Shown here: positions 1-64,000 of the stretch, piece after piece
How positions within the stretch are numbered: position 1 is the stretch's first letter
Layout of the letters: every line of letters begins with the position of its first letter
Origin: Bradyrhizobium manausense
Lineage (GTDB): Bacteria > Pseudomonadota > Alphaproteobacteria > Rhizobiales > Xanthobacteraceae
Direction of reading: 5' to 3'
Length of the DNA: 64,000 nt
Assembly (NCBI RefSeq): GCF_018129685.1
Contig: NZ_JAFCLG010000006.1
Location: 186,001-250,000, forward strand
The notes under the pieces: model-generated
Seen by the model: only the letters and a program-made list of their open reading frames with translations
What the model was told of the DNA's origin: nothing
Databases searched by the model: none
Position numbers and translations under genes: made by a program

Positions 1-481
1 CCCGATAACTCTCGCCCATCCTCAGCCGGAGTGATGCCTGGGTCATTTGATCAAGGAACAGGCCGAAACGCTCGTCGTTGCTAACGACCGTGCCGATCAG
101 CGACAGCTGCGGACGTTCGGGATCTCGCGGCTTCGATACCGCGGCCGGCTCCGCAATCGGGGTTGGCGCGACAGCAGAGGTCGGCGGCCGCCGTTCCGGC
201 GAGAACATCGGCCGATCGCGCGTGGCGGAAAGGGCCGAGAGTGGAAGAGCCCACAGCGGATTGGCGCTGGGCGTTCGTTCCGGTGGGGGTGCGGGCGTGA
301 CTTGCGGCGGCACGACAACACGGACCGGGGGCGCAGGCTTGTCCCAGATGGTTGACACCGGGGCAGATCGGTTAGCGCGTTCATCGTCGTCCAATTCATC
401 CGCCGCGCCCGACGTCAGCGCACAGGCGCCATACGCAGACATCAGCAGGATGACGATGCCCACTGCCCCGCGAAACATCAT
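1..481 (-). CDS. GspN/GspC-like type II secretion protein, N-terminal part (runs off the left edge)
   Basis: This is the last visible gene of the minus-strand secretion run, and its C-terminus lies outside the window. It starts at an ATG overlapping the gspM stop (ATGA), followed at once by a second ATG. The protein opens with a short hydrophobic segment (GIVILLMSAYGACA, a signal peptide or lipobox-like stretch). A Pro-rich linker follows, then the block SATRDRPMFSPERRPP and the start of a beta-rich domain (LSLIGTVVSNDERFGLFL). That block and the small HR-type domain recall GspC/GspN proteins that link the inner-membrane platform to the secretin. I cannot decide between the N and C names without the missing end. 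It is the only GspC candidate in the window. Confidence 0.72.
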   Translation of the reverse strand, partial: MMFRGAVGIVILLMSAYGACALTSGAADELDDDERANRSAPVSTIWDKPAPPVRVVVPPQVTPAPPPERTPSANPLWALPLSALSATRDRPMFSPERRPPTSAVAPTPIAEPAAVSKPRDPERPQLSLIGTVVSNDERFGLFLDQMTQASLRLRMGESYR

Positions 482-1038
482 TTGGTCTCCTGCCATTGCC
501 CGGACACCGCCAGCAAGGTCCGCAGCTTTCCGCTTCCCGAACCGGAAGCAGACGTTGGAGCCTGAACCGAGAGCTGATCAACAAACAAGAATGGCATCCC
601 GGCCTCGAGGTCGTAAAGCAGCTTCTGCAATCCCGTCTGATCGATTTCACAACTCACCAGGATGCTGAGAAATCCTGCCTTGGCATGCGAGCCTTTCAAC
701 TCGAGTTGGGATGACAGTACATTGCCCCCGAATTTCGTGACTGAGCCCGCGACGCGCTGGATGAGAGCGGCACCTGCAACTGTGACTGTCGCTCCTTCGA
801 GAAACGGCGAGCCCGCACGCACGTCCGCATCCGTTGACTTCCTCCCATTGGCCGTCGCGTGGCCTTCGAGCTGCTCGAGCATCGCGGCCGACGACGCAAC
901 TTCAGCACGCTGACTGGCGAGACCCGCGATCGAGATGATCACCGTGAACAGCAGTGAAATCACGAGAGCCACGTACACGGTCGTCGCCAACAACGGCGAC
1001 GCCACGAATGTCTTTCTCAAGACCGCAACGACATTCAT
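478..1038 (-). CDS. gspM: Type II secretion protein GspM (GspMb type)
   Basis: A 186-residue inner-membrane platform component, expected to bind GspL and help couple the ATPase to the pseudopilus. It has a short cytoplasmic N-terminus, one membrane helix at about residues 14-40 (LLATTVYVALVISLLFTVII), a heptad-rich stretch and a periplasmic ferredoxin-like part. The order between gspL and the GspN-like gene, with 4-nt ATGA overlaps on both sides, supports translational coupling. GspM proteins diverge strongly, so the name rests on topology, size and position more than on residues. The start is the ATG inside the gspL stop. Confidence 0.78.
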   Translation of the reverse strand: MNVVAVLRKTFVASPLLATTVYVALVISLLFTVIISIAGLASQRAEVASSAAMLEQLEGHATANGRKSTDADVRAGSPFLEGATVTVAGAALIQRVAGSVTKFGGNVLSSQLELKGSHAKAGFLSILVSCEIDQTGLQKLLYDLEAGMPFLFVDQLSVQAPTSASGSGSGKLRTLLAVSGQWQETK

Positions 1039-2111
1039 GTCCCGGATCCAAAATACGGTGTGATGCGCGCCTCGATGTGAAATCGCTCGCCTGGATCGTT
1101 CTGTCCGCGCGTGGTCGGCGCGAAGAACGTTGCCCGGGAGAATTGTGGCGACTGCTCAATGAGCCGGATGAGCGACGGTGCGTCCTGCGAAATGCCAACG
1201 ACCTGGACCTTGTCGCCTTCGATCCGCAGCTCCGTGACATAGGTGTTGTCCGGCAAGGCCTTGGACATCGATTCGAGCACCATGACGCTGGAAGGCGTGG
1301 TCTGCTTACGCTTTGCAAGCAGTTCCTGTGCCGATCCGCCCGCGGCATTTTGGCTGAGACGCAACGACGAACGGCGTTCCGAGATCCGTCGCAAAAGCTG
1401 CTGATTCTCGTCCTCGAGCGCTCCGCCCTCGTAGACCGAAGCCGCCTGCGCAACCACAGCCGCGAGCCCGCAACATAGGATCGTGATGCGTAAGACGCGC
1501 GGCAAATCGATCTTCTGACCGAAGGCGCTCTGCAACGGTACCTCGAAGATCCTGAACCTGTCCGGCGTCCCCAGGTCGGGCGGCGGCTCGGCAAACGCGG
1601 CGACAGATGCTGCACCCATATCGCTCGCGAGCCGGACCAGCGGCTGAATTCTGGTTCGCGAAGTCGCAGCAAGCGTGAGCTGGATTCGATCATTCGTGAG
1701 GTCGGACGGCGGGCTCCAGCTGAAGGCGGCATCGTTCGCGGTCCAGGGCGTCAACCGATCGATCTGCGCGCGGATCATGCCATCGAGGAAATCCGCCGCC
1801 TGCTTCGGAAAGTCCAGAGATCGAAACAGGACTTTGCCCGGTTGCACCACGATTTCGACCCGGCTTCCGCGGAGCGCCTTCTTCCAATCGGCCGGAAGCG
1901 CTGGGACTGGTTGGCCGTTCGAAAGCCGAAAGGACAAATCCGGCAACGGAGGGCCCTTCCGCACAGGCGCCATTCTGGCCGTCAACATATCGTCGTCGCC
2001 TTCGATCAGCGACACCCGCGGTTGGGACAACAGCCGCCCGCCGAGGGAATTGATGGTCCGGGCAACGACCGCAATCCACTCTTCAAACAGCTCTTTGAAT
2101 TCAGCGATCAT
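1035..2111 (-). CDS. gspL: Type II secretion protein GspL (PilN-like)
   Basis: An inner-membrane linker of 358 residues if the ATG at 2111 is used; an in-frame TTG at 2117 would add two residues. The cytoplasmic part has an actin-like/PilM-like character (VEIVVQPGKVLFRSLDFPKQ). It is followed by one membrane helix near residues 208-228 (VLRITILCCGLAAVVAQAAS) and a PilN-like periplasmic part with coiled-coil and the block LESMSKALPDNTYVTELRI. GspL recruits the GspE ATPase to the membrane and pairs with GspM. It lies directly after gspK and overlaps gspM by 4 nt. Confidence 0.82.
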   Translation of the reverse strand: MIAEFKELFEEWIAVVARTINSLGGRLLSQPRVSLIEGDDDMLTARMAPVRKGPPLPDLSFRLSNGQPVPALPADWKKALRGSRVEIVVQPGKVLFRSLDFPKQAADFLDGMIRAQIDRLTPWTANDAAFSWSPPSDLTNDRIQLTLAATSRTRIQPLVRLASDMGAASVAAFAEPPPDLGTPDRFRIFEVPLQSAFGQKIDLPRVLRITILCCGLAAVVAQAASVYEGGALEDENQQLLRRISERRSSLRLSQNAAGGSAQELLAKRKQTTPSSVMVLESMSKALPDNTYVTELRIEGDKVQVVGISQDAPSLIRLIEQSPQFSRATFFAPTTRGQNDPGERFHIEARITPYFGSGT

Positions 2112-2113
2112 GG

Positions 2114-3043
2114 TCAACCACCCGTCACCCTTCGAGGACCCCTGTCGACGGCCGTCACGTCATCCTGCCAAGACAGAACTTGGTAAGGATTTTCCTTGCC
2201 GCCCAGTCTGATCACAACTTCCGACACCATTCGACGGCCAGAAGCGAACGTGATGGTCGTCAGGACACGAAAAATATTGCTCTTTTCGGTCCCTGCTTCT
2301 TTCTGCGCGGGACCCAGTGCTGCTGCAATCGCCGCTTGATCCTTTGCCAGGGTTGACCGCTCTTTCAGGAACTCATCCACCCCCGACGGCGTCATGCCAG
2401 GCAGCGCGGCAATGACTTCGGGCGCGGCCACCAGGACATCGACCTTCGACGCCCCTGTAAACACCGTGACGAACGGCAGAGCGCGCTCAACCAGCGCCGG
2501 GGGCATCCCAAGGACCAGCGCCAGTTCCTTTGCATGGGCGAACGGCGCCTGACGGGGAGAATAGGCCAGACCTGCGGCGCGGTAGAGCGACGGCTCGTTA
2601 TCAGCGGAATCCGCTTTCGGCGCAGACCGCCACGCCACGATGCGTTCGGCATACTGATCGGCCTGCTCCTGATCCGCTCCAAGGACCGAAAGCAGGTTGG
2701 CCAGGAACTGCTTCGAAGCCCCATTGAGATCGATACGCCCCCCCTCCGACACGAACGAGACGACGGCATCGCCGTGACCCAATCGAAACCGGAACGAACC
2801 CTCCGAGGCCCGCTCGTTGGGCTTCGACAACAACAGCTGATAGGCCGTCAGCTCGACACTTGCCGAAACCAGCCCCTCCGCCTCGACCGCAGTATCACTC
2901 ACTGCGAGCGCCTGCGCTGTATTGGAAAGGTAAATCGAGAAGATGGTGGCCAGCGCCGCCAGCGCCGCCAGAATCCAGAGCACGGCGACAATGATGAAGC
3001 CTTGCTCTGCCGCTATATCGGTGCGGTTGAATTTCGGGATCAT
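2114..3043 (-). CDS. gspK: Minor pseudopilin GspK
   Basis: A 309-residue minor pseudopilin, expected to cap the pseudopilus tip with GspI and GspJ. It has a type IV prepilin-like leader ending in Gly (AAEQG), then the hydrophobic helix FIIVAVLWILAALAALATIF. Position +5 is not Glu, which is normal for GspK and distinguishes it from the other pseudopilins. The large alpha domain follows, with the helix-hairpin-helix-like stretch LPGMTPSGVDEFLKER. Its ATG overlaps the gspJ stop (ATGA). Confidence 0.9.
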   Translation of the reverse strand: MIPKFNRTDIAAEQGFIIVAVLWILAALAALATIFSIYLSNTAQALAVSDTAVEAEGLVSASVELTAYQLLLSKPNERASEGSFRFRLGHGDAVVSFVSEGGRIDLNGASKQFLANLLSVLGADQEQADQYAERIVAWRSAPKADSADNEPSLYRAAGLAYSPRQAPFAHAKELALVLGMPPALVERALPFVTVFTGASKVDVLVAAPEVIAALPGMTPSGVDEFLKERSTLAKDQAAIAAALGPAQKEAGTEKSNIFRVLTTITFASGRRMVSEVVIRLGGKENPYQVLSWQDDVTAVDRGPRRVTGG

Positions 3044-3750
3044 TGCGTTCTGTCCTGCACAGCCGCTGCCTCTGCGGCAGGCTTCGGAGCATCCTTGGCT
3101 TCCTCCGTCGCCTTGTTTGGATCCAGGGCCGGTGCTTCGGCGTGGATCGACACCACCGTCGAGACTGACAGCACACGGTCGGTTGTGGCATCGCGAACCA
3201 TCAGCGCGATTGCAGTCGGCAATTCCTTTTCATGCCAGCTGTTCTTCCAGGCCCGGTCCCGACCCGCATAGGAAAAAGACAGCCGAAGCGGCGCGCGCAT
3301 CAGCACGACCGGATCGCCGAACTGGATCTGCTCGGACAGCGACGAGGCTGGCTGGAGCACCCTGAATGGCGACTTCGAACGGACCGTCACAAGGCCGCTG
3401 CGATCGGTGGTCTCACCGATCCGGACGACGTCCAGTCCTGGCCCAACATTGGGTCCGAGCGCCGTTCGCACAAAGATCACGGACTTTTCCGAACCCTCGA
3501 ACAGCAACTGTTCGCGATTGGCCGGCATATACTCTGAGGCTGCGAGGTCGTCGCAAATTCGCTGCAGCGCGAGGCTGACGCTTTCGGTGCGCTGCATGCG
3601 GTCAAAGCCGCGGTTCCAGCTCGGCAACCATTGCGAGGTAATGTTCGCAAGAGCCGAGAGCACCAGACCCATCAACGCCAGCGCGACCAGCGTCTCGATG
3701 AGCGTGAAGCCATCCTCGCCCTGCCCGCTGTTTGTGACCGATGCTCTCAT
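3040..3750 (-). CDS. gspJ: Minor pseudopilin GspJ
   Basis: A 236-residue minor pseudopilin. A short polar leader ends in EDG, followed by the methylation and helix motif FTLIETLVALALMGLVLSAL with Glu at +5. A prepilin peptidase, not present in this window, would cut after that Gly. The rest is the beta-rich GspJ domain with a Pro/Ala-rich C-terminal tail (ALDPNKATEEAKDAPKPAAE) that is longer than usual. It overlaps gspI and gspK by 4 nt each, so the three tip pseudopilins are translated in series. Confidence 0.9.
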   Translation of the reverse strand: MRASVTNSGQGEDGFTLIETLVALALMGLVLSALANITSQWLPSWNRGFDRMQRTESVSLALQRICDDLAASEYMPANREQLLFEGSEKSVIFVRTALGPNVGPGLDVVRIGETTDRSGLVTVRSKSPFRVLQPASSLSEQIQFGDPVVLMRAPLRLSFSYAGRDRAWKNSWHEKELPTAIALMVRDATTDRVLSVSTVVSIHAEAPALDPNKATEEAKDAPKPAAEAAAVQDRTQ

Positions 3751-4157
3751 TGACGCGGCACACCCACCAGGCGAACCGTCTGAAGATCGTATTCGGCGCC
3801 AGAAGCCGATCGCACGCGAATCTTGACGAGATGCGGAACAAAGGGCGCGTCGGTATCAGGCACAATCCAGTCGCTCATGGGGCTGATCTCAATCTGCCAT
3901 TGATAGCCGTCGATCGCGCCCGACAAGGCCCCGGGCCCGAGTTCCTTGCGCGGCGGCATTTGAGCATTCATGATCCGCCGTGCTGACTGCACCAGAGCAA
4001 CATGCTCTCCCATCGACTGCACGCCGCGCGCGTTCGCTGACATGACGGACGCGATCGCAATGATGGAGACGGCCACGATCGCAAGCGCGATCAAGACCTC
4101 GATCACCGTGAAGCCGGCTTCAGCCCCGTCAATCCGTGGTGACGCTGCGCGAGACAA
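3747..4157 (-). CDS. gspI: Minor pseudopilin GspI, TTG start
   Basis: A 136-residue minor pseudopilin with the leader end EAG and the helix FTVIEVLIALAIVAVSIIAI (Glu at +5). The only plausible start is a TTG at 4157. It is preceded at 7 nt by a perfect GGGAGG (4165-4170 on the complement), which argues that this rare start is used. The gene therefore begins 29 nt inside gspH, the longest overlap in the run. It partners GspJ and GspK at the pseudopilus tip. Confidence 0.85.
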   Translation of the reverse strand: MSRAASPRIDGAEAGFTVIEVLIALAIVAVSIIAIASVMSANARGVQSMGEHVALVQSARRIMNAQMPPRKELGPGALSGAIDGYQWQIEISPMSDWIVPDTDAPFVPHLVKIRVRSASGAEYDLQTVRLVGVPRQ

Positions 4158-4593
4158 TCTCGATCCTCCCGGTCAGCCAGTTAACCCGAACCTCGTAGCC
4201 CGCATCGAGCCGCGTCAGCGCGATTGTCCCGCCACACGACATACCGTTTGCAAAAAAGCTGATTGTCGAAAGCGAGGCGCGCTGCCGGCAGCTCTGAGGC
4301 AACAGCGCGTCAAAACGAACGTCGTCCGGAATACGGATGCTTTCCGAGGTCGTACCGGAGCGGATCACACGTGAACCTGCATCCACAAGCGTGGTAACGT
4401 CCACTCCGTGCCGCATCGCCGCGATGCGATCGGCCTTCAGGAGCGTCGCGGCCTCTACGGCATATGCCTGCAGGCGCGCGCGGGACGTCTGACGTGGAAC
4501 GAGAGGCAACAGCACCGCGGCGAGCATCGCTATTATCGCGATCACGCAGACCATCTCGATCAGGGTAAAGCCGCCCTCGGCCTCCCTATTCAT
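4129..4593 (-). CDS. gspH: Minor pseudopilin GspH
   Basis: A 154-residue minor pseudopilin. The leader MNREAEGG is followed by FTLIEMVCVIAIIAMLAAVL with Glu at +5. The globular part contains a GspH-like stretch (LQAYAVEAATLLKADRIAAMRHG) and two cysteines that could pair (QSCRQ and MSCGG). GspH acts between the major pseudopilin and the tip complex. It overlaps gspG by 8 nt and gspI by 29 nt. Confidence 0.88.
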   Translation of the reverse strand: MNREAEGGFTLIEMVCVIAIIAMLAAVLLPLVPRQTSRARLQAYAVEAATLLKADRIAAMRHGVDVTTLVDAGSRVIRSGTTSESIRIPDDVRFDALLPQSCRQRASLSTISFFANGMSCGGTIALTRLDAGYEVRVNWLTGRIEIVSRSVTTD

Positions 4594-5083
4594 TTTTTGC
4601 GCTCTTCAGGTTCTCCAGCGAAATATCGCTCGCAGTGCCGGTGCCGCCCTCCTGGCCGTCGGATCCATAAGACATGATATCATAGGGTCCGCGTTCTCCC
4701 GGCGACCGATAAACATACGGCTTGTTCCAGGGATCGTTGGGGACAACACCACCTTTGAGATACGGCCCATTCCAGCCGTCAACGCCCGGTGTCGGTTGCA
4801 CCAGTGCGACCAGTCCTTCCGCCGTTGACGGGAAGCGGCCGGCATCAAGGTAGAACAGATCGAGTGCGCTGCTGAAGCTCTGCAGCTGGATCTTCGCGGC
4901 TTTGACCCTCGACTCGCTGAGATAGTTCAGGACACGCGGGCCGATCAGGCCCATGATCAGGCCGATGATCGTGATCACGACGAGCATTTCGACCAATGTA
5001 AAGCCATGCTGACCCGAATTGTCCCGATACCTGCGGCGCGGACGCAGCGCAAAAATCAGGTTCGCTTGCTGGTTCGATTTCAT
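4586..5083 (-). CDS. gspG: Major pseudopilin GspG
   Basis: The main pseudopilus subunit, 165 residues. The leader is long for GspG, about 27 residues and rich in Arg (ALRPRRRYRDNSGQHG), and is followed by FTLVEMLVVITIIGLIMGLI. The globular domain carries the hallmark order DAGRFPSTAEGL, DGWNGPYLKGG, DPWNKPY and SPGERGPYDIMSYGSDG, which includes the calcium-loop region of GspG. It lies between gspF and gspH. The length of the leader is the only odd feature. Confidence 0.95.
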   Translation of the reverse strand: MKSNQQANLIFALRPRRRYRDNSGQHGFTLVEMLVVITIIGLIMGLIGPRVLNYLSESRVKAAKIQLQSFSSALDLFYLDAGRFPSTAEGLVALVQPTPGVDGWNGPYLKGGVVPNDPWNKPYVYRSPGERGPYDIMSYGSDGQEGGTGTASDISLENLKSAKNE

Positions 5084-5100
5084 GGCGCAATTCCTCAGAG

Positions 5101-6309
5101 CTAGCCGACAAGTTGAGTGACCGACAGCAGCGCGGTCATGACTGATACGATGAGGCCGCCAACAACGGTACTGATGGTAACGATGGCGAGCGGCCCAATG
5201 ATACCGACGATGCGGTCGAGGCTACGCTGCAGCTTCGCCTCGTAGAATTCGGCGACCCGACCCGCAAGCGACGGCAACTGGCCGGTCTCCTCGCCCAGTC
5301 GCAACATGCGGACCGCCATCGGCGGAAGATTGTTCGACGCGGAAAGCGCATCCGACAACTTGCCGCCGTGACGCACACGGTCCGCGGCCGCCGACCACGT
5401 CACCACGCTTCCAGTGACTGCCATGATATCGACGAGGATACGCAGCGTTGCCGAGAGATCGACGCCGCTGCCGAGCAGAACGCCGAGATTACGGCAGAAC
5501 AGCGTAGTCCGGTAAAATTGAAAGATGCTGGCAATCCCCGGAATCCGGGAGACCGCGCCCACGACCGCTGCGCCGGCGCCCGGGCGGCGCAGCAGCCACC
5601 AGACTGCAGCGACAAAGAGCGCCGAGACGGTCAGAACCTCGGTCGCGTTGCCACGCAGGAATTCCGACAAATGGATGAAAACGCTCAGCGCCGAGTCGGA
5701 CTTTCCACCGAAATCCTGCAGCACAGAAGAGAACTGCGGGAGAACGAACAGAATGAAGAACAGCATCACGACAAACGCTGCGACCAGAACGAAGGCCGGG
5801 TACTGCATGGCGTCGGTCAGTTTGCGACGCATCGCTTCGGAGCGGGCTCGCTCTGCGCCGAGCAGTTCAAGCACTCTGTCGAGCGTTCCCGACACCTCTC
5901 CGACGCGAACGAGTGCGACATACATTGGCGGAAACAAAGCCGGATGATTGCCGACCGCCGCGGCGAGACTTTCTCCACTCAGAAGCGCGGCCCGCAACTT
6001 TCCCACCACGGGACGAAGCCTGCCGACGTCCGCATCGCCGGCGAGCAGCTCAAGAGCGTCGTCAAGACGGGCGCCGGCCTTGAGCAACAGAGCCAGATCC
6101 CGCGTGAACGTCGTCACCTCCGCGGGGCTTGGTCGATTGAAAATCCCAAAGCCCGATACACCTGCGTCCGGCTTTTCCTGGACTGTTTCGATCGGCAGCA
6201 GCTGCAGGTATTCGATCCGTCGCGCGACCTCGGCTGCCGTGGGAGCCGCGAGCGTGCCGTGCACGATCTCTCCCTTCTGCGTCAACGCCCGATAGCGAAA
6301 GTTCGGCAC
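5101..6309 (-). CDS. gspF: Inner-membrane platform protein GspF
   Basis: A 402-residue polytopic protein with two GspF/PilC repeats. The first ends with the membrane segment LVAAFVVMLFFILFVLPQF. The second ends with membrane helices near residues 220-240 and at the C-terminus (IGPLAIVTISTVVGGLIVSVM). Family signatures are FTRDLALLLKAGARLDDALELL and FCRNLGVLLGSGVDLSATLRIL. It starts with GTG at 6309, giving the usual N-terminus PNFRYRAL. It works with the GspE ATPase to drive pseudopilus assembly and lies 4 nt after gspE. Confidence 0.94.
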   Translation of the reverse strand: MPNFRYRALTQKGEIVHGTLAAPTAAEVARRIEYLQLLPIETVQEKPDAGVSGFGIFNRPSPAEVTTFTRDLALLLKAGARLDDALELLAGDADVGRLRPVVGKLRAALLSGESLAAAVGNHPALFPPMYVALVRVGEVSGTLDRVLELLGAERARSEAMRRKLTDAMQYPAFVLVAAFVVMLFFILFVLPQFSSVLQDFGGKSDSALSVFIHLSEFLRGNATEVLTVSALFVAAVWWLLRRPGAGAAVVGAVSRIPGIASIFQFYRTTLFCRNLGVLLGSGVDLSATLRILVDIMAVTGSVVTWSAAADRVRHGGKLSDALSASNNLPPMAVRMLRLGEETGQLPSLAGRVAEFYEAKLQRSLDRIVGIIGPLAIVTISTVVGGLIVSVMTALLSVTQLVG

Positions 6310-6313
6310 GACG

Positions 6314-8011
6314 TCACCGTATCGTTGTGACTCGGAGGATCTCCTCCGGAGAAGTCAGGCCTTGGCGGCATTTGGCAATACCGTCGTCAAGCATCGTCGT
6401 CATTCCGCCGGCAATCGCCATCTCGTCGATCAGTCGGCCATCGGCTTTCTCGCCGATGAGTTCGCGGAGCTCCTTCGTCAAGACCAGGACCTCAAACACG
6501 CCCAATCGGCCACGGTACCCCGTACCGCCGCATCTTTCGCAGCCCCGCGGCCCCCTGAACTCTTCGCCGGCCTTGAATCCGAGTGCTTCCAGCCGGGGAT
6601 CGGCGTCGAGATCTGCCTCGGTCAACGTCTTCGGCACCTTGCAGCGGTCGCAGAGCTGGCGAACCAGCCTCTGCGCGATGACAGCCTGCAGAGTCGATCG
6701 CAGCAGATATCCTTCGACACCGAGATCGAGCAGACGGGGCACGGCGGCGGCCGCCGTTTCCGTGTGCAGCGTCGTCAATACAAGGTGTCCGGTCAGAGCG
6801 GCGTGGATGGCAACATGCGCGGTCTCGGAATCACGCACTTCGCCGAGCATGATGACGTCCGGGTCCTGACGCACGAACGAACGCAGCGCGGCAGCAAACG
6901 TCAACCCGATCGCCGGCTTGATTTGCGACTGGTTCACACCGGGAATTTCGTACTCGACCGGATCCTCGATCGTCAGGATTTTCCGGGTTGGCGTGTTCAA
7001 AATCGACAATACTGTCGCGAGCGTCGTGGTCTTGCCGCTTCCGGTCGGACCGGTAATGACGATCATGCCGTGAGGCAGGGTCAACATTCGCCGGAGCTTC
7101 GTCTCGTCTGCCGGCGAGAACCCCAGTTTTTCGACAACCAGCAGACCGCGGTCCTTCGGCAGGATGCGTATGACGGCGGATTCGCCATGCTGCGTCGGCA
7201 TGATCGCAACACGAATATCGACCTCCGAGCGTCCGGCCCGCAGCCGAGCAGAGCCGTCCTGCGGCAAGCGCCGCTCGGCGATATTAAGACTAGCGATGAT
7301 CTTGATGCGCGAGATCACGGCCTGCGGTAACACGCCTGACGGCGCCGCGACGGGTCGCAGCAGGCCGTCGATGCGCATGCGAACCACAAGCCCGGCATGA
7401 ATAGGCTCGATATGGATGTCGCTTGCGCGCAGCTCGACCGCTTTCTCCAGCAGGTCGTTGACCGCGCGCACCACGGGCGCACCGCTCGCCAGATCGCGCA
7501 GACTTTCGATATCGTCTTCGCGCGGCCGGAAAGCTTCCTCGCCTTCGCCCTGGATCTGGCTGTCGTTACTGCCGAGACGCTGATCGAGGGCGACTGCGAT
7601 GTCTTCGAATGACGCAACCCTGACCGCGATGTCGGCTCCGAGAACGATCTGGGCAGCACGCATGGCGGCCGTTTCAGCGGGGTCCGCTACCGCTAGCAAT
7701 GCTTTGCCCTCCGCGGACCGATAGGGAAACACCGTCATCTCGCGCAGGAAGCGCGGCGCGAATGGCTGAATCTCGGCAACAGCGGCTAGCATGTCCTGGA
7801 GTGCGACGCGCTCCAGGACATAAAAACGTGCGACTTCATCGGCGAACTCGCTCGACGAAAGATTCGTATGCTCCCAGAGCTTACCGGGGAGCTCGCCCCG
7901 CGAATGGTCGGAGGCCGACTGTTCCGCGAGTTCGGCGTTGCTCGCTGTCTTCGTCAGATAATTCTTCTGACGAAGATGCTCAACGAACCGCATAGAATCG
8001 TCGCTGGCCAT
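6314..8011 (-). CDS. gspE: Type II secretion ATPase GspE
   Basis: The 565-residue assembly ATPase, first gene of the minus-strand run. It has N-terminal GspE/PilB domains (about 1-150), Walker A GPTGSGKT at 321-328, an Asp box near 348-352 (IEDPVE), Walker B DVIMLGEVRD at 385-394 and a His box at 405-417. A zinc-binding pair of CxxC motifs is at C454/C457 and C491/C494. It hydrolyses ATP at the cytoplasmic face with GspL and GspF. A GGAAAAG ribosome-binding site precedes the ATG. The first residues are shorter than in classical GspE. Confidence 0.95.
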   Translation of the reverse strand: MASDDSMRFVEHLRQKNYLTKTASNAELAEQSASDHSRGELPGKLWEHTNLSSSEFADEVARFYVLERVALQDMLAAVAEIQPFAPRFLREMTVFPYRSAEGKALLAVADPAETAAMRAAQIVLGADIAVRVASFEDIAVALDQRLGSNDSQIQGEGEEAFRPREDDIESLRDLASGAPVVRAVNDLLEKAVELRASDIHIEPIHAGLVVRMRIDGLLRPVAAPSGVLPQAVISRIKIIASLNIAERRLPQDGSARLRAGRSEVDIRVAIMPTQHGESAVIRILPKDRGLLVVEKLGFSPADETKLRRMLTLPHGMIVITGPTGSGKTTTLATVLSILNTPTRKILTIEDPVEYEIPGVNQSQIKPAIGLTFAAALRSFVRQDPDVIMLGEVRDSETAHVAIHAALTGHLVLTTLHTETAAAAVPRLLDLGVEGYLLRSTLQAVIAQRLVRQLCDRCKVPKTLTEADLDADPRLEALGFKAGEEFRGPRGCERCGGTGYRGRLGVFEVLVLTKELRELIGEKADGRLIDEMAIAGGMTTMLDDGIAKCRQGLTSPEEILRVTTIR

Positions 8012-8374
8012 CCATCTTTTCCAGTTTCGCCGATGCAGCGAGGCATCATCTCGGAATGTTTTTCGGACACGTCTCCTGCCCGTTCATTTCCGATCACCAG
8101 GCCGGCTTCAATCATGCCGATAGGCGCGCCCGCTGGTCACGGCATAGGCGCGCGTGTCGTGCAGTTGATCGCCCGACATCAATATCGATCCGAACTGTGA
8201 CATCTGCGCGAAATCGCGGGAGGTTTGCCCATTCAAACGTGCTTGAGAGCCCAACTCGTCTTTGCCCCGGCAACTCGGCCAGCCAACAATTACTGTCACA
8301 TTTAGCGGCTAATAGAAACGCTCCTAACATCGACACTCGTCCAATGTCGATCTCATAACCGGAATGGCGAAAAT
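8012..8374. promoter_or_regulatory. Divergent promoter region between gspE and gspD
   Basis: This 363-bp gap separates the divergent gspE and gspD transcripts, so it should hold promoters for both. An inverted repeat ATCGACA/TGTCGAT with a 9-nt spacer lies at 8329-8351, 24 nt before the gspD start. It could be an operator or a leader hairpin. I see no clear sigma-70 box and no small gene that I would support. Confidence 0.45.
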
Positions 8375-10693
8375 ATGGTACGAGTCGGCCGAGTAAGCCG
8401 GTACCCGCGAATTGATCGCGCCTTGTCCGTCATTCTGCTGTGTTCCACAGGCCTTTTGACGTCCTGCAATTCAGCGACGATTGCGACGACCGACGCCAAC
8501 GACATTGACGTGCTCAACAAGGTTCGCTCGCTGGATATTCTCCCGCGCGCCCCACAAGAGGTGGAGCCGGCACAGCGCAATGCCGGCCAGCGGGCCCGCG
8601 GAGCCGTTTATAACGGTACAGAGGTCGTCGAAGTCGCCGAAAACCGCGCGCAACCGGCCGCTACTGGCAGCGGCGGGGGCTTCGACCTCAACTTCGAAAA
8701 CACGCCGGTCGCCGCGGTGGCGAAAGTCATTCTCGGGGACATCCTCAATACAGGTTACACGATTGATCCGAGGGTCCAAGGCACAGTCAGCCTCGTTTCC
8801 GTCAAACCGGTTCCGAAGTCTGACATCATCTATGTCCTTGAAAACGCCCTTCGGATCAGCGGAGTCGTGCTGGTCCGCGATACCGCAGGCTATCGGCTGA
8901 CGCCGCTCGGTGACGTCGTCGGTTCGGGCCGCGTCGATGCCGTCGCGAGCAGCCCGGAACCTGGCTACGGCGTTTCCGTGGTGCCGTTGCAGTATGTTTC
9001 AGCGCAAACGTTGCTGAAGCTGATGGATAGTTTTGCGACAAAGGCGGGAGCGGTTCGCGCTGATGCGACACGAAATATCCTGCTGATCCAGGGCAGCGGT
9101 GCCGAGCGTCGCGCAGCGGTCGAGACCGCGCTGAGCTTCGATGTCGACTGGATGCGGGGTCAATCTGTCGGAATTTATCCGATCACCAACAGCGGCCCGG
9201 AGCCTATCATTGCCGAACTCGAAAAGATCATGGATTCCGGCGACAGCGGCCTGAGTCATGACGTGGTCAAGTTTCAGACCATCGCGCGCCTCAACGCCGT
9301 CATGGTCATCAGCAGGAAGCCTGCTTTGCTCAGCACGGCCGCAACCTGGATCAGGCGTCTCGACAATGCGGATACGGCGAGAACGAGTGTTCACGTCTAT
9401 CACGTGAAATACGGCGAGGCCCGCCAGATCGCTCGCGTGCTGACCGAAATGTTTACGGGAAGCTCGTCTGCGTCGCTCGATACTGCGAGCAGCCAGCTCG
9501 CGCCTGGCTCGGGCGGAAGCACCTCCAGCGCAGCGGATCGACTGTCGCTGAACACCAACTCATCGTCGTCTTCAGCCGGCGGCTTGGGGGGCGCCCGGTC
9601 CGGAGGGCTCGGCAGTGGCGGTGCAACGAGCGGAACGACCGGCTTCGGCGGTGCGCAGTCGGGCTCCAACTCCCCCTTTGGCGGCGCGGACAGCACCGGC
9701 GGGAGCACGGGCGGCGGCGGCAGTGGGAAGGGAGTATTGCAGGGCGTCCGTATTACGGCCGACGTCGTCAACAACACCCTGCTCATCTATGCCGATCAGG
9801 CCAATTACCGGATCGTGGAGGCGACGCTGGAGCAGGTCGATCGGCCCCAGCTTCAGGTCGCTGTCGATGCAACGATCGCCGAGGTCACTCTCACCAATGA
9901 GCTCGCCTACGGCGTGCAGTTCTATCTGACCAGTCACAACATAGGCTTGAAGCCGGACCAGGGCTCTGCTCTTAACACCCAATCGACGGGCACGAGCGCG
10001 GCCAGCGCTGCCGGTGCGGTCGCAAACGCCTTCATCAATCGCGCTCTGCCGGGCTTCAACTTCCTGATCGGCGCGGAGGCGCAGCCAAATGCAATTCTGG
10101 ACGCGCTGCATACCGTCACCAGCGTACGGGTTTTGTCGAACCCGTCGCTGGTCGTGGTCAACAATCAGGTTGCGACGCTTCAGGTCGGCGATTCCGTACC
10201 GGTATCGACCGGAAGCGCCACGGTGTTGACGACGGCGAATACGGTCGTGAATACGATCGACTACAGAAACACCGGCATCATCCTGAAGATTTCTCCCCGC
10301 ATCAACGCCAACGGCAACGTCAGGCTCGATGTCGAACAGGAAATCAGCAATGTCTCGGCAGCAACCGCCGCCAGCCTGACGCCGACCGTTTCCGAGCGGA
10401 AGGTGAAGAGCGCGATTACCGTGGCTTCCGGCCAGACTGTATTGCTGGCGGGCCTGATCAGCGAGCAGCAAACCGGAACCCGCAACGGCATTCCCGTGCT
10501 TGATGATATTCCAGGATTCGGCGACGCGTTTTCCCATCAGGACAAGAAGAACACGCGGACCGAGTTGATCATCTTCATACGTCCCCAGATCATCCGCGAC
10601 GGTACCGATGCACATTACGTTGCTGAGGAACTGCGGTCGAAATTGCGCGGAGACATAGGTGTGAGCGCGGTGACTGGCGCGCCCGTGCGCTAA
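8375..10693 (+). CDS. gspD: Type II secretion secretin GspD (lipoprotein type)
   Basis: A 772-residue outer-membrane secretin. The N-terminal signal ends in a lipobox (L28-T-S-C31), so it is probably a lipoprotein needing no separate pilotin. The N0 domain begins near FDLNFENTPVAAVAKVIL, and N1-N3 repeats follow. Inside N3, residues about 363-453 are an unusually long Ser/Gly-rich insert. The secretin core contains the VPVSTGSATV region and the ASGQTVLLAGLISEQQ and NGIPVLDDIPGFG motifs. The C-terminus keeps the LIIFIRPQIIRDG block. It is alone on this strand apart from the downstream Sel1 gene. Confidence 0.95.
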   Translation: MVRVGRVSRYPRIDRALSVILLCSTGLLTSCNSATIATTDANDIDVLNKVRSLDILPRAPQEVEPAQRNAGQRARGAVYNGTEVVEVAENRAQPAATGSGGGFDLNFENTPVAAVAKVILGDILNTGYTIDPRVQGTVSLVSVKPVPKSDIIYVLENALRISGVVLVRDTAGYRLTPLGDVVGSGRVDAVASSPEPGYGVSVVPLQYVSAQTLLKLMDSFATKAGAVRADATRNILLIQGSGAERRAAVETALSFDVDWMRGQSVGIYPITNSGPEPIIAELEKIMDSGDSGLSHDVVKFQTIARLNAVMVISRKPALLSTAATWIRRLDNADTARTSVHVYHVKYGEARQIARVLTEMFTGSSSASLDTASSQLAPGSGGSTSSAADRLSLNTNSSSSSAGGLGGARSGGLGSGGATSGTTGFGGAQSGSNSPFGGADSTGGSTGGGGSGKGVLQGVRITADVVNNTLLIYADQANYRIVEATLEQVDRPQLQVAVDATIAEVTLTNELAYGVQFYLTSHNIGLKPDQGSALNTQSTGTSAASAAGAVANAFINRALPGFNFLIGAEAQPNAILDALHTVTSVRVLSNPSLVVVNNQVATLQVGDSVPVSTGSATVLTTANTVVNTIDYRNTGIILKISPRINANGNVRLDVEQEISNVSAATAASLTPTVSERKVKSAITVASGQTVLLAGLISEQQTGTRNGIPVLDDIPGFGDAFSHQDKKNTRTELIIFIRPQIIRDGTDAHYVAEELRSKLRGDIGVSAVTGAPVR

Positions 10694-10793
10694 CGGAATG
10701 GGCTCGAAATTCACGGTGCGCGTCTTATCAAGACTCCCGATGCGAAGGTTCGGAATCAAGAGACCATTGGAGCGAAGAGCCGAGGTCAGGTCA

Positions 10794-11294
10794 GTGCGGC
10801 GGATTAAACCGATTTTGCTTCTCGTCATTTGCCTGTGGAGCGCGGGCACGGTACGGCCGGCGTCGGCTGACGGAGTGAGCCGCGCATCCGCCGCCTATGC
10901 CAGACGCGACTACCTTCGCGCCGTCAACGAATTAATCCCTTTGGCGCAACGGGGAGATGCCAGGGCACAGGCCCTGCTCGGCTTTATGTATGAAAACGGG
11001 TTCGGCGTCCCCCAGGCATACGATGCTGCCGCCGATTACTATCACCGAGCCGCCGTGCAGGGCGATCCGTTTGGACAGAGCCGGCTCGGGCTGAGCTATG
11101 ACAAGGGGCACGGCGTGCCTCAAGACTTCGTCCTGTCCTACAAATGGCTCGACCTCGCTGCCGCCCATGCGGTCTCCCGGCGAGAACGGGACTTCTACCT
11201 CAGGCTTCGCGATGCCGTGGCCTCGAAAATGTCGTCCTCACAGATCGAGGCGGGACAGCGGCTCGCTCTGATCTGGATACCCGGTCGCTGGTGA
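10794..11294 (+). CDS. Secreted Sel1-repeat protein
   Basis: A small protein of 166 residues from the GTG at 10794, which gives a clean signal peptide (RRIKPILLLVICLWSAG, cleavage after ASA) behind a GAGG box. An ATG at 10698 would add 32 charged residues before that signal. The mature part has two Sel1-like TPR repeats (ALLGFMYENGFGVPQAYDAA and SRLGLSYDKGHGVPQDFVLS). Such repeats bind proteins. Position right after gspD suggests a periplasmic helper of the secretion system, but no function is shown. Confidence 0.72.
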   Translation: MRRIKPILLLVICLWSAGTVRPASADGVSRASAAYARRDYLRAVNELIPLAQRGDARAQALLGFMYENGFGVPQAYDAAADYYHRAAVQGDPFGQSRLGLSYDKGHGVPQDFVLSYKWLDLAAAHAVSRRERDFYLRLRDAVASKMSSSQIEAGQRLALIWIPGRW

Positions 11295-11647
11295 CCAAGA
11301 AATGGGCTGCTCCGCTCCGTAAAAGCGATTCCCGACAAATCTTGATGGTTGCTGAGGGATTCACAGGGTTGATCGTGAAGATGATTGCGCGCGCAGTGAC
11401 CTCTGTGCCCACTCGATCAGGTATCAGAAGCAAAAATCTTGCGCATGGGGAGCTCTGAGCATTCCGGCCTTTGGGATGCATTGTGACCCCACGCAATTGT
11501 TGCGAAACGACGCTGGCGCACCGCAGCAAAACTGTTGCAATTGTGCTCTATCTAACATTGTAACGTTATCTCTCGATCAATAACGTTATTACACGCGACG
11601 CCCGCATGTGGCGCCGCGCTGCACTTTAGCCAGGAGCAATCCGTCGG
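11295..11647. other. 353-bp non-coding gap before gmd
   Basis: No gene that I would support lies here. The last 120 bases turn AT-richer than the surroundings and include two copies of CAATTG flanked by TTGC (near 11492 and 11537) and the paired TAACGTTAT sites listed separately. The gap probably holds the gmd promoter. Confidence 0.5.
11561..11589 (+). promoter_or_regulatory. Paired TAACGTTAT sites upstream of gmd
   Basis: TAACGTTAT occurs at 11561-11569 and again at 11581-11589, exactly 20 bp apart. Each contains the 8-bp palindrome TAACGTTA. The two-turn spacing puts both sites on the same DNA face, as for a cooperatively bound regulator. They end 58 bp before the gmd start. The binding factor is unknown. 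Confidence 0.45.
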
Positions 11648-12718
11648 ATGAGTAAAGCTGTCGCACTAATTACCGGGATAACCGGACAGGATGGTGCGTA
11701 TCTCGCGGACTACCTGCTTCGGCGCGGCTATACTGTTCACGGCGTCAAGCGGCGCTCGTCCTCGTTCAATACCGCGCGCGTCGATCATCTCTACCAGGAT
11801 CCGCATCTCGGTAACGTGCCGTTCCTGATGCATTACGGCGACATGACGGATTCGACCAATCTGATCCGCCTGGTGCAGCAGATCAGGCCGACCGAGATCT
11901 ATAATCTCGCCGCCCAAAGCCACGTCGCCGTCAGCTTCGAGAGCCCGGAATACACCGCCAATGCCGACGCCATCGGCGTGCTGCGCCTGCTGGAGGCGAT
12001 CCGCATCCTCGGCATGGAGAAGGAGACGCGGTTCTACCAGGCCTCGACGTCGGAGCTCTATGGCCTGGTGCAGGAGATCCCGCAGAAGGAGACGACGCCG
12101 TTCTATCCGCGCTCGCCTTACGGCGTGGCAAAGCTCTACGGCTACTGGATCACGGTGAACTACCGCGAAGCCTACGGCATGTTCGCCAGCAACGGCATCC
12201 TGTTCAACCATGAGAGCCCGATCCGCGGCGAGACTTTCGTCACCCGCAAGATCACGCGCGGCGTGGCGCGGATCGAGGTCGGCCTGGAGCAGACGCTCTA
12301 TCTCGGCAACCTCGAGGCCAAGCGCGACTGGGGCCATGCCAAGGACTACGTCGAGGGCATGCACATGATCCTGCAGGCCGACAAGCCCGACGATTTCGTG
12401 CTCGCCACCGGCGAGACGCGCTCGGTGCGCGAGATGGTCGAGCTGTCGTTCGCGCAAGTCGGCCGCCGCATCGAATGGCGCGGGCAAGGCGTGGACGAGA
12501 CCGGCATCGATGCCGTCAGCGGCAAGGTTGTGGTGAAGATCGATCCGACCTATTTCCGCCCGACCGAGGTCGATCTGCTGATCGGCGATGCCAGCAAGGC
12601 GCAAAAGGTGCTGGGCTGGAAGCCGAAGCGGACCTTTGCCCAGCTCGTGGAAGAGATGATGGCGAGCGATCTGACGGAGGCCAAGCGGGATGTCGCAAAT
12701 GGCAAGCGTTCCGTTTGA
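11648..12718 (+). CDS. gmd: GDP-mannose 4,6-dehydratase
   Basis: A 356-residue extended SDR enzyme that converts GDP-D-mannose to GDP-4-keto-6-deoxymannose, a precursor of fucose, rhamnose or perosamine units in surface polysaccharide. It shows the NADP-binding motif [11 protein letters not shown] at 10-20, then [14 protein letters not shown], the catalytic T134/E136 in ASTSELYG, and Y158-x3-K162 in [12 protein letters not shown]. It appears complete. An AGGAG box lies 10 nt before the ATG. Its usual partner, GDP-fucose synthase, follows only as a fragment, so the product must be used by an enzyme encoded elsewhere or not at all. Confidence 0.96.
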
Positions 12719-12803
12719 GCTGAAGGGCAAGAGCGTCTACGTCGCCTACCATCGCGGCATGGTCGGCAGCGCGCTTCTGCGGCGGCCGGTTCCAGCGCTA
12801 TAG
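12690..12803 (+). pseudogene. fcl: Truncated GDP-L-fucose synthase (fcl/wcaG) remnant
   Basis: A 38-codon frame overlaps the last 29 bases of gmd. It reads [11 protein letters not shown] then HRGMVGSALLRR, which matches the N-terminal nucleotide-binding segment of GDP-fucose synthase (a family normally a little over 300 residues). After RR it changes to PVPAL and stops at TAG 12801-12803. The first Gly of the expected AGHRGMVGS motif is Tyr here. The next gene, on the other strand, ends 5 bp later. The simplest reading is that a deletion removed most of fcl. Confidence 0.8.
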
Positions 12804-12808
12804 CTGAA

Positions 12809-13744
12809 TTACACGATCAGCCGCCCACGCCGCTTGGCAATCCCGATCGTGACCTCCGCGCCGGCGTTGAAATCGAGGCGGTCGGCCTCGACGCCGTCGC
12901 TGAAGATCACGCCGTTCTCCGCCATCAGCGAGCGGATACGCAGCTGCTCCTCAGGTGAGAGCCGGCCGCAGACAAGATTGGTCTGCGAATGGCGGCTGGG
13001 AAAGGGCTCGCGCACGGCGAACCGCAGCTCGGCTGCATCCCAGGGCAGGGCGTCATACCCGGCCCGTGGGGATGGTTGGCCAAAGCTGCCGGCGATGGCG
13101 AGCGAGCCGGTGACGATGCTCCTGAACCACGCGGTCGAGCCGAGCCCGGTCGAGACCACGAGCCCGCTCGAGGATTGCCGCTCCGTCGTCCCGCCGGCCG
13201 CGATCTCGTAGATGGCGGAAACATGCGTCCGGGCGCCGATGAAGAGGTCGTTGACGGCGTAAAGCACCTGGCCGTCGCGGAGCCGCGCTTCTGCCATGGT
13301 CACGGCCTGGCTGTTGCGCTTCTCGGCGGCGACCTCCGGCAGCAGCTTTGCGAGGTCGTGCGGTGCGAAGGGCAGCAGGATGCCGTCATAGCGCGAGGGA
13401 TCAGGGTTGAGCCCGATCAGCGGATGGTCGTCGAGATATTTCATCGTGTTGGCGACGACGCCGTCCTGACCGAGCGCGACCACGATGTCATCGGGCGCGA
13501 AGATGAAGTTGGGCAGGAAGCCGCGCTCGATCACCTGATAGCGCCCCCATTGCTCCAGCACCTGCAGCGTCGCGTGGCGCTGCTCGTGATAGACCTCGTG
13601 CTCGCGTTCATAGTCGGAGAAATCGGCGCCAAGATGCTCGACGTAGAAGCGGGCTTGCGCCGCGGTGAGGTAACGCGCGACCAGATCCTCCAACCTGGTC
13701 TTGCGCGTCACCAGCACAATCTTGCGGTCATTGGCGGCGGGCAT
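12809..13744 (-). CDS. NAD-kinase-fold protein (ATP-NAD kinase-like)
   Basis: A 311-residue protein of the NAD kinase/diacylglycerol kinase fold. The nucleotide-binding loop reads ALGQDGV at 90-96 where NAD kinases have GGDG(T). NPDP sits at 113-116. The conserved VND of the substrate pocket is at 164-166, and STGLGSTAW at 198-206 matches the family STGSTA motif. The altered first motif suggests a changed donor or a non-catalytic, nucleotide-sensing protein. It overlaps the SPFH gene by 17 nt, so the two are co-translated. It probably shares control by the NrtR-like regulator opposite. Confidence 0.75.
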   Translation of the reverse strand: MPAANDRKIVLVTRKTRLEDLVARYLTAAQARFYVEHLGADFSDYEREHEVYHEQRHATLQVLEQWGRYQVIERGFLPNFIFAPDDIVVALGQDGVVANTMKYLDDHPLIGLNPDPSRYDGILLPFAPHDLAKLLPEVAAEKRNSQAVTMAEARLRDGQVLYAVNDLFIGARTHVSAIYEIAAGGTTERQSSSGLVVSTGLGSTAWFRSIVTGSLAIAGSFGQPSPRAGYDALPWDAAELRFAVREPFPSRHSQTNLVCGRLSPEEQLRIRSLMAENGVIFSDGVEADRLDFNAGAEVTIGIAKRRGRLIV

Positions 13745-14771
13745 TGGCTGCCTCCGGCTTCGGTTTCTCCAGCAGTTGGCTGAGCAGATCAGGCGAGACG
13801 TTGAGCTGGCCGATCTTCTCGGCCTTCTCGGCGATCCCGGAGAAGGCTTGCGCGATCAGCTGGCCCGGCTGCATGCCGGCGGCTGCGAGCGCCTGGATCA
13901 CACGGGTGTCGACGCCCTCGAAGATCTTCATCAGCGCGCCGACGCGATAGGCCTCAGCATCGGCCAGCGTTCGGGTGTTCTCGGCGTTGAGGCCGACGAA
14001 ATCCTTGCGCTTGCCTTCCAGCACGATGTCCGCGGCCATGCCGGCCTCGCGCAACTCGTTGCGCTTGGCGGCGACACTCGCCTCGGCGTCCATCTGGGTC
14101 TCGCGGATCGAGCGCTTCTTCTGCTCGACTGCGATCTCGGTGTCGAGCTCGCTCTCGCGAATGGCGCGCTCCTGCTCGACGGCGAAATTGCGCCGGGCGA
14201 AGATCGCTTCGTCCGCGTTCTTCAGGATCGCTTCGCGCGCCTGCGCCTCCAGCGCCTTCGCCGTATCAGGCGTCGGCTTGACGCCGCGGATCGACACCCC
14301 GAGGATTTCGAGGCCGAGCGCGTCAATGTCGGCGCGGCCCCGCAGGCCAGTCTCGATGATGTCCGCGATGCGGTCGGACGCCTGCAGCGCGTCCTTCAGC
14401 GTCATTTCCTTGATGGCCTGCTGCGCGAGAACCTCGACGGTGCCGAGGATGCGCTCCGGCAGCTTCTCCGGATCGTCGGTCTCATAGGTCTTGCCGTCGG
14501 GCTTCAGGGTGAAGTTGAGCATCGAGGCCGCCTTCTTCGGCTCGCTGACGCGATAGGTGACGTGACCCTGCACGGTCAGCGTCTGAAAGTCGCGTGCGAT
14601 CTGCTGAAAGATGAAGGAGGCGTCACGGCTGCCGACGGGGACGGCGACGAGCGTGGTGACCGGCGCGTAATACAGCGCGGAGAGGCCGGTGCCCTCGGCG
14701 ACGACTGCGCCGGCGCGGTACTTCATCAAATAGGTGGTGGGCTGGGCCTTGATAAATCGGATGCCGAACAT
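13728..14771 (-). CDS. SPFH/band-7 domain membrane-scaffold protein
   Basis: A 347-residue SPFH (stomatin/prohibitin/flotillin) family protein. I place the start at ATG 14771, which has a perfect AGGAGG 7 nt upstream. A TTG at 14807 would fall inside the operator. The SPFH fold spans about residues 20-190 (AGAVVAEGTGLSALYYAPVT, then GVSIRGVKPTP). A long charged coiled-coil at about 190-290 resembles flotillin repeats. A Pro-rich tail closes the protein. No clear membrane helix is visible, so it may bind membrane peripherally. It lies first in an operon with the NAD-kinase-like gene. Confidence 0.82.
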   Translation of the reverse strand: MFGIRFIKAQPTTYLMKYRAGAVVAEGTGLSALYYAPVTTLVAVPVGSRDASFIFQQIARDFQTLTVQGHVTYRVSEPKKAASMLNFTLKPDGKTYETDDPEKLPERILGTVEVLAQQAIKEMTLKDALQASDRIADIIETGLRGRADIDALGLEILGVSIRGVKPTPDTAKALEAQAREAILKNADEAIFARRNFAVEQERAIRESELDTEIAVEQKKRSIRETQMDAEASVAAKRNELREAGMAADIVLEGKRKDFVGLNAENTRTLADAEAYRVGALMKIFEGVDTRVIQALAAAGMQPGQLIAQAFSGIAEKAEKIGQLNVSPDLLSQLLEKPKPEAANARRQ

Positions 14772-14790
14772 GGCTTGCCTCCTGGGGCTA

Positions 14791-14834
14791 TAAGTTGGGC
14801 TGAACAACTAAGTAAGTTGGACTGTACAACTAAC
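14791..14834. promoter_or_regulatory. Tandem 22-bp palindromic operator
   Basis: Two adjacent 22-bp units (14791-14812 and 14813-14834) agree at 19 of 22 positions. Each holds the 17-bp palindrome AGTTGNNCTGNACAACT. They lie in the 99-bp gap between the divergent SPFH gene and the NrtR-like gene, 19 bp from the first start codon and 36 bp from the second. This placement is what an autoregulated divergent operator should look like. The likely binder is the NrtR-like protein. Confidence 0.75.
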
Positions 14835-14870
14835 TATGCTACTGTCAAGGCCGAACAAGGGAGGCTGTCG

Positions 14871-15599
14871 ATGGCGGGCGGTGCGCGGGTCGAAGCGATT
14901 GAAAACTCAGGACATCTGGACTTTCCGCGGCCCCTGACCACGGTCGACGTCGTGATCTTTGCGATTCTCGACGACAGGCTTCAGGTGCTGCTGGTGCGGC
15001 GTCCGGCCGGCGAGGGCGAACCGTTTCCGCTCAGCCTGGCGCTGCCCGGCGGCTTCGTCGATGTCGCGAAGGACCGCGATCTCGCGGCCTGCGCCGCGCG
15101 CAAGCTTAAGGAGAAGACGGGTGTCGCGAGCCCTTATCTCGAGCAGCTCGGAAGCTGGGGAAGCGCTGTGCGCGATCCGCGCGGCTGGTCGGCGACCCAC
15201 GCCTATTTCGCGCTGATCCCGGCGGACGCGGGCGTACTCACCGGCGATGCGCAATGGCATCCGATCGTCGGTGGCAGGCTCAAGGCCAAGCTCGCCTTCG
15301 ATCACGGCGAGATCCTGGCAAGCGCAATCCAGCGCCTGCGCAACAAGGTGGAATACACCTCGCTGCCGGCCTTTCTGATGCCGGCCGAATTCACGCTGCC
15401 GGATCTGCAGCGCGTCTACGAGATCGTGCTCGATCGTCCGCTGGAAAAGAGCGCCTTCCGCACGAGGATCCTGTCGGCCGACATGATCGAGCCGGTGGCA
15501 AGGATGCGGCGCGGCCCGAACCGCCCGGCGCAGCTCTATCGCCTGAAGAAGAATAGCGAGCCTGTGTATTTCGTGAGGACGTTCAATCCGCCGGAGTGA
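14871..15599 (+). CDS. NrtR-like transcription regulator with degenerate Nudix domain
   Basis: A 242-residue protein with an N-terminal Nudix fold and a C-terminal winged-helix region (about 160-235), the layout of NrtR regulators of NAD metabolism, which sense ADP-ribose-type ligands. The Nudix box at 60-85 reads R77-K-L-K-E-K-T-G where active enzymes have RELxEETG, and the upstream Glu is also replaced. Hydrolysis is therefore unlikely. The DNA-binding part includes VEYTSLPAFLMPAEFTLPDLQ and FRTRIL. GGGAGG precedes the ATG. It faces the SPFH and NAD-kinase-like pair across a tandem operator. Confidence 0.85.
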   Translation: MAGGARVEAIENSGHLDFPRPLTTVDVVIFAILDDRLQVLLVRRPAGEGEPFPLSLALPGGFVDVAKDRDLAACAARKLKEKTGVASPYLEQLGSWGSAVRDPRGWSATHAYFALIPADAGVLTGDAQWHPIVGGRLKAKLAFDHGEILASAIQRLRNKVEYTSLPAFLMPAEFTLPDLQRVYEIVLDRPLEKSAFRTRILSADMIEPVARMRRGPNRPAQLYRLKKNSEPVYFVRTFNPPE

Positions 15600-15826
15600 T
15601 GCAGCGTAGGAGCAGCGCTCCGGATGCGGATAACATCATGTTAGGTTTATCGCATAACTGGGTAATTGTGTTAGCCCGGCGAAAGCCTATTATCGCGTCA
15701 ATCAAACACTTATCGGCAGTCACGAACGCTTGCGGAAAGCCCGCACGGCGCGCGGAGAGGGCTGCCCAATTTCTTCCACGAAGCCCGCCAAGGGACGCCA
15801 AAAAACCAGTTTGGAGGACGCCCAGG
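15600..15826. other. Non-coding gap before the MHS transporter
   Basis: This is 227 bp between the NrtR-like gene and the transporter. The middle part (about 15635-15710) is AT-richer than the coding DNA around it and may carry the transporter promoter, but I cannot name its boxes. A reading frame crosses it from 15599 without a ribosome-binding site or family resemblance, so I do not extend the transporter into it. Confidence 0.4.
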
Positions 15827-17206
15827 ATGACCGGAATCCATCAGGTGAGCCAGTCGAGGAAGGCCGCAGCAAGCGGCTGGATCGGTTCGGCTCTCGAATA
15901 TTATGACTTCTTCATCTACGCGACCGCGGCGTCGCTGATCTTCCCGCAGATCTTCTTCCCGTCGGACAACCCCACGGTTGCCATCGTCGCATCGCTGGCG
16001 ACCTATGGCGTGGGCTATGTGGCCCGGCCGATCGGTGCCTTCGTGCTCGGACATTGGGGCGACACTCACGGCCGCAAGACCGTTCTCATCGTCTGCATGT
16101 TTTTGATGGGCATCTCGACCATGGCCGTGGGACTCCTGCCAACCTATCAGCAGGTCGGCATCCTCGCGCCGATCCTGCTGGTCGTCCTGCGCCTCATCCA
16201 GGGCTTTGCAGTTGCCGGTGAAATCTCCGGCGCAAGCTCGATGATCCTCGAGCACGCGCCGTTCGGACGCCGCGGCTTCTATGCAAGTTTCGCCCTGCAA
16301 GGCGTTCAGGCCGGACAAATTCTGGCGGCCGCCGTTTTCCTGCCGCTCGCGGCCTATATGCCGACCGAGGCCTTCAACAGCTGGGGCTGGCGCATTCCCT
16401 TCCTGCTCAGCTTCTTCGTCATCGTCGCCGGCTATATCATCCGCCGCGAAGTCGACGAAACGCCTGCTTTTGCCCGCGAGGGTGAGCGGGGCGAGACGCC
16501 GCGGGCGCCCATCGTCCAGGCAATCAAGCTGAGCTGGCGCGACATGCTCAGGGTCATCTGCATGGCGCTGATGAATGTCATTCCGGTCGTTGCGACCATC
16601 TTCGGTGCGGCCTATGCGGTGCAGCCGGCCTATGGAATCGGTTTTGCCAAGGACGTCTATCTCTGGATCCCGGTCCTTGGAAACATGCTGGCCGTCTTCG
16701 TCATTCCCTTCGTCGGCAATCTCTCCGACAAGGTTGGCCGCAAGCCGCCGATCATCGTCGGCGCGCTGCTCTCCGGCTTGCTCGCGTTTGGCTACCTCTA
16801 TGCCATCAGCATCAAGAACGTGCCGCTCGCGATCCTGGTCTCGCTGTTGATGTGGGGAGTCGTCTATCAAGGCTACAACGCGATCTTCCCGAGCTTCTAT
16901 CCGGAGCTGTTTCCGACCCGCACCCGCGTCTCGGCGATGGCGATCTCGCAGAACATCGGAACCACCATCACGGCGTTGCTTCCGGCACTGTTTGCGACCG
17001 TGGCGCCTCCCGGCTCACCCAACATTCCAGTAACGGTGGGGGCGATCGCCTTCGGCATCACAGTCATCGCGGCACTGGCGGCCGTCACTGCCAGGGAAAC
17101 CTACCGGATCAGCATCGACGATCTCGGCAATCCCAAGGCCGTTCCGATGGCGCGGGCCGACTATGATCGACAGCGTGCAGGAGCCGCCGCCGCAGTTCGT
17201 ACCTGA
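15827..17206 (+). CDS. MHS-family MFS proton symporter
   Basis: A 459-residue transporter of the metabolite:H+ symporter group (relatives: KgtP, ProP, ShiA), expected to import an organic acid or similar solute. It has 12 hydrophobic segments. The N-terminal signature GSALEYYDFFIYATAASLIFP is followed by the loop GHWGDTHGRKTVL between helices 2 and 3 and by RLIQGFAVAGEISGASSMILEHAP. A second loop (GNLSDKVGRKPP) marks the second half. The start is ATG 15827, with GGAGG 9 nt upstream. The neighbouring BKACE enzyme downstream suggests a shared substrate pathway. Confidence 0.88.
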   Translation: MTGIHQVSQSRKAAASGWIGSALEYYDFFIYATAASLIFPQIFFPSDNPTVAIVASLATYGVGYVARPIGAFVLGHWGDTHGRKTVLIVCMFLMGISTMAVGLLPTYQQVGILAPILLVVLRLIQGFAVAGEISGASSMILEHAPFGRRGFYASFALQGVQAGQILAAAVFLPLAAYMPTEAFNSWGWRIPFLLSFFVIVAGYIIRREVDETPAFAREGERGETPRAPIVQAIKLSWRDMLRVICMALMNVIPVVATIFGAAYAVQPAYGIGFAKDVYLWIPVLGNMLAVFVIPFVGNLSDKVGRKPPIIVGALLSGLLAFGYLYAISIKNVPLAILVSLLMWGVVYQGYNAIFPSFYPELFPTRTRVSAMAISQNIGTTITALLPALFATVAPPGSPNIPVTVGAIAFGITVIAALAAVTARETYRISIDDLGNPKAVPMARADYDRQRAGAAAAVRT

Positions 17207-17220
17207 TCGCAGGAGGCAAT

Positions 17221-17250
17221 GCCGCTGCGATGAATGACGCTCGCAGCGGC
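17221..17250 (+). terminator. Perfect 10-bp stem-loop after the MHS gene
   Basis: GCCGCTGCGA (17221-17230) pairs perfectly with TCGCAGCGGC (17241-17250) across a 10-nt loop, 15 bp after the transporter stop. No T-run follows, so it may be a weak terminator or an mRNA-stabilising hairpin rather than a full intrinsic terminator. Confidence 0.55.
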
Positions 17251-17323
17251 AAGGTCTCGCGGTATAGATTGACTGTCGATTGACGTTTTGTGCGCGTGAG
17301 CGCGATCATCGTAAGGCCGCCAG

Positions 17324-18151
17324 ATGAACCCCGTTGTAGTTGCCGTCGCCATCACCGGCTCCGTTCCGCGCAAGAAGGACAACCCGGCGGTGCCGATTCT
17401 GCCGTCCGAGCAGATCGAGTCGACGCACCAGGCCTTCGAGGCCGGTGCTACGCTTGCCCATATCCATGTCCGAAACGACGACGAGACGCCATCCTCCGAC
17501 CCCGAGCGTTTTGCTCTGGTGCAGCAGGGGATCAAGACGCATTGCCCCGGGATGATCGTCCAGTTCTCGACCGGCGGCCGCGGCCGCGACCCTTCCGCGC
17601 GCGGATCGTCGCTCTATCTGAAGCCCGACATGGCCTCGCTCTCGACGGGGTCGGTGAACTTTCCGACCATCGTCTACGAGAACAGCGCCGCGCTGGTCGA
17701 CATGCTCGCGACTGGCATGAAGACGAACGGCATCCGCCCGGAAATCGAGATCTTCGATCTGTCGCATCTGCACGGCGCCCGTCGCCTGATCGAGGCGGGC
17801 CTGATGGATGCGCGTCCGCATGTGCAATTCGTCATGGGCGTCAAGAACGCAATGCCCGCCGACGAGCATGTGCTCGACATCCTGCTGGCAGAACTCAAGC
17901 GGCTGATCCCCAAAGCCACATGGACCGCTGCCGGGATCGGACGCCATCAAGCCGAGGTCATGGGCTGGGCCCTGGCGCGCGGCGCCGATGCGGTTCGCAC
18001 CGGGCTCGAGGACAATATCAGGGTCGACAAGACCCGCCTCGCCGCCAGCAATGCGGAGCTCGTAAGCATCGCCTGTGAAGCCGTTACACGTCATGGCCGA
18101 CGCGTGGCAAACGCGGCCGAAGCGCGATCCCTGCTCGGGATCGCGGGATAG
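17324..18151 (+). CDS. BKACE-family beta-keto acid cleavage enzyme (DUF849)
   Basis: A 275-residue TIM-barrel enzyme of the 3-keto-5-aminohexanoate cleavage family. Members use acetyl-CoA and a zinc ion to split beta-keto acids into acetoacetate and a CoA ester. The visible signatures are ITGSVPRKKDNPAVPILPSE, the zinc-site strand AHIHVRNDDETP, QFSTGGRGRDPSARG and EIEIFDLSHL. The substrate cannot be read from sequence, and dehydrocarnitine and other beta-keto acids are known for the family. It follows the MHS transporter by 117 bp and may act on what that protein imports. Confidence 0.88.
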   Translation: MNPVVVAVAITGSVPRKKDNPAVPILPSEQIESTHQAFEAGATLAHIHVRNDDETPSSDPERFALVQQGIKTHCPGMIVQFSTGGRGRDPSARGSSLYLKPDMASLSTGSVNFPTIVYENSAALVDMLATGMKTNGIRPEIEIFDLSHLHGARRLIEAGLMDARPHVQFVMGVKNAMPADEHVLDILLAELKRLIPKATWTAAGIGRHQAEVMGWALARGADAVRTGLEDNIRVDKTRLAASNAELVSIACEAVTRHGRRVANAAEARSLLGIAG

Positions 18152-18270
18152 GGAGACGGTCCTGCGTCTGACATCCGCCCGACATGCTTCTGGCTGCCTT
18201 CTGCCATTCGGCAGTCGCCGTTCCCGCCTGCCGAGTCTGCGGGTAAACAGGGCTCACAGGCGTAATCGGC

Positions 18271-18285
18271 GCCTGCCGGGCAGGC
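18271..18285. promoter_or_regulatory. 15-bp palindrome just upstream of an MFS start
   Basis: GCCTGCC and GGCAGGC flank a single G, ending 10 bp before the MFS start codon. This is where a repressor or an mRNA hairpin could block translation. No regulator is known. Confidence 0.3.
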
Positions 18286-18295
18286 GACGACTGGA

Positions 18296-19504
18296 ATGCG
18301 GTTCTTGAAATCTGACAGCAGGCTCGTCGGAGTCCTGCTGGTGCTTGCGATCACCCAGCTCATTGGATGGGGCACGATCGGCCTTCCGGCCGTGGTCGGT
18401 CGCGACCTCGGGGCCGATCTCGGCATGAGCCTGCCGGCGGTGTTCGCGGGCAGCTCCGTTCTCTATGTCACCATGGGTCTGTGTGCGCCCTGGCTTGCCA
18501 AGGCCTTTGCGCGGCACGGCGCGCGCAAAGTCATGATGGTGGGCACCGTTGTCTCCGTGCCGGGCTACCTCGTCCTGTTTTTTGCGCGTGAGCCGGTGCT
18601 CTATTTCGTCGGCTGGGTCTTTCTCGGCATGGGCGGGAGCGCGACCTTGTCGACCGGCGCCTACATCATGCTGAACGAGGTGGCCGGGCGGGGCGCCAAG
18701 AATGCCATCGGTGGCCTGATGCTGGTGACAGGCCTCTCCAGCAGCATCTTCTGGCCGACCACGTCATGTCTCAGCGGCTGGCTAGGCTGGCGCGGGACCT
18801 GTCTCGTGTACGCGGCCATGCTGCTCGCCATCAACCTTCCGCTCTACGCATTCGTTGCGCCGCGCCGACAAGAAATTGCGGCTGACGATCGTGGCGAGGC
18901 GGTGAAGGCTGCGCCGTCCCCCGCAATTCCAAGAAGCACCTTCGGTCTCGTCGTCTGCGTCATCACGATGAATGCCTTCGTCAATTTCGGCATTGGCGCC
19001 ATCCTGATCGAATTGTTGCGGGCGGAGGGGTTGGCGCCGTCGCAGGCGCTCGCATTCGGATCGATGCTGGGCATCATCCAGGTCAGCGCGCGCGGCCTTG
19101 ACTTCCTCGGCGGCGGCCGATGGGACGGCATCACCACCGGGCTCGTGGCCGGCACGGCGCTTCCCATCGCCATGGTGCTGCTGATGCTGAGCGAAGGGGC
19201 GACCTGGGCGGTCGCGATCTTCATCCTGCTCTATGGTGCCGGCAGCGGCGCGATGGCGGTGGCGCGGGCGACGATCCCGCTGGTCTTCTACGACCAGGCC
19301 GAGTTCGCCAAGGCGATGTCGATGCTCGCACTGCCGCTCAACCTGGCGTCCGCGATCTCGCCGCCGCTGCTTGCCGGCCTGCTCACCCAGTTCGGCAGCC
19401 GCGGCGCGCTCGGGCTGACGCTGGTGTTTTCCTGCGCGACGGTGCTGATCCTGCTTCTGCTCGGCCGACGGCGTCCGGGCGCAGTGGCGGTTGGCGCGGC
19501 GTAA
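18296..19504 (+). CDS. MFS transporter
   Basis: A 402-residue 12-helix major facilitator protein. The start MRFLKSDSRLVGVLLVLAI leads into helix 1 (QLIGWGTIGLPAVV). The cytoplasmic loop between helices 2 and 3 contains APWLAKAFARHGARKVMM, a form of the MFS A-motif. The central loop is short and charged (APRRQEIAADDRGEAVKAAP). It belongs to the group of uncharacterised bacterial MFS proteins related to the oxalate/formate and monocarboxylate carriers. I cannot predict the solute. It could be the end of the BKACE transcript or an independent gene. Confidence 0.8.
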   Translation: MRFLKSDSRLVGVLLVLAITQLIGWGTIGLPAVVGRDLGADLGMSLPAVFAGSSVLYVTMGLCAPWLAKAFARHGARKVMMVGTVVSVPGYLVLFFAREPVLYFVGWVFLGMGGSATLSTGAYIMLNEVAGRGAKNAIGGLMLVTGLSSSIFWPTTSCLSGWLGWRGTCLVYAAMLLAINLPLYAFVAPRRQEIAADDRGEAVKAAPSPAIPRSTFGLVVCVITMNAFVNFGIGAILIELLRAEGLAPSQALAFGSMLGIIQVSARGLDFLGGGRWDGITTGLVAGTALPIAMVLLMLSEGATWAVAIFILLYGAGSGAMAVARATIPLVFYDQAEFAKAMSMLALPLNLASAISPPLLAGLLTQFGSRGALGLTLVFSCATVLILLLLGRRRPGAVAVGAA

Positions 19505-19673
19505 CGGGTTATTCGCGAGGCGGAAATAGACTTTGGCTGTCGATCCTGCGGCCGCCGCGATATGGCCGTATGCCGCCACTGCAGTGCTCGAGGAGCGAAA
19601 ATGGTGTATCCGCAGGGAGCGTGGTCCGCGATCTCGCAGCCCCGCCAAGATTCAGTTCCCGGAGGAAATCGAC

Positions 19674-20903
19674 ATGTCGGCCCTGCCGCTCTCAGGCATC
19701 AAGATCCTTGACCTCACGCGTGTGCTCGCAGGGCCATTGTCGGCCCAGATGCTGGGCGATCTCGGCGCGGAGGTGATCAAGATCGAGCGGCCAGGCACCG
19801 GCGACGACGCGCGCGCCTTCGGTCCACCTTACCTCACCGACCCCGAAGGCAAGGCGAACAACAACAATTCGTTCTATCTCTGCGCCAACCGCAACAAGAA
19901 GTCGGTCACCGTCAACATCGCAAAACCCGAGGGGCAGGGGATCATCCGCGAGCTTGCCAAGGACGCCGATGTCTTCATGGAGAACTACAAGGTCGGCGAT
20001 CTCAAGCGCTACGGCCTCGACTACGACACGATCAAGGCGATCAACCCTGGCATCATCTATTGCTCGGTAACCGGCTTCGGCCAGACCGGCCCCTATGCGC
20101 CGCGTGCCGGCTATGACGCCATCCTGCAGGCGATGGGCGGCCTGATGAGCGTTACCGGCCATATGGACGGCGAGCCGGGCGAGGGCCCGATGAAGGTCGG
20201 TCCGTCGATCGTCGACTACATGACCGGCATGAACACCTCGATCGGAATCCTCTCGGCGCTTTACCATCGCGACGCCAATGGCGGGCAGGGCCAGCACATC
20301 GACGTCTGCCTGTTCGACACCGTCATCGCATCGCTGTCGCACTGGCTGCAGATCTATCTCGTCAACGGCAAGATGCCGCCGCGCCGCGGCACCTGGGGCA
20401 ATGGCGGCATGCCGGCCGGCGTGTTCCGCTGCACCGACGGCGAGCTGATGCTGGTGGTCGGCAATGACGGCCAGTTCCGGAAGACCTGCGCGGTGCTCGG
20501 CGAGCCGGAGCTTGCAGCCGATCCGCGCTTCGTCAAGAACAATGACCGCGTGGTGCACGGCAAGGAGATCATGGCGATCTTCGCCGGCCTGTTCCTGAAG
20601 AAGCCGGTGGCCTATTGGCTGGAGAAGCTGGAGGAGGCCGGCGTGCCCTCGGGCCCGATCAACAATTTCGAGCAGGTGTTTGCCGATCCGCACGTGCAGT
20701 CGCGCGGCATGCGGGTGAAGGTCGACCATCCCTTCCAGCCTGATCTGTCGCTGATCCGCAATGCGCTCACCCTCTCGGAGACCCCGATCAAGGACTATCG
20801 TGCCCCGCCGCTGCTCGGCGAGCACACCCAGGAGATCCTCGGCGGCAAGCTTGGCTATGACGCCGACAAGATCGACGAGCTGAAGCAGCAGGGGATCATC
20901 TAG
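19674..20903 (+). CDS. CaiB/BaiF family (class III) CoA-transferase
   Basis: A 409-residue class III CoA-transferase, which moves CoA between carboxylic acids. The start ATG 19674 has GGAGG 8 nt upstream and gives the family N-terminus SGIKILDLTRVLAGPLSAQMLGDLGAEVIKIE. The CoA-binding stretch is NRNKKSVTVNI. The catalytic Asp is D181 in GPSIVDYMTG. HIDVCLFDTVIASL and PSGPINNFEQVFADPHVQSRGM are further family marks. The substrate is unknown. The gene is followed by a small conserved protein and RidA, and no operon link is certain. Confidence 0.9.
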   Translation: MSALPLSGIKILDLTRVLAGPLSAQMLGDLGAEVIKIERPGTGDDARAFGPPYLTDPEGKANNNNSFYLCANRNKKSVTVNIAKPEGQGIIRELAKDADVFMENYKVGDLKRYGLDYDTIKAINPGIIYCSVTGFGQTGPYAPRAGYDAILQAMGGLMSVTGHMDGEPGEGPMKVGPSIVDYMTGMNTSIGILSALYHRDANGGQGQHIDVCLFDTVIASLSHWLQIYLVNGKMPPRRGTWGNGGMPAGVFRCTDGELMLVVGNDGQFRKTCAVLGEPELAADPRFVKNNDRVVHGKEIMAIFAGLFLKKPVAYWLEKLEEAGVPSGPINNFEQVFADPHVQSRGMRVKVDHPFQPDLSLIRNALTLSETPIKDYRAPPLLGEHTQEILGGKLGYDADKIDELKQQGII

Positions 20904-21094
20904 GGCTTTCTTTGCCTTTGCGGGCGGGTGAACGCGTCCGCCTACAAATTGGTGACGGAAGCGTGACGCCCGCGCGGCCTTACGCGAGGCTTGCGCGCAA
21001 TCCCCAGATAAACCCGGTCCGTACTCGCACAGGCTTCCGCTGCGCCCGCGACTCAGATTCGATCTCTCTCACTGAGTTCGGGGGAGACAGGTGC

Positions 21095-21310
21095 ATGTCC
21101 TACACGATCGGGTTCCAGGCGAAAAACCAGAAGTCGATTCTGGCGACCGAGGCGGCAACGGCCAACCAGGCTGTCGCGATCATTGCCGCACTGCGGCAAA
21201 GTGCCGAAGAGATCAAGTTCATCCGCTCGCCGCAGGAAGGCGACATGGGCATCGAAATGCTGCTCTTGCTCGCCAAGGAAGAGGCCGAGGAGATGCCGCA
21301 GCGGGCGTAA
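21095..21310 (+). CDS. Small uncharacterised protein (71 aa)
   Basis: A short frame with a good GGGGAG box 8-10 nt upstream of ATG 21095. The protein SYTIGFQAKNQKSILATEAA and so on is mixed alpha/beta with an acidic C-terminal helix (EMLLLLAKEEAEEMPQRA) and no membrane segment or cysteine. I do not recognise a family. Its single-domain layout and ribosome-binding site make it a credible gene. It lies between the CoA-transferase and ridA. Confidence 0.6.
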   Translation: MSYTIGFQAKNQKSILATEAATANQAVAIIAALRQSAEEIKFIRSPQEGDMGIEMLLLLAKEEAEEMPQRA

Positions 21311-21412
21311 GCTCCCGCGCATGGCGACCGCACTTCGATTAGAAGCGAAACATGCCGGCTGCAGAATGATGTAGTCAGGCACCCGTCTCGCTTGAACCGA
21401 AGGTGGCCGCCC

Positions 21413-21805
21413 ATGAAACGCGAAGCGCTCCGCGTCGAACCGATCTCGTCGTTTCTCGATCGCGTGAAGGCGCCGACCTCGCCCGTCACGCGCGCCGGCA
21501 ACATGATCTTCGTCGCAGGCCTGCCGCCATTCGACCCCGATACGGGCGCGATCGGCGGAATGGGAATCGAGCGGCAGAGCGAGATCATCATGGAGCAGAT
21601 GAAGCTGTGCCTGGAGACGTCGGGCGCGTCGCTCGACAACGTCATGAAGTGCAACGTCTACTGCACCTCGACGAAGCATTTCGCTGTCTTCAACGCGATC
21701 TATGCGCGCTACTTCCCGGTCGACCCGCCGGCGCGGATCTTCGTCGTGACGCCGGAATGGTTCGGCCCGTTCGACGTCGAGATCGACTGCATCGCGATGA
21801 TGTGA
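21413..21805 (+). CDS. RidA/YjgF family enamine/imine deaminase-like protein
   Basis: A 130-residue RidA-fold protein, normally a trimer. RidA enzymes hydrolyse reactive enamine and imine intermediates of PLP enzymes, while other subfamilies act in specific catabolic routes. It shows MIFVAGLPPFDPDTGAIGG, QMKLCLETSGASLDNVMKCNVY and a C-terminus FDVEIDCIAMM. The arginine expected in the RidA active site (P-A-R near the C-terminus) appears as DPPARIFVV. An upstream ATG is not available in better context, so ATG 21413 is used. It is tail-to-tail with the TetR gene, 4 bp apart. Confidence 0.85.
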   Translation: MKREALRVEPISSFLDRVKAPTSPVTRAGNMIFVAGLPPFDPDTGAIGGMGIERQSEIIMEQMKLCLETSGASLDNVMKCNVYCTSTKHFAVFNAIYARYFPVDPPARIFVVTPEWFGPFDVEIDCIAMM

Positions 21806-21809
21806 CGCG

Positions 21810-22472
21810 CTACCGCGCGGCGATGCGCGACGGTGCCTTCGCCTCCGTTCGCCCCGCCGTCAGCGCCATCGTCGCAACGCTGACGACGCGCTCGACGACG
21901 TCCTCGACGTCGTCGAGATCGCATTGGCCTTCCGACAGCTTTGTCAGGCGCTCGCTCTCGCGGATGGTGTGGTGCGCCATCGCAAGCGCGAAGTTGAGGC
22001 CCCAATAAATGTCGACGTCGTTGCGGTCGGGCAGGGACCTGCGCATCGCGCCTGCGAATTTCCGCAGATGGTCGATCTCGCGGTTCTTGATGCGGCGGAT
22101 CGGCGGCACTGATTCGATCGAGGCGCGGATCATGAAGCGCGCCGCGGTGGAGCGCTGGTTCTCTGGACCCAAGCAGCCGCGCAGCGTCGGGCCGACCAGC
22201 GCGCGCAAGATCACCTCGATCGGCGCGCGGCCGCCGCCCTCTTCCTCCGCCGCCTTCAGCTCGCGCAGGCGCTCGCGATTGGTCGCGATCGAGCGGGTGA
22301 CAAATAGTTCCGCGATCAGCTCGTCCTTCGAGCCGAAATGATAGTTCACCGCCGCGAGATTGACGTTTGCCTCCGCGACGATGTCGCGCAGCGTGACGTC
22401 GCCGAAGCCGCGATCGGCATAGAGCCGTTCGGCAGCGGCGAGAATGGCAGACCTCGTATGATCGCTGGGCAT
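21810..22472 (-). CDS. TetR-family transcriptional regulator
   Basis: A 220-residue repressor-type regulator. The N-terminal helix-turn-helix is clear: RSAILAAAERLYADRGFGDVTL followed by RDIVAEANVNLAAVNYHFGSKDEL. The C-terminal ligand domain is longer than minimal TetR and contains EVILRALVGPTLRGCLGPENQ. It resembles the CerR/YbiH-type subgroup in this region. It faces the acyl-CoA dehydrogenase gene across a 216-bp gap that holds a nested palindrome, so it probably controls that operon and itself. The ligand may be an acyl-CoA, which is inference. Confidence 0.88.
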   Translation of the reverse strand: MPSDHTRSAILAAAERLYADRGFGDVTLRDIVAEANVNLAAVNYHFGSKDELIAELFVTRSIATNRERLRELKAAEEEGGGRAPIEVILRALVGPTLRGCLGPENQRSTAARFMIRASIESVPPIRRIKNREIDHLRKFAGAMRRSLPDRNDVDIYWGLNFALAMAHHTIRESERLTKLSEGQCDLDDVEDVVERVVSVATMALTAGRTEAKAPSRIAAR

Positions 22473-22498
22473 CGGTGCTCTCCCCGAGGGAGTTGCAA

Positions 22499-22529
22499 TT
22501 CAAACAGTTGTATGAAACTATCGTTTGAA
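22499..22529. promoter_or_regulatory. Nested palindrome, probable TetR operator
   Basis: TTCAAAC (22499-22505) and GTTTGAA (22523-22529) form outer arms. AGTT/AACT arms lie inside at 22507-22520. The site begins 27 bp before the tetR start and lies upstream of the divergent dehydrogenase gene. Size and position fit a TetR dimer pair. Confidence 0.6.
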
Positions 22530-22688
22530 GGTCGGGAAAAGTCAATCCGCATGATGGAATTGCGTCGCTCGCCGAAGTGGCGCCGGTTCCACGCCCCGCG
22601 ATCCGCCTGATGGCGCTTGCGGGCCGCGCCTTGCGGGAGGACAGTCCGGCGCAAAACAGGCTTTCAAAGCAAGACCGAGGAGCGTCCC

Positions 22689-23924
22689 ATGGACTTCGAT
22701 ATGTCGCCCAAGCAGAAGGAATGGCTCGACCGCGTGCAGTCCTTCATGAACAAGCACGTGCGTCCGGCGGTGCCTGTTTATAACGAGCAGGACAAGAGCG
22801 GCGAACGCTGGAAGGTCATCCCGGTCCTGGAAGACCTCAAGAAGAAGGCGAAGGCCGAAGGCCTCTGGAACATGTTCATGCCGCCGAACGAGCATGAGGA
22901 CGATGAATTCCGCGGCGCGGGACTGACCAATCTCGAATATGCGCTGCTGTCGGAAGAGATGGGCCGCATCTCCTGGGCCTCGGAAGTGTTCAACTGCTCC
23001 GCACCCGACACCGGCAACATGGAAGTGTTCATGCGCTACGGCTCGAAGGAGCAGAAGCGCAAATGGCTGCGTCCGCTGATGGACGGCGAGATCCGCTCGG
23101 CCTTCCTGATGACGGAACCGGCCGTTGCCTCGTCCGACGCCACCAACATCGAGACCAGCATCAAGAAGGATGGCGATCACTACGTCATCAATGGCCGCAA
23201 ATGGTGGTCGTCCGGTGTCGGCGATCCCCGCTGCAAGATCGCGATCCTGATGGGCAAGACCGATTTCAACGCGGCCAAGCATCAGCAGCAATCGCAGATC
23301 CTGGTTCCGCTCGACACCCCAGGCATCAAGGTCGAGAAGATGCTGCCGGTGTTCGGCTTCGATGACGCGCCGCACGGCCACGCCCAGGTGCTGCTCGAGA
23401 ACGTGCGCGTGCCGAAGGAGAATATCCTGCTCGGCGAAGGTCGCGGCTTCGAGATCGCGCAGGGCCGTCTGGGACCGGGCCGTATTCACCACTGCATGCG
23501 CACCATCGGCAAAGCCGAGGAGGCGCTTGAGAAGATGGTGAAGCGGCTGATGTCGCGCACCGCCTTCGGCAAGAAGATCGTCGAACATTCGGTTTGGGAG
23601 CAGCGCATCGGCGAGGCCCGCACCAACATCGAGATGACGCGTCTTTTGTGCCTCAAGGCCGCCGACATGATGGACAAGGTCGGCAACAAGACCGCGCAGG
23701 CCGAGATCGCCATGATCAAGGTCGCGGCGCCCAACATGGCGCTGAAGATCATCGACGAGGCGATCCAGGCGTTCGGCGGCGCGGGCGTGTCCGACGAAGC
23801 GGGTCTTGCCAAGGACTACGCCGGCATCCGCACCCTGCGGCTCGCCGACGGTCCGGACGAGGTGCACAATCGCGCCATTGCCAGACTTGAAGTTCGGAAG
23901 TATGCCAACTCTCCCAAGCACTAA
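22689..23924 (+). CDS. Acyl-CoA dehydrogenase (ACAD10/ACAD11-like)
   Basis: A 411-residue flavoprotein of the acyl-CoA dehydrogenase family. It has the N-terminal helical domain, the middle beta domain with [19 protein letters not shown] and [24 protein letters not shown], and the C-terminal helical domain with [20 protein letters not shown] and [22 protein letters not shown] followed by [17 protein letters not shown]. The block RKWWSSG, its length and the adjacent APH-type kinase match the ACAD10/ACAD11 subgroup rather than classical beta-oxidation enzymes. That subgroup includes LvaC of levulinate catabolism, where the reaction includes phosphate loss from a 4-phosphoacyl-CoA. The substrate here is unproved. 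Confidence 0.9.
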
Positions 23925-23952
23925 GAGGGAGGGCTCGCGGGCGCTCCCTTCA

Positions 23953-24058
23953 CCGTCATTCCGGGGCGATGCGCAGCATCGAACCCGGAATATCGAGATT
24001 CCGGGTCTGGTCCTCCGGGCCGCGCTTCGCGGTCCCGCGGACCATCCCGGAATGACGG
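23953..24058. repeat. Intergenic palindromic repeat (Bradyrhizobium type)
   Basis: Outer arms CCGTCATTCCGGG (23953-23965) and CCCGGAATGACGG (24046-24058) match perfectly over 13 bp. An inner hairpin of CCCGGAAT/ATTCCGGG sits near 23994-24005. The 106-bp unit fills most of the gap between the dehydrogenase and kinase genes and would fold in their joint mRNA. Elements starting CGTCATTCCGGG are common between genes in Bradyrhizobium and related genomes. Confidence 0.8.
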
Positions 24059-24082
24059 ACAACAAAAAGAGGGAGCGTCATC

Positions 24083-25141
24083 GTGGCTGACGGCGTCAGG
24101 AAAGACGAAGAGTTCTCGGGCACCAAGCCGGTCGAGGAGCGTCATCGCTTCGACGAGCTCAGGCTCGAGGCCTGGATGCGCGAGCACGTCGAAGGCTTTG
24201 AAGGCCCGCTGGTCGTCCTGCAGTTCAAGGGCGGCCAGTCCAATCCGACCTACCGGCTCAACACGCCAAAGCGCTCTTACGTGATGCGCCGAAAGCCGTT
24301 CGGCAAACTGCTGCCGTCGGCGCATGCGGTCGATCGCGAATACCGCGTCATCGCAGCTCTTGGAAAGCAGGGCTTTCCGGTCGCGCACGCCTATGCACTG
24401 TGCCAGGACGACGGCGTCATCGGCGCTGCCTTCTACATCATGTCGATGGAAGAGGGCCGGGTGTTCTGGGATCCGACGCTGCCGAGCCAGGCGCCGGAGG
24501 ATCGCCGCAAGATCTTCACCAGCAAGATCGAGACGCTGGCCAAGCTCCACATGTACGATCCGGTTGCGATCGGGCTTGGCGATTTCGGCAAATCAGGCAA
24601 TTATTTCGCGCGCCAGATCGACCGCTGGACCAAGCAGTATCGCGCCTCCGAAACCCAGCACATTCCGGAGTTCGAGAAGGTCGCCGAATGGCTGCCGAAG
24701 ACCGTGCCCGAGCAGGCGCGCGTCTCGATCGTCCACGGCGACTATCGCCTCGACAACATGATTTTCCACCCGACGGAACCGCGCGTGCTGGCCGTGCTGG
24801 ACTGGGAGCTCTCCACGCTTGGCGATCCCATGGCCGACTTCACCTATCTGTTGATGCAGTGGGTCATGCCGGGCCTTGAAGGCGCCGACCTCAAGGCACT
24901 CAACATCCCGAGCGTGGAGGAAGCCGCGCAGATCTATTGCAACGTCACCAGGATGACGGTGCCTGATCTCAACTGGTACTTCGCCTACAATCTGTTCCGC
25001 CTCGCCGGCATCACGCAAGGCATCGCCGGCCGCGTCCGCGACGGCACCGCCGCCAACGCCAAGGCGCTGGAATCCGCCAAACGCACCGTGCCGCTGTCGA
25101 AGGCGTCGTGGGACTACGCGCAGAAGGCGGGCGCAGTGTGA
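24083..25141 (+). CDS. APH-fold phosphotransferase, ACAD10/11-type kinase
   Basis: A 352-residue aminoglycoside-phosphotransferase-fold kinase starting with GTG after GGGAG. The motifs include QFKGGQSNPTYRL (nucleotide loop), YVMRRKPFGKLLPSAHAVDREY (binding Lys/Arg and helix C), the catalytic loop VHGDYRLDNMIF and the metal motif VLDWELSTLGDPMADF. These match the kinase half of ACAD10/ACAD11 and LvaA, which phosphorylates 4-hydroxyacyl-CoA, better than antibiotic kinases. It is downstream of the dehydrogenase in the same orientation, which is the expected pair. Antibiotic resistance is unlikely. Confidence 0.88.
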   Translation: MADGVRKDEEFSGTKPVEERHRFDELRLEAWMREHVEGFEGPLVVLQFKGGQSNPTYRLNTPKRSYVMRRKPFGKLLPSAHAVDREYRVIAALGKQGFPVAHAYALCQDDGVIGAAFYIMSMEEGRVFWDPTLPSQAPEDRRKIFTSKIETLAKLHMYDPVAIGLGDFGKSGNYFARQIDRWTKQYRASETQHIPEFEKVAEWLPKTVPEQARVSIVHGDYRLDNMIFHPTEPRVLAVLDWELSTLGDPMADFTYLLMQWVMPGLEGADLKALNIPSVEEAAQIYCNVTRMTVPDLNWYFAYNLFRLAGITQGIAGRVRDGTAANAKALESAKRTVPLSKASWDYAQKAGAV

Positions 25142-25149
25142 GCCAGACG

Positions 25150-25178
25150 AAGGCGCGGTCGATGGCCGCGCCTTTTTT
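25150..25178 (+). terminator. Intrinsic terminator after the kinase gene
   Basis: GGCGCGG (25152-25158) pairs with CCGCGCC (25166-25172), loop of 7 nt, flanked by AA and followed by six T. It begins 9 bp after the kinase stop and should end the dehydrogenase-kinase transcript. Confidence 0.88.
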
Positions 25179-25210
25179 GTTTCGTGATTCCCGGATGTTT
25201 CTGCAGTCTC

Positions 25211-25296
25211 CGTCATTGCGAGCGTAGCGAAGCAATCCAGTATCTTTCCGCGGTGGCGGTCTGGATTGCTTCGTCGCTTCGCTCCTCGCAATGACG
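25211..25296. repeat. Long palindromic intergenic repeat between convergent genes
   Basis: The left arm at 25211-25240 begins CGTCATTGCGAGCG and ends AGCAATCCAG. The right arm at 25261-25296 is its near-perfect reverse complement with a few extra bases. It separates the kinase gene from argE. This is a second kind of dispersed palindrome, of a type seen widely in Bradyrhizobium genomes. Confidence 0.8.
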
Positions 25297-25307
25297 AACA
25301 GAGGCGC

Positions 25308-26495
25308 TTAATCCTTCGCGCAATGCGCGATCAGCCTCTCCACAAACGCCGCGCACTTCTCCAGCTCGGCCATCTCCACGAACTCATCCGGCGTGTGCGC
25401 CTGCGCGATCGAGCCGGGGCCGATCACGACCGAGGGGATATCGGCAAGGCTGGTGAACAGGCTCGCCTCGGTGCCGAAAGCGACCTTGGCGTGGTCGTTG
25501 CGCCCCGCAAGGCTCTTGGCCAGCGTGACGATGGAGGCATCGGCCTTGGTGTCGAGGGCGGGGTAGTCGAGGATCTCCTCGAAGTCGATGCCGCATTCGG
25601 GTTGTCGCGCCTTCATCGCGGGCTCGAGCTCGGCCTTGGCCCAGGCGACGATCGCGTCCGTCACCTCGCGCGACTCGGTAATGCCGATGCCGCGGCATTC
25701 GAAATCCACCGTGCAGGTATCAGGCACGATGTTCAGCGCTGCGCCGCCATGCACGATGCTGGTCAGCAGCGTCGAGTGCGGAACGTCATAGAGACTGTTG
25801 CGCTCGGCCTCGGCCGCGAGCTTCACCGCGCGGCGGCGGATCTCGGTGATCATCTCGGCGGCATATTCGATGGCGTTGACGCCGTCAGGCGCGATCGAGG
25901 AGTGCCGTGCGAGCCCGTGGAAGGTTGCGCGCACGCCGTGCTTGCCCTTGTGGCCGATGATGACCTTCATCTCGGTCGGCTCGCCGATGAAGGCGCCGAG
26001 CGGCCGCATTTTCTTCTTCGCGATCTCGGCCAGCATCGGCCTCACGCCGATGCAGCCGATCTCCTCGTCATAGGAGATGGCGAGATGGATCGGCGTGTTG
26101 AGTTTTGCTTCCAGCATCTCCGGCACCATGGCGAGGCACACCGCGACAAATCCCTTCATGTCGGTGGTGCCGCGGCCGAACAGCTTGCCGTCGCGCTCGA
26201 CCAGCTTGAATGGATCGTGGCTCCAGTCCTGACCGACGACCGGCACGACGTCGGTATGGCCTGACAGCACGAGGCCGGGCTTGTCCTCAGGCCCGATCGT
26301 CACCCAAAGCGAAGCCTTCGTGCCGGTCTTGTCGGTGATGCGCTCGCCCTTGACGCCGAGGAAGGCGAGATAGCTCTCGATATGCGCGATCAGCGGCAAA
26401 TTGGTGCGGTCGCTGATCGTATCGAAGGCAACAAGCTCGGCGAGCATGTTGCGGATGCGATCGGGACGTGAGCTCGGGAAGATCGGATTGGGCAT
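25308..26495 (-). CDS. argE: Acetylornithine deacetylase / M20A peptidase
   Basis: A 395-residue zinc metallohydrolase of the M20 family. The metal-site motifs are LVLSGHTDVVP (His and Asp), LFGRGTTDMKGF, YDEEIGCIGV (the general-base Glu and a metal Glu), IGEPTEM and the C-terminal QAHTPDEFVEMAEL. These and the length fit ArgE of the alphaproteobacterial type, which releases acetate from N-acetylornithine. Other M20 amidohydrolases share the motifs, so the arginine role is likely but not certain. The dimerisation insert VIIGHKGKHGVRATFHGLARHSS is present. It has its own gap upstream with a 14-bp palindrome. Confidence 0.83.
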   Translation of the reverse strand: MPNPIFPSSRPDRIRNMLAELVAFDTISDRTNLPLIAHIESYLAFLGVKGERITDKTGTKASLWVTIGPEDKPGLVLSGHTDVVPVVGQDWSHDPFKLVERDGKLFGRGTTDMKGFVAVCLAMVPEMLEAKLNTPIHLAISYDEEIGCIGVRPMLAEIAKKKMRPLGAFIGEPTEMKVIIGHKGKHGVRATFHGLARHSSIAPDGVNAIEYAAEMITEIRRRAVKLAAEAERNSLYDVPHSTLLTSIVHGGAALNIVPDTCTVDFECRGIGITESREVTDAIVAWAKAELEPAMKARQPECGIDFEEILDYPALDTKADASIVTLAKSLAGRNDHAKVAFGTEASLFTSLADIPSVVIGPGSIAQAHTPDEFVEMAELEKCAAFVERLIAHCAKD

Positions 26496-26622
26496 GTCAC
26501 GTTCTTGTCGGAGGAAGATGCAGGCTCAGGCGCCTGCATGAACCATACCAACGGCCTGGCCGATCGGGCAAATCAACAACGCGCAGGGAAGGCCGGATGT
26601 TTCGGCTTCACCTGTATGCCGC

Positions 26623-26636
26623 TGCGATGCATCGCA
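26623..26636. promoter_or_regulatory. 14-bp perfect palindrome upstream of argE
   Basis: TGCGATGCATCGCA lies in the 189-bp gap between the argE start and the end of the SDR gene, about 130 bp from argE. It may be an operator, but no factor is suggested by the sequence. Nothing else clear lies in the gap. Confidence 0.3.
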
Positions 26637-26684
26637 TCGCACACCTCGCACCTCGGGATGACGGAACGAACAAGAGCGATCATG

Positions 26685-27470
26685 CTAAACCGGCTTGCCC
26701 GTATACGGCATCGAGGCCGTGAGACCACCATCCACCGGGAACGCCTGGCCGTTCACATACGACGCCTCATCGCTGGCCAAAAAGAGTCCCATCGCCGCGA
26801 GTTCGTGCGGCTGGCCGGGGCGCTTGAGGGGATTGAGCTGGCCGATCTTGTCCTGGGTGCCGCGCTCCTTGGCGCGGTCGAAGATCGGCTTGGTCATGCC
26901 TGTTTCAATCAGGCCAGGGCAGACCGCATTGATGCGCACGCCGGTGCCGGTGAGCGAATAGGCCGTGGTTTGCACGAGGCTGATCACGCCGGCCTTGCTT
27001 GCCGCATAAGGATGCCCGCTCGCGCCGGCCTTGAGGCCAGCAACGGACGCGGTGAGCACGATCGCGCCCGATTGCTGCTTGACCATGTGCGGCATCGCGT
27101 GCTTGACCGCGAGGAACGGTCCGATCAGGTTGACGCGCAGCACTTCCTGCCAGTGCTCCACGGTCTGCTCGCCGAGCGGAACGAGCCCGCCGGAAACGCC
27201 GGCATTGGCCCAGATGACGTCGAGCCTGCCATGCGTCTTCACCGCCTTGTCGATCACGGCCATGACGTCCTTCTCGGAGCCGGCGTCAGCGAGCATTGCT
27301 TCGGCGACACCGCCCGCCTTCTTGATCTCCTCGACGGTTTCCTTCACCGCCTCGGTGCGATCGACCGCGATCAGCTTGGCGCCTTCCTTGGTGAAGAGGT
27401 GTGCGGCCGCGCGACCGATTCCGCTGCCGGCGCCGGTGATGATGACGGATTTGCCTTCGAGGCGGCCCAT
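26685..27470 (-). CDS. Short-chain dehydrogenase/reductase
   Basis: A 261-residue classical SDR. ATG 27470 has a GGGAG box and gives the usual N-terminus GRLEGKSVIITGAGSGIGRAAA. NAG is present in IWANAGVSGG, and the catalytic Ser-Tyr-Lys triad is in LTASVAGLKAGASGHPYAASKAGV. The C-terminal VNGQAFPVDGGLTAS is the family end motif. It should reduce or oxidise a hydroxy or keto group with NAD(P). Its neighbours suggest a role in hydroxyacyl metabolism. It diverges from the phosphatase gene. Confidence 0.88.
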   Translation of the reverse strand: MGRLEGKSVIITGAGSGIGRAAAHLFTKEGAKLIAVDRTEAVKETVEEIKKAGGVAEAMLADAGSEKDVMAVIDKAVKTHGRLDVIWANAGVSGGLVPLGEQTVEHWQEVLRVNLIGPFLAVKHAMPHMVKQQSGAIVLTASVAGLKAGASGHPYAASKAGVISLVQTTAYSLTGTGVRINAVCPGLIETGMTKPIFDRAKERGTQDKIGQLNPLKRPGQPHELAAMGLFLASDEASYVNGQAFPVDGGLTASMPYTGKPV

Positions 27471-27513
27471 GTGTTTCTCCCTTTGGTACGCGCGCGACGC
27501 TTGCCGCACGACG

Positions 27514-27556
27514 GAATTTCAAACAGAATTTCAAACGGTAAAGTGTCTTGAGACAC
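27514..27556. promoter_or_regulatory. Direct repeats and palindrome in the SDR/phosphatase divergent promoter
   Basis: GAATTTCAAAC occurs twice with a 12-bp period (27514-27524, 27526-27536). The palindrome GTGTCTTGAGACAC follows at 27543-27556. TTCAAACAG of the first copy also occurs in the TetR operator at 22499-22507, hinting that one regulator sees both. Confidence 0.5.
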
Positions 27557-27603
27557 GTTCGCTACTCACGTACAGCGACATCACACGGGATGGAAGGGTT
27601 TCG

Positions 27604-28302
27604 ATGGCAGCCGCAGACAAGCCTGATGTGGTCACGACGCGGTGGTGGTGGGTTCGTCACGCGCCGGTGCGCAATGACGGCGGCAACATCTACGGACAGA
27701 GCGATCTTCCCTGCGACACCAGCGACACGTATGTGTTCAACGCCGTTGCCAAGGTGCTGCCGCGCAACGCGGTCTGGTATTCGAGCAATCTGATGCGCAC
27801 ACACCAGACGGCGGATGCGATCTGGGCGGCCGGCTACCCGAAGCCCGCGTCGATGAAGTGGGAGGCCGATCTTGCCGAACAGAATCTCGGACAATGGCAA
27901 GGCATGAACCGCGCCCGGTTCATCGCGAGCCGCCCGGTGGGATCGAACTGGTTCGCTGATATCAACGAGCCCGCGCCCGGCGGCGAAAGCTTCATGGATC
28001 TCTATAACCGCGCGCGCCGCACCATCGAGCGGATCAATGCCGAGGCCGCCGGCCGGGACGTGATCGCGGTCGCGCATGGCGGCACCATCAAGGCGGCGAT
28101 CGGTCTCGCGCTCGACGGCCAGGTGGAGCGGGCGCTGTCGTTCGACATCGACAACGTCTCGATCACGCGGCTCGATCATTTCGCCAGCCCCGAGCGCTCG
28201 GTCTGGCGGGTGCCGATGGTGAACCAGCAGCCGTGGATTGCCGATGCTGCGCATGCAGAGCTGCATCAGTTGGCGGGACCGGAAGTCAAGAAGCTCGCCT
28301 GA
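27604..28302 (+). CDS. Histidine phosphatase family protein
   Basis: A 232-residue phosphoglycerate-mutase-like phosphatase. The catalytic motif reads WVRHAPV (RHG form is RHA here), followed by YSSNLMRTHQTAD, the conserved Glu in AEQNLGQWQGM, and the second catalytic His in VIAVAHGGTIKAAIG. Substrate is not evident; relatives act on sugar phosphates or phospho-metabolites. The start is ATG 27604 behind GGAAGGG. It forms a likely operon with the downstream SDR (68-bp gap). Its presence near an APH-type kinase is notable. Confidence 0.85.
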   Translation: MAAADKPDVVTTRWWWVRHAPVRNDGGNIYGQSDLPCDTSDTYVFNAVAKVLPRNAVWYSSNLMRTHQTADAIWAAGYPKPASMKWEADLAEQNLGQWQGMNRARFIASRPVGSNWFADINEPAPGGESFMDLYNRARRTIERINAEAAGRDVIAVAHGGTIKAAIGLALDGQVERALSFDIDNVSITRLDHFASPERSVWRVPMVNQQPWIADAAHAELHQLAGPEVKKLA

Positions 28303-28370
28303 GCAATTGTCCGCGCAGGCGGACGCGACGTAGGCTTCAAGAAATTCAAATCACACTCTGGGAGAGAAAC

Positions 28371-29138
28371 ATGACCTTGTTCGACATGAAGGGGAAAGTC
28401 GCCGTCATCACCGGCTCGACGCGCGGCATCGGGCTTGCGATCGCCGAGCGCATGGCGGAGCACGGCGCCAAGGTCGTGATCTCCTCGCGCAAGGCCGATG
28501 TCTGCGATCAGGTCGCGACTAGCATCAACGACAAGTTCGGCAAGGGCACCGCGGTCGCGATCGCCGCCAACATCTCGTCGAAGGAAAATCTGCAGAACCT
28601 CGTCGACGAGAGCAATCGGGCCTTCGGCAAGATCGACGTGCTGGTCTGCAACGCGGCGTCGAACCCGTATTACGGTCCGCTCGCCGGCATCTCCGACGAT
28701 CAGTTCCGAAAAATTCTCGACAACAACATCGTCGCCAACAACTGGCTGATCTCGATGGTGGTGCCGCAGATGATCGAGCGCAAGGACGGCTCGGTGATCA
28801 TCGTCTCCTCGATCGGCGGCCTGAAGGGCTCGACCATTCTCGGCGCCTACGCGATCTCGAAGGCCGCCGACATGCAGCTCGCGCGCAACCTCGCCTGCGA
28901 ATACGGCAAGCACAACATCCGCGTGAACTGCATCGCGCCCGGCCTGATCAAGACCGACTTCGCGAAGGCGCTGTGGGACAATCCGGAGAACCTGAAGGCT
29001 TCGACCGCGCGCTCGCCGCTGCTGCGCATCGGCATCCCCGACGAGATCGCGGGCGCGGCGGTGTTTCTGGGCTCTGCGGCCGGCGACTTCATGACCGGCC
29101 AGACCATGGTGATCGACGGCGGCGCGACGATCAGCTGA
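28371..29138 (+). CDS. Short-chain dehydrogenase/reductase (second copy)
   Basis: A 255-residue classical SDR. TGxxxGIG appears as ITGSTRGIGLAIAE, NA(A)S as VCNAASNPYYGP, and the active-site Ser/Tyr/Lys as IVSSIGGLKGSTILGAYAISKAAD. The C-terminus is FMTGQTMVIDGGATIS. The N-terminus and motif spacing resemble the DHRS4/peroxisomal-type SDRs of fatty-acid metabolism. GGGAGAG lies 5 nt upstream of ATG 28371. It follows the histidine phosphatase and precedes the AI-2E permease. Confidence 0.88.
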   Translation: MTLFDMKGKVAVITGSTRGIGLAIAERMAEHGAKVVISSRKADVCDQVATSINDKFGKGTAVAIAANISSKENLQNLVDESNRAFGKIDVLVCNAASNPYYGPLAGISDDQFRKILDNNIVANNWLISMVVPQMIERKDGSVIIVSSIGGLKGSTILGAYAISKAADMQLARNLACEYGKHNIRVNCIAPGLIKTDFAKALWDNPENLKASTARSPLLRIGIPDEIAGAAVFLGSAAGDFMTGQTMVIDGGATIS

Positions 29139-29219
29139 TCTCGCCCACCTGCAGGGAAGGTGGTTGGAAGGAACCAACCACTTTCGGGCTCGTTAGTCTG
29201 GCATCCAGCCTTGACCGGC

Positions 29220-31205
29220 ATGGCAGGCGAGGCTGAAGCCAGACAGATGATCCCGACGGTGATCAAGCCGCAATCTCCCGACGACGTCTCCGCCATGGTT
29301 GTTGCGGTGGGCGCGGCGATCCTGACCATGATCATCGTCGCGGCTCTTTATCTCGGGCGGGAAATCTTCGTTCCCGTCGCGCTCGCCATCCTGCTCAGCT
29401 TCGTCCTCGCCGCTCCCGTCAGGTTGCTACAGCGTCTTCACGCCCCGCGCGCACTGGCTGTTGTCGGGGTCGTGCTCTTCGCCTTTGCGATCATTTTTGC
29501 CTTGGGAAGCGTGATCGCGACGCAGCTCAACGGTTTGGCCGGCGATTTGCCGAAATACCAGGCCACGATCCTGTCCAAGATTCAGTCGGTGCGCGGCGTT
29601 GCCGGAGGCAGTTCCACGCTGGAACGGGCGGCCGGCATGCTGCAGGATCTCGGCAAGGAGTTGGACAAGCCGAAGGCGGTGGCTCCCGCCAATCCTCTGA
29701 CAGGCGGGACGCCAATCTCCGGCGTCAAACCGGTCCCGGTCGAGGTGTTGCAGCCCGATCCCGGCGCGCTCGAGAGCCTGCGCTCGCTGATCGCCCCTCT
29801 GGTGTCGCCGCTGGCGACGACGGGCATCATCGTCATCTTCGTGATCTTCATCCTGATTCAGCGTGAGGATCTCCGCAACCGCCTGATCAGGCTGGCTGGC
29901 TCCCACGATCTGCAGCGCACGACGGCGGCCCTCGACGACGCCGCAGCGCGCTTGAGCCGGCTCTTCCTCAATCAACTTATGCTCAATACGGGCTTCGGCG
30001 TGCTGATCGGCACCGGCCTGTGGCTGATCGGAATTCCCAGTGCGGCGTTGTGGGGCATTCTCGCCGCCGTGCTGCGCTTCGTGCCTTATATCGGCTCGAT
30101 CATAGCTGCGGCGTTTCCGCTCGCGCTCGCGGTAGCGGTCGATCCGGGCTGGTGGATGCTGGTATGGACCGCAGCGCTGTTCTTCATCATCGAGCCGCTG
30201 GTCGGGCAGGTGGTTGAACCACTGTTGTACGGCCGCACCACCGGTCTTTCCCCCGTCGCCGTCGTCGTTTCCGCGACCTTCTGGACGGCGCTGTGGGGAC
30301 CGATTGGGCTGGTGCTCGCCACGCCACTGACCGTCTGCCTGGTCGTGCTGGGCCGACACGTCGAAAGACTGTCCTTTCTCGACATCATGTTTGGCGATCG
30401 ACCGGCGCTGTCGCCTCCGGAGATTTTCTATCAGCGCATGCTGGCCGGCGACCCAACCGAAGCAGCCGAGAAGGCGGAGCAATTTCTCAAGGAGAGATCG
30501 CTCGCGGCCTATTACGATGACGTCGCGCTCAAGGGCCTGCAACTGGCGCAGTCAGACCTCGATCGCGCCGCGCTGGACCGGACGCGGCTCGCGCGCATTC
30601 GCGATACCGTTGTTGAATTCGTCGACGACCTCTCGGACCAGGAGGATGGTCATCCCGTTGGAAATGAGCGCACCGTGGATGCCGAAGCGGTCGATGCAGT
30701 CGAAGCCGTCGCCAACGACCAGCCGGATATCCCCGTGCTCGATGCAGCGGCCCTCGCGGAGCAATTTCGCGGCGAAAATGCCGTACTCTGCATTGGAGGC
30801 CGAACCATGCTCGACGAGGCCGGTGCCATCATGCTCTCGCAGTTGTGCCGCGCGCACGGCGTGGGCAGCCGAGTGGAAGGCCCGCAAGCGTTGTCGACGG
30901 CAAATATTTTCGGCCTCGATACGTCAGGCGTGGCGTTGATCTGCCTGAGCTACATTGGTCTCACGAGCCCGGCCCATCTGCGCTATGCGGTGCGCCGGCT
31001 TCGCCGCAAGCTGCCGAAGGCATCCATCATGGTCGGATGCTGGGCGGAGGGTGTCACGAATATCGACGAACTGCGCGAGACGGCGAAGGCGGATTTGTTT
31101 GCCACCTCTCTGCGAGAGGCGGCGCAAATCGTCGTCTCCATGGCGCAAGGCCAAGCTGGCTCCGCGTCCTCTGTCGCGGAGCCTGTCTTGCTGGCGAGTG
31201 CCTGA
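29220..31205 (+). CDS. AI-2E family permease with C-terminal cytosolic domain
   Basis: A membrane protein of about 661 residues. The N-terminal AI-2E (PerM/TqsA) permease part spans about residues 25-390, with about eight hydrophobic segments including FVPVALAILLSFVLAAPV and the family PYIGSIIAAAFP and EPLVGQVVEPLLYGRTTGLSP motifs. A soluble tail of about 270 residues follows: a helical region (YDDVALKGLQLAQSDLDRAALD), an acidic linker, then an alpha/beta domain (ENAVLCIGGRTMLDEAGAIMLSQLCRAHGV). The tail resembles a cobalamin-domain-like Rossmann fold without the DxHxxG motif. Starts at 29160 (GTG) or 29247 (ATG) are also possible. Confidence 0.78.
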   Translation: MAGEAEARQMIPTVIKPQSPDDVSAMVVAVGAAILTMIIVAALYLGREIFVPVALAILLSFVLAAPVRLLQRLHAPRALAVVGVVLFAFAIIFALGSVIATQLNGLAGDLPKYQATILSKIQSVRGVAGGSSTLERAAGMLQDLGKELDKPKAVAPANPLTGGTPISGVKPVPVEVLQPDPGALESLRSLIAPLVSPLATTGIIVIFVIFILIQREDLRNRLIRLAGSHDLQRTTAALDDAAARLSRLFLNQLMLNTGFGVLIGTGLWLIGIPSAALWGILAAVLRFVPYIGSIIAAAFPLALAVAVDPGWWMLVWTAALFFIIEPLVGQVVEPLLYGRTTGLSPVAVVVSATFWTALWGPIGLVLATPLTVCLVVLGRHVERLSFLDIMFGDRPALSPPEIFYQRMLAGDPTEAAEKAEQFLKERSLAAYYDDVALKGLQLAQSDLDRAALDRTRLARIRDTVVEFVDDLSDQEDGHPVGNERTVDAEAVDAVEAVANDQPDIPVLDAAALAEQFRGENAVLCIGGRTMLDEAGAIMLSQLCRAHGVGSRVEGPQALSTANIFGLDTSGVALICLSYIGLTSPAHLRYAVRRLRRKLPKASIMVGCWAEGVTNIDELRETAKADLFATSLREAAQIVVSMAQGQAGSASSVAEPVLLASA

Positions 31206-31210
31206 CGGCG

Positions 31211-32443
31211 CTAGTCCACCGCCGCATAAACCAGATTCCGCACCAGTGTCCGCGTAAAATCGCGCTGGCCCGGGCCCTGGGTCATGAACACCGTGAACAG
31301 ATCCTCCTTCGGATCAACCCAGAAGAACGTGCCGGCAATGCCGCTCCAGAAATACTGGCCGACGCTGCCGGGGAAGGGCGCGATGCCGGCCTCGCGACGG
31401 ACGGCGAAGCCGAGACCAAAGCCGTGGCCGGGCGACAGCAGGGTGCCGTTGGTCACGACATCAGGGCCGAGGTGATCGGACGCCATCAGCTCCAGCGTCT
31501 TGCGGCCGATGATCCTGGCACCTTCCAGCGTGCCGCCATTGCGCAGCATCAGCGCGAAGCGGGCGTAGTCCATCGTGGTCGAGACCAGGCCGCCGCCGCC
31601 TGACTCCATCACCGGCTGCTCGAGCATGTTGAACAGTGCGACCTTGTCGCCGGTCCAGGGATCGGCTTCGAACGGCTGGGCGAGCCTGCCGGCATTGGCC
31701 TCGGAGGTCGAGAAGCCGGTCTCGCCCATCTGCAAGGGTGCGAGGATACGTTCGGCGAGGAACGTGCCGAGCGACTTGCCGCTGACGACTTCGATGATGC
31801 GGCCGAGGATGTCGGTGGAGCGGCTGTAGTTGAACTCGTCGCCCGGGTGGCAGACCAGCGGGAAGCTCGCGACCAGTGCCGCATGTTCGGCATTGGTGAT
31901 CTTGCGGCTGCGGACGCGGGACTCCTGGTAGATCTTGTGCACGGGGCCGTCGCCCTGGTGCTCATAGGTGAGACCCGAGGTGTGGCGGAGCAGGTCCTGC
32001 ACCGTCATCGGCCGCTTCGGCGAAACCAGTTCAAGCTTGCCGCCGCTGACGACACCGACCTTCTGGTCGGCAAATTCCGGAATGAACTTGGCCACGGGAT
32101 CGCCGAGGAGGAGATGGCCGTCCTCGACCAGCGCCATGATGCCGACGGAGACGATCGGCTTGGTCATCGAGAAGATCCGGAAGATCGAGTCAAGCGCCAT
32201 CGCCGGGCCTGCCGGACCCTGCTTGCCGAGGGCCTCGAACCAGCCGACCTGGCCGCCCCGAGCCACCAGCACGGTCACCCCGGGAACGGTTCCCTTGTCG
32301 ATCTCGCGCTTGAACGCATCCGACATCGCCTGGAGGCGGCGGCGCGACAGGCCCAGCGTTTCGGGCCTGGCCTCGGGCAAAGGCGGGGTTTTCGGCGCGG
32401 TCGAGGGGCGGGTGGCGGCTGCGGTCGACGCTAGGGTCGTCAT
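31211..32443 (-). CDS. Serine hydrolase of the beta-lactamase (class C/EstB) family
   Basis: A 410-residue serine hydrolase. The nucleophile motif is S92-M-T-K95 (FSMTKP). The second motif is Y206-S-R (NYSRSTDILG) rather than the YAN of true class C enzymes. A third motif near GIAGTFFWVDPKEDL lacks a clear KTG. No signal peptide is obvious, so it may be cytoplasmic. This pattern suits an esterase or a transacylase such as EstB/LovD more than a beta-lactamase. It ends 6 bp from the AI-2E stop (convergent). Confidence 0.82.
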   Translation of the reverse strand: MTTLASTAAATRPSTAPKTPPLPEARPETLGLSRRRLQAMSDAFKREIDKGTVPGVTVLVARGGQVGWFEALGKQGPAGPAMALDSIFRIFSMTKPIVSVGIMALVEDGHLLLGDPVAKFIPEFADQKVGVVSGGKLELVSPKRPMTVQDLLRHTSGLTYEHQGDGPVHKIYQESRVRSRKITNAEHAALVASFPLVCHPGDEFNYSRSTDILGRIIEVVSGKSLGTFLAERILAPLQMGETGFSTSEANAGRLAQPFEADPWTGDKVALFNMLEQPVMESGGGGLVSTTMDYARFALMLRNGGTLEGARIIGRKTLELMASDHLGPDVVTNGTLLSPGHGFGLGFAVRREAGIAPFPGSVGQYFWSGIAGTFFWVDPKEDLFTVFMTQGPGQRDFTRTLVRNLVYAAVD

Positions 32444-32607
32444 GGGGGCTCCCGATTGTTCTTGGTTATCGGGGAGGGAGAGTGGCCCAGAAGCCGCTGC
32501 ATAAACAAGCGAAGCCAGCGCGCCTCACCCTTGCAATCCGTCCTTGCAATCCAGCCGTCCCTTGTGCTTGAAAGCGCCCCTGATCCGGCGGCGACGCGAG
32601 GGTCCGT

Positions 32608-32683
32608 AGGAGTGTAGCTCAATTGGTAGAGCACCGGTCTCCAAAACCGGGGGTCGCAGGTTCGAGCCCTGCCACTCCTGCCA
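32608..32683 (+). tRNA. tRNA-Trp (CCA anticodon)
   Basis: A 76-nt cloverleaf with CCA encoded. The acceptor AGGAGTG pairs with CACTCCT, the D-arm contains AGCTCAATTGGTAGAGC, the anticodon stem is CCGGT/ACCGG with loop CTCCAAA, and the T-arm is GCAGGTTCGAGCCCTGC. The anticodon CCA at 32641-32643 reads the Trp codon. It stands before secE-nusG, a conserved place. Confidence 0.97.
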
Positions 32684-32996
32684 GCTCATCCGGAAAATTC
32701 AGGATCGACAGGCAGGACAGCGGCGGGCCGAAGGTTCGGACCGTGGGTCATACGCGCCCGGTAAGCCCTTGATCCGCATTGCCTCCGTCAGCCGGCCTCG
32801 CGCGTGTTCCGCGCCGGCCACGCCTTGACCTTTCGCCCCACCCGCAGTACATACGCGGCACTCGCAGCCGGCCCGTGAGATACGGATATCCGGCGCGGCT
32901 TTGAAATCCCCCGAACATCAGAGCCCGGTTTTCCGGCTCATCCTTCGAGACAGAGGGCTGGGCCACATCAGGCTGTTCGGATCCCCGAAATCCTTA
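32684..32996. other. Gap between tRNA-Trp and secE
   Basis: This 313-bp stretch holds no gene that I can support. The secE-nusG promoter should lie here, but I see no convincing -35/-10 pair. A frame open from 32901 leads into secE but has no ribosome-binding site. Confidence 0.4.
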
Positions 32997-33203
32997 ATGG
33001 CGTCTCAAACGATGGCAGTCAGCCCGTTCAAGTTCTTGCAGGAAGTGCGCTCGGAGACCGCCAAGGTCACCTGGCCGACCCGTCGTGAGACCACGATCAC
33101 CACCATCATGGTGTTCGTGATGGTCGCCGTGGCCTCGATCTTCTTCTTCGCCGCCGACCAGATCATCCGCTACCTCATCACCTTCCTTTTGGGCATTCAC
33201 TGA
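32997..33203 (+). CDS. secE: Preprotein translocase subunit SecE
   Basis: A single-span SecYEG subunit of 68 residues from ATG 32997, or 63 from ATG 33012. The family motif is FLQEVRSETAKVTWPTRRET, followed by one membrane helix (TIMVFVMVAVASIFFFAADQII). SecE clamps SecY at the membrane. The stop TGA overlaps the nusG start by one base (TGATG), so the two are coupled. Neither start has a strong ribosome-binding site. Confidence 0.92.
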   Translation: MASQTMAVSPFKFLQEVRSETAKVTWPTRRETTITTIMVFVMVAVASIFFFAADQIIRYLITFLLGIH

Positions 33204-33763
33204 TGGCAACAGCAGCCGCCGCAACCCAATCGTCCGACAAGCGCTGGTACATCGTCCACGCCTATTCGAACTTCGAGAAGAAGGTCGCCGAATCGATCCG
33301 CGAGCAGGCCAAGCAGCGCGGGCTCGAGGAATTGTTCGAACTGGTGCTGGTTCCGACCGAAAAGGTCACGGAAGTGCGCCGCGGCCGCAAGATCGACGCC
33401 GAGCGCAAGTTCTTCCCGGGCTACGTGCTGGTGAAGATGAAGCTGACCGACGAGGCGTTTCATCTGATCAAGAACACCCCGAAGGTCACGGGCTTCCTCG
33501 GCGCCGAGAACAAGCCGATGCCGATCTCGGAGAACGAGGCCATGCGCATCCTGCACCAGGTGCAGGAGGGCGTGGAACGGCCGAAGGCGTCGGTGTCGTT
33601 CGAGATCGGCGAGAACGTGCGCGTGGCCGACGGCCCGTTCGCTTCGTTCTCCGGTGTCGTCGAGGAAATCGACGAGGCCCGCTCGCGCGTGAAGGTCGCG
33701 GTGTCGATCTTCGGCCGCGCAACGCCGGTCGAACTGGAATTCGGTCAGGTCGAGAAGGTCTGA
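33203..33763 (+). CDS. nusG: Transcription antitermination factor NusG
   Basis: A 186-residue RNA polymerase factor. The NGN domain shows WYIVHAYSNFEKKVAESI and FFPGYVLVKM, and the C-terminal KOW domain has NVRVADGPFASFSGVVEEID. It binds the RNA polymerase clamp and connects it with Rho and ribosomal S10. A short Ala/Thr-rich N-terminal extension precedes the NGN core. Confidence 0.97.
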   Translation: MATAAAATQSSDKRWYIVHAYSNFEKKVAESIREQAKQRGLEELFELVLVPTEKVTEVRRGRKIDAERKFFPGYVLVKMKLTDEAFHLIKNTPKVTGFLGAENKPMPISENEAMRILHQVQEGVERPKASVSFEIGENVRVADGPFASFSGVVEEIDEARSRVKVAVSIFGRATPVELEFGQVEKV

Positions 33764-33894
33764 CCGGACGAGGCGCGAGGCTTCAGCCCCGCGCGACAAG
33801 AGGCCGTGGGAGGACGAGGGCGGTTGCCAGCCGTTCAAGGTCCCGACCACGAACCTGAAACCGCCGGCGCCAGCCGGCTCAACAGGAGTGATAC

Positions 33895-34323
33895 ATGGCA
33901 AAGAAAGTGACCGGATACCTGAAGCTTCAGGTCCCGGCCGGTGCGGCGAATCCTTCGCCCCCGATCGGTCCCGCGCTTGGTCAGCGCGGTCTCAACATCA
34001 TGGAGTTCTGCAAGGCGTTCAACGCCCAGACCCAGAAGGAAGAGAAGAACACCCCGATCCCCGTGATCATCACCATCTATGCGGACCGTTCCTTCACCTT
34101 CGAGATGAAGACGCCGCCGATGTCCTTCTTCCTCAAGCAGGCTGCCAAGATCCAGTCCGGCTCGAAGGCGCCGGGCCGTGACAAGGCCGGCAAGGTGACC
34201 AAGGCGCAAGTGCGTGAGATCGCCGAGAAGAAGATGAAGGATCTCAATTGCGACACCATCGAATCGGCCATGAAGATGGTCGAGGGCTCTGCCCGTTCGA
34301 TGGGTCTGGAAGTTGCGGGGTAA
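33895..34323 (+). CDS. rplK: 50S ribosomal protein L11
   Basis: A 142-residue ribosomal protein of the GTPase-associated centre. [37 protein letters not shown] is the standard N-terminal region, and the C-terminal RNA-binding domain ends in [26 protein letters not shown] precedes the start. The 131-bp gap before it could carry a leader, but I identify no fold. It is followed after 6 bp by rplA. Confidence 0.97.
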
Positions 34324-34329
34324 GCGGCT

Positions 34330-35022
34330 ATGGCAATCGGAAAGCGTTTGAACAAAGCCCGCGAAGGTGTTGATCGCGAAAAGCTTTACCCGCTCGCGGA
34401 CGCCATCAAGATGGTCAAGGAACGCGCGAAAGCGAAGTTCGACGAGACCATCGAGGTCGCGATCAATCTCGGTGTCGATCCGCGTCACGCCGACCAGATG
34501 GTCCGCGGCGTCGTGACGCTGCCGAACGGCACCGGACGTACGCTCCGCGTCGGCGTGTTTGCCCGTGGCGCCAAGGCAGATGAAGCCAGGGCCGCCGGTG
34601 CTGACGTCGTCGGCGCCGAAGACCTGGTCGAGAAGGTGCAGAACGGCGCGATCGATTTCGACCGCTGCATCGCCACCCCCGACATGATGCCGCTGGTCGG
34701 CCGTCTCGGTAAGGTGCTCGGCCCGCGCGGCCTGATGCCGAACCCGAAGATCGGCACCGTGACCATGGACGTCACCGGTGCGGTGAAGGGTGCCAAGGGC
34801 GGCTCGGTCGAGTTCCGTGTCGAGAAGGCTGGCATCCTGCAGGCCGGCGTCGGCAAGGCCTCGTTCTCCGAGGAGAAGCTGGTCGAGAACATCAAGGCTC
34901 TGGCTGACGCGGTCGCGAAGGCCAAGCCGGCTGGCTCCAAGGGCACCTACATCCAGCGCGTTGCGGTGTCCTCGACGATGGGCCCGGGCGTGAAGGTCGA
35001 GCCGGGCACGATTCTCGGCTGA
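34330..35022 (+). CDS. rplA: 50S ribosomal protein L1
   Basis: A 230-residue two-domain RNA-binding protein of the L1 stalk. The block [21 protein letters not shown] is diagnostic. In many bacteria L1 also represses the rplK-rplA mRNA. A strong hairpin lies after this gene, so the downstream dehydrogenase may not be co-transcribed. Confidence 0.97.
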
Positions 35023-35043
35023 GGTTTGGAATTTGCATGAGGC

Positions 35044-35077
35044 GAGGGGCGGGATCGGGCGACCGATTCCGCCCCTC
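35044..35077 (+). terminator. Strong hairpin after rplA
   Basis: GAGGGGCGGGATCGG (35044-35058) pairs with CCGATTCCGCCCCTC (35063-35077), 14 of 15 Watson-Crick plus one G-U, with a 4-nt loop. GTCGTTTG follows rather than a full T-run. It should terminate or attenuate transcription from rplKA. Confidence 0.75.
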
Positions 35078-35113
35078 GTCGTTTGTGGGTGTGATTCATC
35101 GGAAACAAGAACA

Positions 35114-36067
35114 ATGGCTGACAAGGTCCTGATCTATTCGCGCTTTCCCAAGACGATGCTGGCGCGCTTTGCCGAGCGGTTCGAACTGCTCGACACCGGT
35201 GGCAAGGCTGCGAGCGAGGTGTTTCCGACCGAAGAGCTGAGCGGCATCCGCGCGCTGCTGACCGCGGGCGGCTCACCGCTCGGCGCGGAGGCGATGGACC
35301 TGTTTCCAAAGCTCGGCGCCATTGTCTGCTACGGCACTGGCTATGACGGTGTCGACCTGGAGGCGGCCGCGGCGCGCAAGATTGCGGTCGGCCACAGCCC
35401 CGGCGCCAATGCCGCCTCGGTCGCCGACATCGCGATGACGCTGATGCTGGCGACGACCCGCCGGCTCCTTGTCGCGGACCAATATGTCCGCAGCGGCGAT
35501 TGGGCGGCCTCGAAGCAATCGCCGCTGATGCGCCCGCAGGCCGGCATGCCCGGCCGCCGCATCGGCGTCTACGGCATGGGCGAGATCGGGCGCAAGATCG
35601 CGGCGCGCTGCGCCGCCTTTGAGAGCGAAGTCGGTTATTTCAGCCGCACCAAATACGATCTGCCCTATCAACATTTTCCATCACTGGAGGCGCTGGCCGA
35701 CTGGTGCAGCGTGCTGATGGTTGCGGTCCGGGCGGGGGCCGAGACCCAGCACGTCGTCAACGCCGATATCCTCAAGCGCCTCGGCGCGGACGGCTATGTC
35801 GTCAATATCTCGCGCGGTTCGGTCATTGACGAGAAGGCCCTGGTCGCCGCGCTGACTGACAAGACCATCGCCGGTGCCGGCCTCGACGTCTTCGAGAAGG
35901 AACCGCATGCCCCCGACGCGCTGACGGCGCTGCCCAATGTAGTGCTCGCTCCGCATATCGGCGGACACACCCTCGAATCGCATCTGGCCATGCAGGGATG
36001 CGTCCTTGCCAACCTCAGCGCATTTTTCGAGGGCAAGCCGCTGCCTTACGAGGTCAAATCGGCCTGA
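35114..36067 (+). CDS. D-isomer-specific 2-hydroxyacid dehydrogenase
   Basis: A 317-residue NAD(P)-dependent dehydrogenase. The nucleotide-binding motif is IGVYGMGEIGRKIAARC. Catalytic residues are Arg in NISRGSVIDE, Glu in FEKEPHAPD, and His in LAPHIGGHT. It would interconvert 2-keto and D-2-hydroxy acids; the NADP-binding signature RT after the loop (YFSRTKYD) hints at glyoxylate/hydroxypyruvate reductase preference. It lies between rplA and rplJ, where most bacteria have nothing. ATG 35114 is used, with only a weak ribosome-binding site. Confidence 0.88.
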   Translation: MADKVLIYSRFPKTMLARFAERFELLDTGGKAASEVFPTEELSGIRALLTAGGSPLGAEAMDLFPKLGAIVCYGTGYDGVDLEAAAARKIAVGHSPGANAASVADIAMTLMLATTRRLLVADQYVRSGDWAASKQSPLMRPQAGMPGRRIGVYGMGEIGRKIAARCAAFESEVGYFSRTKYDLPYQHFPSLEALADWCSVLMVAVRAGAETQHVVNADILKRLGADGYVVNISRGSVIDEKALVAALTDKTIAGAGLDVFEKEPHAPDALTALPNVVLAPHIGGHTLESHLAMQGCVLANLSAFFEGKPLPYEVKSA

Positions 36068-36645
36068 ATCGGCCGTTATCGGGCCGCCTCAAGCCCGGAG
36101 GGCAACGGATTGGAACTGGTGTGAATTTTGCTCTTGGCAATCCGGCGGAGAGCGGTTAAAGAACCGCTTCCGGACGTGCCGGCCTTGGCTGGCGCGTTCG
36201 TGCACGCATTCCGAAAACCCGACACGCAGGAGATCATTCCTTTTCAGGACGTCCGTAAGGATTTGCCCGGAAAAGGAAGGAAAATCCATCGGCCGGTGGG
36301 ATGCGGGCAGAGGTCAGGCGGTTCGCCGGCTGGCCTTGTCCTGTCCAAGACTGCAGGCGCCCGCGGGAAGTTTCGATTTCTCAACGGCTTAATCGCATGG
36401 CCTGCATAGACGGGTGAAGACCGGATTTCACTTCGCTTCTCACTTGAGGGTGGTCGCGAAAGGAGTTTGGTTCGGACCTCGACACGCCGTGGGCTCTTAA
36501 GAGCTCCCGGAGGGCAGGCTTTGAATTGTCGTCTTGCCCGGCGCGTCCGATGGGTTTTTGCCCTGAGGTTCAGGTTTGGGCGGGACGATGGGTGCAACCC
36601 GGCGGTCCCGCTTTTGCGATGACCGCCAACCGGAAAGAGCTTGCT
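36068..36645 (+). promoter_or_regulatory. rplJ leader region
   Basis: This 578-bp stretch holds no supported gene. A stem AGCGGTT/AACCGCT at 36151-36168 with outer CCGG arms may end the dehydrogenase transcript. A 12-bp perfect palindrome GCTCTTAAGAGC is at 36493-36504. The region up to rplJ is where the L10/L12-binding autoregulatory leader is expected; I cannot draw that structure with certainty. Confidence 0.5.
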
Positions 36646-37164
36646 GTGGAACGAGCGGCAAAAAAGGAAGCGGTCGAACAGCTCAATGGGGTCTTCAAGA
36701 CCACGAGCGTCGCGGTCGTTGCCCAATATTCCGGCCTGACCGTTGCCCAGATGCAGAAGCTGCGCACGCAGATGAAGCAGGCTGGCGCCTCGGTGAAGGT
36801 CTCGAAGAACCGTCTCGCCAAAATTGCTCTTGAAGGCACTGACGTCGTTGCCATCGGCCCCATGCTGAAGGGGCCGACCGTGATCGCCACTTCGAACGAT
36901 CCGGTAGCGGCGCCAAAGGTCGCCATCGAATTCGCCAAGACGAATGAAAAGTTCATCATCGTCGGCGGCTCGATGGGAAAGACCGTCCTGAATGTCGACG
37001 GCGTGAAGGCGCTTGCCTCGCTGCCGTCGCTTGACGAACTGCGCGGCAAGATCGTCGGCCTGCTCGTGGCCCCGGCGACCAAGCTCGCTCAGCTCGCCAA
37101 CGCGCCCGCGGGCAAGCTCGCGCGCGTCATCCAGGCTCATGCCTCAAAGGGCGAAGCGGCCTGA
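36646..37164 (+). CDS. rplJ: 50S ribosomal protein L10
   Basis: A 172-residue stalk base protein that carries L7/L12 dimers. I choose the GTG at 36646, which has GGAAAGAG upstream and gives [17 protein letters not shown], the usual start. An ATG at 36619 would add nine residues. [12 protein letters not shown] and the C-terminal L12-binding helix are present. It is followed after 54 bp by rplL. Confidence 0.93.
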
Positions 37165-37218
37165 CGCCCTTCGCAAAACTCAAACCCGAACCAGACTTAC
37201 ATTCAAGGAAACTGAACA

Positions 37219-37596
37219 ATGGCTGACTTGCAGAAGATCGTTGACGACCTCTCGAGCCTCACCGTGCTCGAGGCTGCCGAACTGGCGAAGCTCCTCGAAG
37301 AGAAGTGGGGCGTTTCTGCTGCCGCGGCTGTCGCCGTGGCTGGCCCGGCTGGCGGTGGCGCGGCCGCTGCTCCGGCGGAAGAGAAGACCGAGTTCACGGT
37401 CGTTCTCGCCAGCGCCGGCGACAAGAAGATCGAGGTCATCAAGGAAGTCCGCGCCATCACCGGCCTGGGCCTGAAGGAAGCAAAGGACCTCGTCGAGGGC
37501 GCGCCGAAGCCTGTCAAGGAAGGCGTGAACAAGGAAGAGGCTGACAAGATCAAGGCCCAGCTCGAGAAGGCTGGCGCCAAGGTCGAGCTCAAGTAA
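37219..37596 (+). CDS. rplL: 50S ribosomal protein L7/L12
   Basis: A 125-residue stalk protein. The N-terminal dimerisation part ([24 protein letters not shown]), an Ala/Gly-rich hinge and the C-terminal domain ([45 protein letters not shown]) are all standard. It recruits translation GTPases such as the EF-G and EF-Tu encoded downstream. Confidence 0.98.
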
Positions 37597-38070
37597 GCAA
37601 CGCTTACGGACGGGGTCCCGCGCGATGGTTCGGGACCCTGGTCCACCCCCCAAAGGGGTGGGCCTGATGCAAAAGGCGTGCGACGGATCGTCCCGACGTG
37701 AGCCAAACACGAAAAAGTGTGGGGATTTGAGGGTTTAACCCTCGAATCTGCACTATTGTCGCCCCATATCGGGTCGACAGCACGAAAGCGCGGTGGGCAG
37801 GGATGCCGGATTTCCCTGTAAGCCGTTGGGAGAGCAAGCTATTTCGGGCTTTTTCAGTCCGTGAAGACGATCGTTGTGACGGGCGGGCGCGCGCTAGCGC
37901 CCCGCACGTCGTTTTGCGTTTTGAAGGTCTGAAGAACAGATTCAGGACATTCCCGCCTGAAGCTGAGTCTCCGGCCCCCAAAGCGGGTTCGAAAAATTCA
38001 ACCCGGGAGGCGGTGGCAACCGCGTTCCGGACGGTTCGCCCAGTGCGGGCGACGAAAATGAGAGGCCACG
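37597..38070 (+). promoter_or_regulatory. rplL-rpoB intergenic region with hairpins
   Basis: The 474-bp gap carries two clear stems: GGGTCCCG/CGGGACCC at 37613-37638 with a 10-nt loop, and GATTTGAGGGTT/AACCCTCGAATC (11 of 12) at 37724-37748. Neither has a T-run, so partial termination or RNase processing, as known for this junction in enterobacteria, is a reasonable guess. A separate rpoB promoter is possible. Confidence 0.6.
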
Positions 38071-42195
<4,125 letters not shown>

Positions 42196-42206
42196 CACGA
42201 CCTTTC

Positions 42207-42231
42207 ATGCCCGGCCTTCGCGGCCGGGCAT
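42207..42231 (+). promoter_or_regulatory. Hairpin between rpoB and rpoC
   Basis: ATGCCCGGCC (42207-42216) pairs perfectly with GGCCGGGCAT (42222-42231) around a TTCGC loop. There is no T-run, so it is more likely an mRNA-stabilising or processing structure than a terminator. Confidence 0.65.
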
Positions 42232-42324
42232 TGGCGCCCCTCCCGATGCCTTGAGGGCAGGGCGCCCCGCTCAAGTGATTTTCGAATTTGCGGCCGGAGG
42301 CGACCGGCACGCGAGGAGAAGACG

Positions 42325-46521
<4,197 letters not shown>

Positions 46522-46552
46522 TGGTTCATCCGTAGGAATACCGAGGACAATG

Positions 46553-46579
46553 AAAAGGCCGGCGAAAGCCGGCCTTTTT
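46553..46579 (+). terminator. Intrinsic terminator of the rpoBC operon
   Basis: GGCCGGC (46557-46563) and GCCGGCC (46568-46574) form a stem with a stable GAAA tetraloop, preceded by four A and followed by five T. It begins about 30 bp after the rpoC stop. Confidence 0.95.
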
Positions 46580-46713
46580 GCTGCTTTGTTTGCTTGCTGC
46601 GGTGCAGAACCAACCTTTGTTCATCTTCCCTTCAGTCAGAAAAGCGCTTCTGCTAGGGGAGCTTAGACCGGTGGTCCCGTGACGGGGGCAGGGCCGGAGA
46701 CCACGGAACTGAC

Positions 46714-48768
46714 ATGCTTGATCTCGCAATCGTAGGCGGCGGCCCCGGCGGGCTGATGAGCGCCTGGTATCTGAAGCGTAAGCTTGGCGACCTCTGCCGC
46801 ATCACCATCTATGAGGCCTCCGATCGGCTCGGCGGCAAGATCGTCACGCGCAAATTCGATTCGGCGCCGGCGATGTACGAGGCCGGCGTCGCGGAGATCT
46901 ACGACTACTCGATGACCGGGCCGGACCCGCTGCGCGAGCTGATCCAGCATTTCGGCCTGCAGACCATTCCGATGGACGCCGAGCAGGTTCAGTTCGGCGG
47001 CGAACTGCTCGATGACGTCGCCGGCATGCGCCGCAAATACGGCGCCAAGACCGCGGCCGCGATCGAAGCGTTCCGCAAGCGGTGCGCCGACGAGTTGACG
47101 CCGATCGAATATTACGAAGGCGTCGGCGCCCACGACAACGAGAACCCCTGGGCCTACAAGACCGCCGAGCAGGTGCTCGACGAGGAGGTCAAGGACGAGA
47201 TTGCAAAGCGCTTCTTCAAGGTGATGGCGCGCTCGGACATCGCGACCGAGAGCCACAACACCAATGGCCTGAACGCGCTCAAGAACTATCTGATGGATGT
47301 CGACGGCTATATCGGCCTCTATTCCATCCAGAACGGCAACGAGCAGCTGATCGAATGCCTGCAGTCGGAGGTCAACGCCGATATCCAGCTCAATCATCGC
47401 GTGCTCACCGTCGGCAAGGCGCCGACCGGTCGCTATCAGCTCAAGATGATGAACGGCAAGGGGCCGGAGACGCGCGATTTCGATCTCGTGCTGGTTTGCC
47501 TGCCGCACTCCTGGCTTGCCACGATGGGATGGGAAGGCGAGCAGCTGCGCAAGTCGATGGTCAAGCACGTGGCGTATTTCGACCGTCCGGCGCATTATCT
47601 GCGCGTCTCGATCCTGTTCGACGCTCCGTTCTGGGGCGACAAGATTTCCGGCGCCTGGTTCATGTCGGAAGCCTTCGGCGGCTGCTGCGTCTACAACGAG
47701 GGCGCGCGCCACGACGTTGGCAAGCACGGCGTCCTGAACTGGCTGATTCCAGGCTCGGATGCGCTGGCGTTCGCCAATCTGTCGGACCAGGAGCTGATCG
47801 ACGCCGCGCTGAAATCGCTGCCGGCCTCGCTTGGGGATGCGCGTGCGCATTTCATGGAAGGCAAGATCCACCGCTGGCTGTCGTCGGTGAACGCGATCCC
47901 GGGCGGACTGCCGGTGCGCGACGTCATGACCAACCACCGGCCCGAGCCGAAGGAACATCCCGGCATCGTCGTGGTCGGCGACTATTTGTTCGACTCCACG
48001 CTGAACGGCCTGCTCGACTCCTCGGATGCCGCGACCGACATCATCCTCACCGAGATGATGCGGCTGCGCCGCGAGCAGGAAGGCAAGCCGATTTCCAACA
48101 AGATCGACCGCGACTATTTCGAGAATTATCGCGGCCTCGGTCCCTATAGCGAAGCGTGGAGCCACTTCACCGACCCCGACTATTTGACCAAGCTGATCGG
48201 CATCGTCTGGGGCAATGCGAAGGGCACCAAGCTCCTGGTTGCGGGCTCCGCCAGCGGCGAGCTGGTCGGCGCGTTGCGTGATCGGGGCATCGATGCCTGG
48301 GGCATCGAGAACAATCGCGCGATTCATGCCAAGACGCCGAAGCCGCTGAAGAAGTACAACAAGCTCGGCTCGATCACCGACATGCCGTTCAAGGATGGCA
48401 GCTTCGACTACGTTTTCGAGACCAGTCTCTGCCACATTGCCCCGAAACAGGTGGTCCGTGCGATTTGCGAGCTGAACCGCGTGGTCAAGACCGGCCTTGT
48501 GTTTGGCTCGATCACGTCGGACATGGCACCAGCGGTGATCGACCGCTATGACCTGTTGCGCGGCGTCAAGAAGCTCGGCACCTGGTGGGAATGGTCCGAA
48601 CTGTTCTTCGGCAATGGCTTCGATCTGTCGATGCATCGCAAGGACTGCGCCGACGCGCTCTGGACCGCGACGCTCGCCGCCAACAAAGGTCCGGGCCAGT
48701 GGTATGCCGACGCCGACAGCCTGCGCTATTCCTTCTTCGACAAGGTCGAGAACGAAGACGACGACTAG
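46714..48768 (+). CDS. Flavin amine-oxidase-like / SAM methyltransferase fusion
   Basis: A 684-residue two-part protein. The N-terminal half is an FAD-binding amine-oxidase-type oxidoreductase: VGGGPGGLMSAWYL, EASDRLGGKI, and near residue 420 the end motif IVVVGDYLFDSTLNGLLDSSD. From about 505 it reads LLVAGSASGELVGALRDRGIDAWGIE, then ITDMPFKDGSFDYVFETSLCHI, a class I methyltransferase layout (Gly-rich loop, acidic strand 2 end, motif IV). The fusion suggests an oxidation and methylation of the same intermediate, perhaps in a secondary or lipid product. No substrate can be named. Confidence 0.82.
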   Translation: MLDLAIVGGGPGGLMSAWYLKRKLGDLCRITIYEASDRLGGKIVTRKFDSAPAMYEAGVAEIYDYSMTGPDPLRELIQHFGLQTIPMDAEQVQFGGELLDDVAGMRRKYGAKTAAAIEAFRKRCADELTPIEYYEGVGAHDNENPWAYKTAEQVLDEEVKDEIAKRFFKVMARSDIATESHNTNGLNALKNYLMDVDGYIGLYSIQNGNEQLIECLQSEVNADIQLNHRVLTVGKAPTGRYQLKMMNGKGPETRDFDLVLVCLPHSWLATMGWEGEQLRKSMVKHVAYFDRPAHYLRVSILFDAPFWGDKISGAWFMSEAFGGCCVYNEGARHDVGKHGVLNWLIPGSDALAFANLSDQELIDAALKSLPASLGDARAHFMEGKIHRWLSSVNAIPGGLPVRDVMTNHRPEPKEHPGIVVVGDYLFDSTLNGLLDSSDAATDIILTEMMRLRREQEGKPISNKIDRDYFENYRGLGPYSEAWSHFTDPDYLTKLIGIVWGNAKGTKLLVAGSASGELVGALRDRGIDAWGIENNRAIHAKTPKPLKKYNKLGSITDMPFKDGSFDYVFETSLCHIAPKQVVRAICELNRVVKTGLVFGSITSDMAPAVIDRYDLLRGVKKLGTWWEWSELFFGNGFDLSMHRKDCADALWTATLAANKGPGQWYADADSLRYSFFDKVENEDDD

Positions 48769-48780
48769 CATCCGTGGAGC

Positions 48781-48815
48781 GGATGAATTCGCCAATTGTT
48801 TTGCCGAATTCATCC
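48781..48815. promoter_or_regulatory. Perfect 11-bp inverted repeat before the ABC exporter
   Basis: GGATGAATTCG (48781-48791) and CGAATTCATCC (48805-48815) are separated by 13 nt. No T-run follows on the plus strand. It lies 12 bp after the fusion gene and 90 bp before the exporter start, so it may be an operator or mRNA hairpin. Confidence 0.55.
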
Positions 48816-48904
48816 TGATCGCATAGACTCGGCGGCAGTAGCGACGTTCCGCTATTTCCCTGTTTCTTCTGCGGTCATGCCGGCCGTCAGCATCGGTTGG
48901 TTTC

Positions 48905-50932
48905 ATGGCGTCCAGGCCTCTTTCTCCCGACAAACAGAAGCTCGCCGCGCAAGAGGCGGCAGAGCTCGAGGATAAGCTCGCCGCCGGAACCGAGCCCGAG
49001 TTGGAAGACGAGGAGGAGGACGAGGACGACGACGAGCTCGGGCTCGACGACGATGATGACGAGGACCTCGTCGTCTTTACGGCGCGCGAAGCCGCCGGCG
49101 CGCTTGCGACCATTCTTGGTTTCGTCAAGCCCTTCCTGTCCAACTACAAGCGCATCATGGGTTACGTGGCCTTCGGCGTTCTGGTCGAGACGCTGTTCAA
49201 CGTCATCATGCCGCTTAGCCTGAAATACCTGATCGACGACGCGCTCGGCGAGGAGGATTTCCAGGCGCTCTACAAGATCCTCGGCGTGCTCGCCACCGCC
49301 GGCATCTTCACCTCGATCGTCGCGGTCTGGTATGAGCGCTGGGACGCGCGGCTGGCTGCCTGCATCGTCTCGGACGTCCGCAGGCGCCTGTTCGAGCACG
49401 TCCAGGACCTGCCGGCGGCCTATTTCGGCCGCACCAAGCGCGGCGAGATCCTGTCGCGTTTCTCGGTCGACCAGGCCGCATTCGAAGGCTCGGTCAAGAC
49501 CTTTGCCAACAGCGCTGCGCTGCCGTTCCTGGAATTGATTGCCGGCATCATCCTGATGCTGTTCCTCAACTGGCAGCTCGCGGTGGTCGCGCTGCTGGTG
49601 TTCCCGATCACGCTGATCGGCCCGCGTATCCTGACGCCGAAGGCGGTGCAGGCCAATTACGAGCAGAAGCTCAACGAAAGCGCGCTGCTCGGCATGGTGC
49701 AGGAGAACGTCGCGGCACAGGCGGTGATCAAGGCGTTCAGCCTGCAGCGCAGGATGTTCGGCTTCTTCAAGTTCCGCAACGACGAGACCCGCGACAGGAT
49801 CGCCCTGGCCGGGTTCCTGTCGACCATGGTGGAGCGCACGGTCACCATCTCGGTGCTCTTGCTGCATCTCGTGGTGCTGGCGATCGGTGCGTATCTCGCG
49901 ACCAAGGGCCAGATCACGATCGGCACCTTCGTCACCTTCGAGAGCGCGTTCTGGGAGGTCTCGTACAACATCGCTCACGTGATGCACTTCATCCCGGTGT
50001 CGATCTCCTCGGCCGCCGCGATCCGTCACATGCAGGAATTGCTGGACGAGCCCACCCGCGGCGCCGATCGTCCGGGCGCGCCAGATCTGCCGCGCATCAC
50101 CCACGACATCACCTTCGACCATGTGACGTTCCAGTACGAGGGCGCCCAGACGCCAGTGCTGGACAATCTCAGCCTCAAGCTCAATGTCGGCAAGAGCATT
50201 GCCATCGTCGGTCCTTCTGGCTCCGGCAAGAGCACGCTGCTGAATCTGATCCTGCGGCTCTACGTGCCGGACGAAGGGCGCGTCACCATCGACGGTGTCG
50301 ACGTGCGCAAGGTGACGCTGGAATCGTTGCGGCGGAGCATGGCGGTGGTGTTCCAGGAGAACATGCTGTTCAACATGTCGATCCGCGAGAACATCCGGCT
50401 CGGCAAGGAAGGCGCGAGCGACGAGGAGGTGGAGGAGGCCGCAAAGAAGGCGGAGATCCACCGTTACATCATGGGTCTGCCGCAGCGCTATGACACGCCG
50501 GTGGGCGAGCGTGGCGACACGTTGTCGGGCGGCCAGCGCCAGCGCATCGCGATCGCGCGCGCGATCATCCGCAATCCGTCCGTGCTGCTGCTCGATGAAG
50601 CGACGTCGGCGCTCGATCAAACCACGGAGGCCGCGATCAACCGCACGTTGCTCAAGGTCGCCAAGGGCCGCACCATGATCTGGTCGACCCATCGATTGTC
50701 CTCGGTGGTCGAGATGGACGAGATCATCGTGATTTCAGGAGGCCGGGCGATCGAGCGAGGCTCGCATGCCGAATTGCTCGCCAAGGACGGCACCTATCGC
50801 AAACTGTGGAACGATCAGACCCACCAGCCTCACAGTGCCGTTGCTCAGGCCGACGACGACAGCGATGATGACGAAGACGATGAGGACGATCTCGACGAGG
50901 ATGATGAGGACGAGGACGACGAGGAGGAGTGA
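48905..50932 (+). CDS. ABC exporter (half-transporter) with acidic N- and C-terminal tails
   Basis: A 675-residue type IV-fold exporter half, which would dimerise. The six-helix domain covers about residues 80-370. The ATPase has Walker A GPSGSGKST (about 436), signature LSGGQRQRIAIARA (about 540), Walker B VLLLDEATSALDQ and the switch His in WSTHRL. Residues about 30-55 are almost all Asp/Glu, and the last 27 residues are Asp/Glu plus a Ser and a Leu. Such double acidic tails are unusual for the family. It follows the oxidase/methyltransferase fusion and may export its product. Confidence 0.9.
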   Translation: MASRPLSPDKQKLAAQEAAELEDKLAAGTEPELEDEEEDEDDDELGLDDDDDEDLVVFTAREAAGALATILGFVKPFLSNYKRIMGYVAFGVLVETLFNVIMPLSLKYLIDDALGEEDFQALYKILGVLATAGIFTSIVAVWYERWDARLAACIVSDVRRRLFEHVQDLPAAYFGRTKRGEILSRFSVDQAAFEGSVKTFANSAALPFLELIAGIILMLFLNWQLAVVALLVFPITLIGPRILTPKAVQANYEQKLNESALLGMVQENVAAQAVIKAFSLQRRMFGFFKFRNDETRDRIALAGFLSTMVERTVTISVLLLHLVVLAIGAYLATKGQITIGTFVTFESAFWEVSYNIAHVMHFIPVSISSAAAIRHMQELLDEPTRGADRPGAPDLPRITHDITFDHVTFQYEGAQTPVLDNLSLKLNVGKSIAIVGPSGSGKSTLLNLILRLYVPDEGRVTIDGVDVRKVTLESLRRSMAVVFQENMLFNMSIRENIRLGKEGASDEEVEEAAKKAEIHRYIMGLPQRYDTPVGERGDTLSGGQRQRIAIARAIIRNPSVLLLDEATSALDQTTEAAINRTLLKVAKGRTMIWSTHRLSSVVEMDEIIVISGGRAIERGSHAELLAKDGTYRKLWNDQTHQPHSAVAQADDDSDDDEDDEDDLDEDDEDEDDEEE

Positions 50933-52098
50933 CCGAGGAAGTTCGGCTCCAGCTGGAATACCCCTCCCAACCTCCGCAATAATCCCTGGGTCGACCACGC
51001 CATGAAGCGCGCCCAGCGCTGTGCGGTCCAGTAGGGGCTCGTCGCAATCGACACCGATCGGAAGCCGAAGGCTTTCGCCGACGACCATTCGTCGCAGGCC
51101 CGCTTGACTGGATCGGCGTAGAAGGCCGCGATCTTGTCCGCATCCATCCCGTCGGACGCAAGCCATTGCGGGATGTGGACGTTGCAGAGCCGCTCGACGT
51201 CAGTGAAGACCTTGTCGCAGCCGGTGCCCGCGACCGGGCAGGAGGTGGCGAAGGCATCGCCTGCCAGCACCAGGCCCGGCTGATGGCTGGCATCATTCAC
51301 ATAGAGATCGACCGGGCGGATCTTCACCTCGCCGATGATGTCGAAGGCGCCGGTGATGCGCTTGAGGCGCGGCAGTGCGGCATCCAACGTTTCGGCCGGC
51401 GCGCGGCGGAATTCGCGTAGCCAGGGATCGTCGAAGTTGCGATACACGAACAGATTGGCCCGCATTCGCGTGCCGATCGGAAACAGTGTGATGTACGGGA
51501 TTCGGTCGCTCGGCCGCTCGGAGAAATAGGTCAGCGCCGGGAAGTCGAACGCATTCCGGCCGGCCGGCGCTATGTCGAACCCGATCGCGATCGAATGGCA
51601 TGCGCTGACGATGTTTCTGATGATGCCGAGCTGATGGCGCAGGCCGACGTTCAGGCCGTTGGCGAGTATGACCAGGCGCGCCGAAATCGTCTCGTCATTG
51701 GCCAGCGTGATTCTTTGGCGCTCCCGACTTGTTTCGAGCGATACCGCCTTTGTCCGGACGCACTCGACCGCGTCGGGAATCTCGTCGCGGATCGCATTAA
51801 CAAGGGAATCGTAGCGGATGTTGAACTGCCGGCTCGGCGCCTTGTCGAGGAGGCGGCCAAATCGTGCGATCCAGTTCTCGCTGGAGAACGTCGCGCGGCG
51901 GAGCACTGAGTCGGCGATTCCCGTCCGCTGGAATCGCTCGACCTGGTCGTGACCGCTGAGTTTTTCGACGCGAAAATCGGCCGGATAGGTCTCGTGCGGG
52001 TCGATGAGCACCGTTGAAATGCCGGCGCGCCCGAGCATCGCGGCGGCGGTCGAGCCGGCAAGTCCCCCGCCGATGATGGCAATATCGGTGTACCGCAT
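50845..52098 (-). CDS. FAD-dependent monooxygenase-like protein, poly-Ser C-terminus
   Basis: A 417-residue class A flavin monooxygenase/halogenase-like protein. The dinucleotide motif is DIAIIGGGLAGSTAAAMLGRAG, the ATG/NGL-type strand is RLVILANGLNVGL, and the second FAD motif is GLVLAGDAFATSCPVAGTGCDKVFTDVERL. Residues 1-385 are a normal domain. The last 30 or so residues are almost only Ser because this frame runs antisense through the acidic tail of the ABC exporter gene for 88 bp before meeting a stop. It converges on the exporter gene and probably belongs to the same cluster. Substrate unknown. Confidence 0.8.
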   Translation of the reverse strand: MRYTDIAIIGGGLAGSTAAAMLGRAGISTVLIDPHETYPADFRVEKLSGHDQVERFQRTGIADSVLRRATFSSENWIARFGRLLDKAPSRQFNIRYDSLVNAIRDEIPDAVECVRTKAVSLETSRERQRITLANDETISARLVILANGLNVGLRHQLGIIRNIVSACHSIAIGFDIAPAGRNAFDFPALTYFSERPSDRIPYITLFPIGTRMRANLFVYRNFDDPWLREFRRAPAETLDAALPRLKRITGAFDIIGEVKIRPVDLYVNDASHQPGLVLAGDAFATSCPVAGTGCDKVFTDVERLCNVHIPQWLASDGMDADKIAAFYADPVKRACDEWSSAKAFGFRSVSIATSPYWTAQRWARFMAWSTQGLLRRLGGVFQLEPNFLGHSSSSSSSSSSSSRSSSSSSSSSLSSSA

Positions 52099-52305
52099 GG
52101 CGCTTGTCTCTGCCGGTGGTGGCAGACTGCCGCATCAACAGGAAAAAAAGCCTTAGCGCGAGTTATAAAAGTACATTTTACCCGGGTATAAATTGGTTTT
52201 GGGCTGGCGGAGCGGGCGCTTCATTCCCATATCCCGGAGGCGTGGTGAGGCGCCCGGCGGGCAAATTCCAGAGGCGCGCGAAGCGCTTTGTGACTGTGGT
52301 TTCGC
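52099..52305. other. Gap between the monooxygenase start and the str promoter
   Basis: About 200 bp carrying the promoter of the minus-strand monooxygenase and the start of the str region. It contains an AT-rich patch (52150-52200) around ACCCGGGT (52179-52186). No gene is supported. Confidence 0.4.
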
Positions 52306-52333
52306 CTTGACTTGAGCGATTCTCACTTATAGA
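52306..52333 (+). promoter_or_regulatory. Probable sigma-70 promoter of the str operon
   Basis: CTTGAC (52306-52311) and TATAGA (52328-52333) with a 16-bp spacer match the alphaproteobacterial housekeeping pattern (CTTGAC N17 CTATAT) well. The start of rpsL is 450 bp downstream, so the leader would be long. Confidence 0.6.
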
Positions 52334-52783
52334 AAGCGCCTCACTTAACGACAGGCGGTGAGCATCGCCAGCGTCGGAACGGGCCACCCGTTATATCCCA
52401 GGGGTCAGATCTCCCAGGGGTCGCAAAGACGGGCACCAACCTCGACGAATGCCGCTCAAACGCTGTCGATCATAGCTAGGCAATGCCAGTGCGATTCTAG
52501 TTCTCTTGAGCTTGTTCTCTTGAGATCGAATTCGGATGCATGACCTCAGTGCGCGGGCTGCAGCTTTTTATGCTGGTTGGCCTGAAAACTGCGGTCCTCT
52601 GTGGCGTCGTAACGCTTTCCGCTCGGTGATGGAGCGGTTGGCGCAATTTCGCTTTGTGCGGATTGTTCCGTATGAGGTGGCCCGGTCGGGCGGGTAGCAC
52701 GACAAGAATTTGCGGTCCCGGCAACGGGCTGCGGCAAGACAGCGGATCCGCAAGGGGCCGCGATAACAAAGGGTAAGGCCAGG
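52334..52783 (+). promoter_or_regulatory. Long rpsL leader with small direct repeats
   Basis: The 450-bp leader has an 11-bp direct repeat TCCCAGGGGTC (52396-52406 and 52412-52422) and another, TTCTCTTGAG (52501-52510 and 52515-52524). I see no gene here. The spacing of repeats is 16 and 14 bp. A control role is possible but not shown. Confidence 0.45.
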
Positions 52784-53155
52784 ATGCCGACGATCAACCA
52801 GCTGATCGCTCAACCGCGTGAAGTGCAGAAGTCGCGCAAGAAGGTGCCAGCGCTGCAGCAGTCGCCGCAGAAGCGCGGCGTTTGCACGCGTGTCTACACC
52901 ACGACCCCGAAGAAGCCGAACTCGGCGCTTCGTAAGGTCGCCAAGGTGCGTCTGACCAACGGTTTCGAAGTGATCGGCTACATCCCGGGTGAAGGCCATA
53001 ACCTTCAGGAGCACTCGGTGGTCATGATCCGCGGCGGCCGCGTCAAGGACTTGCCCGGCGTGCGCTACCACATCCTCCGCGGCGTTCTGGATACCCAGGG
53101 CGTCAAGAACCGTAAGCAGCGTCGTTCGAAGTACGGCGCAAAGCGTCCGAAGTAA
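52784..53155 (+). CDS. rpsL: 30S ribosomal protein S12
   Basis: A 123-residue decoding-centre protein, complete from [19 protein letters not shown]. The streptomycin-related segments [12 protein letters not shown] and [14 protein letters not shown] appear wild type. It opens the str operon and is followed by rpsG after 15 bp. Confidence 0.98.
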
Positions 53156-53641
<486 letters not shown>

Positions 53642-53675
53642 CGGCGAAACAAACGGACTCGCAAGGAACACCCCC

Positions 53676-55748
<2,073 letters not shown>

Positions 55749-55788
55749 TTGTCGTCGGTCCAGAGCTGACGATTGAACGGAGAGTCAA

Positions 55789-56979
<1,191 letters not shown>

Positions 56980-56996
56980 TTACGAGAATAGGGACG

Positions 56997-57028
56997 GCGA
57001 GTAGCGAATGGTCAAATTCGCTATTCGC
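56997..57028 (+). promoter_or_regulatory. Stem-loop between tuf and rpsJ
   Basis: GCGAGTAGCGAAT (56997-57009) pairs with ATTCGCTATTCGC (57016-57028) at 12 of 13 positions with one G-U. ATTCGCT then repeats once more. It lies 17 bp after tuf and may process the str/S10 mRNA. Confidence 0.6.
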
Positions 57029-57060
57029 TATTCGCCACCCAACGAAGAGAGACAACGGCA

Positions 57061-57369
57061 ATGAACGGCCAAAATATTCGCATCCGTCTCAAGGCGTTCG
57101 ACCATCGTATCCTCGATACGTCGACGCGCGAGATCGTGAACACGGCGAAGCGTACCGGTGCGCAGGTCCGCGGACCCATTCCGCTGCCCACCCGCATCGA
57201 GAAGTTCACCGTCAACCGTTCGCCCCACGTCGACAAGAAGAGCCGCGAACAGTTCGAGATGCGCACCCACAAGCGCCTGCTCGACATCGTCGATCCGACC
57301 CCGCAGACCGTCGATGCTTTGATGAAGCTCGACCTTGCCGCCGGTGTCGACGTCGAGATCAAGCTCTAA
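57061..57369 (+). CDS. rpsJ: 30S ribosomal protein S10
   Basis: A 102-residue protein (NusE), also the NusG/antitermination partner. [21 protein letters not shown] and [29 protein letters not shown] are diagnostic. It is the first gene of the S10 group. Confidence 0.98.
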
Positions 57370-57421
57370 GATTTTGGATCACGTTCGCAGCTTGCGGACA
57401 GAAAGAACAGGAAGCACGCCG

Positions 57422-58138
57422 ATGCGCTCCGGAGTGATCGCACAAAAGGTCGGGATGACGCGGGTCTTTACAGAGGCCGGCGAACATATCCCCGTGACCG
57501 TGCTGAAGCTCGGCAATTGCCAGGTCATAGGCCACCGCACTGAAGAGAAGAACGGTTACGTTGCCCTCCAGCTTGGTTCTGGCAGCCGCAAGACCGTGTA
57601 CATGCCCAAGGCAGAGCGCGGCCAGTTCGCGGTCGCCAAGGTCGAGCCGAAGCGGCAGGTCGAGGAGTTCCGCGTCTCCGCGGACGCCATGATCCCCGTG
57701 GGTGCCGAGATCCTCGCCGACCACTTCGTCGTCGGCCAGTTCGTCGACGTCACCGGTACTTCGGTCGGTAAGGGCTTTGCCGGCGGTATGAAGCGCTGGA
57801 ACTTCGGCGGCCTGCGTGCCACGCACGGTGTGTCGGTGTCGCACCGTTCGATCGGTTCGACCGGTGGTCGTCAGGACCCCGGCAAGACCTGGAAGAACAA
57901 GAAGATGCCCGGCCACATGGGTGTCGATCGCATCACCACGCTCAACCTGCGCGTCGTTCAGCTCGACGTCGAGCGTGGCCTGATCCTCGTCGAAGGCGCC
58001 GTTCCCGGCTCCAAGGGCGGCTGGATTCGTGTGCGCGACGCCGTCAAGAAGCCGCTGCCGAAGGAAGCTCCGAAGCCCGGCAAGTTCAAGGTTGCGGGCG
58101 GCGAAGCCGAGGCTGCGGCCCAGCAAGAGGGTGCGTGA
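57422..58138 (+). CDS. rplC: 50S ribosomal protein L3
   Basis: A 238-residue early assembly protein. [40 protein letters not shown] and [20 protein letters not shown] are present. ATG 57422 is chosen, matching the family N-terminus. It has an extended C-terminus rich in Lys, Pro and Ala. It ends one base before the rplD start. Confidence 0.97.
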
Positions 58139-58139
58139 G

Positions 58140-58760
58140 ATGGAATTGAAGGTCACCACCCTCGAGGGTAAGGAAGCCGGCTCGGTCCAGCTGTCCGACG
58201 CCATTTTCGGTCTCGAGCCGCGCCAGGACATCATTGCACGCTGCGTGCAGTGGCAGCTCAACAAGCGCCAGGCCGGTACGCACAAGGCCAAGGGTCGCGC
58301 CGAGATCTGGCGCACCGGCAAGAAGATGTACAAGCAGAAGGGCACCGGCGGTGCGCGTCACGGCTCGGCCCGCGTGCCGCAGTTCCGCGGCGGCGGTCGT
58401 GCCTTCGGTCCGGTCGTGCGTTCGCACGCCACCGACCTGCCGAAGAAGGTCCGTGCGCTCGCTCTCAAGCATGCGCTCTCGGCCAAGGCCAAGGACGGCG
58501 ATCTGCTCGTGATCGACAAGGCCGCGCTGGAAGCCGCCAAGACCAAGGCGCTGCTCGGTCACTTCTCGGGCCTCGGGCTCACCAACGCGCTCATCATCGA
58601 CGGCGCCGAGCTCAACAATGGCTTTGCAGCTGCGGCCCGCAACATCCCGAACATGGATGTGCTGCCGATCCAGGGCATCAACGTCTATGACATCCTGCGC
58701 CGTCAGAAGCTCGTTCTGACCAAGGCCGCCATCGATGCGCTGGAGGCGCGCTTCAAATGA
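58140..58760 (+). CDS. rplD: 50S ribosomal protein L4
   Basis: A 206-residue tunnel protein. [14 protein letters not shown]-type region (here [20 protein letters not shown]) and [20 protein letters not shown] are standard. In enterobacteria L4 autoregulates the S10 operon. The stop overlaps rplW by 4 nt. Confidence 0.97.
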
Positions 58761-59059
58761 CGAAGAACATCGAGGCTCGCCACTACGACGTGATCGTCGC
58801 CCCGGTCGTCACCGAAAAGGCGACGCTGGCGTCCGAGCACAACAAGGTTCTGTTCAAGGTGGCCGCGAAGGCGACCAAGCCGCAGATCAAGGAAGCGATC
58901 GAGAAGCTCTTCGACGTCAAGGTCAAGAGCGTCAACACGCTGGTCCGCAAGGGCAAGACCAAGGTCTTCCGCGGCAATCTCGGCTCGCAGTCGAACACCA
59001 AGCGCGCGATCGTGACCCTCGAAGAGGGTCATCGGATCGACGTGACCACCGGTCTGTAA
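58757..59059 (+). CDS. rplW: 50S ribosomal protein L23
   Basis: A 100-residue protein at the tunnel exit, docking site for trigger factor and [23 protein letters not shown] and [11 protein letters not shown] are typical. Coupled to rplD by an ATGA overlap. Confidence 0.97.
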
Positions 59060-59071
59060 GGTCGCACGACG

Positions 59072-59905
59072 ATGGCACTGAAGAAATTCAATCCCACGAC
59101 ACCGGGCCAGCGCCAGCTGGTCATGGTCGATCGTTCAGCCCTCTACAAGGGCAAGCCGGTCAAGGCGCTCACCGAAGGCAAGCACTCTTCGGGCGGTCGC
59201 AACAACACCGGTCGTATCACCGTGCGCTTCCGCGGCGGCGGTCACAAGCAGACCCTGCGCATCGTCGACTTCAAGCGCGACAAGGTCGATGCTCCCGCGA
59301 CCGTCGAACGGCTGGAATACGATCCGAACCGCACCGCGTTCATTGCGCTCGTCAAGTACGAAGACGGCACCCAGGCCTATATCCTGGCGCCGCAGCGCCT
59401 GGCGGTTGGCGATTCCGTGGTCGCCGGCAACTATGTCGACGTGAAGCCGGGCAACGTCATGCCGCTCGGCAACATGCCGGTCGGCACGATCATCCACAAC
59501 ATCGAGGTCAAGATCGGGAAGGGCGGCCAGCTCGCCCGTTCCGCCGGCACCTACGCCCAGCTCGTCGGTCGCGACCATGACTACGTCATCATCCGCCTGA
59601 ACTCGGGTGAGCAGCGCCTGGTGCACGGCCGTTGTCGCGGCACGATCGGCGCGGTGTCGAACCCCGATCACATGAACACCTCGATCGGCAAGGCCGGTCG
59701 CAACCGCTGGCTCGGCCGCAAGCCGCATAACCGCGGCGTTTCGATGAACCCGATCGACCATCCGCACGGCGGTGGTGAAGGTCGCACCTCGGGCGGTCGT
59801 CACCCGGTCACTCCGTGGGGCAAGCCGACCAAGGGCAAGAAGACCCGCTCCAACAAGTCGACCAACAAATTCATTCTCCTAAGCCGCCACAAGCGGAAGA
59901 AGTAA
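59072..59905 (+). CDS. rplB: 50S ribosomal protein L2
   Basis: A 277-residue protein near the peptidyl transferase centre. [26 protein letters not shown] is the diagnostic C-terminal block. Standard length and order. Confidence 0.98.
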
Positions 59906-59917
59906 GGAACGACGGAC

Positions 59918-60196
59918 ATGGTTCGTTCAGTCTGGAAAGGCCCGTTCGTCGAGGGTTCTCTGCTCAAGAAGGCAGATGCCGCCCGTGCGTCCGGCCGTCA
60001 CGACGTCATCAAGATCTGGAGCCGTCGCTCGACGATCCTGCCGCAATTCGTCGGCCTGACCTTCGGCGTCTACAACGGTCAGAAGCACGTGCCGGTGGCC
60101 GTCAACGAGGAAATGGTCGGTCACAAGTTCGGCGAGTTCTCGCCGACCCGGACCTTCCATGGCCACTCCGGCGACAAGAAAGCCAAGAAGGCTTGA
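59918..60196 (+). CDS. rpsS: 30S ribosomal protein S19
   Basis: A 92-residue head protein. [17 protein letters not shown] and [10 protein letters not shown]-type end (here [18 protein letters not shown]) are present. Follows rplB by 12 bp. Confidence 0.97.
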
Positions 60197-60206
60197 GGAT
60201 TAAACG

Positions 60207-60596
60207 ATGAGCAAACCTAAGCGCGAACGGAGCCTCGCCGAGAACGAGGCCAAGGCGGTCGCCCGGATGCTGCGGGTGAGCCCGCAGAAGCTCAACCTGG
60301 TCGCCCAGCTCATTCGCGGCCGGAAGGCTTCCGCTGCGCTCGCCGACCTGCAGTTCTCCCGCAAGCGGATCGCGGTCGACGTGAAGAAGTGCCTGGAATC
60401 GGCGATCGCCAACGCCGAGAACAACCACGATCTCGACGTCGATGATCTCGTCGTGGCGCAGGCCTTCGTCGGCAACGGCCTCGTGATGAAGCGTTTTGCC
60501 GCCCGCGGCCGTGGCCGCTCGGGCCGTGTCTACAAACCATTTTCGCAGCTGACGATCATTGTTCGTCAGGTCGAAGCCGAAGCAGCAGCGGCTTAA
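60207..60596 (+). CDS. rplV: 50S ribosomal protein L22
   Basis: A 129-residue tunnel protein. [21 protein letters not shown] and [19 protein letters not shown] (the tunnel loop) are standard, with no obvious macrolide-type deletion. Confidence 0.97.
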
Positions 60597-60614
60597 GGGT
60601 CGCAGGAGAAAACG

Positions 60615-61340
<726 letters not shown>

Positions 61341-61372
61341 TGCCAGCACAGAGAATTTGAGGGCTTAAAGCC

Positions 61373-61786
61373 ATGATGCAACCTAAGAAAACGAAGTTCC
61401 GGAAGGCGCATAAGGGCCGCATTCACGGCGTTGCGACTTCGGGCGCGACGTTGGCCTTTGGCCAGTTCGGCCTGAAGGCGACCGAGCCTGAGCGCGTCAC
61501 CGCGCGCCAGATCGAAGCCGCCCGCCGCGCGCTGACCCGCCACATGAAGCGGGCCGGCCGCGTCTGGATCCGCGTGTTCCCCGACGTTCCGGTGTCGAAG
61601 AAGCCGGCCGAAGTCCGCATGGGCTCCGGCAAGGGTTCGCCGGAATTGTGGGTCGCCCGCGTCAAGCCGGGCCGGGTGCTGTTCGAGATCGACGGCGTCA
61701 ACACCCAGACGGCGCGTGAAGCGCTGACGCTCGCGGCCGCAAAGCTGCCGATCAAGACGCGTTTCGTCGAGCGCATTGCGGAGTAA
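61373..61786 (+). CDS. rplP: 50S ribosomal protein L16
   Basis: A 137-residue protein. [19 protein letters not shown] and [23 protein letters not shown] are diagnostic. Two ATG codons are adjacent at the start; either is possible. Its TAA is at 61784-61786, 5 bp before the rpmC start. Confidence 0.97.
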
Positions 61787-61791
61787 TGGCC

Positions 61792-61998
61792 ATGGCCCAG
61801 ATGAAGATCGAAGACATCCGCGCGATGAGCCCCGACCAGCAGGACGATGCCGTCCTGAACCTGAAGAAGGAGCGTTTCAACCTGCGCTTCCAGCGTGCCA
61901 CCGGGCAGCTCGAGAACACCTCGCGCCTGCGCGAGGCCCGGCGGGACATCGCCCGGATCAAGACCGTCGCCGCGCAAGCGCGCGCGAAGAAGAAGTAA
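61792..61998 (+). CDS. rpmC: 50S ribosomal protein L29
   Basis: A 68-residue two-helix protein. ATG 61792 has GGAG at 8 nt, while ATG 61786 would be only 2 nt from it, so 61792 is preferred. [36 protein letters not shown] is the family core. Confidence 0.93.
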
Positions 61999-62011
61999 GG
62001 GGCTAACGGAT

Positions 62012-62260
62012 ATGCCGAAACGTACTTTGCAAGGCGTGGTCGTCAGCGACAAGACTGCCAAGACCGTCGTGGTGCGCGTCGATCGCCGCTTCACGCACCC
62101 GATCTACAAGAAGACGATCCGCCGTTCGAAGAACTACCACGCGCACGACGAGAACAACGAGTTCAAGCCGGGCGACATGGTCTGGATCGAAGAGACCAAG
62201 CCGATTTCGAAGTTGAAGTGCTGGATCGTGATCCGGGGCGAACACAAGAAAAGCGCCTGA
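62012..62260 (+). CDS. rpsQ: 30S ribosomal protein S17
   Basis: An 82-residue OB-fold protein. [20 protein letters not shown] and the YHAHDENN block are standard. GGGG lies upstream of ATG 62012. Confidence 0.97.
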
Positions 62261-62344
62261 TCTGTTGGCCTTGGCCGACCGACTTCAGGGAAATGTTGAG
62301 CGCCGGCTAGGCTGGCGCAAAGAGAAAGAGGACGAGGTGCATCA

Positions 62345-62713
62345 ATGATTCAGATGCAGACCAACCTCGACGTGGCCGATAATTCTGGCGCACGCCGTGT
62401 CATGTGTATCAAGGTGCTCGGAGGCTCCAAGCGCCGCTACGCGACGATCGGCGACATCATTGTCGTCTCGATCAAGGAAGCCATTCCGCGTGGCAAGGTG
62501 AAGAAGGGCGACGTGATGAAGGCCGTCGTGGTGCGTGTCCGCAAGGACATCCGCCGCGCTGACGGTTCGGTCATCCGCTTCGACCGCAACGCCGCCGTCC
62601 TGATCAACAACCAGGCCGAGCCGGTCGGAACCCGTATCTTCGGGCCCGTTCCGCGCGAGCTGCGCGCGAAGAACCACATGAAGATCATTTCGCTGGCGCC
62701 GGAGGTGCTGTGA
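62345..62713 (+). CDS. rplN: 50S ribosomal protein L14
   Basis: A 122-residue protein. [30 protein letters not shown] and the C-terminal [23 protein letters not shown] are diagnostic. An 84-bp gap before it marks the S10/spc junction. Confidence 0.98.
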
Positions 62714-63027
62714 TGGCTGCGAAGATCCGCAAGGGCGACAAGGTCGTCGTGCTGACCGGCCGCGACAAGGGCCGCAGTGGCGAAGTGTTCGAAGTGCGCC
62801 CCGAGGCCGGCACGGCGCTCGTGCGCGGCATCAACATGGTCAAGCGTCACCAGAAGCAGACGCAGGCCCAGGAGGGCGGCATCATCTCGAAAGAGGCGCC
62901 GATCCAACTGTCCAACATCGCGTATGTCGGCAAGGACGGAAAGCCGACCCGCGTCGGATTCAAGATTCTGGCGGACGGCAAGAAGGTTCGCATCGCCAAG
63001 AGCTCGGGAGCTGAGATCGATGGCTGA
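62713..63027 (+). CDS. rplX: 50S ribosomal protein L24
   Basis: A 104-residue KOW protein. [24 protein letters not shown] is present. ATG 62713 overlaps the rplN stop by one base (TGATG) behind GGAGG; an in-frame GTG three bases earlier is less likely. Confidence 0.96.
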
Positions 63028-63577
63028 GACCGCTTACACCCCGCGCCTGCGCGCGGAATACGATGCGAAGATCCGCACGGCGATGACCGAGAAGTTCGGT
63101 TATCAGAACGTGATGCAGGTTCCGCGTCTGGACAAGGTCGTGCTGAACATGGGCGTTGGCGATTCCGTCAACGACCGCAAGAAGGCCGAGACCGCCGCTG
63201 CCGAGCTGACCCTGATCGCCGGCCAGAAGGCGATCGTGACCTATTCGCGTATCGCGATCGCGACCTTCAAGCTGCGTGAAAACCAGCCGATCGGCTGCAA
63301 GGTGACGCTGCGCAAGGCCCGCATGTACGAGTTCATCGATCGCCTGGTGACGGTCGCGCTGCCGCGCGTGCGCGACTTCCGCGGCCTGAACCCGAAGAGC
63401 TTTGACGGACGCGGCAACTATTCGCTCGGCATCAAGGAACACATCATTTTCCCCGAGATCGACTTCGACAAGGTCACGGAAGCCCGCGGTATGGACATCA
63501 CCGTCTGCACCACGGCCAAGACCGACGAAGAGGCGAGGGCCTTGTTGACCGCTTTCAATTTCCCGTTCCGGCAGTGA
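63020..63577 (+). CDS. rplE: 50S ribosomal protein L5
   Basis: A 185-residue 5S rRNA-binding protein. [19 protein letters not shown] and [31 protein letters not shown] are diagnostic. Starts 8 nt inside rplX. Confidence 0.98.
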
Positions 63578-63623
63578 GACGCTGACCTAAAGCCTCTCAA
63601 ACGCGGATACCCAGGAGCCAAGC

Positions 63624-63929
63624 ATGGCAAAGAAGAGTTCAATCGAGAAGAACAACCGGCGCAAGCGGATGGCGAAGAACGCCGCCCCGAAGCGCGCGCG
63701 GTTGAAGGCGATCATCGCCGACAAGTCGCTGCCGATGGAGGAGCGGTTCGCCGCCACCCTGAAGCTTGCGGAAATGCCGCGCAATTCGTCGGCGACCCGC
63801 ATCCGTCTGCGTTGCGAGCTGTCGGGCCGTCCGCGCTCGAACTATCGCAAGAACAAGCTGTCCCGTATCGCGCTCCGCGAACTTGGCTCCAAGGGCATGG
63901 TCCCGGGCCTCGTGAAGTCGAGCTGGTAA
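63624..63929 (+). CDS. rpsN: 30S ribosomal protein S14 (zinc-independent form)
   Basis: A 101-residue S14 of the long, zinc-free type: no CxxC pairs are present. [28 protein letters not shown] and [39 protein letters not shown] are typical. Confidence 0.97.
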
Positions 63930-63943
63930 GGAGGGTCGTTTAG

Positions 63944-64000
63944 ATGTCCACGCACGATCCAATCAGCGATCTCATCACCCGCATCCGCAACGCGCAGATG
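63944..64000 (+). CDS. rpsH: 30S ribosomal protein S8, start only
   Basis: The frame from ATG 63944 reads STHDPISDLITRIRNAQM before the window ends. This is the S8 N-terminus and the place expected in the spc operon. AAGGAGGG lies about 9 nt upstream. Confidence 0.95.
   Translation, partial: MSTHDPISDLITRIRNAQM

Follow-up and report, generated by a model that had tools for sequence, protein, structure and literature searches.

Does a pair of adjacent genes in Bradyrhizobium manausense, coding for an acyl-CoA dehydrogenase (ACAD) and an APH-fold kinase, represent a split version of an enzyme that animals produce as a single polypeptide? In animals, the kinase and ACAD halves are fused as ACAD11, which serves the breakdown of 4-hydroxy fatty acids, as described in PMC12440821 and PMC11342911. 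The window, i.e., the whole stretch of DNA analysed here, comprises 64,000 nt (NZ_JAFCLG010000006.1, positions 186,001-250,000 of the forward strand; GCF_018129685.1) and harbours the pair together with the following features:

21810-22472, minus strand: TetR-family repressor, PsrA-like (TetR_C_30; PF17939 and PF00440), divergent from the ACAD gene
22499-22529, plus strand: predicted operator TTCAAACAGTTGTATGAAACTATCGTTTGAA, two overlapping PsrA-type palindromes (PsrA consensus and conservation)
22689-23924, plus strand: 411-aa acyl-CoA dehydrogenase of the ACAD10/11 type, a predicted eliminase of 4-phosphoacyl-CoA (54% identical to mouse ACAD11)
23950-24065, no strand assigned: repeated palindromic element between the ACAD and kinase genes (own-genome matches, folding)
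24083-25141, plus strand: 352-aa APH-fold kinase of the ACAD10/11 type, predicted to act on 4-hydroxyacyl-CoA (PF01636; HGD/N/DWE motifs)
25308-26495, minus strand: ArgE-like M20 amidohydrolase (NF005710, 520 bits over a cut-off of 412)
26685-27470, minus strand: SDR-family oxidoreductase SDR3 (PF13561)
27604-28302, plus strand: histidine phosphatase, branch 1 (PF00300, E 3.5e-31)
28371-29138, plus strand: SDR-family oxidoreductase SDR2, 255 aa (PF13561)
31211-32443, minus strand: beta-lactamase-fold hydrolase (PF00144, E 1.6e-59)

The ACAD and kinase ORFs are both open with 0 internal stops, start with ATG and GTG and show a third-position GC of 0.85 and 0.84, respectively. Since they are two ORFs 158 nt apart and not one fused polypeptide, we term the pair “split ACAD10/11-type” rather than ACAD11. 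A sequence-only reading of this DNA had proposed an ACAD10/11-type ACAD followed by an APH-fold kinase, with a TetR gene, two SDRs and a histidine phosphatase nearby; ORFs, Pfam and structure matches bear out the pair, and ORF and Pfam evidence confirms all four neighbouring genes as real. That reading was silent on the palindromic repeat (23950-24065) and the ArgE-like gene (25308-26495).

Solved homologues exist for both proteins. The ACAD comprises the N, M and C domains of Acyl-CoA_dh, and its closest solved structure is mouse ACAD11 (8v3u, E 5.5e-135; 54% identity), followed by the same-type entries 8v3v, 2wbi and 4hr3 and then by MCAD at 1.5e-41. In the alignment, R260, R265, H268, R271 and D387 correspond to ACAD11 R626, R631, H634, R637 and D753. 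A 12-residue “HCMR” stretch with R260, H268 and R271 and the stretch LADGPDEVH with D387 are both identical to ACAD11, and D387 matches the catalytic Asp (D753) at a position where Glu is usual. According to PMC12440821, published ACAD11 mutants link 4-phosphoacyl-CoA elimination to the residues of HCMR and to this catalytic Asp. The presence of all these residues supports the kinase-eliminase route for the 4-hydroxyacyl-CoA class that had been suggested from the letters of the sequence. In a tree built by a quick method with no bootstrap, the window ACAD falls into a 37-row clade with mouse ACAD11 and 4hr3 (SH-aLRT 99), while eight conventional ACADs of the same genome lie outside; the clustering with other ACAD groups named earlier as the case against the assignment did not appear.

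The kinase belongs to the APH family (PF01636, E 2.2e-54) and matches the structures 3dxp (E 9.6e-125; 55% identity) and the kinase half of ACAD11 (8v3v, E 2e-76; 39% identity to the mouse protein). D220, N225 and R177 correspond to ACAD11 D220, N225 and R176, i.e., the catalytic Asp and Asn and the CoA-side Arg, with roles as assigned in PMC12440821. R85 precedes E86 at the expected alpha-C place, yet its match is uncertain, because PMC12440821 prints R86, which misfits the offset shared by the other residues (giving 84). The kinase tree places the protein in the branch holding the ACAD11 kinase domain, in agreement with its earlier assignment to the ACAD11 type.

The genome contains 31 ACAD matches and 10 APH-fold kinase matches. 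Three further ACADs carry the HCMR stretch, but only one kinase belongs to the ACAD11-type branch; it may thus be shared by several eliminases, or else the paralogues may differ in role. One paralogue in this genome sits after an apparent acyl-CoA ligase gene and near a flavin-dependent monooxygenase gene.

Across genomes, the two proteins travel together. In a phylum sample of 249 genomes the kinase occurs in 69 and the ACAD in 67, and all 67 ACAD genomes also have the kinase; the ACAD search scored the seven best candidates per genome, such that “no ACAD” means none among those seven. The genes are adjacent in all 13 fetched loci of the family sample (window included), and the reverse order, kinase then ACAD, is found in six of seven kinase loci of family f29. 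A kinase without the first type of ACAD occurs in 18 genomes (16 of the family sample, two of the phylum sample), 17 of which carry a second type retaining HCMR; in the exception, G011, the kinase is accompanied by no ACAD with HCMR at the threshold applied. Conversely, at 1e-60, G036 yields the ACAD but lacks a kinase. Eight loci of family f1 with a kinase of 54-57% identity lack the first-type ACAD within the fetched locus, although this ACAD is encoded elsewhere in six of the eight genomes, and five of these loci have a common housekeeping context; additional roles of the kinase family are therefore possible.

The region between the two genes is occupied by a palindromic element that folds at -74.1 kcal/mol (z -8.3). 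At least 68 matches to it are listed in the genome, self included and many of them counting a single site on both strands, with the best 40 of 136 candidates scored. The element could attenuate read-through into the kinase gene. The gap between the ORFs is at most 48 nt in six of 12 relatives, and the ORFs as picked overlap in one (L063); given that the genes are separate in the window, with the repeat element between them, a tight coupling of kinase and ACAD is an assumption.

Of the 13 family pair loci, 10 have the TetR gene divergent from the ACAD gene. PsrA is a fatty-acid-responsive TetR-family protein with the operator consensus GAAAC-N4-GTTTG (PMC13104628). The window regulator resembles PsrA in its TetR_C_30 domain and in the predicted operator, which contains this consensus. 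It differs from PsrA in that it reaches 89.6 bits on the NCBIfam equivalog model for Vibrio PsrA (NF053516), below the cut-off of 300, and in having a single genomic operator. At its own promoter, the conserved, predicted site GAAACTATCGTTTG (22514-22527) fits the pattern C/GAAAC-N2-4-GTTTG/C. The operator forms a conserved island with diverging flanks in 19 TetR/ACAD intergenic regions, a set that may include duplicates, as named loci (L261-L340) and G genomes can overlap. With up to two mismatches allowed, the 7.48 Mb genome contains the core a single time; hence the TetR protein is apparently a local regulator, and control through this full operator does not extend to the SDR and phosphatase genes. 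A wider regulon was ruled out at that same tolerance of two mismatches.

Downstream of the pair, SDR2 is found in all 13 family pair loci and SDR3 in 11 (10 plus the window). In four loci (one f2, three f11) an SDR2 copy of 68-75% identity directly follows the kinase gene, and nine named Sphingomonad loci have SDR3 behind kinase and SDR2, all on the same strand. In two of the 13 family loci all components except TetR form a single packed run. This conserved synteny backs the earlier suggestion that TetR, SDRs and histidine phosphatase could complete a pathway. The ArgE-like gene, present among the 13 pair loci just in the window and in the same-genus locus L056, separates the kinase gene from the rest of the cluster and is not counted as a pathway part. 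The beta-lactamase-fold hydrolase belongs to a cluster seen in the window, eight family loci and one f11 locus (L162), and is a weak candidate for supplying the pathway as an esterase or lactonase.

The histidine phosphatase (108.8 bits on PF00300, threshold 21.7) has R18, H19, R65, E92 and the HGG motif all intact, positions which we take to be the catalytic residues of branch 1. The gene is present in 11 of 13 family pair loci. In a test with one genome per family, the first listed, a histidine phosphatase lay within 5 kb of the kinase on the same strand in 11 of 19 families (expected 0.34); the rule was fixed before picking, and the test was designed after the pattern had been noticed, with several of its 19 genomes already seen by then. 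The Fisher value for this test takes no account of common descent and is given no weight here. Among kinase loci of named genomes the proportion is only nine of 50. The kinase has no histidine phosphatase nearby in the remaining eight families, in 41 of the 50 named loci or in 43 of the 59 loci fetched for the phylum sample, and the eight f1 loci without first-type ACAD lack one as well. The phosphatases linked to kinases are of three kinds (subfamilies). In the commonest kind, the presumed second active-site His is Ser in 19 of 19 sequences, a hint that the partner is regulatory, like the HAD domain of ACAD10.

On this basis we tentatively consider a three-part bacterial system of kinase, eliminase and a histidine-phosphatase-fold kinase partner, a proposal which we hold possible, with somewhat less than even confidence. 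According to this proposal, the partner is recruited several times from different subfamilies. The Ser kind would be a non-catalytic restraint of the kinase, convergent with the degenerate ACAD10 HAD domain and perhaps standing in place of P. putida LvaB, while the window phosphatase, judged by its whole active site, would be a true phosphatase that clears stalled or wrong-isomer 4-phosphoacyl(-CoA) and frees CoA.

By analogy with characterised relatives, the genes, residues, co-occurrence, synteny and conserved operator-like site described above very probably make up a split ACAD10/11 system, in which a 4-hydroxyacyl-CoA would be phosphorylated and the phosphate eliminated to yield a 2-enoyl-CoA, with TetR control and with SDR and phosphatase accessories. 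The kinase would phosphorylate the 4-hydroxyl group using ATP, and the flavoprotein would eliminate the phosphate with FAD, employing D387 as base and R260, H268 and R271 to hold the phosphate. The resulting 2-enoyl-CoA would enter beta-oxidation. The PsrA-like repressor is predicted to act on the pair via its one dedicated operator, with a fatty acid or an acyl-CoA as the probable releasing signal. A probable task of the two SDRs is the interconversion of 4-oxo and 4-hydroxy, or of 3-hydroxy and 3-oxo, acyl-CoAs, and the histidine phosphatase may remove or control stalled 4-phospho intermediates; chain length, SDR steps, effector and phosphatase role are guesses.

How does this reading fare against others? 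APH-fold kinases and ACADs are common in the genome (10 and 31 matches), and an ordinary acyl-CoA dehydrogenase might have come to lie by chance beside an unrelated aminoglycoside-type kinase. Synteny and co-occurrence led us to reject such chance adjacency: given 13/13 adjacency, the opposite order in f29, 67/67 co-occurrence over 249 genomes and the HCMR/Asp signature, it is exceedingly improbable. The same chemistry acting on another hydroxyl (3-, 5- or branched), or on the side chain of a sterol or jasmonate-like compound, is unlikely, if less remote; paralogues and two ACAD subtypes suggest several substrates, and one ACAD paralogue lies by apparent acyl-CoA ligase and flavin-dependent monooxygenase genes, but the residues tied by ACAD11 mutants to a 4-phospho substrate are retained.

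Only slightly more credit, and still little, is due to a levulinate (lva-type) operon, in which LvaA/LvaC would act on 4-hydroxyvaleryl-CoA only, fed by an LvaD-like SDR. The two-step chemistry is identical, the 255-aa SDR nearby has the size listed in PMC6692424 for the P. citronellolis LvaD homologue, and the P. citronellolis cluster described there likewise contains a histidine phosphatase. However, the window regulator is TetR/PsrA-like, whereas LvaR of KT2440 is given in the same source as a sigma-54-dependent sensory box protein. Moreover, the window neighbours scanned in Pfam include no AMP-binding (ligase) protein, no sigma-54 regulator and no partner of LvaB size, and LvaA is reported to be 29% identical to ACAD10/11 kinase domains (PMC11342911), compared to 39% between window kinase and ACAD11. 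Another APH of the genome, with a DUF6285 partner, could fill an LvaAB-like role. DUF6285 adjoins an APH in 19 of 19 genomes having it (21 loci, two pairs being halves of one gene); it was not equated with Pseudomonas LvaB, as no Pseudomonas-like (f30) genome of the sample has DUF6285. Among the best 80 of 591 ACAD relatives in named genomes no lva operon was recognised, and levulinate is not specifically supported as a substrate.

The split ACAD10/11 reading suggests the use of 4-hydroxy acids or gamma-lactones by Bradyrhizobium and relatives. The kinase-eliminase route was assigned to mammalian ACAD10/11 in 2024-2025, and the role of the ACAD10 HAD domain is only partly understood. As bacteria keep the parts as separate genes, each is testable alone. 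Should the linked phosphatase-fold protein turn out to regulate the phospho intermediate or to remove it, kinase control would be a recurring theme, and the locus would provide a simple model for ACAD10.

Compared to known systems, both window proteins are homologous nearly full length to the domains of mammalian ACAD11 and retain the R/H/R that binds phosphate, the catalytic Asp and, in the kinase, Asp/Asn; unlike in ACAD11 and ACAD10, there are two genes with the ACAD first, and the linked proteins are a histidine phosphatase and two SDRs instead of the HAD domain of ACAD10. Kinase and ACAD are likewise separate proteins in Burkholderia, where the split kinase (B. pseudomallei Q63VL0) and the ACAD are reported to each replace the matching ACAD10 domain in vitro (PMC11342911). 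The pair of Burkholderia guangdongensis (L327; kinase 57%, ACAD 62% identical to the window) is likely orthologous to that pair, but has the kinase before the ACAD, and the gene directly upstream encodes a histidine phosphatase from a different subfamily. P. putida LvaA/LvaC, compared by description (PMC6692424, PMC12440821), share the conversion of 4-hydroxyacyl-CoA via 4-phosphoacyl-CoA to enoyl-CoA and an SDR in the cluster, while the window neighbours scanned hold no counterpart of lvaR, lvaB or lvaE. Finally, the lva-like cluster of P. citronellolis, found via levulinate-induced genes (Habe et al. 2019, PMC6692424), also unites kinase, histidine phosphatase, ACAD and SDR, and its authors suggested that the phosphatase takes the phosphate off 4-phosphovaleryl-CoA. 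That cluster stems from one strain, whereas the phosphatase association described here extends over many families and three phosphatase subfamilies.

The pair under study lies within the following genes of the window:

21810-22472, minus strand: TetR-type regulator
22689-23924, plus strand: ACAD (acyl-CoA dehydrogenase; predicted 4-phosphoacyl-CoA eliminase), 411 aa, intact
24083-25141, plus strand: APH-fold kinase (predicted 4-hydroxyacyl-CoA kinase), 352 aa, GTG start, intact
25308-26495, minus strand: ArgE-like gene
26685-27470, minus strand: SDR3
27604-28302, plus strand: histidine phosphatase
28371-29138, plus strand: SDR2

Among solved structures the ACAD matches ACAD11 best (5.5e-135), followed by three others of the ACAD11 type and, after a big fall in score, by MCAD (1.5e-41); the kinase matches 3dxp (9.6e-125) and then the kinase half of ACAD11 (2e-76). 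Identity to mouse ACAD11 is 54% for the ACAD and 39% for the kinase. In the mouse enzyme R626, H634 and R637 were modelled as holders of the 4-phosphate; D753 serves as the base, R631 orients the substrate, and the phospho intermediate accumulates in the R626, H634 and R637 mutants (PMC12440821). Once the numbering of the PDB chain is shifted by one residue, their counterparts in the window ACAD are R260, H268, R271, D387 and R265, all five of which are invariant among ten ACADs (the window's, three paralogues from its own genome and six from other genomes). In the kinase D220 and N225 are kept, and R177 stands for R176 of ACAD11. The sequence-only reading of an ACAD10/11-type ACAD followed by an APH-fold kinase is borne out by these structure matches, identities and conserved residues, and the pair is very probably a split ACAD10/11-type kinase-eliminase. 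On present evidence the locus is not an lva (Pseudomonas levulinate) operon. The host genome comprises 7.48 Mb in 58 contigs, and the closest ACAD from a named genome, among the best 80 of 591 relatives, is that of Bradyrhizobium sp. LTSP849 (97%), which makes a Bradyrhizobium the likely host.

The 158-nt gap between the two genes contains a palindromic repeat (23950-24065) with at least 68 genome matches among those listed and a strong predicted fold (-74.1 kcal/mol, z -8.3), which could uncouple expression of ACAD and kinase.

The comparison with ACAD11 that had been proposed as a check placed both proteins alongside it. In a kinase tree of 71 rows, the window and ACAD11 kinases share one 54-row branch (93/99), within which the exact place of ACAD11 is unsure because its row is long. 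In an ACAD tree (52 rows, quick method), a 37-row clade (99) counts the window ACAD, ACAD11, 4hr3 and three own-genome paralogues among its members, neighbours ACADs of a second type and is separate from eight conventional ACADs of the same genome.

Kinase and ACAD also occur together. Among 249 genomes of the phylum, the kinase was found in 69 (1e-30) and the ACAD in 67 (1e-80), all 67 falling within the 69. Among 61 genomes of the family, 45 hold the kinase (1e-60), 30 the ACAD (1e-80) and 29 both, leaving 16 with the kinase alone and one (G036) with the ACAD alone. A divergent ACAD from the family locus L075, where it precedes the kinase, served as query against the 16 family and two phylum (G072, G284) kinase-only genomes, and an ACAD of this kind turned up in 17 of the 18, the sole miss being G011. 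The motif RL(G/A)PARLTHCMRW recurs in 19/19 second-type loci from kinase-only genomes, and the Asp motif, by the pattern used, in 18/19. The second-subtype loci L221-L239 carry the phosphate-binding HCMR signature (RLGPARLTHCMRW) and show 37-44% identity to the L075 member, except L221, which is that member, and its near copy L222. Since 17/18 kinase-only genomes hold an HCMR-type ACAD, this second subtype seems to replace the first as the kinase's partner in genomes that lack it.

In all 13 family pair loci (the window and L056-L067, long fetched loci with kinase identity of at least 67%), the ACAD lies directly upstream of the kinase on the same strand. The nearby genes singled out by the sequence-only reading recur as well: TetR in 10, SDR2 in 13, SDR3 in 11 (10 plus the window) and the histidine phosphatase in 11, being absent from L059 and L067. 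In L063 and L064 ACAD, kinase, SDR3, histidine phosphatase and SDR2 follow one another on one strand, nearly gapless; the ArgE-like gene, which splits the cluster in the window, recurs only in the same-genus L056. The window, L162 and eight family loci also encode a beta-lactamase-fold hydrolase close to the cluster; that it opens lactones is a guess. Eight further family loci (L068-L075, kinase 54-57%) showed no first-type ACAD within the fetched stretch, and six of these genomes carry one elsewhere; five of the eight have the same housekeeping neighbours, which look from their sequence like purD and mutL. Elsewhere, the loci L162 and L163, from the family coded f11 in the genome search, hold ACAD, an alcohol-dehydrogenase-type gene (PF08240/PF00107 in L162), kinase, SDR2 and SDR3, and nine named Sphingomonad loci have ACAD and kinase about one gene apart, followed by SDR2 and SDR3. 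An AMP-binding enzyme lies downstream of kinase and SDR2 in L067 and, directly, in L161.

Upstream of the TetR gene (17324-20903 and 21413-21805) are BKACE (beta-keto acid cleavage), an MFS transporter, a class III CoA-transferase and a RidA-like gene; of the other pair loci among the 13, only L056 shares the latter three.

One genome, the first in the list, was searched for PF00300 in each of 19 kinase-bearing families: a histidine phosphatase lies within 5 kb of a kinase in 11, always on the same strand, and none within that distance in the other eight. Gene counts and genome sizes predict 0.34 (P ~1e-15 under random placement), in a test designed after the pattern had already appeared in the loci. 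The phosphatase is present in 16/59 fetched phylum loci with kinase (17/60 including the window), in none of L068-L075 and in 9/50 named kinase loci (from the best 80 of 591 ACAD relatives), one of which, L306, has it about 5 kb away on the other strand. The ORFs of kinase and phosphatase share 1 to 4 nt in L208, L214 and L218. All ten candidates checked against Pfam are PF00300; nine lie near a kinase, and that of L325 lies near an ACAD in a locus with no recognised kinase. The 35 phosphatase sequences collected fall into three kinds:

Window kind, n=11: RHA...HGG
Burkholderiales kind, n=5: MRHG(D/S)VTYF...LHGG
RHGQASF-like kind, n=19: HGG His replaced by Ser (TSGG, SSGG or SSVG), in 19/19

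The His of HGG is a presumed active-site residue of the histidine phosphatase superfamily. Its change in the commonest kind points to a possible partner of, or brake on, the kinase. A second kinase branch of 14 rows (100/99) comprises 9o56, Bacillaceae, an acidobacterium, a planctomycete and nine rows from families f23, f26, f30, f41, f57 and f62; the Ser-kind phosphatase adjoins the kinase in eight of these nine, the exception being L203.

The TetR protein has a PsrA-like C-terminal domain, and TTCAAACAGTTGTATGAAACTATCGTTTGAA, between the TetR and ACAD genes, includes GAAAC-N4-GTTTG, the PsrA consensus (review, PMC13104628). This stretch is the conserved island of 19 TetR/ACAD intergenic regions (23 loci tried, four without recognised TetR); TGTATGAAAC(T/C)ATCGTTT is kept in 18, the exception being L064, and a search allowing up to two mismatches finds a single copy of the operator core in the genome. 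From the domain, the island and the single core we infer a local repressor that would answer to an acyl ligand. Another PsrA-like palindrome, TTCAAACAGCTCTTTGAAT (2082-2100), lies near the start of a minus-strand ORF beginning at 2117.

The genome holds related genes elsewhere. On contig C10 (L023, 13533-14900) a second APH kinase is followed by a DUF6285 protein, with another HCMR ACAD 2.4 kb away; DUF6285 adjoins an APH in 19/19 DUF6285-bearing genomes of the phylum sample, and the two are possibly an LvaAB-like pair. On contig C1 (L025, 4656-9590) a 64% ACAD paralogue follows a gene reading as an acyl-CoA ligase and has a gene for a flavin-dependent monooxygenase (FMO-like in Pfam) close by; a route from ketone through lactone to hydroxy acid is conceivable.

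In the lva-like cluster of P. citronellolis a histidine phosphatase gene is present and lvaB absent; phosphate removal was proposed for it and a functional test urged (Habe et al. 2019, PMC6692424). The term "histidine phosphatase" is absent from the main text of PMC12440821 and PMC11342911, and among the literature matches listed, which cover few subscription papers, no other paper on the association was recognised. Two points are new here: how widely this association occurs, and that a presumed active-site residue is altered in the commonest phosphatase kind. The fused animal protein has the kinase-then-ACAD order, matching 6/7 f29 kinase loci and the named Burkholderia, Paraburkholderia, Polaromonas and Hydrogenophaga loci. 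The N-terminal HAD domain of ACAD10 has no full DxD motif and negligible phosphatase activity, and it restrains the kinase (PMC11342911); the RHGQASF-like kind, with its altered HGG His, may be likened to that domain.
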